From assembly GCA_025355545.1 (NCBI GenBank), contig JANXZN010000020.1, positions 1-32,396 on the forward strand: a stretch of 32,396 bases of DNA, in the 5' to 3' direction. The DNA comes from Rhizobacter sp. GTDB taxonomy: Bacteria > Pseudomonadota > Gammaproteobacteria > Burkholderiales > Burkholderiaceae_C. Shown piece by piece: positions 1 through 32,396 of this stretch. The translations under genes were made by a program, and so were the position numbers. The number at the start of each line of letters is the position of its first letter. Position 1 is the first letter of the stretch. The notes under the pieces were generated by a model. That model made no database searches. It saw only the letters and a list, made by a program, of their open reading frames with translations, and was not told where the DNA came from.

Positions 1-1
1 G

Positions 2-721
2 CTGGCAGCGGGCGACCAGGCCCGCTTCCGTTTCCATCACGTGTCGACCGACGAGGTCTACGGCTCGCTCACGAAGGCCGACCCGCCGTTCACCGAAACC
101 GACACGTACGAGCCGAACAGCCCCTACTCGGCCAGCAAGGCTGCGAGTGATCACCTGGTGCGCGCCTGGCACCACACCTACGGCCTGCCGGTGCTCACCA
201 CCAACTGCAGCAACAACTACGGCCCCTATCACTTCCCCGAGAAACTGATCCCGCTGATGATCGTCAACGCCCTCGCCGGCAAACCGCTGCCGGTCTACGG
301 CGACGGCCAGCAGGTGCGCGACTGGCTCTACGTGAAGGACCACGCGAGCGCGATCCGCGAGGTGCTGGCGCGCGGCCGGGTCGGCGAGACCTACAACGTC
401 GGCGGCGGATGCGAGAAGCCCAACGTCGAGATCGTGCAGACCATCTGCGCGCTGCTCGACCAGATGCGGCCCGACCCGGCCGGCAGCTACAGCCGCTTGA
501 TCACCCATGTCACCGATCGCCCCGGTCACGACCGGCGCTACGCGATCGACGCGCGCAAGCTCGAACGCGAGCTCGGCTGGCGGCCCGCCGAGACCTTCGA
601 CTCCGGCATCCGCAAGACGGTGCGCTGGTACCTCGACAACACCGAGTGGGTCGGCCGGGTGCAGAGCGGCGCCTACCGCGCCTGGGTCGCGACGAACTAC
701 GGCGCGCGCGCCGGCGCATGA
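2..721 (+). CDS. rfbB: dTDP-glucose 4,6-dehydratase, C-terminal part (5' truncated by window edge)
   Basis: Frame open from the window start; [56 protein letters not shown] and [12 protein letters not shown] are characteristic of RmlB-type extended SDR enzymes; followed by rfbD with ATGA overlap. Confidence 0.95.
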
Positions 722-1614
722 AGATCCTGCTGCTCGGCAAGAACGGCCAGGTCGGCTGGGAACTGCAGCGCGCGCTCGCGCCGCTCGGCGAGCTGATCGC
801 GCTCGATTTCGACAGCCCCGGCCCGCTGAGCGCCGACTTCTCGCGGCCCGAATCACTCGCCGCGACGGTGCGCGCGGTCGCGCCGCAGATCATCGTGAAT
901 GCCGCGGCGCACACGGCCGTCGACAAGGCGGAGAGCGAGCCGGGCCTGGCACGCGCACTGAATGCCACGTCGCCGGCGGTGCTGGCGCGCGAGGCCGCCG
1001 CGCTCGGTGCCTGGCTGCTGCACTACAGCACCGACTACGTGTTCGACGGCAGCGGCACCGCGCCACGCGACGAAGCCTCGCCCACCGGCCCGCTGAGCGT
1101 CTACGGCGCCACCAAGCTGGAGGGCGAACTGGCGATCCGCGCCAGCGCCTGCAGGCATCTGATCCTGCGCACCAGCTGGGTCTACGCCGCGCGCGGCGGC
1201 AACTTCGCGAAGACGATGCTCAAGCTCGCGCGCGAGCGCGAGCGGCTCACCGTCATCGCCGATCAGATCGGCGCCCCGACCGGTGCCGATCTGATCGCCG
1301 ACCTCAGCGCCCACATGCTGCGAGCCGTGCAGCAGCGCCCCGAGCTCGCCGGCACCTACCACGCGGTCGCCGCCGGCGAGACGAGCTGGTTCGGCTACGC
1401 GCGCCATGTGATCGAGTTCGCACGCGCGCGCGGGGAAGACATTCGCGTCGCCCCCGAGGCGATCGATGCGGTGCCGACCAGCGCGTTCGTGACGGCGGCG
1501 CGACGACCGGCCAATTCGCGCCTCGACACATCGAAGCTGCGCCACACCTTCGGCCTGCAGCTGCCGCACTGGCAGACCGGTGTCGAACGCATGCTGACCG
1601 AGGTGCTCGGCTGA
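718..1614 (+). CDS. rfbD: dTDP-4-dehydrorhamnose reductase
   Basis: ATG at 718 overlaps rfbB stop; [62 protein letters not shown] are RmlD signatures. The supplied ORF 409..1614 is over-extended. Confidence 0.94.
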
Positions 1615-1645
1615 GCGCGCTGCAACCACTTTGAGCACCCGACCC

Positions 1646-2536
1646 ATGACGACCTCGACCCGCAAGGGCATCATTCTCGCCGGCGGCTCCGGCACCCGGC
1701 TGCACCCCGCGACCCTGGCGATGAGCAAGCAGCTGCTGCCGGTGTACGACAAGCCGATGGTGTACTACCCGCTCGCCACGCTGATGCTCGCCGGCATCCG
1801 CGAGATCCTGCTGATCAGCACGCCGCAGGACACACCGCGCTTCGAGGCGCTGCTCGGCGACGGCAGCCGCTGGGGCCTGGACATCCGCTACTGCGTGCAG
1901 CCCAGCCCCGACGGCCTGGCGCAGGCGTTCATTCTGGGTCGCGACTTCGTCGGTTCCAAGCCCAGCGCGCTGGTGCTCGGCGACAACATTTTCTATGGTC
2001 ACGACCTGCAGCGGATCCTGCAGGCCGCGGCGGCCCGCGAGCACGGCGCCTCGGTGTTCGCCTACCACGTGACCGACCCGGAGCGATATGGCGTGGTCGC
2101 GTTCGATGCGCAAAGGCGCGCACTCAGCATCGAAGAGAAGCCGCGCGCGCCGCAGAGCAACTACGCGGTCACGGGCCTGTACTTCTACGACGAGCAGGTC
2201 TGCGACATCGCCGCCCACATCAAACCCTCGGCGCGCGGCGAACTCGAGATCACCGACCTCAACGCGATCTACCTGACGCAGGGCCAGCTCAACGTCGAGA
2301 TCATGGGGCGCGGCTATGCCTGGCTCGACACCGGCACGCACGACAGCCTGCTCGAGGCGAGCCAGTTCATCGCGACCCTCGAGAAGCGCCAGGGCCTGAA
2401 GGTGGCGTGCCCCGAAGAGATCGCCTTCCGCTCGGGCTGGATCAGCGCCGGGCAGCTCGAGGCGCTCGCGCAGCCGATGCTGAAGAACGGCTACGGGCAG
2501 TATCTGCAACGGGTGCTGGTCGACCGCGTCTACTGA
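1646..2536 (+). CDS. rfbA: glucose-1-phosphate thymidylyltransferase
   Basis: [53 protein letters not shown] nucleotidyltransferase signature. ATG at 1646 preferred; TTG at 1631 is also possible. Confidence 0.94.
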
Positions 2537-2858
2537 GCACCCCCCAGGACGCCGCCCCCGAGATGCGGGCGTCGAACGCCTCCTGTAGCCGCAGGTAAGC
2601 CGGGTTTCGAGACTGCACGCGAGCGGCCGACCAGCGTCGGCCGTGTAAGAGCGCGCTACGGTTGAACCCCGAACGCGGCCGCAAATGCGACGAGTTTGGG
2701 CGGTTTGCCCGCGGAACCGGTCGGGCACGCGATCTGCAATCCGGCCCATGTCTCCGACCCGCCCTTCGCCGGATCACCCGGCCTTCCCGACTGCATGCCC
2801 CTGCTCCCTGTTCCCTCAAGCACCCCCGTTCGGGGCTTACGTCACGTTACCTACGAAA

Positions 2859-3067
2859 CACTTGCAGAGAGAGAAGCCTCTCAAGTGCCGGCGCATGACG
2901 CCGATACCGATAACAACCCAACACTGAGCCTGCATCGCAGGCCGGTGGTGGTCAGTGCCTCGCGACCCCCGCGCATCCGCGCCATACCGACTTCAGTCGG
3001 TCCACTCGTATCGCCGCACCGCAGCCCCGTCGATTCACGTCGACGGGATGAACCGACACACGAGTGA
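2859..3067 (+). promoter_or_regulatory. Putative structured 5' leader of the DUF1996 gene with SD-sequestering stem
   Basis: Consecutive self-complementary elements read directly: CACTTG(2859-2864)/CAAGTG(2882-2887); CGGCG/CGCCG(2889-2903); CACTGAGCCTGC-ATC-GCAGGC...TCAGTG(2922-2957); ACCGAC-TTCA-GTCGGT(2986-3001); CCCGTCGA-TTCACG-TCGACGGG(3026-3047); long-range CACTCGT(3003-3009)/ACGAGTG(3060-3066) covering the likely SD GAGTGAG (3062-3068). Confidence 0.45.
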
Positions 3068-3076
3068 GACACCGAC

Positions 3077-4324
3077 ATGATCAATAAGCGCGGCTCCAGG
3101 CTCTCCGCCATTCCAACGACACTCTGCGCCTTGTTCGCAGCCACTCTTTCCGCCTGCGGCGGCGGCGACGCCGGCTCGTCCACGGGCACCGATTCACTGG
3201 CGATGGGCCTGACCGACTCCTCCCCGCTCGCGCAGCTCCAGGCGGCCGGCGGCAACGGGCGAGGCAAGGGCAAGGGAGTCGATCTCACGCCCCCTGCACC
3301 TGCACCTGCACCTGCACCTGCACCTGCACCTGCACCTGCACCTGCGCCTGTCACTGCTCCTGCTCCCGCTCCTGCTCCCAGCAGCGCGACATCGCTGATG
3401 CCTTTCATTGACGCCACCAAGATCCCGACCGGATTCGCGGGCGCGAGCACGTTCAACGTAACGTCCACTACGGAGATCGCGCCCGCCGCTGACGGCGCAT
3501 TTCGGACGGTCTGCACGCTGGCGAAGATGGCTTACGACGATCCGATCGTCTATCCTGGCCAGGGTGGCATATCGCACCTCCACGCCTTCTTCGGCAACAC
3601 GGGCACGGACGCCAGTTCAACGACCGATTCGCTGCGGAACACTGGCAACTCGACCTGCCGCGGTGGCATCGCGAACCGCTCGGCCTACTGGGTGCCGGCA
3701 ATGATCGACACCAAAGCCGGAACGCCGCTCCTGCCCGACAACAACGGCGTGTACTACAAGGCAGGATTCGACATCCCTGCGTCGCAGATACAACCCATTC
3801 CCGCAGGCCTTCGCATGATTGCGGGCGATCCCACAGCGAGCGCGTCGCGCCCGGCCCCCGTCAGCATGCGGTTTAAATGCATCGGGGGGCCGAACAACGA
3901 GAACGACAAGTACGGACCGACCATCCCGAACTGCGACGTGGGTGCGCAGGTCTGGAGCGAAGTGTTCTTCCCGCAATGCTGGGATGGCGTAAATCTCGAT
4001 TCACCCGATCACAAGAGTCACATGAGTTACGTGGTGCAGGATCAAACTGCGCCGTTCGCCAAGCACTGCCCTTCTACCCATCCGGTGCCCATTCCCGCAA
4101 TCACGTTCAATGTGACCTACACGGTGACCGAACTGAACGCCCCACTGCGCTGGAGACTGTCCTCCGACAACTATGACCCTGCGCAACCTGGAGGCCACTC
4201 ATCGCACGGCGATTGGTTCAACGGCTGGGACCCGAGCATCAGCAACGCGTGGGCGAAGAACTGTGTTCAGAATGCAAAGGATTGCCACAGCCACTTGGTC
4301 GGTGACGGGCGGATGATGTTCTGA
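3077..4324 (+). CDS. DUF1996-like lipoprotein with Pro-Ala repeat linker
   Basis: N-terminus MINKRGSRLSAIPTTLCALFAATLSACGGG carries lipobox LSAC; (PA)n linker; globular part with GGISHLHAFFGNTG, YWVPAMID, SPDHKSHMSYV, NYDPAQPGGHSSHGDWFNGWDP and CHSHLVGDGR resembles the DUF1996 family. Confidence 0.8.
   Translation: MINKRGSRLSAIPTTLCALFAATLSACGGGDAGSSTGTDSLAMGLTDSSPLAQLQAAGGNGRGKGKGVDLTPPAPAPAPAPAPAPAPAPAPVTAPAPAPAPSSATSLMPFIDATKIPTGFAGASTFNVTSTTEIAPAADGAFRTVCTLAKMAYDDPIVYPGQGGISHLHAFFGNTGTDASSTTDSLRNTGNSTCRGGIANRSAYWVPAMIDTKAGTPLLPDNNGVYYKAGFDIPASQIQPIPAGLRMIAGDPTASASRPAPVSMRFKCIGGPNNENDKYGPTIPNCDVGAQVWSEVFFPQCWDGVNLDSPDHKSHMSYVVQDQTAPFAKHCPSTHPVPIPAITFNVTYTVTELNAPLRWRLSSDNYDPAQPGGHSSHGDWFNGWDPSISNAWAKNCVQNAKDCHSHLVGDGRMMF
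3293..3340 (+). repeat. In-frame hexanucleotide tandem repeat (CCTGCA)x8, followed by degenerate copies to about 3376
   Basis: Eight perfect CCTGCA copies counted; in frame with the CDS as Pro-Ala dipeptides; degenerate cctgcg/gctcct/gctccc continue. Confidence 0.95.
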
Positions 4325-4385
4325 GCGTCGGCGACGCCTGTCCGGATTCCTGGCCACTCCAACGTCATTCGAGTGTTGCGCGAAA

Positions 4386-4763
4386 ATGGCCCGCATGAGA
4401 TTCGTTGCGCTCACACTGCTGTTCTGCACCAACGTCGCGCTGGCGTTCGCGCCCGTGCCTTCTGATCTGGAGGCACAGCAAGCGCACGCACAAGGATCTT
4501 GCGGCAAGCTTGGCCCCGGGACCGGCCTGAAGAACGGGAAGGGCTGGATCGTCTCGATGATGCCCGGAAGACACGAGTTTCGAATGCGAGGCGGTGGCAA
4601 GGTCCTGCTGACCGTGGCAAAAAAGACCGTCATGGACTTTGACATAGGCCGCCCTTACTACATCGTCATAGAAGATGCAGCCCCGGGGGCGATGCTGGAG
4701 TGGAAGATTCCCGGCAGTGACTGGGTACCGGTCTCGAAATACTTCCTCTATCCCCCGCAATAG
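4386..4763 (+). CDS. Small secreted protein of unknown function
   Basis: 125 aa with signal-peptide-like N-terminus MARMRFVALTLLFCTNVALAFA; compact beta-rich-looking remainder; no family recognised; downstream of the DUF1996 gene on the same strand. Confidence 0.65.
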   Translation: MARMRFVALTLLFCTNVALAFAPVPSDLEAQQAHAQGSCGKLGPGTGLKNGKGWIVSMMPGRHEFRMRGGGKVLLTVAKKTVMDFDIGRPYYIVIEDAAPGAMLEWKIPGSDWVPVSKYFLYPPQ

Positions 4764-4827
4764 TGCCCACCAGCTTGGCGCCTGTCTGTGCAAACGCAGG
4801 CGACCCGAGACTTCACGATTGCCGCAC

Positions 4828-4859
4828 GTTCAGCTCGAAGGTGACGTTGCGAGCCGAAC
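4828..4859. terminator. Possible bidirectional terminator hairpin between convergent genes
   Basis: GTTCAGCTCG-N12-CGAGCCGAAC, 9 of 10 positions paired; a second hairpin CGCCTG...CAGGCG at 4779-4802; no clear U-tract. Confidence 0.3.
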
Positions 4860-4874
4860 AGGACCGTGCCAGGG

Positions 4875-5741
4875 TCAGCCGGTGCGATCCCCGGGGGAGT
4901 CACGCAAAGCGACGGGGTAGCGCTTGACCACGCCAAACACCTTGTGCATCGGGATGTGCGGCCTGTTCGAAAGATAGCTGTTCATCGCAGCTTCCTCCTT
5001 AGCCTTGTCGTAAGTGGATGCCTGGGGCCGCAGGCTGTGATCGACCGACAGCGCATCGACAATTCCCATCCTCAGCCGATTCCTCTCGATCACCTCCGCC
5101 CAGACCAGATCGATGCCCCACATTTCGTCCTGCTGGTCGAAGGGCAACAGCAATCGGGCGGCATCCCTTCGCAACGAGACCAGCGGGCCGCATTCGACGA
5201 AGAGGGTCTGACGGGCCTGCAGCCACGGGCGTCTGAGCACAAAGGAATGATCGAAGTGACTGTGCCAGGCCCTCGAGGGCTGAGCGACCGCGAAATCGAA
5301 TTTCTGCTGGTAGGCAATGTAGGCGGGCAGGAAACCCCGCGGCAAGTAGATGTCGTCGTCGCAGGCGACGATGAAATCGAAGTCGTCCACATCCGAAGGT
5401 CGAAGCAGCCGATTCAGCAACGCGAACTTCGGCTCCGGCTCGGTCGCGACCAACGCAGTGACCTCGCGAACCTTCGAGTTCTCCGACCTGCCCTTCAAGG
5501 CCACCCAGCGCTGCTCGACCCGCAAGCCCTGCTGCGTCGACGCGAACGCTTCCACGAGATGGTCGACGGCGTTCGCCCGGTCGGCCATGTAGACACCGAG
5601 CACAAGGATCCGAACCGGGGCATCGGGTTCGATCGCGTTCGAAGGCATCGGTGCGCGCGTGCGCAGGAACAGGCGGTGACGCAGACGCCGCAGGCGACCC
5701 GAGTGAAGCATCTTCAGGACGATGGAACGAAGCAGATTCAT
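4875..5741 (-). CDS. DUF707-like putative glycosyltransferase
   Basis: VRILVLGVYMADRANAVDHLVEAF...RWVALKGRS, DFDFIVACDDDIYLPRGFL, FVECGPLVSLRRDAARLLLP, MWGIDLVWAEVI, VDALSVDHSLRP fit a DUF707 glycosyltransferase-like fold; start overlaps stop of the next gene by 4 nt. Confidence 0.65.
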   Translation of the reverse strand: MNLLRSIVLKMLHSGRLRRLRHRLFLRTRAPMPSNAIEPDAPVRILVLGVYMADRANAVDHLVEAFASTQQGLRVEQRWVALKGRSENSKVREVTALVATEPEPKFALLNRLLRPSDVDDFDFIVACDDDIYLPRGFLPAYIAYQQKFDFAVAQPSRAWHSHFDHSFVLRRPWLQARQTLFVECGPLVSLRRDAARLLLPFDQQDEMWGIDLVWAEVIERNRLRMGIVDALSVDHSLRPQASTYDKAKEEAAMNSYLSNRPHIPMHKVFGVVKRYPVALRDSPGDRTG

Positions 5742-6907
5742 GGCAGTCGACCCCGCCCCGCCCTCTGACGGTCGACTGCTTCCTTCATCGTTCGAACGAT
5801 CGACGGGACGTTGACTGCCGCGTTGTATTCCCGATCGATCAGCGACCTGCCGCGCAACCCCATCTCGCGGGCCAGCCCGGGCCGATCGCAGACGTGTTGG
5901 ATGGCCTGACGCAGCGCCTCGCCGTCGCCCACCTTCATCGTGAACCCGGTCTCGCCGTTCCTGACGACTTCGGTCGACGCGCCGACCTCGGTGCTGATGA
6001 TCGGCAAGCCCATCGTCATCGCCTCCAGGAAGACCCAGAGAGGGCCGATGTCGGCCGTGGTGGGCACGACCAGCACATCCATCTGCGCGTACAGCTGCCT
6101 GAGCCGTTCGTCGTTGGGCTCGAAGTCGGCGTGCACGTGGGCATTCGCAGGCAGCTCCTTCGGCGCCTGCTTGGTGACGAGGTGCAGTTCGGCGATGTCC
6201 TGAAAGTGGGCCTTGAACACCTGCAGCAGCAGCGGGCCGCCCTTTCTGACGAAGTCACCGCCGACGAACAGGAGTCGAAGGCGCTGGCCCGGCGCGCGCG
6301 AAGGCTGCGGCACCCAACGCCACAACTCCAGATCCATCCCCACGTGCAGCGCCTGCACCCGCTCGCCCGGCACGCCGCAGTCGCGCGTCAGGATGCCGGC
6401 GCCCCAATGCGAGAACGGCAGGAAGTAGTCGGTGTGCCGCACGCGCCAAAGGTCGAGGGCCAGGCGGGCCCGTTGCCGCAGTCGTGACTTGGCGAGCTCG
6501 TTCGGATACAGCGGATAGTTGGCGCGGTCGGTGATGGGGGCCTCGTCGGTGCTGCTGAACCGCAATGGCCTGGCACGCAGGCAGCCGCGCAGCGCGCACA
6601 GCACGTCCGCCTCGAACAGATGAATCATCACGGCGTCGAAATCGTCGAGCCGCCGCAGGAACGGCCATGCCTGCTGCAGCACCCGTGCCCGCATGAACAG
6701 CGGCGCCGGCAGGAAGCGCAAGCGGCTGGGCACGTCGGGCGCGGTGTAGTGGCTCACCGGTGCCCAGGTCAGTTCTACATCCGGCTCGCGCTGCGCATAC
6801 TTGCGCAGGTTGAGGTAGCGGGTCATGTTGCCGATCGCCGTGTTCAGAATGAAGCCGAATCGGTACGGCGTGCGCGCAGTCGTCTGCGGGGGGTCGGTTG
6901 AAGTCAT
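5738..6907 (-). CDS. Glycosyltransferase family 4 (GT4-like)
   Basis: RLRLLFVGGDFVRKGGPLLLQVF, MDVLVVPTTADIGPLWVFLEAMTMGLPIISTEVGASTEVVRNGETGFTMKVGD: GT4 C-terminal pattern. Confidence 0.88.
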   Translation of the reverse strand: MTSTDPPQTTARTPYRFGFILNTAIGNMTRYLNLRKYAQREPDVELTWAPVSHYTAPDVPSRLRFLPAPLFMRARVLQQAWPFLRRLDDFDAVMIHLFEADVLCALRGCLRARPLRFSSTDEAPITDRANYPLYPNELAKSRLRQRARLALDLWRVRHTDYFLPFSHWGAGILTRDCGVPGERVQALHVGMDLELWRWVPQPSRAPGQRLRLLFVGGDFVRKGGPLLLQVFKAHFQDIAELHLVTKQAPKELPANAHVHADFEPNDERLRQLYAQMDVLVVPTTADIGPLWVFLEAMTMGLPIISTEVGASTEVVRNGETGFTMKVGDGEALRQAIQHVCDRPGLAREMGLRGRSLIDREYNAAVNVPSIVRTMKEAVDRQRAGRGRLP

Positions 6908-8211
6908 GTGATGGTTCGCTTGATGTCAACGGTGACGGCCTGGCGCCGCATCGCCGCTCGATAGACGTCCAGCATGCGGTCGACCTTGAGTTCCCAGTCG
7001 AATTCGGACCGGACCTTGGCCAGGCCGACTTCGCCCAGGCGCTTGCGCCCTGGTGCAGACTGCGCCATCGCGACCATCGCAGCGGCGAACGCATCGACGA
7101 TCCCGGTGCGTGATGTCGGTTGCACCAGCACGCCGCAGCGCGGGTCGAGGTAGTCGAGCGGGCCCCCCCACGCCGTGGCGATCACCGGCTTGGCCATCGA
7201 CATCGCTTCGAGCACCACCGCGCCGCCGCACTCGAGCAGGCTGGGCAGCACCAGGCAATCGGCCTCTCGCAGGCGCCGGGCGCACACCGCCTGCGCCAGC
7301 CAGCCGGCGAAGTGGACCGTTCCGGCCGGCCCCGCGTCCGTGCCGGCGATTCCCAGTTCAGCGGCCAGCGTTTCGAGCCCGGCCCGCTCGCTGCCATCGC
7401 CCAGGACCAGCAGGCGCATCGGCGCCTGCGCACGCGCCCGGGCGAATGCGCGCAGCAACAGGTCGACGGCCTTCCAGTCGACGAGGCGGCCCATGAATGC
7501 GAAGGTGACGACTGCATGGTCTGCTGGGTCCAGCCGCTCGGGCGGCGCCTGCCACAGGCTCAGGTCGACGCCGTTTTCCACCAGCTCGATCACGTTCGTG
7601 CAAACGCCCGCGGGCAGCGCGGCGCGGGTGCGCAGGTTCGCCACCAGCAGCGTCGCGGCGCGGCGCTTGCCGGGCATCAACGCATTCAGCAGCGCGGCGC
7701 TGGCGCGGCCGAGCCCGAGCAGCGCGCGTTCGATGCCGCCGCGGTTGCGCCGGAATGCGGGCGGGTAGTCCATGCCGCCGTTCATCGGCCCGATCACGAC
7801 CGGCACACCGAAGCCGAACAGCATCGAGGGCTCCCGCGGCGACACCGGCATCGGCTGGTGCACGACCGTGATGCCCTGCTCGCGCACGAGCCGGCGCACC
7901 AGCCGGCGTTGCGCCAGCTGCGTCGACAGGCGCGACAGGAACCCGGTCGTGAAGTACGCGATCTGCGGCGGCAGGCGCCGGCCGATCTGCCACATGGCGC
8001 GATGCCAGGCCGTGTCCTCGATGTAAAGGATGCGTTCGTCACCGGGGTAGAGCTGCGTGAGCTCGGCGCGCGTGCGCGCATGCGTCACCAGCCACACCGG
8101 GATGCCGCGCCGGCGCAGCACGCGGAAGTAATGCAGCGGCAACGCGGCTTCGCCGCCGAAGCGCGCCGACGCGTGCTCGGCGGCGATCAGGACACGCAGA
8201 TCGTCGGTCAA
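6904..8211 (-). CDS. Glycosyltransferase family 4
   Basis: VVTFAFMGRLVDWKAVDLLLRAFA, LLVLGDGSERAGLETLAAELG, ADCLVLPSLLECGGAVVLEAMSMAKPVIATAWGGPLDYL: GT4 signature. Confidence 0.92.
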   Translation of the reverse strand: MTDDLRVLIAAEHASARFGGEAALPLHYFRVLRRRGIPVWLVTHARTRAELTQLYPGDERILYIEDTAWHRAMWQIGRRLPPQIAYFTTGFLSRLSTQLAQRRLVRRLVREQGITVVHQPMPVSPREPSMLFGFGVPVVIGPMNGGMDYPPAFRRNRGGIERALLGLGRASAALLNALMPGKRRAATLLVANLRTRAALPAGVCTNVIELVENGVDLSLWQAPPERLDPADHAVVTFAFMGRLVDWKAVDLLLRAFARARAQAPMRLLVLGDGSERAGLETLAAELGIAGTDAGPAGTVHFAGWLAQAVCARRLREADCLVLPSLLECGGAVVLEAMSMAKPVIATAWGGPLDYLDPRCGVLVQPTSRTGIVDAFAAAMVAMAQSAPGRKRLGEVGLAKVRSEFDWELKVDRMLDVYRAAMRRQAVTVDIKRTIT

Positions 8212-8363
8212 TCTTTACCCCCCGCTGACCACGCCGCATCGACGGCGAACATCTGGGTGACTCGCGCGTCGCACGGTCGGTCGCGTGTGCCGGCCAACGC
8301 CAGCAGTGGAATGCGTCGCCGAGAGAAATCTCGGTCGCTCATTCGATTGCGCACCCCGATCCA

Positions 8364-9077
8364 CTAGCCGTTGCGGGCGCGACGCACCGCTGAAGTGAAG
8401 TACCGTACACCGGGCATCCGATCAAACCAACGAAGTGCATGGATGTCGGTACGCGACGCGCGCTGGTACCCAAGTGCCGGCACCGCAACCAGCGTCGCGT
8501 AGCACGGGTTGGCTCGGCGGAAGAAACTGTACGCACCGTCCACGTGCATTGGCCCCCCGTCCGGATGGCCTGCGCTGCGCTCCAGCATCGCCTCCAGATA
8601 CTTCGCCAGGGCCGGGATCACCGCCCCTTTGAAGCCGACGAAATGAGTGGTCCTCACCACAATCGTCGGTGAAATCGCGACGCATGCATCGACGGACTCG
8701 GGAAGCCGATCCATTTCATAGCCACCGTAGAAAATCGCCCAACCCAGCGCTTCGAGATGCGCCCAAACCGTCGGCGCACGGGTCGCGAAGTCTCGGGAAA
8801 AATTCAGGTCGTCCTCCAGAATCAGGATCCGATCCGACCGTGCCGCCGCAGCATCGCGAAGCACGCTCAAATGACTCATGAAGCATCCACGAGCGCCGAT
8901 GCTCGGAAAATCACCGGCGTCCTCCGGTCGCACGGCCTGAACCAGCCGTACCTTCTCGTTCCCTGTGATGCTGAGCCCAATGCGCCCAAGTTGCTCGGCC
9001 ATTTCGGCGCGACGGTCGCTGCGGCTGGCGAGGTTGATGATGGAGATGCGGTCGAAGTTGCCCAGCGAATTCTGCAT
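8364..9077 (-). CDS. Glycosyltransferase family 25 (LPS-type)
   Basis: MQNSLGNFDRISIINLASRSDRRAEMAEQLGRIGL and DRILILEDDLNFSRDF are GT25 motifs. Start at 9077 chosen because the longer ORF (to 9203) overlaps the upstream gene, which ends at 9088. Confidence 0.85.
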   Translation of the reverse strand: MQNSLGNFDRISIINLASRSDRRAEMAEQLGRIGLSITGNEKVRLVQAVRPEDAGDFPSIGARGCFMSHLSVLRDAAAARSDRILILEDDLNFSRDFATRAPTVWAHLEALGWAIFYGGYEMDRLPESVDACVAISPTIVVRTTHFVGFKGAVIPALAKYLEAMLERSAGHPDGGPMHVDGAYSFFRRANPCYATLVAVPALGYQRASRTDIHALRWFDRMPGVRYFTSAVRRARNG

Positions 9078-9087
9078 GGCGGTCGGA

Positions 9088-10248
9088 TCAGTCGTTACCA
9101 AGAAGTGCGTCGCGCGCCAGTTGGCGGCGTAAGTCTGCGCCAACGGCTCGGTTAGGGTTCTCGATGTCGAGGCCGCTTCGTGAGTCGAACCAGCCGCGGG
9201 CAACGAGCATCAACGCAATGAATGTGCCGCCGACCGCGGTCACCCCTGCCATGTCGACCGTGAGATGGAAATCGTCGGCAGCGCAGCGCGCCAACGCGGC
9301 GCGCAGCGCGCCGATGCCGCCTTCGCCGCGCCAGTCGCCGCCGAGCCGCAGCATGTGACCGCGCGGCGTGCGCGTCAGGTCGAGTTGCGCCGGCAGTACC
9401 GCGCCCGGATCGAGCCCGCGCCAGCGGCGCGCCTCGAGCGCGTCTGGCAGCACGCACGTCAGCAACAGCCTCGACAAGGCGACGCCGTCCCGCCAGTAGC
9501 GCCGCCACAGCGACGGCTCCTCCTTGATGCGCCAGAGCCATTCGAGTCCCAGGGACTGCATCCTGCGCGGTGCCCGCGCCACCGTGCCGGCCGCGAAATT
9601 GACGACCGCGCCCAGGTGCGAGAGCACCGGTGCGGTCAGCCGCGCGGCGTTGTGCTCGATCCAGGCCTGACCCTTGGCGGCGCCGAGCGACACGACGACG
9701 AACTGCGCGCCGCTGCGGTTGATGCGCACGATCTGGTCGTCGCCGCTCATCGATTCGATCGGGCCGAAGCCCGCGGCGTCGTGCCCGACGCAGCGCACGC
9801 CACCGCCGCGCCGATTGATGGCGTCGCAGGCGTGCGCCGCGGCGCCCGGCGGCCCACCGAACAGGTACACCGTGAGCGGCGGCCCGGCGTGCGCCTGCAG
9901 CGCCTCGAACACGTCGGCGCCCGACACCCGCTCGCGCACCGGCAGGCCCAGCAGCCGCGCGATCCAGACCAGCGGCATGCCGTCGACCAGGCTCAGGTCG
10001 CTGCGCAGCACCGAGCCGCGAAAGGCCGCATCGGCGCGCGCCGCGATCGCGAAGTTCAGGTTCGGCGTCGACACGAAGCAGCGGCTCCTGCTGAAGGCGG
10101 CGTCGCGAATGCGCTGCACCGCCTGCGCGACGTCGACCGCATCGAAGGGCAGGCCGAGGATGCACACCAGCCTGCGCTCGAAGTCGACCCGGCGCGCGGG
10201 CGCCGCGTCGAGGGCAGCGGCAACGCGCGTGTCAGTGGCTGCGGTCAT
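9088..10248 (-). CDS. WecG/TagA/CpsF-family glycosyltransferase (GT26) with C-terminal STAS-like extension
   Basis: LGLPFDAVDVAQAVQRI, FVSTPNLNFAIAARADAAFRGSVLRSDLSLVDGMPLVWIARLLGLPVRERVSGADVFEAL, VYLFGGPPG, GAVVNFAAGTVARAPRRMQSLGLEWLWRIKEEPSLWRRYW are GT26 hallmarks; C-terminus contains FHLTVDMAGVTAVGGTFIALMLVARGW. Start ATG at 10248 overlaps upstream stop. Confidence 0.9.
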   Translation of the reverse strand: MTAATDTRVAAALDAAPARRVDFERRLVCILGLPFDAVDVAQAVQRIRDAAFSRSRCFVSTPNLNFAIAARADAAFRGSVLRSDLSLVDGMPLVWIARLLGLPVRERVSGADVFEALQAHAGPPLTVYLFGGPPGAAAHACDAINRRGGGVRCVGHDAAGFGPIESMSGDDQIVRINRSGAQFVVVSLGAAKGQAWIEHNAARLTAPVLSHLGAVVNFAAGTVARAPRRMQSLGLEWLWRIKEEPSLWRRYWRDGVALSRLLLTCVLPDALEARRWRGLDPGAVLPAQLDLTRTPRGHMLRLGGDWRGEGGIGALRAALARCAADDFHLTVDMAGVTAVGGTFIALMLVARGWFDSRSGLDIENPNRAVGADLRRQLARDALLGND

Positions 10249-11449
10249 CGCGTTTGGTGCGCACCCATTCGACCTGGCGCTTCGTGAACAGTCGAACATA
10301 GACCGGGATTTTGGCAGCGACATACAGCGGCAGACCGAGCAGTTCGCGCCCCGTGACGATGTGCCTGGCCCCGCGCCACCAGGCCGCCATCACGCCCGCG
10401 ACCAGCAGCGCCAGCGCCACGGCCGCCACGCCGGCCGGCGACGCGTCGGCGCCGAACCACCACCACGCCAGATCGATCACCAGCAGCGTGCCGAGGGCGA
10501 GCACCAGCGCCGCCAGCGGCGGCACCATCAGGTCCAGCGCCAGCGCCGCCGACGCGGCGTCGCGCCGGGCCAGCGCACTCATCAGCAGACGCGGGCCGCT
10601 CCGGGCGATCACCGACAGATGGCCGTGCTCCCAGCGCGTGCGCTGCGCCCGCGCGCCGGCAGCGTCGATCGGGAACACGCTGCTGACCAGCGCCTGCGGG
10701 CAAAACAGCGGTGCGGCCCCGGCGCCGGCCAGATCCAGGCCGAGCTGCATGTCCTCGACCAGATGGCCGGAGGCCAGCGGCGCGGCGCGGATCAGCGCCC
10801 ACGGGAACGCCATGCCGGTGCCCATCAGCTGGCAGGGCCAACCCAGCACCGCGCTGCCGAGCGGGCGGACCTTGTTCTTCACGAGCCAGGCGAACTCGGC
10901 GATACGCAGCCCCAGCGCCGCGCCGGGCGGCGCATGCATCAGGTACAGCGCCTGCACCGGCCGCCCCGACGCCAGGCAGCGGTGCGCGAGGCGCTCGAGC
11001 GCGTGCGGCGCGACGATGCAGTCGGCGTCGACGATCACGACCACCGCGGGCGGATCGCGCCGATCGTGCTCCAGCCAGCGCACGCCGTGATCGAGCGCGT
11101 AGCCCTTGCCGCGGCGTTGCGCGTCGGCGCGCTCGGTGACCTCGGCACCCGCGGCGCGCGCGATCGCCGCGGTGGCGTCGCTGCAGTTGTCGGCGACCAC
11201 CAGCAGCCGGTCGCGCGGGCCGAGTTGCGCACGCACGGCGGCGATCGCGGCGGTGATGCCCGCGGCCTCGTCGTGCGCCGGCATCAGCACCGCGAGCGTG
11301 TCGCGGCGCGGCGGCGCCGCATCCGCCTCGTCGGGCCGAGCGCGTCTCGTCACCGCCGCAACCAGCTGCAGGAACAGCACACCCGCCGGCACGGCCATCA
11401 GCAGCGTGACCAACAGCAGCCCGAGGCCGATGACGTCGCGCAGGCTCAT
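10232..11449 (-). CDS. Glycosyltransferase family 2, membrane-associated
   Basis: MSLRDVIGLGLLLVTLLMAVPAGVLFLQL; LAVLMPAHDEAAGITAAIAAV, DRLLVVADNCSDATAAIARAAG, VVIVDADCIV, QRTRWEHGH; C-terminal TM segments. Start by overlap with the upstream stop at 11446. Confidence 0.9.
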   Translation of the reverse strand: MSLRDVIGLGLLLVTLLMAVPAGVLFLQLVAAVTRRARPDEADAAPPRRDTLAVLMPAHDEAAGITAAIAAVRAQLGPRDRLLVVADNCSDATAAIARAAGAEVTERADAQRRGKGYALDHGVRWLEHDRRDPPAVVVIVDADCIVAPHALERLAHRCLASGRPVQALYLMHAPPGAALGLRIAEFAWLVKNKVRPLGSAVLGWPCQLMGTGMAFPWALIRAAPLASGHLVEDMQLGLDLAGAGAAPLFCPQALVSSVFPIDAAGARAQRTRWEHGHLSVIARSGPRLLMSALARRDAASAALALDLMVPPLAALVLALGTLLVIDLAWWWFGADASPAGVAAVALALLVAGVMAAWWRGARHIVTGRELLGLPLYVAAKIPVYVRLFTKRQVEWVRTKRDDRSH

Positions 11450-12714
11450 CGGGCCGGCCCGGCGGCATCGGGTACAGCGACCGTAACGCGGTCGGGGCCC
11501 GCAAACAGCGCCGCCAGCTTCGCCGCCTCGCGGTCGATGTCGTGCCGTTCCAGCACGCGCCGGTGCGCGGCGGCACCCATGCGTTCGAGCACGTCGGGCG
11601 ACGCCGCGAGGCAGGCCTGGATGGCGCTCGCCAGCGCGTCGATGTCGCCGGCCGGCACCAGCCAACCGTTCTCGCCGTCGCGCACCAGCTCCGGAATGCC
11701 GGCCACGAAGGTCGTGATGACCGGTCGGCGCAGCGCCATCGCCTCCATGATCACGACCGGCAGGCCCTCGGCGAAGCTCGGCAGCACCAGCGCGCGCGCG
11801 GCGACGATCTCGGCGCGCACTTCGGCGCTGCCGATCCAGCCGGTGATGCGCACCTGGGAGCGCAAGCCGAGCCGCTCGATCAGGGCCTCGATCTCGGCGC
11901 GCAGCTCGCCGTCGCCGGCCAGCACGAGTTCGAGCGCCACACCCTGGGCAAGCACACGCTGCAGCGCCTGCACCAGCAGCAACTGCCCCTTCTGCTCGCA
12001 CAGGCGCCCGACGCACACCAGCCGCGGCGCGGCGGCCACGCCGGTCGCCAAGCCGTCGTGAAACACGCGCTCGAGCCCGCAGTGCACGACCTGCACCTTG
12101 TGCCAGTGCGCCTGCGGCAACCAGCGGTAGAGCTGGCTGCGGCCGAAGGAACTGATCGCGACGACGAACGCGGCGCGCCGGCCCTTCTCGCCGAGCCCGA
12201 GCGCCTCGGGCTTGTCGAACTCTTCGGGCCCGTGCACCGTGAAGCTGTAGGGCGGCCCGCCGAGCACGCGGGCCAGCATCGCGACCTCGGCCGGGTTGGT
12301 GCCGAAATGCGCGTGCAGGTGATCGATGCGTTCGGCCGCGAGCCAGCCGACAAGCTCGGCGGCCTCGGCCAGGTAGGCCAGGTGGTGGAACAGCGTGCGC
12401 CCCGAGCGGCGCCACATCGACAGCGCCAGGCGCGCAGCCGCCACAAAGCGGCCGGGACGCGCCAACCCGAGCCGGGCGGCGGCGAGCAAGGGCGGCACCA
12501 GGCCGCGCTGCAACAGGTAGCGCGTGCGCGAGCGCTCGGCCTCGTCGGCGGGATCGGCCAGCGCGTCGCTCCAGCCGCGTACCGCGATGCGCAGCACCGC
12601 GACGCCCCGCCGCTCCAGCGCCAGGATCTCGCGCCGGATGAAGCTGTGGCTGACCTTCGGGTACTGGTTGATCAGGTACGCGACGCGCCGCGGCGAAGTG
12701 GGCGAGGCGCTCAT
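11446..12714 (-). CDS. Glycosyltransferase family 4, colanic-acid type
   Basis: MSASPTSPRRVAYLINQYPKVSHSFIRREILALERRG; HLHAHFGTNPAEVAMLARVLGGPPYSFTVHGPEEFD; ALVLPSFAEGLPVVIMEAMALRRPVITTFVAGIPELVRDGENGWLVPAGD. Confidence 0.93.
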   Translation of the reverse strand: MSASPTSPRRVAYLINQYPKVSHSFIRREILALERRGVAVLRIAVRGWSDALADPADEAERSRTRYLLQRGLVPPLLAAARLGLARPGRFVAAARLALSMWRRSGRTLFHHLAYLAEAAELVGWLAAERIDHLHAHFGTNPAEVAMLARVLGGPPYSFTVHGPEEFDKPEALGLGEKGRRAAFVVAISSFGRSQLYRWLPQAHWHKVQVVHCGLERVFHDGLATGVAAAPRLVCVGRLCEQKGQLLLVQALQRVLAQGVALELVLAGDGELRAEIEALIERLGLRSQVRITGWIGSAEVRAEIVAARALVLPSFAEGLPVVIMEAMALRRPVITTFVAGIPELVRDGENGWLVPAGDIDALASAIQACLAASPDVLERMGAAAHRRVLERHDIDREAAKLAALFAGPDRVTVAVPDAAGPAR

Positions 12715-13721
12715 TTGTATTCGATCAGCACGGCGCGCCGACGGCGCGCGTGCAGCAGCCAAGATTTCATCTGCCCCAGCGCCTCGGGGAACTTGCCCGC
12801 GACCAGGAAGAACGCGCGTGCCCAGCGCGCGCGCGCAGGCCCCGGAAAGCGCCACGCGAGCCGGGCCACCTGCAGCGGATAAAGCGCCAGCCCCCACCAC
12901 GCCACCGCACCCACGCCGAGCGCCGCCATGGCCAAGGCGAGCGGGATCCCCGCACCCCAGACCCAGGCGCTGCGCGACTCCCGCACCCAGTGCCGCTCGG
13001 GCGGCGCGCCGTGCAAGCGCACCCCTTCCGCGTACGCGAAACCGGCGCGCAGACAACGCCGCCACCACTGGCCGAAGCGGGTCATCGCGGCATCGTGCCA
13101 GGCCATCTCGGCGTCGAGGCGCCAGACCCGCCAACCGCGTGCGCGCAGGCGAACGCAGAGTTCGGGCTCCTCGCCCGCGATCAGGTCGGCGCGAAACCCG
13201 TCGACCTGCTGCCACGCCGCGATGCGCATCATCGCGATGCCGCCGCAGGCCTTCGCCTCGCCGACCGGCGTGTTCCATTCCATGTCGCACAGCAGGTTGT
13301 AGATCGAGCGGTCCGGAAAGCGCTCACGCAGGCGGCCGCAGACGACGCCGATGTCGGCATGCTGGTCCAGGAAAGCGACGGCCGCTTCGAGCCAACCAGC
13401 GACGACTTCGCAGTCGCCGTCGACGAACTGGATCAGTTCCAGCGCCGGTGCGAGCGCCTGCAGCCTGCGCACGCCCTCGTTGCGCGCCCGCGCCGCTGTG
13501 AAGGGCCGGGACATGTCGAGCGCGTGCACGACCGCGCCGGCGGCACGGGCCAGCGCGACCGAGTCGTCGGTCGAGCCTGAATCGACGTACACGACGCGCT
13601 GCGACGCTGCGACGACCGATCGCAGGCAGCGCGCCAGCCGCTCGCCTTCGTTGCGGCCGATCACGACGATGCCCAGCCGCGCCGTATCGGGGTTTGCGCC
13701 GTGTTGGACGTGCGGGAACAT
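12711..13721 (-). CDS. Glycosyltransferase family 2
   Basis: LGIVVIGRNEGERLARCLRSVVAASQRVVYVDSGSTDDSVALARAAGA, IQFVDGDCEVVAGWL, LIAGEEPELCVRLRARGWRVWRLDAEMAWHD. Confidence 0.92.
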   Translation of the reverse strand: MFPHVQHGANPDTARLGIVVIGRNEGERLARCLRSVVAASQRVVYVDSGSTDDSVALARAAGAVVHALDMSRPFTAARARNEGVRRLQALAPALELIQFVDGDCEVVAGWLEAAVAFLDQHADIGVVCGRLRERFPDRSIYNLLCDMEWNTPVGEAKACGGIAMMRIAAWQQVDGFRADLIAGEEPELCVRLRARGWRVWRLDAEMAWHDAAMTRFGQWWRRCLRAGFAYAEGVRLHGAPPERHWVRESRSAWVWGAGIPLALAMAALGVGAVAWWGLALYPLQVARLAWRFPGPARARWARAFFLVAGKFPEALGQMKSWLLHARRRRAVLIEYK

Positions 13722-13736
13722 GCTGCGAGCCTGGCC

Positions 13737-14699
13737 TCAGCGCGTCGGGCGGAGCGCCCAGCCGGTGCGGCGCAGCAGCGCCCAGGTGAGCACGGCGTGC
13801 TGCCAGTACGGCCCGGTGCCGCGCAGCGTGCGACGGCGCAGCAGCCACTTCAGCGTCAGCAGCGCGTCGGCCAGGGTCACGAGCCCCATGTTCTGCCACA
13901 GGCCGACGCGGCCGTGGTGCTTGCGGTGGTACAGCAGGCTGCTCTCGATCTGCAGCGCAGAGATCTGCCGCCCGGCAGACGTGAGCTCGGCGTCCGACTT
14001 CGCGCTCTCGCCGCCGATGTGCACGACGGTCGTGTGCGGGTAGTACACGACCTGCCAGCCGGCGGCCTTGACCGCGCGGCAGTGGTCGACTTCTTCGTAA
14101 TACAGGAAGAAGCGCGGGTCGAACAGGCCGACCTGGTCGACGACGCCGCGGCGCACCAGGTAGTAGCAGCCGGGAACCCAGTCGCACGCGCGCGGCGACG
14201 CGTGATCCCAGGACATGTCGTCGATCATCCGGGTGCGTGGGAAGAAACGCTGCAGCCCGGCGCGCGCGACGAACTCGTTCCAGGGCGTCGGGAAATACCG
14301 GCACGAAGGCTGCAGCACGCCGTCGCGCCCCACCAGGCGCACGCCGAGCAGCGCGCAGGCGGGGTGTTCGTCGAGGTAGCGCACGGTCTGGCCGACGCTG
14401 TCGAGTGCGACGAACGCATCGGTGTTCAGCAGCAGCAGGTAGCGCCCGCGCGCGCTCGCCCGGGCCTGGTTGTTGGCGCGACCGAAGCCGACGTTGTCGG
14501 TGTTGAGCAGCAGCTCGCAGTCGGCGAACTCGCGGCGCAGCAACTCGGCCGAGCCGTCGCGCGAGCCATTGTCGACGATCACGATCTGCAGCCGCAGCCC
14601 CTCTGCACCGGCGCGCAGCGCGTCCACGCACGGCTGCAGCAGCGCGCGGGTGTTGTAGTTGACGATGATCGCCGTGACGTCGATGTCCGCGGAACTCAT
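13737..14699 (-). CDS. Glycosyltransferase family 2 (rhamnosyltransferase-like)
   Basis: VTAIIVNYNTRALLQPCVDALRAGAEGLRLQIVIVDNGSRDGSAELLRREF, NVGFGRANNQ, LLLLNTDAFV, FDPRFFLYYEEVDHCRAVKAAGW. Confidence 0.93.
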   Translation of the reverse strand: MSSADIDVTAIIVNYNTRALLQPCVDALRAGAEGLRLQIVIVDNGSRDGSAELLRREFADCELLLNTDNVGFGRANNQARASARGRYLLLLNTDAFVALDSVGQTVRYLDEHPACALLGVRLVGRDGVLQPSCRYFPTPWNEFVARAGLQRFFPRTRMIDDMSWDHASPRACDWVPGCYYLVRRGVVDQVGLFDPRFFLYYEEVDHCRAVKAAGWQVVYYPHTTVVHIGGESAKSDAELTSAGRQISALQIESSLLYHRKHHGRVGLWQNMGLVTLADALLTLKWLLRRRTLRGTGPYWQHAVLTWALLRRTGWALRPTR

Positions 14700-15304
14700 G
14701 CGTCGCCGAAGAAATGCTGCACGCGCTGGCGCACGAGCTCGGGCTCGAGGGCGGGGTCATAGGGCCCGTCGCGGGTTTCGACCAGCGCGATCCACGGGTA
14801 CGCGTCGGAGCGCGTCTTCAAGCGCTCCATCAGTTCGGCGGTGCTGCAGATAAGCTTGGCCGGCACGCCGCCGACCACCACGCCCGGCGGCACGTCCTTG
14901 GTGACGACCGAGCCTGCGGCCACCACCGAGTCGGGCCCGATCGTCGTGTTCGGCATCACGATCGCGCCATGGCCGATAAAGCAGTTGTCGCGGATATCGA
15001 TCTTGCCGACCGCGTCCATCCGGGTCCCGTGGACGTTGTTGAGGATGCGCACGACCGCGTCGTGGCCGAGCAGCGTGCAGGCCGACAGCGCGTAGTTGTT
15101 GCCGATGCGGACATAGGCCGGATCGGTGATGTTCGCGCCGACGTTGATCGAGCACTTTTCGCCGATCGCGTACAGGCGCCGCTGGCTGCGCCAGTACTCG
15201 GCGTTCTCGAGGCTGTCGGGTCGGCACAGGCGCAGGTAGAACCAGCCGAAGCGGCCGTGTCTCCACGCCATGTGGCGAACGAACCGGCGAACCCATCCCA
15301 TCAT
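14696..15304 (-). CDS. Hexapeptide-repeat acyltransferase (serine O-acetyltransferase/WbbJ-like)
   Basis: YVRIGNNYALSACTLLGHDAVVRI...IDIRDNCFIGHGAIVMPNTTIGPDSVVAAGSVVTKDVPPGVVVGGVPAKLI left-handed beta-helix hexapeptides. Start MMGWVRRFVRH at 15304 preferred over 15385. Confidence 0.9.
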   Translation of the reverse strand: MMGWVRRFVRHMAWRHGRFGWFYLRLCRPDSLENAEYWRSQRRLYAIGEKCSINVGANITDPAYVRIGNNYALSACTLLGHDAVVRILNNVHGTRMDAVGKIDIRDNCFIGHGAIVMPNTTIGPDSVVAAGSVVTKDVPPGVVVGGVPAKLICSTAELMERLKTRSDAYPWIALVETRDGPYDPALEPELVRQRVQHFFGDA

Positions 15305-15365
15305 TGCGCTATCTCCATAGTCATCGCGGCTGTTTGATGCGGCCCGCGCCGTGAGCAATGCACGG

Positions 15366-16565
15366 CTACCCCCGCGCGCCTGCAATCACACGCTCGTACA
15401 GGGCCAGCGAATCGCTTGCCACCTTGCGGGCTGCGTGATTCTCCAGGACATGGCGACGTGCCGCGACTCCCAACGCTGCGGCGCCCGACAAATCGTCAAA
15501 CACGCGTGTCAATTGCAACGCGAAATCAACTGGATCGCCAGACTTGGCGAGCAGGCCGGTCTGACCATGAATCACACTTTCCGGAATGCCGCCCGCATCG
15601 CTGCACACGACCGGACACCCCTGGAACATGGCCTCCAATGCGGCATAGCTCTGATTCTCCCAACGCGAGGTGACCACCGTCACCATCGCATGGCTTCGCA
15701 GCAGGGCAATGTCGTTGTACGCCATTCGCCCGCGGAAATTGACTCGCTCGCGCATAGATGCAGGAAACAGTGCGTCGCGGAAGGCATCGAAGTGGATCTT
15801 TGTGCCGTCCGGCTGCAAGAGGCCGAAGTCGGGGCCCACGACGATGAGTTTGAGTTCGGGGCGCTGGCGCAACAGGATTTCGAACGCCTGAAGGAGGACA
15901 TCGGCGCCCTTGGGCAGGTCGAAGCGGCCGACGAACAGGATGGTTTTCGGGTCGCACGTGTCAAGGCTCCAAAGCGGGGTTTCCTTCGGCATGCTCAACG
16001 GATTGCAGATGCGCTGGCTTAGCGCCGGCGACAGGCCATACCGCGCGATCGTTTTCGTCAGAGTCAAGTTGGTGGGGGCGACCACCGCCGCGACACTCCT
16101 CAGCGCCTGCCCCTCGCGCTCGACCCGAGCACGTCCCATGGGCGTGACGAGGTCGCTTTCGACCAACGACAAGAACGCGGGGCCGTGAAGCTTGACCAGC
16201 GTCGGAATCTTGGTGACGCGGGCCACGTCGCCGGCCCATCCGAAGGTCTCTTCCATCTCGATGACGTCGATTGGCTCGCGTCGGTGAACCGCGCGAATGC
16301 TGGCAGCCGCCATCTTGCCAAAGTCGATGATGTCGCGTTCCAGCGGAACGAAATGGGCCGTGAATCGACGCGCGAGCCGTTGCCAGAAATTGTGGCGAAC
16401 AAGGTGAACCTGTGGATCCTCGTGCGCCGGGTCCATTCGGGAAGTGAACACCGAAACCCGATGACCGAGCGCCTCGAATTCCTGCCGCATCGAATGCACA
16501 TAGGTGACGACGCCGTTCTGGTACTTCTCGAGCGGCCAGCCGGGAGACCATAGTGCGATGTGCAT
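15366..16565 (-). CDS. Glycosyltransferase family 4
   Basis: Start MHIALWSPGWPLEKYQNGVVTYVHSMRQEFEALGHRVSVFTS; KTILFVGRFDLPKGADVLLQAFEILLRQRPELKLIVVGPD; YAALEAMFQGCPVVCSDAGGIPESVIHGQTGLLAKSGD. Confidence 0.93.
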   Translation of the reverse strand: MHIALWSPGWPLEKYQNGVVTYVHSMRQEFEALGHRVSVFTSRMDPAHEDPQVHLVRHNFWQRLARRFTAHFVPLERDIIDFGKMAAASIRAVHRREPIDVIEMEETFGWAGDVARVTKIPTLVKLHGPAFLSLVESDLVTPMGRARVEREGQALRSVAAVVAPTNLTLTKTIARYGLSPALSQRICNPLSMPKETPLWSLDTCDPKTILFVGRFDLPKGADVLLQAFEILLRQRPELKLIVVGPDFGLLQPDGTKIHFDAFRDALFPASMRERVNFRGRMAYNDIALLRSHAMVTVVTSRWENQSYAALEAMFQGCPVVCSDAGGIPESVIHGQTGLLAKSGDPVDFALQLTRVFDDLSGAAALGVAARRHVLENHAARKVASDSLALYERVIAGARG

Positions 16566-16585
16566 GACGAACCGTCCTCTTGGTA

Positions 16586-17980
16586 TCAAGGGCGCCGCGG
16601 CGCGTGGTGCAGCAGGCCGGTCGGCAGGAAATGCAGCAGCACGCCGCTCAACACCAGGCACGCGACGAACACGCCGAGCGCCCAGCCGGCCCGGGCCCAT
16701 TCGGCATGCGAGTCGAGCAGCCCCTGCCGCGCTTGCTCCCGGTAGAAGTACGCCAAAACGACCAGGTTCGAAATGACGCTCGCCCACAGAAAGCCCTGAA
16801 ATCCAAACCAGTAGTAGCCAAGCAACGTCGAGGCCGGTATGGTCGCCAGTCGCACCAGATTGGCGATCAGCACCACCTGGGTCCGCCCCGACGCCACCAG
16901 CAGATTCTCCGACGGGTTCGCGAACGAGGAGAACACGGTGACCAGGCCGAACACCATCAGGATCTCGCCCGCCTGCGCGTAGCGGCTGTCGTAGAGCATC
17001 GTGACGATGGACTGCGACAGCCCCGCAACCGCGGCCGGGAGCAAGGTGCCCAACGCAAGCAGGCGCCTGTTCTCGTTGTAGTAGCGCGCGGCAGCGGTGG
17101 CCCGATCGGCTCGGAAGTAGTCGGCGCAGCGTGCATACAGTACCACCCGGCAGTTGCGCATGATCAGGCCGCCGATCGGCGCAATCATGCTGCCCGCTAC
17201 GCCGTAGACCCCCAGCAGCGCAAGATCGAAGAGCCTGAGGAACACGACCTTGTCGTACTGCGAAAGCACGATCGTCAAGATGCTCGACGGCATCACGACC
17301 CGGGCGAACGTGAACTGGTCGGCGAGCGCTTCGCGGTCGAAGGCTATGGCCACACCGACCTCGCGATAGTAGAAGTAGCTCGCGATGGTCATCAGCAGGC
17401 GCTGGAACAGGATGCCGTAAATGAACGCGTAGTGGTCCTTGACAACCGCCGCCAGGCCGATCACGGCGACGGTCATCATCGCGTTGGTGACGAGGTCGGC
17501 GTAGTTCGAGATGCGCGAGCGCTGGTCGCGTTGAGCGAGCACGAACGACATCGACTGCAGGCCGGCGAGCGCGAAGGTGAAGCTGTACAGGCGCAGGGCA
17601 TCGGCCAGCAAGGGCGTCTCGTAGAGATCGGCGATCAGCGGCGCGAACGCATAGAGCAGGCCGAAATTGAGGAGGCTTCGGAGCAGGCGCACCGTCCAGA
17701 CGGTGTGGACGAAGCGGCGCTCGGCGCCGCGTGGATGGCGAATCAGCAGCCCGACGGTGCCGACGTCGGAAACCAGCTCGAGCATGTAGGCGACCGAGAA
17801 CAGGATCGCGACCACACCATAGGCAGACGGGTTCAGCAGCCGGGTGAGGATCAAGCTGCTGACGAGTTTGATGATCGCCGTGAGCCCATAGGTAAAGGTG
17901 GACGAGAACAGCTCCCCCTTGAGGTTGATGTACCGCGAAAGAGTCCGCACGTTTGCTGTCTCTGCTGGCTCAGCGGCCAC
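16586..17980 (-). CDS. Oligosaccharide flippase (Wzx-type polysaccharide biosynthesis protein)
   Basis: Polytopic membrane protein; NLKGELFSSTFTYGLTAIIKLVSSLILTRLLNPSAYGVVAILFSVAYMLELVSDVGTVGLLIRH typical Wzx/MOP N-terminus. GTG start. Confidence 0.88.
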   Translation of the reverse strand: MAAEPAETANVRTLSRYINLKGELFSSTFTYGLTAIIKLVSSLILTRLLNPSAYGVVAILFSVAYMLELVSDVGTVGLLIRHPRGAERRFVHTVWTVRLLRSLLNFGLLYAFAPLIADLYETPLLADALRLYSFTFALAGLQSMSFVLAQRDQRSRISNYADLVTNAMMTVAVIGLAAVVKDHYAFIYGILFQRLLMTIASYFYYREVGVAIAFDREALADQFTFARVVMPSSILTIVLSQYDKVVFLRLFDLALLGVYGVAGSMIAPIGGLIMRNCRVVLYARCADYFRADRATAAARYYNENRRLLALGTLLPAAVAGLSQSIVTMLYDSRYAQAGEILMVFGLVTVFSSFANPSENLLVASGRTQVVLIANLVRLATIPASTLLGYYWFGFQGFLWASVISNLVVLAYFYREQARQGLLDSHAEWARAGWALGVFVACLVLSGVLLHFLPTGLLHHAPRRP

Positions 17981-18013
17981 CGATCAGGCGAGCGGAAGCT
18001 CGGTTCGCGGGCG

Positions 18014-19561
18014 CTATCGCCATTCCCGCAGCGCGGGGCTGGCGCCCGAGGGTACATAGCCTGCGTGGTCGGCCCACGCAGCTGGCTGCGCGACCATTGC
18101 CGCGGCATAGGCGCTGCAGAGCCCGGCCAGCACCCAGGACATTTGTTCGAAGGAGTTCCCGAAGCTTGCAGTCGCCATCATCAACAAGGTGCCCGACATG
18201 CACGCCGCGAGCCCGACACCAAGGTTCACAGCGTCCGCGTCATCCCCCCTCGCCGACAGCACGGCGCGCAAACAGCGGGCCAGCGGGTACACGAAACAAG
18301 CAACGAACAGCGCGCATCCGACAAGCCCGTAGAACAGGCTGACCGACGCATAGGTGTTGACGATGTCGATGATGCCTTGGCCTTGCCGCAGGTCCTCCAT
18401 GTAGTTCGTCGCGAATGGACTGCCGAACATCGGGTTCAGCTTGATCAGTTGCCACGAAACCGTGGCCAGTTGCTGCCGGTAGTCGACGTTGAACTGATCC
18501 GCAGTACCGATGAACGGCAAGGTATCGACCAGCCGCGCGCCCTGCGGCGTCATCAAGAACGGCACGCCGATCACGGCCAGTCCGATGACGGCACGCAGCA
18601 GCCCTCGCCGCCCGGCAGGCGACGCGAGCATGTAGATGGAGCCCGTCCAGGCCGCAACGAGCCACGGCGCGCGGGAGTAGGCGGCGAGAAGGCCTAGCCA
18701 CAGGCCGATGCCGACGAGCCAAGTACTGCGCTTCGATTCCAGCCGGCTCCCCAGGTAGAGCCAGAAACCGAACGCGATCGCAAGCACGTAGCCCATCGTC
18801 AGAGAGTGTCCGACCGAGGCCTGGGCCCGCAGCGAATCACCCCGGAACAACCACGAGAACGTGTTGGGCACACCCCATCTAGCGGGAATCCCGGTGAACA
18901 ACAACCAGCCCTTCAACGATTCGAATACGGCAATGGGAGCGACGATCGCGCAAGCCAGCCAGAAGCTGCACATGGTGTCGCGCAGCGCCTCCCGGTTCGC
19001 GGCGCCGCGGCTGAAGACGAAGTAGAGCGCGTAGGTGTCGAGCATGAACAGAAACGCGCGCCGCATCGTGTTGGTCACGGATTCATAGGGCATGTACAAG
19101 ACGAGTTGCAGCACGCCGAATGCCAGCACCAGCAAATCCGCGTTGCCCAGGCCGCGCTGCCTCGCCTCGCCCGCGCCCAGAATTCGAAACGCGGCCGGGA
19201 CGAGCAGCGCCAACTCGAGAATGCGAAAGTTGCTGAGGTCGAACAACTGGTTGATCAACGGCATCGGGATCGGCAGCCGCGCCGGCGGCACCGCCAGCAG
19301 CAGCAGCAGATACACGGCGGTGGGGTGGCGGTCGACGCGCCCGGCCCAATAGACCAGCGGCAGCGCGACTACGGCGAAGAGCCACAGGTTGGGTGCCAGG
19401 AAGGCGGCGCAGGTCAAGCCGAGCCAGACATTGCGGCGCCGGGCAAACGCCTGCGGTTCCATGAAATGCAGGCAGATCGGCCTGGCCAGCGCAAATACGA
19501 TCAGCGCGAGCGCCAGTACCACCACCAACGGCTTCAGTTCGTCAAACATGGCGTCTGGCAC
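18014..19561 (-). CDS. O-antigen ligase / Wzy-type polymerase-like membrane protein
   Basis: Many hydrophobic segments plus a large loop; GLLAAYSRAPWLVAAWTGSIYML resembles the Wzy_C (O-antigen ligase) domain; adjacent to wzx. Confidence 0.8.
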   Translation of the reverse strand: MPDAMFDELKPLVVVLALALIVFALARPICLHFMEPQAFARRRNVWLGLTCAAFLAPNLWLFAVVALPLVYWAGRVDRHPTAVYLLLLLAVPPARLPIPMPLINQLFDLSNFRILELALLVPAAFRILGAGEARQRGLGNADLLVLAFGVLQLVLYMPYESVTNTMRRAFLFMLDTYALYFVFSRGAANREALRDTMCSFWLACAIVAPIAVFESLKGWLLFTGIPARWGVPNTFSWLFRGDSLRAQASVGHSLTMGYVLAIAFGFWLYLGSRLESKRSTWLVGIGLWLGLLAAYSRAPWLVAAWTGSIYMLASPAGRRGLLRAVIGLAVIGVPFLMTPQGARLVDTLPFIGTADQFNVDYRQQLATVSWQLIKLNPMFGSPFATNYMEDLRQGQGIIDIVNTYASVSLFYGLVGCALFVACFVYPLARCLRAVLSARGDDADAVNLGVGLAACMSGTLLMMATASFGNSFEQMSWVLAGLCSAYAAAMVAQPAAWADHAGYVPSGASPALREWR

Positions 19562-19636
19562 CGACTGCTGGGTACGGCTTGTGGCCCGCCACCGTCGGTG
19601 GCGCCGCGGCCGCCGGGTAACGCGCCGCGCCGCCTG

Positions 19637-20512
19637 TCATGTGGCGGGCTTGCTCGAGCCGAGCCGCCGCTTCAGCGCCATGACATAGCGCAGCAAGGCG
19701 GGCGGAACCCACTGCTTCAGATGCTCGTTGACGCGCAGATCCAGCGCTTCGCGCCGATTGGCGGCACTCTCGCCGGGCCGTGCCTGGTACATCGTCGACT
19801 TGTTCGGCAGCTCGTCGTAGATGGCCTTCGACGCGGTGTAGTAGTACAGCGCGATCGAGCGTCGAAACACGCCTTCCGGTGACTCGAGCGGATCGGGGTG
19901 GCCGTGGTACGAGTCCTCGTCGGTGTTGAAGATGACGCAGCGGTTGACCAGCGGTGCGATCGACGCGCACTTCGTCGTCATCTTGCGGTCCCACAACTCC
20001 AGGAACCCGCCCCACTGCTCGTCCCAGCCTTCGTTCAGGTAGATGATCACGTTCATCCGGCGGCTCAGATTCAGCCGGTTGTTGATCCGGAAATCGGCGT
20101 GGATGCCGAGCTTGCCGCCCTTGGCGATCTCGTGGTAGCCGCCACCGACGTAATGCGGGTCGGGGATCAGACCGTCGATCGCCGACAGGCCCTCGAGAAA
20201 CTCGAGGAAGGGTTGCGAGTTGAAGAAATGGAACAGTGATCGCGCCGGCCCGTTGCAGTCCTCCGGGAGGATCTGCCGCTTGTGGAAGCCCGCATAACCC
20301 TGCTCGAAGCTCACGTCCGAGCGCAGGCCCTGCACCGGGAAGTTGTCGATCGCCGTTTGCAGCACGCCGGGCGGCAGGAAGTTGTCGAGCACGACGTGCG
20401 GGAACGGCTCCGCGAAGCAATAGCGTGCGGACAGCGATTCGCCGATGCCGCGCGCCGCCGCGGCGTCGAGGTGCAATCCGTTCGAGGCGTCGATGGGTAG
20501 GACCGAGTTCAA
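19637..20512 (-). CDS. 2OG-Fe(II) oxygenase (prolyl-4-hydroxylase-like)
   Basis: FAEPFPHVVLDNFLPPGVLQTAIDNFP, KLGIHADFRINNRLNLSRRMNVIIYLNEGWDEQWGGFLELWDRKM, NRCVIFNTDEDSYHGHPDPL, GVFRRSIALYYYT: HxD...H and downstream Arg of the double-stranded beta-helix fold. Proposed TTG start at 20512 with GGGAG upstream; longer ORF to 20740 possible. Confidence 0.8.
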   Translation of the reverse strand: MNSVLPIDASNGLHLDAAAARGIGESLSARYCFAEPFPHVVLDNFLPPGVLQTAIDNFPVQGLRSDVSFEQGYAGFHKRQILPEDCNGPARSLFHFFNSQPFLEFLEGLSAIDGLIPDPHYVGGGYHEIAKGGKLGIHADFRINNRLNLSRRMNVIIYLNEGWDEQWGGFLELWDRKMTTKCASIAPLVNRCVIFNTDEDSYHGHPDPLESPEGVFRRSIALYYYTASKAIYDELPNKSTMYQARPGESAANRREALDLRVNEHLKQWVPPALLRYVMALKRRLGSSKPAT

Positions 20513-20798
20513 CTGTTCAACTCCCGCTTGCTCAAAGTGACTCCACTGCCCGGGCGGCTCAAACGGCCGATTGTGGCCCAGCCGGGCCGGGTTTTCGAGC
20601 ATGCCCAATCGTCGCACGTGCACAACTGCCACTTCGAGCAACCCGAGTGCCGGCGCGCCGCCCAGCAAGGCATCGGCGCCGCCGTGCGGCTTCGCGAAAC
20701 GCGCAAACTTGCTCCTTTTCGACAGCGCGGACGAAACCAAATCCGCCCGGCTCGGTCACAATTTGCTGTCTTCCGTGTCCCCGCGCTTCAACGCGATC

Positions 20799-21500
20799 AT
20801 GATCATGAAATTGAACACCACCGCTTTGACGCTGACCGTGCTGATGTGCAGCGCCTCGATTGCGGGTTTCGCGATGCGTCCCGATGCCAAGGCTGCGACA
20901 AAAGGCAATGCCGTCTCGCTCGAGACACTGGTGCCCAAGCGCTTCGGCGACTGGGCCGAGCTTCCCGAGCAGGGCGCGCAGGTCGTCAATCCGCAGACGC
21001 AGGAACTGCTGGACAAGCTCTACAGCCAGTTGCTGGTGCGGACCTACGTCAACAAGCAGGGCTACCGCATCATGCTGTCGATGGCCTACGGTGACGACCA
21101 GCGCGGCGGCTTGCAGGCGCACCGCCCGGAGGTGTGCTACCCCGCGCAGGGCTTCAGGCTGGGCAAGGTCGAAGACGGCCTGCTCCCCACCTCGTACGGC
21201 AACATCGATGTGCGCCGCCTCGCCACGAGCCTGGGCGCGCGCAACGAGCCCGTCACCTACTGGCTGACCGTCGGCGATCAGGTGATCAAGAACACGCTGG
21301 ACAAGCGCATCGCGGAAATTCGCCTCGGGCTGACGGGCCAGATCCCCGACGGCCTGTTGTTCCGGATCTCGTCGATCGACAACGACAACGCGCGTGGCTT
21401 CGAGATGCAGCAGAAGTTCACCGCAGAGATGATGTCGGCGGTGCCAGCCGCGGCGCGAAAGCAACTCGGCGGCCTGGCGCCCGCGGCCTCGGCGGGCTGA
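20799..21500 (+). CDS. epsI: Exosortase-associated EpsI family protein
   Basis: MIMKLNTTALTLTVLMCSASIAGFAM; VPKRFGDWAEL, MLSMAYGDDQRGGLQAHRPEVCYPAQGFRLGKV, EPVTYWLTVGDQV match the EpsI family. Confidence 0.88.
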   Translation: MIMKLNTTALTLTVLMCSASIAGFAMRPDAKAATKGNAVSLETLVPKRFGDWAELPEQGAQVVNPQTQELLDKLYSQLLVRTYVNKQGYRIMLSMAYGDDQRGGLQAHRPEVCYPAQGFRLGKVEDGLLPTSYGNIDVRRLATSLGARNEPVTYWLTVGDQVIKNTLDKRIAEIRLGLTGQIPDGLLFRISSIDNDNARGFEMQQKFTAEMMSAVPAAARKQLGGLAPAASAG

Positions 21501-21504
21501 GTTC

Positions 21505-21534
21505 CGGGCCGGCGCCGCCGGCGCCTTGCGCCCG
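21505..21534. terminator. Possible bidirectional hairpin between convergent epsI and xrtB
   Basis: GGCGCC-GCC-GGCGCC (21511-21525) nested inside CGGGC/GCCCG (21505-21509/21530-21534); no U-tract. Confidence 0.35.
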
Positions 21535-21551
21535 AACACCATTGGGCCTGC

Positions 21552-22451
21552 CTACGACAGCGGCCGCGGTTGCCCGGCCGCTGCCGCCGGCCTGGGCAAC
21601 CACTTGTCCAGCAGCCAGTCGAGAAAGAAGAAGAACACCAGCGCCACCAGCATCAGCACCATGCCGGCAGCGCCGTGCAGGAAACCTTGCCCGGTCTCGT
21701 CGCCGAGGTAATAGGTGACGAGCACCAGCGTGATGACGCGCACGATGTTCGCGGCGAACGCGATCGGCAGGATCGAGGCCATCATGACCCCGAGATGCAG
21801 CTTGCTCTTGCGCCCCATCATGTACATGAACAGCGTGCCCAGCGCCGACAGGCTGAACATCGAGTGCAGGCCGGAGCAGGCGTCGGCGACCTGCAGCTGA
21901 TACTGACCGATCGACAGGATCACGCCGCTGCGCGCGATCGGATAGCCCAGCGTGTACAGCAGGCTCTCGACGATGTTGGCGATCAGGCTTTTCAGCGGCC
22001 CGGTGATCGCGTCGACCAGGATCCCCGGCAGCGGGACCATGAAGATGAAGTACAGCAGCGGAAACCACGCGACCCGGATCGCGCCGGTGCCGCGCATCAG
22101 CAGCAGCGCGGCGACGACGACGAGCGGCTGCGAGGCGAATTCGAGAATCGAAATGTCGAACACCCGGCCGACGAAATACACGAACAGGCCGACGATGAAG
22201 ATCGGCCAGCCGAGTGCCGGTACCGGCTTGACCGGCGCGCGGTCGATCTCGTGGCGCAGCGACCAGAACAGCCACAGCATCACCGCCAGGATGATCGCGC
22301 CGTGGCCCTGCTCCTCGCTCTTCCAGATGCCGTTGGCCGCCCACCAGTAAAGCGGCAGGTACATCGACGCGAACCCGGCGATCGCGACCAGCCAGGTCGT
22401 CGGCAGCCTGATGCCGGCCTCGCTGCTGTTGTCGCGCAGCACACTGCTCAC
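21552..22451 (-). CDS. xrtB: Exosortase B
   Basis: Polytopic; ADACSGLHSMFSLSALGTLFMYMMGRKSKLHLGVMMASILPIAFAANIVRVITLVLVTYYLGDETGQGFLHGAAGM holds Cys (ACSGL), Arg (NIVRV) and His (FLHG) of the exosortase site; GTG start overlaps upstream stop. Confidence 0.92.
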   Translation of the reverse strand: MSSVLRDNSSEAGIRLPTTWLVAIAGFASMYLPLYWWAANGIWKSEEQGHGAIILAVMLWLFWSLRHEIDRAPVKPVPALGWPIFIVGLFVYFVGRVFDISILEFASQPLVVVAALLLMRGTGAIRVAWFPLLYFIFMVPLPGILVDAITGPLKSLIANIVESLLYTLGYPIARSGVILSIGQYQLQVADACSGLHSMFSLSALGTLFMYMMGRKSKLHLGVMMASILPIAFAANIVRVITLVLVTYYLGDETGQGFLHGAAGMVLMLVALVFFFFLDWLLDKWLPRPAAAAGQPRPLS

Positions 22452-23362
22452 TGGTCTTTCTCTTTCTTCGCCTTGCTCGCCGGCACTTCGTTCAGCACCG
22501 AGCCGACCACGCTCACGCCGGCGTTCATCAGGCCAAGAACCATGTCCGCGAAGCCCGACACCTTGGTCTGCGAGTTGCGCGCCACTGCCAGCGCGGCGCC
22601 CGTCCTGACCGCGACCATCGCGGCGTCTTCGCCCACCGACAGCGCCGGCGTGTCGATGATCACGATGTCGAATGTGGCCTTGGCCTGAATCAGGAATTCG
22701 TCGAAGTTCAGGCGGTTCAGCAACTCGAGCGGATTCGGCGGCACCGGACCGGCGGGCAGCACGCACAGCCCCGCCAGATCGGGGATGCGCACGATCGCTT
22801 CCTCGCGCGAGCGCCCCGACAGCACCGTCGAAAAGCCGATCTTGTTCTCGAGGTAAAAAAGCTCATGCTGGCGCGGATGGCGCAGATCGGCGTCCACCAG
22901 CAGCGTGCGCTCGCCGAGCTGCGAGAACACCACCGCCAGATTGGCAGCGAGGTGGCTGCGGCCTTCGCCCCGCTCCGCGCCCACGATCGTGAGCACCTGG
23001 CGCTGGTCGGCCTTGTCGAACCAGCGCAGCATCAGCTGGCTGCGCACGGCGCGCAGTTCCTCGACGCGCGAACTGAAGGGTTCATAGGCCGCGACGAGCT
23101 CGTCGCTCACCGGCTTCTTTTCGCCGGGCGACTTGCGCAGGTAGGCGTAGGCGAACTGGCGCGACAACGCATACTGGATGTCGGCCTCGGTCAGCAAGCC
23201 CAGGCGCACCGCGGCGTCGCCGAAGCGCAGGTTGTGCTCCTTCTGGACCAGCAGCACGCGTTCGGCGTCCTCGGGCTTGAGCAGGCCACTGTCGATCAGG
23301 ATGCCGCCCAGCGAGCGGCTGACCCGGGGCGCCCCGGACAACATCGACACGGTCATCTTCAT
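22448..23362 (-). CDS. epsG: Chain-length determinant tyrosine kinase-like protein, EpsG family, with N-terminal MshEN-like motif pair
   Basis: LTIVGAERGEGRSHLAANLAVVFSQLGERTLLVDADLRHPRQHELF, GFSTVLSGRS, LCVLPAGPVPPNPLELL, FDIVIIDTPALSVGEDA: BY-kinase P-loop architecture; between epsF and xrtB. Confidence 0.9.
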   Translation of the reverse strand: MKMTVSMLSGAPRVSRSLGGILIDSGLLKPEDAERVLLVQKEHNLRFGDAAVRLGLLTEADIQYALSRQFAYAYLRKSPGEKKPVSDELVAAYEPFSSRVEELRAVRSQLMLRWFDKADQRQVLTIVGAERGEGRSHLAANLAVVFSQLGERTLLVDADLRHPRQHELFYLENKIGFSTVLSGRSREEAIVRIPDLAGLCVLPAGPVPPNPLELLNRLNFDEFLIQAKATFDIVIIDTPALSVGEDAAMVAVRTGAALAVARNSQTKVSGFADMVLGLMNAGVSVVGSVLNEVPASKAKKEKDQ

Positions 23363-24783
23363 GAACGCACTCCCGGTGCCGACAGCAGCGGCCTGCCCGG
23401 CCCGGGCGGGCCCACCTGCAACAGCCGGCGGAACACCGGGCGCTTGGAGCCTTCAGGGCGCAGCACGCCGAGAACGGGCACGCCGGCCATCACCATCAGG
23501 TCTTCGGGATCGCGCACGCGCCGGTCGATCAGCTCCCAGCCGAGCGCCGCCAGCACGCCCAGCACCAAGCCGCCGATGATCGAACCCGCCACGCCGACCG
23601 CCACCTTCGGGCGCGAAGCCTCGAGCGGCTCGACGGCGGGGCTCAGCAGGCGCGTGTTGGCCTGGTTGTTCTGGCTTTCGAGGTTGAATTGCCCGACCCG
23701 CGTGCTGACACCTTCGTAGGCACGCTGGGCCGTGTCGACATCGCGCTTGATGACGGCCTCGAGGTCACGGTCGGCGCGCAGGGTCTGCAGCTTCTTCTTC
23801 TGCTCGTCGACCATCGACTGCAATTCGGCGACCTTTTGCCCGCTGGTGCGGCTCAGTGTCGAGGTTCCTCCCGAGACGAGCCTGGACTGCGCCGCGATCT
23901 GCTGGTTCAACTCCGAGATCTGCGCCTGAAGGCGAATCCGTTCCGGGTGGTTCTTGCCCCAGATCGAACTCATCTCGGACATGCGGGTCTCGGCGCTCGC
24001 GAGCTGCCCTTTCAACGCCTGCACGGCAGGATTGAACAAGACGTCGGGCGACGACTGGCTGCCCGAGTTGCGGGTGCGCGTCTCGGCATCGACCCGCTCC
24101 GCCTGCGCCGTGCTCAACTGCGCCGTCAAGGCCTGGTAGCGGGCATTCTCCTGATCGAATCGCTCGTCCGAGACGATGATGCCCTTCTCTTGCTGGAACT
24201 TCGACAACCTCGCCTGCGCGGTCTCGAGGTCGTTGCGCAGCACCTTGGTCTGGTCGTCGAGGAACGTCGCCGACTGGCGCGCCGGCGCCACGCGCAACTC
24301 GACCGAGATGTCCATGTAGGCCTGCACGAATGCGTTGGCGGCGGCCTGCGCGAAGATCGGATCCTGCGCGGAGAACGAAACGTTGATGACGTTGCTGCCG
24401 CGTCCGGGCTCGACCGCCAGACCGCGTTGGAGCAGGCTCGCAAAATAGCGCTCGAGCGGGATCTTGGCGCTGGTCTGGTCACGCCACTGGGCGACCGCCG
24501 CCGGCGAGCGCTCGACACCGAGCATCTTCACGACGCGCGACGCGACGCGCTCGCTCTTCAGGATGTCGACCTGCGTCGCCAGGTAGCCCGGCACCGCCAG
24601 GCCCGGCGCGATCGCGCCGAGCACCGGGTCGATGCGGGTCTCGACGATCATCGCGGAGTCGGCCGTGTACTGCTTCGGCAGCAACAGCGTGATCGCCGTC
24701 CCCGCTGCCGAAACCAGGACCAGCAGTGCCAGTACCAGCCATTTGCGCGCCCAGATGACGCGCAGTATTTGTTTGATCGACAT
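23359..24783 (-). CDS. epsF: Chain-length determinant protein, EpsF family (Wzz-type)
   Basis: N-terminal VIWARKWLVLALLVLVSAAGTAITLLLPKQYTADSAMIVE, central coiled coil, C-terminal TM (VGVAGSIIGGLVLGVLAAL). Confidence 0.92.
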   Translation of the reverse strand: MSIKQILRVIWARKWLVLALLVLVSAAGTAITLLLPKQYTADSAMIVETRIDPVLGAIAPGLAVPGYLATQVDILKSERVASRVVKMLGVERSPAAVAQWRDQTSAKIPLERYFASLLQRGLAVEPGRGSNVINVSFSAQDPIFAQAAANAFVQAYMDISVELRVAPARQSATFLDDQTKVLRNDLETAQARLSKFQQEKGIIVSDERFDQENARYQALTAQLSTAQAERVDAETRTRNSGSQSSPDVLFNPAVQALKGQLASAETRMSEMSSIWGKNHPERIRLQAQISELNQQIAAQSRLVSGGTSTLSRTSGQKVAELQSMVDEQKKKLQTLRADRDLEAVIKRDVDTAQRAYEGVSTRVGQFNLESQNNQANTRLLSPAVEPLEASRPKVAVGVAGSIIGGLVLGVLAALGWELIDRRVRDPEDLMVMAGVPVLGVLRPEGSKRPVFRRLLQVGPPGPGRPLLSAPGVRS

Positions 24784-24803
24784 GTTGATTCGCTGACGCC
24801 CTC

Positions 24804-25652
24804 TTAGAAGAGGGATTCCTTGACATAGATCACATCGTCGCGCGCGACCGGATCGTTGAGGTCCACGCTGATGATCTCGACGGCCCCGTTCGCATCGCGA
24901 CGGTGCACCTTGATCCCGCGCTGCGTGCCGCGGGCCGTCAGGCCACCGCTCTGGGCGAGCGCCTGCATCAGCGTCATGCCGCGCTCCAGCTTGAACTGGC
25001 CGGGGCGTTGCACCTCGCCGTAGATGTAGGCCGTCGGCGCGCGGTCTGCATAGATGACGTCGCCGTTCTGCACCTCGAGGTCCAGTTCGGCCTTGCCCGA
25101 CTGCAGGATCGCCGGCAGGTCGATGTCGAGCTTGATCGGCCGGCCGTTGCGGGTGCCCACCAGGGTGACGACGTCGGCGCCGCCGGGGACGACCCCGCCG
25201 GCCGCCGCGATCATCTCCGACACCTTGGCGCCGACGGTCTCGATCGGGTAGCGGCCCGGCTTGCCCACCTGGCCGAGGATCGAGATCACGGCGCTGCGAA
25301 TCTGCCCGACCTGGATCGTGACCTGCGGGCGCAGCACGAAGCCGCCGTCGCGCAGCAGCTTGGCGATCTTCTGTTCGGCCGCCGTGGCGGTCAGGCCGCC
25401 GATCGCGACGTTGCCGACCAGCGGGAAGTTGATCTGATTGGTCTCGGAGATGCGCGCACCATCCACGGTGAGATCAGGGTTCTGGTACACGGTGATCTTG
25501 ACCACGTCGCCGGCCCCGAGCAGCGCCTCGGTCTTGGCCGCCGTCGCGGCAGCCGCGGTGGCCGACGGGCTGGTTTGAGCGAACGCGACACTGGAACACA
25601 GGGTCAGCGCCAGCAACACATAGCGAAGAAAGTTGCGCATTTTTTGTCTCAT
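24804..25652 (-). CDS. epsE: Polysaccharide export protein, EpsE family (Wza-like, Poly_export plus SLBB)
   Basis: LLGAGDVVKITVYQNPDLTVDGARISETNQINFPLVGNVAIGGLTATAAEQKIAKLL, YIYGEVQRPGQFKLERGMTLMQALAQSGGLTARGTQRGIKVHRR. Confidence 0.93.
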   Translation of the reverse strand: MRQKMRNFLRYVLLALTLCSSVAFAQTSPSATAAAATAAKTEALLGAGDVVKITVYQNPDLTVDGARISETNQINFPLVGNVAIGGLTATAAEQKIAKLLRDGGFVLRPQVTIQVGQIRSAVISILGQVGKPGRYPIETVGAKVSEMIAAAGGVVPGGADVVTLVGTRNGRPIKLDIDLPAILQSGKAELDLEVQNGDVIYADRAPTAYIYGEVQRPGQFKLERGMTLMQALAQSGGLTARGTQRGIKVHRRDANGAVEIISVDLNDPVARDDVIYVKESLF

Positions 25653-25698
25653 GCCTCGCGGGAGGTTGGGACGCCGGGCGCCCGATCGAGCTGAATCA

Positions 25699-26760
25699 TC
25701 ACTTGAATCCCTTGATGCCCTTTTCGAGCGTGCCGGCGCTCGGCGATGACGCCGGCGCCGTGTTGATCGGCTCGACCTCGACCTGCGGGGCAGCGCTCGG
25801 GATCGAGCCGGCCGGCATCGCCGGGGCGACCGATGTCAGCGGCGGAGCCTCCGAGGCGGCCGGCGCAGGCGGCTTCACTTCCTTCGAGCCGCCCTTGGCA
25901 TAGTCGCCGACGTACTCGACCTTGGCCGCGCCGCGCAGCGCCTTCATGTCGTCCTCGACCACCTTGCGCTTGCGCTCGTTCCACAGGAACTGCTCGATCG
26001 CCGGGCTGGCACGCGCCTCATCGACCGGCTGGCTGCGCACCCCGGACATGATCACCACCTGCGCACCGGTGGGGGTCGCGCTGAAGATCGTCTGGCCGTC
26101 CTTCAGCTGCGCGAACTTGTCCAGGCTCGCCAGCGGCAGTTGCTCGGCACCCCGGACCGCCTGATTCGCAGCGAACTTGAAATCGTTCGCCTTCAGGTAG
26201 TTGATGAAGTCCGGCAAGTCCTTGGACGCCGCGAGCTTGGCCTGCAACTCCGCCACCTGCTCGGGCTTGGCCTGGACCGCCAGCTCCTGCAGGTTGTAGA
26301 CGCGACGCTCCTTGAACAGCGCCGGGTGCGCCTCGTAGTAGGCCTTGATATCGGCCGCAATGGGCTTGGGTGCGCCGACGGCGATCTTGTCGACGTAGGC
26401 CCGCGCGATGATCTCGCGGCGTGCCGCCTCGAGCTGCTGCACGACGCGCGGATCACGGTCGAGCTTCTGATCCTGCGCCTTCTGCAGCGCCAGCTCCTGG
26501 TCGATCAGCCGCTCGAGCGCCACCTTGCTGGCCGACGCCGCCTGCTCGGGCGCCAGGCCGCGCTGCTGCTGCAGCACGAAGTTGATCTGGTGAACGGTGA
26601 TTTCTTCCTTGTTGACCTTGGCCGCGGTCTGCGAAGCAGGCTTGTCCTTCTTCTCGCCGCAACCGGTCAGCGCCACCGCCAGCACCGTCGCCGTCAGCGC
26701 GGCGAGGGTCGTCGGGCCGAGGTGGCCCCGCATGGCAGGTGCATGAATTCTTGAAGTCAT
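25699..26760 (-). CDS. epsD: EpsD-family peptidyl-prolyl cis-trans isomerase-like lipoprotein
   Basis: Lipobox LTGCGEKK; AAKVNKEEITVHQINFVLQQQ...LERLIDQELALQKAQ SurA/PrsA-like region; first gene of the eps block; Pro/Ala-rich tail. Confidence 0.85.
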   Translation of the reverse strand: MTSRIHAPAMRGHLGPTTLAALTATVLAVALTGCGEKKDKPASQTAAKVNKEEITVHQINFVLQQQRGLAPEQAASASKVALERLIDQELALQKAQDQKLDRDPRVVQQLEAARREIIARAYVDKIAVGAPKPIAADIKAYYEAHPALFKERRVYNLQELAVQAKPEQVAELQAKLAASKDLPDFINYLKANDFKFAANQAVRGAEQLPLASLDKFAQLKDGQTIFSATPTGAQVVIMSGVRSQPVDEARASPAIEQFLWNERKRKVVEDDMKALRGAAKVEYVGDYAKGGSKEVKPPAPAASEAPPLTSVAPAMPAGSIPSAAPQVEVEPINTAPASSPSAGTLEKGIKGFK

Positions 26761-26798
26761 TCGAAGATCGCTCCCAATCCATCAAAATTGTGGCTCAG

Positions 26799-26855
26799 CG
26801 AGCGGCCAAACCAGTCGCGGAGGGGCCGGATCCGCTCGTGGGACGGTACCGCTCG
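26799..26855. promoter_or_regulatory. Cluster of three CGAGCGG/CCGCTCG heptamers upstream of epsD
   Basis: CGAGCGG at 26799-26805, CCGCTCG at 26832-26838 and 26849-26855, inside the only sizeable non-coding gap upstream of the eps block. Confidence 0.25.
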
Positions 26856-26999
26856 CCACAGTAGTCTCCGACCTACAACGCCCTCGCGGAGTGTACTTGT
26901 GAAGCATGGCCGCACATCAACCCCCAACTGAGGGAACGCCGGCCGCAATCTCTCGCGAAAGCGTGAACAAGTCGCGCGTTCGCGCCCGCCAGCGCACGC

Positions 27000-27770
27000 T
27001 CACAGCAACGCTTGGTGGCGCGCCAGACGCCAGCCCTCGGCGCCGCCTTTTGACCGAGTCAACATCCACAGTTCCCTGAACGGCACAGCGCCGCCATCGG
27101 CGGACTCCCGGATCAGGCCCGAGAACTCGACGCTGACCACAATGGCCTGCGCCAAGGTCTCGAACCCGAGCAGTTCGGCGTGCAGGGTGACGACTTCGGT
27201 CGAGCGCGACTCCTCGCCGCAGACGCTGCGCCCCGGCAGTTCCAGGCACAACTCGGCGAGCATCTCGGGGGTCGTGAGCACGCCGAGCGTGCACATCTCG
27301 TGGCGATCCCATGCGTCCTGCAACTGCACGAACAGGCGGCGCAGGTCCGCCAGCAGCGCCGCGCGGCCCTCGCCTGCCGGCAAGGCGATGACCGCCGCTC
27401 GGCCGAGGCCGCCGGCCCGCGGCCGAAGGTCGCCGCCGACCCGCCGGGGCAGCGCCACAAACCCGGCCAGGCGCTCGGCCGAGCGCGCGCGCCACCACCA
27501 CGCGACGGCGCCGGCGACCACCAGCGCGCCACCCGCCGTCGACAGTGTGGAAGCCGGCAGGTGCGCCGGCCAGCCCTCGAGCACGAGCAGTGCGGCCAGC
27601 GCCGCGAGCACGCCGACCGACGTCGCAAAGCTCCCGAGTGCCGAGGCGCATGCTTGATTGGCGCTCAGCGCGAGCAGCACCCCCACACAGACGCGCGCCG
27701 AAGCACCGAACGCGAACCGCCCTCGCGCGCGCGCTGCGTGATCGGCGATGGGTGGGTGGTGGATGCGCAT
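27000..27770 (-). CDS. Tim44-like domain membrane protein
   Basis: LLADLRRLFVQLQDAWDRHEMCTLGVLTTPEMLAELCLELPGR...TEVVTLHAELLGFETLAQAIVVSVEFSGLIRES...PFRELWMLTRSKGGAEGWRLARHQ resembles the Tim44-like domain of proteins encoded beside ubiE in Burkholderiales. Confidence 0.7.
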   Translation of the reverse strand: MRIHHPPIADHAARARGRFAFGASARVCVGVLLALSANQACASALGSFATSVGVLAALAALLVLEGWPAHLPASTLSTAGGALVVAGAVAWWWRARSAERLAGFVALPRRVGGDLRPRAGGLGRAAVIALPAGEGRAALLADLRRLFVQLQDAWDRHEMCTLGVLTTPEMLAELCLELPGRSVCGEESRSTEVVTLHAELLGFETLAQAIVVSVEFSGLIRESADGGAVPFRELWMLTRSKGGAEGWRLARHQALL

Positions 27771-27792
27771 CGGACCCCGCCTCAGCCGCCGC

Positions 27793-28524
27793 TCAGCACT
27801 TGATGCCCACATGCAGCGCGACCACGCCGGCACTCAGGTTGTGCACGTCGACGTGGCCGAAGCCGGCCGCCTTCATCATCGTCTTCAGTTCTGCCTGGCC
27901 CGGGTGCATGCGGATCGACTCGGCCAGATAGCGATAGCTCTGCGCGTCGCCCGCCACCCACTGGCCGATGCGCGGCAGCACGTTGAACGAGTACCAGTCG
28001 TAGGCCTTCGCCAGCGGCGGCGCGACCTTCGAGAACTCCAGCACCAGCAGGCGCCCGCCGGGCTTGAGCACGCGGTTCATTTCGGTCAGCGCGGTGTCCT
28101 TGTGCGTCATGTTGCGCAGGCCGAACGCGACGCTGACGAGGTCGAACCTGGCGCTCGCGAACGGCAGCGACTCGCCGTCGCAGATCAGCGTCGGCAGCAC
28201 CAGGCCCTCGTCGAGCAGCCGGTCGCGCCCCTGGCGCAGCATCGCCTCGTTGATGTCGGTGTGGACGACGGTGCCGTTCACGCCCACCTTCTTCGCGAAC
28301 GCGCGCGCCAGGTCGCCGGTGCCGCCGGCGATGTCGAGCACGCTCTGGCCCTCGCGCAGGTTCGCCACCGCCACCGTGTAGGCCTTCCAGGCGCGATGCA
28401 GGCCCATCGACATCAGGTCGTTCATCACGTCGTACTTCGACGCGACCGAGTCGAACACGCCGCGCACGCGGCCGGCCTTTTGCGATTCGTCGACGGTCTG
28501 GGAACCGAAATGGGTGTCGCTCAT
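27793..28524 (-). CDS. ubiE: Ubiquinone/menaquinone biosynthesis C-methyltransferase
   Basis: [106 protein letters not shown]: UbiE signatures. Confidence 0.97.
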
Positions 28525-28547
28525 CGTCGGGGCCGCTCAGTGGTCGC

Positions 28548-28964
28548 TCAATGGTGATGGCCGCAGCCGGCGCCGGACTCGGCCTGCATCGGCGCATCGC
28601 GGCTGCCCCCGGCCTGCGCCAGACGCTCCTCGTACTTGCGCCACAGATCGCCCCGCTGCGAACCGAGGAAGTACAGGTAGTCCCAGGAGAAGATGCCGGT
28701 GTCGTGGCCGTCGGAGAAGCTCGGCTGCACCGCGTAGTTGCCGATCGGCTCGAGTGCCGTCAGCACGACCTCGCGCTTGCCGGTCTGCAGCACCTCCTGC
28801 CCGGGGCCGTGGCCCTGGACCTCGGCCGAAGGCGAATAGACCCGCATCAGCTCGAACGGGATGCGAAACTGCACGCCGTCGGCGAAGCCGACCTCCAGCA
28901 CGCGCGACTGCTGATGCACCGTGATCGAGGTCGGTTGCGGGGTGTTCGCGGTCAGTCCAGCCAT
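28548..28964 (-). CDS. DUF971 (gamma-butyrobetaine hydroxylase-like N-terminal) domain protein
   Basis: PTSITVHQQSRVLEVGFADGVQFRIPFELMRVYSPSAEVQGHGPGQEVLQTGKREVVLTALEPIGNYAVQPSFSDGHDTGIFSWDYLYFLG; His-rich C-terminus CGHHH. Confidence 0.92.
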   Translation of the reverse strand: MAGLTANTPQPTSITVHQQSRVLEVGFADGVQFRIPFELMRVYSPSAEVQGHGPGQEVLQTGKREVVLTALEPIGNYAVQPSFSDGHDTGIFSWDYLYFLGSQRGDLWRKYEERLAQAGGSRDAPMQAESGAGCGHHH

Positions 28965-29059
28965 GCGTTTCGTTCTGTGGGACAAAGCCGCCGCAGTGTA
29001 GCGAACCGCCCTGCCCCGGCTCGGCTCGGGGACTTGCGCCACAGGGCTATTCGCGGCGC

Positions 29060-32000
29060 TCAGACCAGCACGCGCTCGATCCCGCCGTCGTTTGCGCGCG
29101 CCACGTACTCTGGCATCCAGTCGGGGCCGAGGATGCGGTTCGCCATCTCGACGACGATGTAATCGGCCTCCAGCAGCCCGTTCGTCAGGTCGCCGGTGTA
29201 GCGCGACAGCCCCTGCAGGCAGCTCGGGCACGATGTCAAAATCTTCACCGGCCCGCTGTCACCCACTGCACCGGTCTTGCGCAACGCGGCCTCGTCCTTG
29301 CGCAGCTCCTCTTCCTTGCGGAAGCGCACCTGCGTGGAGATGTCGGGCCGCGTGACCCCGAGCGTGCCGCTCTCGCCGCAGCAGCGCTTGCTCTCGAGCA
29401 CATTGGCGCCGAGCAGCGCCTTCACCGTCTTCATCGGCTCCTGCAGCTTCATCGGCGTGTGGCAGGGGTCGTGGTACAGGTAGCCACCGCCGCCGGCCGC
29501 TCCGAGCGTGATGCCCTTCTCCAGCAGGTACTCGTGGATGTCGATGATTCGGCAGCCGGGGAAGATCTTGTCGAACTGGTAGCCCTGCAGCTGGTCGTAG
29601 CAGGTGCCGCAGCTCACCACCACGGTCTTGATGTCGAGGTAGTTCAGCGTGTTGGCGACGCGGTGGAACAGCACCCGGTTGTCGGTGATGATTTTCTCGG
29701 CCTTGTCGAACTGGCCCGAGCCGCGCTGCGGGTAGCCGCAGCACAGATAGCCCGGCGGCAGCACTGTCTGCACGCCGGCGTGCCACAGCATCGCCTGGGT
29801 CGCCAGGCCGACCTGCGAGAACAGCCGCTCCGATCCGCAGCCCGGGAAGTAGAAGACAGCCTCGGTCTCGCTGGTCGTGCCGACGGGGTCGCGGATGATC
29901 GGGACATAGTCCTTGTCCTCGATGTCGAGCAAGGCCCGCGCCGTCTTCTTCGGCAAGCCGCCCGGCATCTTCTTGTTGATGAAGTGGATCACCTGTTCCT
30001 TGATCGGCGCGGTGCCGACGGTCGCGCGCGGCGCCGCGGTCTGCTTGTTGGCCAGGCCGCGCAGCAGGTCGTTGGCGATGCGCTGTACCTTGAAGCCGAT
30101 GTCGACCATGCCGATGCGCAGCAGCTTGATCGTCTCGGGGCTGGTGGCGTTCAGGAACATCATCGCCATCTTGTTGCCGGGCCGGAAACTCTTCTTGCCC
30201 ATCTTGCCGAGCAGGTTGCGCATGTTCATCGAGACGTCGCCGAAGTCGATGTCCACCGGGCACGGGCTCAGGCACTTGTGGCAGACGGTGCAGTGGTCGG
30301 CCACGTCCTCGAACTCTTCCCAGTGCTTGATGCTGACGCCGCGGCGCGTCTGCTCCTCGTACAGGAAGGCCTCGACCAGCAGCGAGGTCGCGAGGATCTT
30401 GTTGCGCGGGCTGTACAGCAGGTTCGCGCGCGGCACGTGCGTCGCGCACACCGGCTTGCACTTGCCGCAGCGCAGGCAGTCCTTGACCGAGTTGGCGATC
30501 TCGCCGATGTCGCTGCGCTGCATGATCAGCGACTCGTGGCCCATCAGGCCGAAGCTCGGCGTGTAGGCGTTGGTCAGGTCGGCGCGCAGGGCCGGGTCGC
30601 GCAAGAGCTTGCCCTTGTTGAAGCGGCCTTCCGGGTCGACCTTGAGCTTGTATGCAGTGAACCCGGCCATCTCGGCCACGGTCAGGAACTCGAGCTTGGT
30701 GATGCCGATGCCGTGCTCGCCCGAGATCACGCCGTCGAGCGAACGCGCCAGCTTCATGATCCGCGCGACCGCCGCGTGCGCGGTCTGCAGCATTTCGTAG
30801 TTGTCGCTGTTGACCGGGATGTTGGTGTGCACGTTGCCGTCGCCGGCGTGCATGTGCAGGGCGACCCAGACGCGCCCCTTCAGCACATCGCCGTGGATCT
30901 TCTGGCATTCGTCGACGATCGGCTTCAGCGCCGCACCGGCAAAGATGCTTTGCAACGGGGCACGAATCTGCGTCTTCCACGACGCACGCAGCGTGTGGTC
31001 CTGCAGTTCCTCGAAATAGGTGCGCGTCGCCCCCGACTCGGCCACGTCGAGGTGCGTCAGCCAGTGCTGCCACTGCGCGCCGACCTCGCGCAGAACCGCC
31101 AGCGCCTGCTGCACCCGGTCTTCGAGCAACTCGGCCGAAGCGATCTCGCCGGCGTCGTCGCTCTTGCCCAGCGGCAGGTCGCCCTTCGTGAAGAAGGCCT
31201 CGAGCGCGTCGACCAGCGCCAGCTTGTTGCGCAGGCTCAGCTCGATGTTGATGCGTTCGATGCCTTCGGTGTACTCGCCCATGCGCGGCAGCGGGATCAC
31301 CACGTCCTCGTTGATCTTGAAGGCGTTGGTGTGCTTGCTGATCGCCGCGGTGCGCTTGCGGTCGAGCCAGAACTTCTTGCGCGCCTCCGCGCTGACCGCC
31401 ACGAAGCCTTCGCCGGCGCGACCGTTCGCCAGGCGCACGACTTCACTGGCGGCGCGCGCGACCACGTCGGCGTCGTCGCCGGCGATGTCGCCGAACAGCA
31501 CCATCTTGGGAAGACCGCCGCGCTTGCTCTTGGTCGCGTAGCCGACCGCGCGCAGGTAGCGGTCGTCGAGGTGCTCGAGGCCGGCCAGGATCGCGCCGCC
31601 GCGCGCGGCCTCGGCGAACATGAAGTCCTTGATGTCGACGATCGACGGCACCGCGTCCTTCGCGTTGCCGAAGAACTCGAGGCACACCGTGCGCGTGTGC
31701 GCCGGCATCTTGTGCACAACCCAGCGCGCGCTCGTGATCAGCCCGTCGCAGCCTTCCTTCTGGATGCCCGGCAGGCCGGCGAGGAACTTGTCGGTCACGT
31801 CCTTGCCCAGGCCTTCCTTGCGGAAGACGCGGCCGGGAATGTCGAGCTGCTCGGTACGCTCCAGGCGTCTGCCGGAGGCATCGAAATAGCGCAGCTCGAA
31901 GCTCGCCACCTCGACGTCGTGAATCTTCCCGAGGTTGTGGTTCAGCCGCGTGACCTCGAGCCACTTCGCCTCGGGCGTGACCATGCGCCAGGACGCCAGG

Positions 32001-32396
32001 TTGTCCAGCGCGGTGCCCCAAAGCACCGCCTTCTTGCCGCCGGCGTTCATCGCGATGTTGCCGCCGATGCACGAGGCTTCGGCCGAGGTGGGGTCGACCG
32101 CGAACACGAAACCGCCGCGCTCGGCCGCATCGGCGACGCGTTGCGTCACGACGCCGGCTTCGGTCCAGACCGTCGCGACCTCGCGGGCTACGCCGGGCAG
32201 CACGCGCATCTCGACCTCGGTCATCGCCTCGAGCTTTTCGGTGTTGATGACTGCGCTGTTCCAGCTCAGCGGGATCGCGCCGCCCGTATAGCCGGTGCCG
32301 CCCCCGCGCGGAATGATCGTCAGGCCGAGCTCGATGCAACCCTTCACCAGGCCCGCCATCTCGGCCTCGGTGTCGGGTGTCAGCACGACGAACGGG
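29060..32396 (-). CDS. Large FAD-binding / Fe-S (CCG-domain) oxidoreductase, DUF3683-type, 5' truncated by window edge
   Basis: [18 protein letters not shown] (FAD_binding_4), [19 protein letters not shown] and [10 protein letters not shown] (FAD oxidase C), [11 protein letters not shown] and [13 protein letters not shown] (4Fe-4S), [10 protein letters not shown] and [12 protein letters not shown] (CCG domains). Confidence 0.93.

Follow-up and report, generated by a model that had tools for sequence, protein, structure and literature searches.

The leader described here resembles several known systems in different respects. PEP-CTERM/exosortase genes have large intergenic regions with a -24/-12 promoter motif and a 17-nt dyad, in an exopolysaccharide setting; in these motif 1 - motif 2 promoters the 17-nt motif is found about 63 +/- 11 nt upstream (mean 62.8), and the distance from promoter to start has a mean of 71 (Haft 2006, PMC1569441). 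RpoN dependence has been shown for pepA in Aquincola (PMC9850573). The epsC and wcaG RNA motifs are structured elements in the 5′ UTRs of genes related to exopolysaccharide; they occur in other phyla and with synthesis genes (PMC2864571). In translational riboswitches, a conserved upstream junction shares a strand with an alternative stem that masks the Shine-Dalgarno (SD) sequence, and only one of the two can form at a time.

We analysed a stretch of 32,396 nt from Rhizobacter sp. (the window; all its features given here are on the forward strand). It codes for a DUF1996 lipoprotein of 415 aa (3077-4324; PF09362, E 1.1e-49; lipobox LSACGGG, read from the sequence), which would be the regulated gene. 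A sigma-54 -24/-12 promoter, GGGCACGCGATCTGCA, is found at 2723-2738, and its GG-N10-GC spacing is exact in three DUF1996 orthologues. It is preceded, with a spacer of 62 nt, by a 17-nt dyad (TGTAAG-N5-GCTACG, 2644-2660), which is common to the three orthologues and is a likely enhancer-binding-protein site. This is the motif 1 - motif 2 arrangement, and the dyad resembles motif 1 in its length, its TGTAA-type ends and its spacing; the large intergenic region and the exopolysaccharide setting are also shared with PEP-CTERM genes. In contrast to these, the gene downstream codes for a lipoprotein that lacks a PEP-CTERM sorting signal, and about 340-350 nt separate promoter and start codon. Because the -24/-12 element predicts a transcription start near 2749, the whole RNA element described below should be part of the transcript, within a predicted 5′ UTR of about 328 nt. 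A start downstream of about 3010, which the first-pass annotation had named as incompatible with its reading of the leader as regulatory RNA, is unlikely given this conserved promoter. Neither a sigma-70 promoter nor an intrinsic terminator was found in the leader. A PrsR-type PEP-CTERM regulator is encoded in the genome of the window (G000:C36:8311-9651, L073; 706.6 bits, cut-off 502.6). In Rhizobacter sp. Root404 the sigma-54 promoter is present but the best PrsR match (350.9) is below the same cut-off, and thus the activator may differ between genomes.

Full-length DUF1996 orthologues are rare. The closest two are from Root404 (L032), where the gene order from rfbA to glycosyltransferases is as in the window, and from a Burkholderiales MAG (L039), where another gene is found directly upstream of the DUF1996 gene. 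The three orthologous leaders are hardly alignable apart from a few conserved blocks, which are the dyad (TGTAAG-N5-GCTACR), the promoter (GGCACG-N5-TGC), GTTACNNACGAAACA, and GCGCCATACCGAYTYCGTCGGTCC. The latter (2979-3003) is a block of 24-25 nt which is almost invariant in the three leaders. A coding explanation for it was ruled out, as a length difference of 1 nt shifts the frame between orthologues. The block GTTACCTACGAAACA (2846-2860) lies between the predicted transcription start and the core; its conservation is limited to the three DUF1996 orthologues and does not extend to the other members of the RNA family. The RNA element is missing from the leaders of paralogous DUF1996 genes in these genomes. 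It is also lacking from two Hydrogenophaga DUF1996 lipoprotein genes (L042, L043), the leaders of which have a CAACTTGTAACA box in common, in both cases at -314 from the assigned start. Inside the DUF1996 gene of the window, a tandem CACCTG-type repeat (3288-3380), probably of variable length, encodes an Ala-Pro stretch. Directly after this gene, a small secreted-looking protein of 125 aa without a Pfam match is encoded (4386-4763), and its gene is kept in Root404 (L032, reverse strand).

The first-pass annotation had described a series of at least five hairpins in front of the start codon. All five (2859-2887, 2889-2903, 2922-2957, 2986-3001, and 3026-3047) are present, each with a perfect outer stem of 5-8 bp, and the long-range pairing of CACTCGT (3003-3009) with ACGAGTG (3060-3066) is a perfect 7-bp match. 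While this region of 218 nt has five non-overlapping perfect hairpins, dinucleotide shuffles have a mean of 1.5, with 6 of 1000 reaching five. The folding energy of 2820-3110 is -110.4 kcal/mol compared to -91.0 +/- 5.2 kcal/mol in dinucleotide shuffles, a gain of 19 kcal/mol (z -3.76) that leaves the leader more stable than all 200 shuffles. This z value is outside the range obtained for 24 other 291-nt stretches of the window (-2.3 to +1.4). The last 120 nt (-120 to +15) are unusually stable in all three DUF1996 leaders (z -2.8, -3.4, and -3.6), while the 5′ half (-245 to -115), with z -3.0 in the window, is unremarkable in the two orthologues (-1.1 and +0.3). It follows that the conserved object is the 3′ domain (about 2958-3076) and that the upstream hairpins are probably incidental. 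The array as a single regulatory unit had to be given up, its first three hairpins not being conserved in the orthologues.

The conserved RNA core (2958-3017) is a three-way junction of stems P0, P1 and P2. P2 (ACCGAC-UUCA-GUCGGU, 2986-3001) is one of the five hairpins. P0, formed by GCGA (2962-2965) and UCGU (3006-3009), and the P1 hairpin (GCGC-AUCC-GCGC, 2971-2982) had not been named in the first-pass annotation, and neither had an alternative pairing between GTCGGT (2996-3001) of P2 and ACCGAC (3071-3076), which adjoins the ATG.

A covariance model built from the three 3′ domains (R1) was searched against 400 genomes of the family and returned the two orthologues and four further sites, one of them at a DUF1996 gene and three at other genes. 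Two further searches were performed with a compact 58-nt model without coding sequence (R2). After removal of chance matches, the RNA family consists of 16 members, found in 14 genomes that represent at least eight genera; the core of the window scores 65.9 bits with R2 and 60.4 bits with R3. All 16 members precede an ORF that carries a lipobox-like ACGG signal, and in all of them the distance from the end of P2 to the start codon, as chosen by eye, is 68-123 nt. As R2 contains no coding sequence, this placement before lipoprotein genes is independent evidence. Acceptance of the four weakest members (G200, G302b, G151, and G140; 28-30 bits with R2) also leaned on placement. The R2 matches of at least 40 bits are all members and are never found in coding sequence, while discarded matches have at most 29.5 bits. 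Weak matches such as G240, G080b, G082, G148, and G088, mostly within coding sequence, were attributed to chance.

The proteins encoded downstream are of fn3 type (six), DUF1996 (four), right-handed beta-helix (two), heparinase II/III (two) and bacterial Ig (one), with one unassigned. Apart from G200, the members (15 of 16) are found in an exopolysaccharide-type neighbourhood, most genes being identified by sequence inspection only. The neighbouring genes code for glycosyltransferases, GalE, ManC, RfbA, UDP-glucose dehydrogenase, an exosortase-associated DUF3485 protein, and exosortase-type ATPases or flippase-like proteins. In several genomes a gene for a beta-helix or similar secreted protein follows the lipoprotein gene that is led by the element (L129, 4878-6656; L130, 7764-9371; L131, reverse strand), which suggests a conserved pair. 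Other members, too, are preceded by similar sigma-54 sites (Fisher chi-square 87.6 on 32 df). The element is rare and occurs, with stricter filters, in about 10 of 226 family genomes. No second copy in the own genome and no mobile repeat were found, exact-pattern searches returned only orthologues and a few sites without the palindrome, and plasmid records contained no similar DNA. A scan against Rfam 15 had no match reaching the gathering threshold in the window, in the leader (E up to 5) or in 14 member loci. The first-pass annotation had recognised no known riboswitch core.

In the alignment of the 16 members (A4), P0 reads GCGA/UCGC, P1 reads RCGY/RCGY in G-C and A-U versions, and P2 reads RCCGAC/GUCGGY, with a linker that is mostly CAU or CAC. 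Paired cells amount to 96.8% for the core, to 90.6% for P0, where three pairs are changed on both sides, and to 100% for P2. With 6 pairs changed on both sides, the core exceeds the shuffles (2.0), all 500 of which also have a lower covariation score. The same three-way-junction fold is returned by RNAalifold. With a tree-preserving null that keeps the substitution number (own script), the outer pair of P1, the hairpin with a compensatory change from G-C to A-U, is the top-scoring one among all column pairs (p 1.1e-4, with E 0.0016 over 14 proposed pairs and 0.17 over all column pairs) and that of P2 is borderline (E 0.07), these values being based on 16 sequences only, with many invariant core pairs and with an alignment fitted to the structure. 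A first alignment of three sequences had been uninformative. Compensatory changes in homologues, for which the first-pass annotation had called, are thus seen in P1 and P2, and the covariation of the core is real but modest.

The core is followed by the P4 hairpin (3026-3047), which has a counterpart of variable sequence in nearly all members. Further downstream, ACGAGUG (3060-3066) is the 3′ strand of P3. It overlaps the SD-like GAGUGAG and is complementary over 7 bp to CACUCGU (3003-3009), forming a duplex that exceeds those in shuffles (p 0.0005). Because the strand 3006-3009 is common to both, P0 and P3 are mutually exclusive in the window. The clearest cases are G130 and G302a: their P0 5′ strand, GAGCGA, recurs within the SD region (GGAGCGA), which gives UCGCUC two possible partners. 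Stems of 6-7 bp before the start are also found in G365 (CUCGCUC/GAGCGAG), G229 (UCACUCG/CGAGUGA), G080 (GCUCGC/GCGAGC), and G005 (UUCAAUC/GAUUGAA). A stem of 6 bp or more that masks the SD is present in 9 of 16 members, compared to 2.0 expected (0 of 2000 shuffles), so that a long-range stem over the SD, as originally proposed, is supported by the family in aggregate. However, it is weak or missing in several members (MAG338R, Root404b, G200, G151, and G140), including one close orthologue, and self-pairing of P3 is not stronger than cross-pairing between members (p 0.31). In the window and in Root404 only, the start region is also masked by the pairing of GUCGGU with the ACCGAC before the ATG, which extends P3 and competes with P2. 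The default model fold of the window is the masked state, which is favoured over the core by about 7 kcal/mol. When the core is imposed, the SD is not released in most model folds; in the window this opens the AUG (0.63 to 0.16), but the SD re-pairs. The exclusion of P0 and P3 suggests a translational switch, and translational control by the leader is likely.

Taken together, we consider it likely that lipoprotein genes are equipped here with a cis-acting structured RNA leader, transcribed from a sigma-54 promoter, with P0-P1-P2 as sensor and P3 as platform. The view that the region is a cis-regulatory structured RNA was upheld for its 3′ half, with a conserved core, compensatory changes, occurrence before unrelated genes, a promoter and no Rfam match, but not for the 5′ hairpins. 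Transcription from the sigma-54 promoter would provide a 5′ UTR which folds into the compact sensor, followed by the expression platform near the start codon. With P0 closed, its 3′ strand would be unavailable to P3 and the start region would be exposed. With P0 open, the same strand (CUCGU in the window, UCGCUC in others) would pair with the SD region and translation would be repressed. What is observed is a conserved core that has compensatory changes and keeps a fixed position in front of lipoprotein genes, and P3 has support in aggregate. That control is translational, that the switch turns in this direction, and that the junction is bound by a ligand or protein, we infer.

Part of this evidence can also be read differently. 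It is possible that an RNA-binding protein recognises P1 and P2 in tandem and acts on translation or on the stability of the mRNA, with neither a small ligand nor a P0/P3 exchange. This agrees with two small hairpins having strongly conserved stems and variable loops, and with the absence of P3 from several members, but the junction nucleotides and P0 are conserved as well, and the best members have one strand common to P0 and P3. If the palindromes were instead transcription-factor sites downstream of the promoter, P2 being nearly perfect and having few sequence changes, their half-site spacing would not be expected to vary by 1 nt in P2 and by more in P1. The P2 loop has either 3 or 4 nt and every one-sided change in P2 is a G-U wobble, which speaks for an RNA rather than a DNA operator; compensatory changes in P1, the fixed distance to the start codon and a core position about 180-300 nt downstream of sigma-54 sites, where such sites are visible, further argue against this unlikely alternative.

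That the SD stem melts with temperature, the conserved core being incidental, is very improbable. The predicted minimum-energy fold does place the SD within a stem, but a thermometer would have the masking stem as its conserved feature, without a conserved upstream sensor, and here the P0-P1-P2 core upstream of this stem is best conserved, P3 being variable or absent. Even less credit is given to functionless chance structure or residual leader similarity. Stems form easily in DNA with 66% G+C, and the 5′ hairpins are unconserved. However, chance would have to account for a near-invariant block in leaders otherwise barely alignable, for members with compensatory changes in different genera before unrelated proteins, and for high-scoring matches that always avoid coding sequence.

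Within our preferred reading of a sensor and platform leader, a new riboswitch class is proposed tentatively, and with slightly more doubt than the protein-bound leader. Its three-way junction would be an aptamer of ~50 nt for a small molecule linked to exopolysaccharide metabolism or to biofilm signalling, and would turn on the translation of diverse surface lipoproteins by withholding a strand from the SD. A conserved structured domain in the 5′ UTR is present in the form of the core, with 16 members and compensatory changes. The strand shared by aptamer and platform (overlap 3006-3009 in the window) is clear in G130 and G302a and missing in several members. As in translational riboswitches, a conserved upstream junction is found and, in part of the members, a shared strand and an alternative SD-masking stem; unlike in these, the core matches no Rfam model, P3 is not in every member, and the ligand is only putative. 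The epsC and wcaG motifs differ in that the genes here are those of secreted lipoproteins, and the element matches no Rfam family.

In our reading, the element is a cis-regulatory RNA motif, not described so far, that belongs to lipoproteins of exopolysaccharide loci in Burkholderiaceae. Its structure and placement are well supported, and its newness is judged against Rfam only. If this is right, surface lipoproteins as different as DUF1996, fn3, beta-helix and heparinase-like proteins would be joined in a single post-transcriptional regulon that adds to their sigma-54 control. The alignment, the model and a mutational test are ready for finding the signal, and would provide a handle on these proteins and their role in the matrix.
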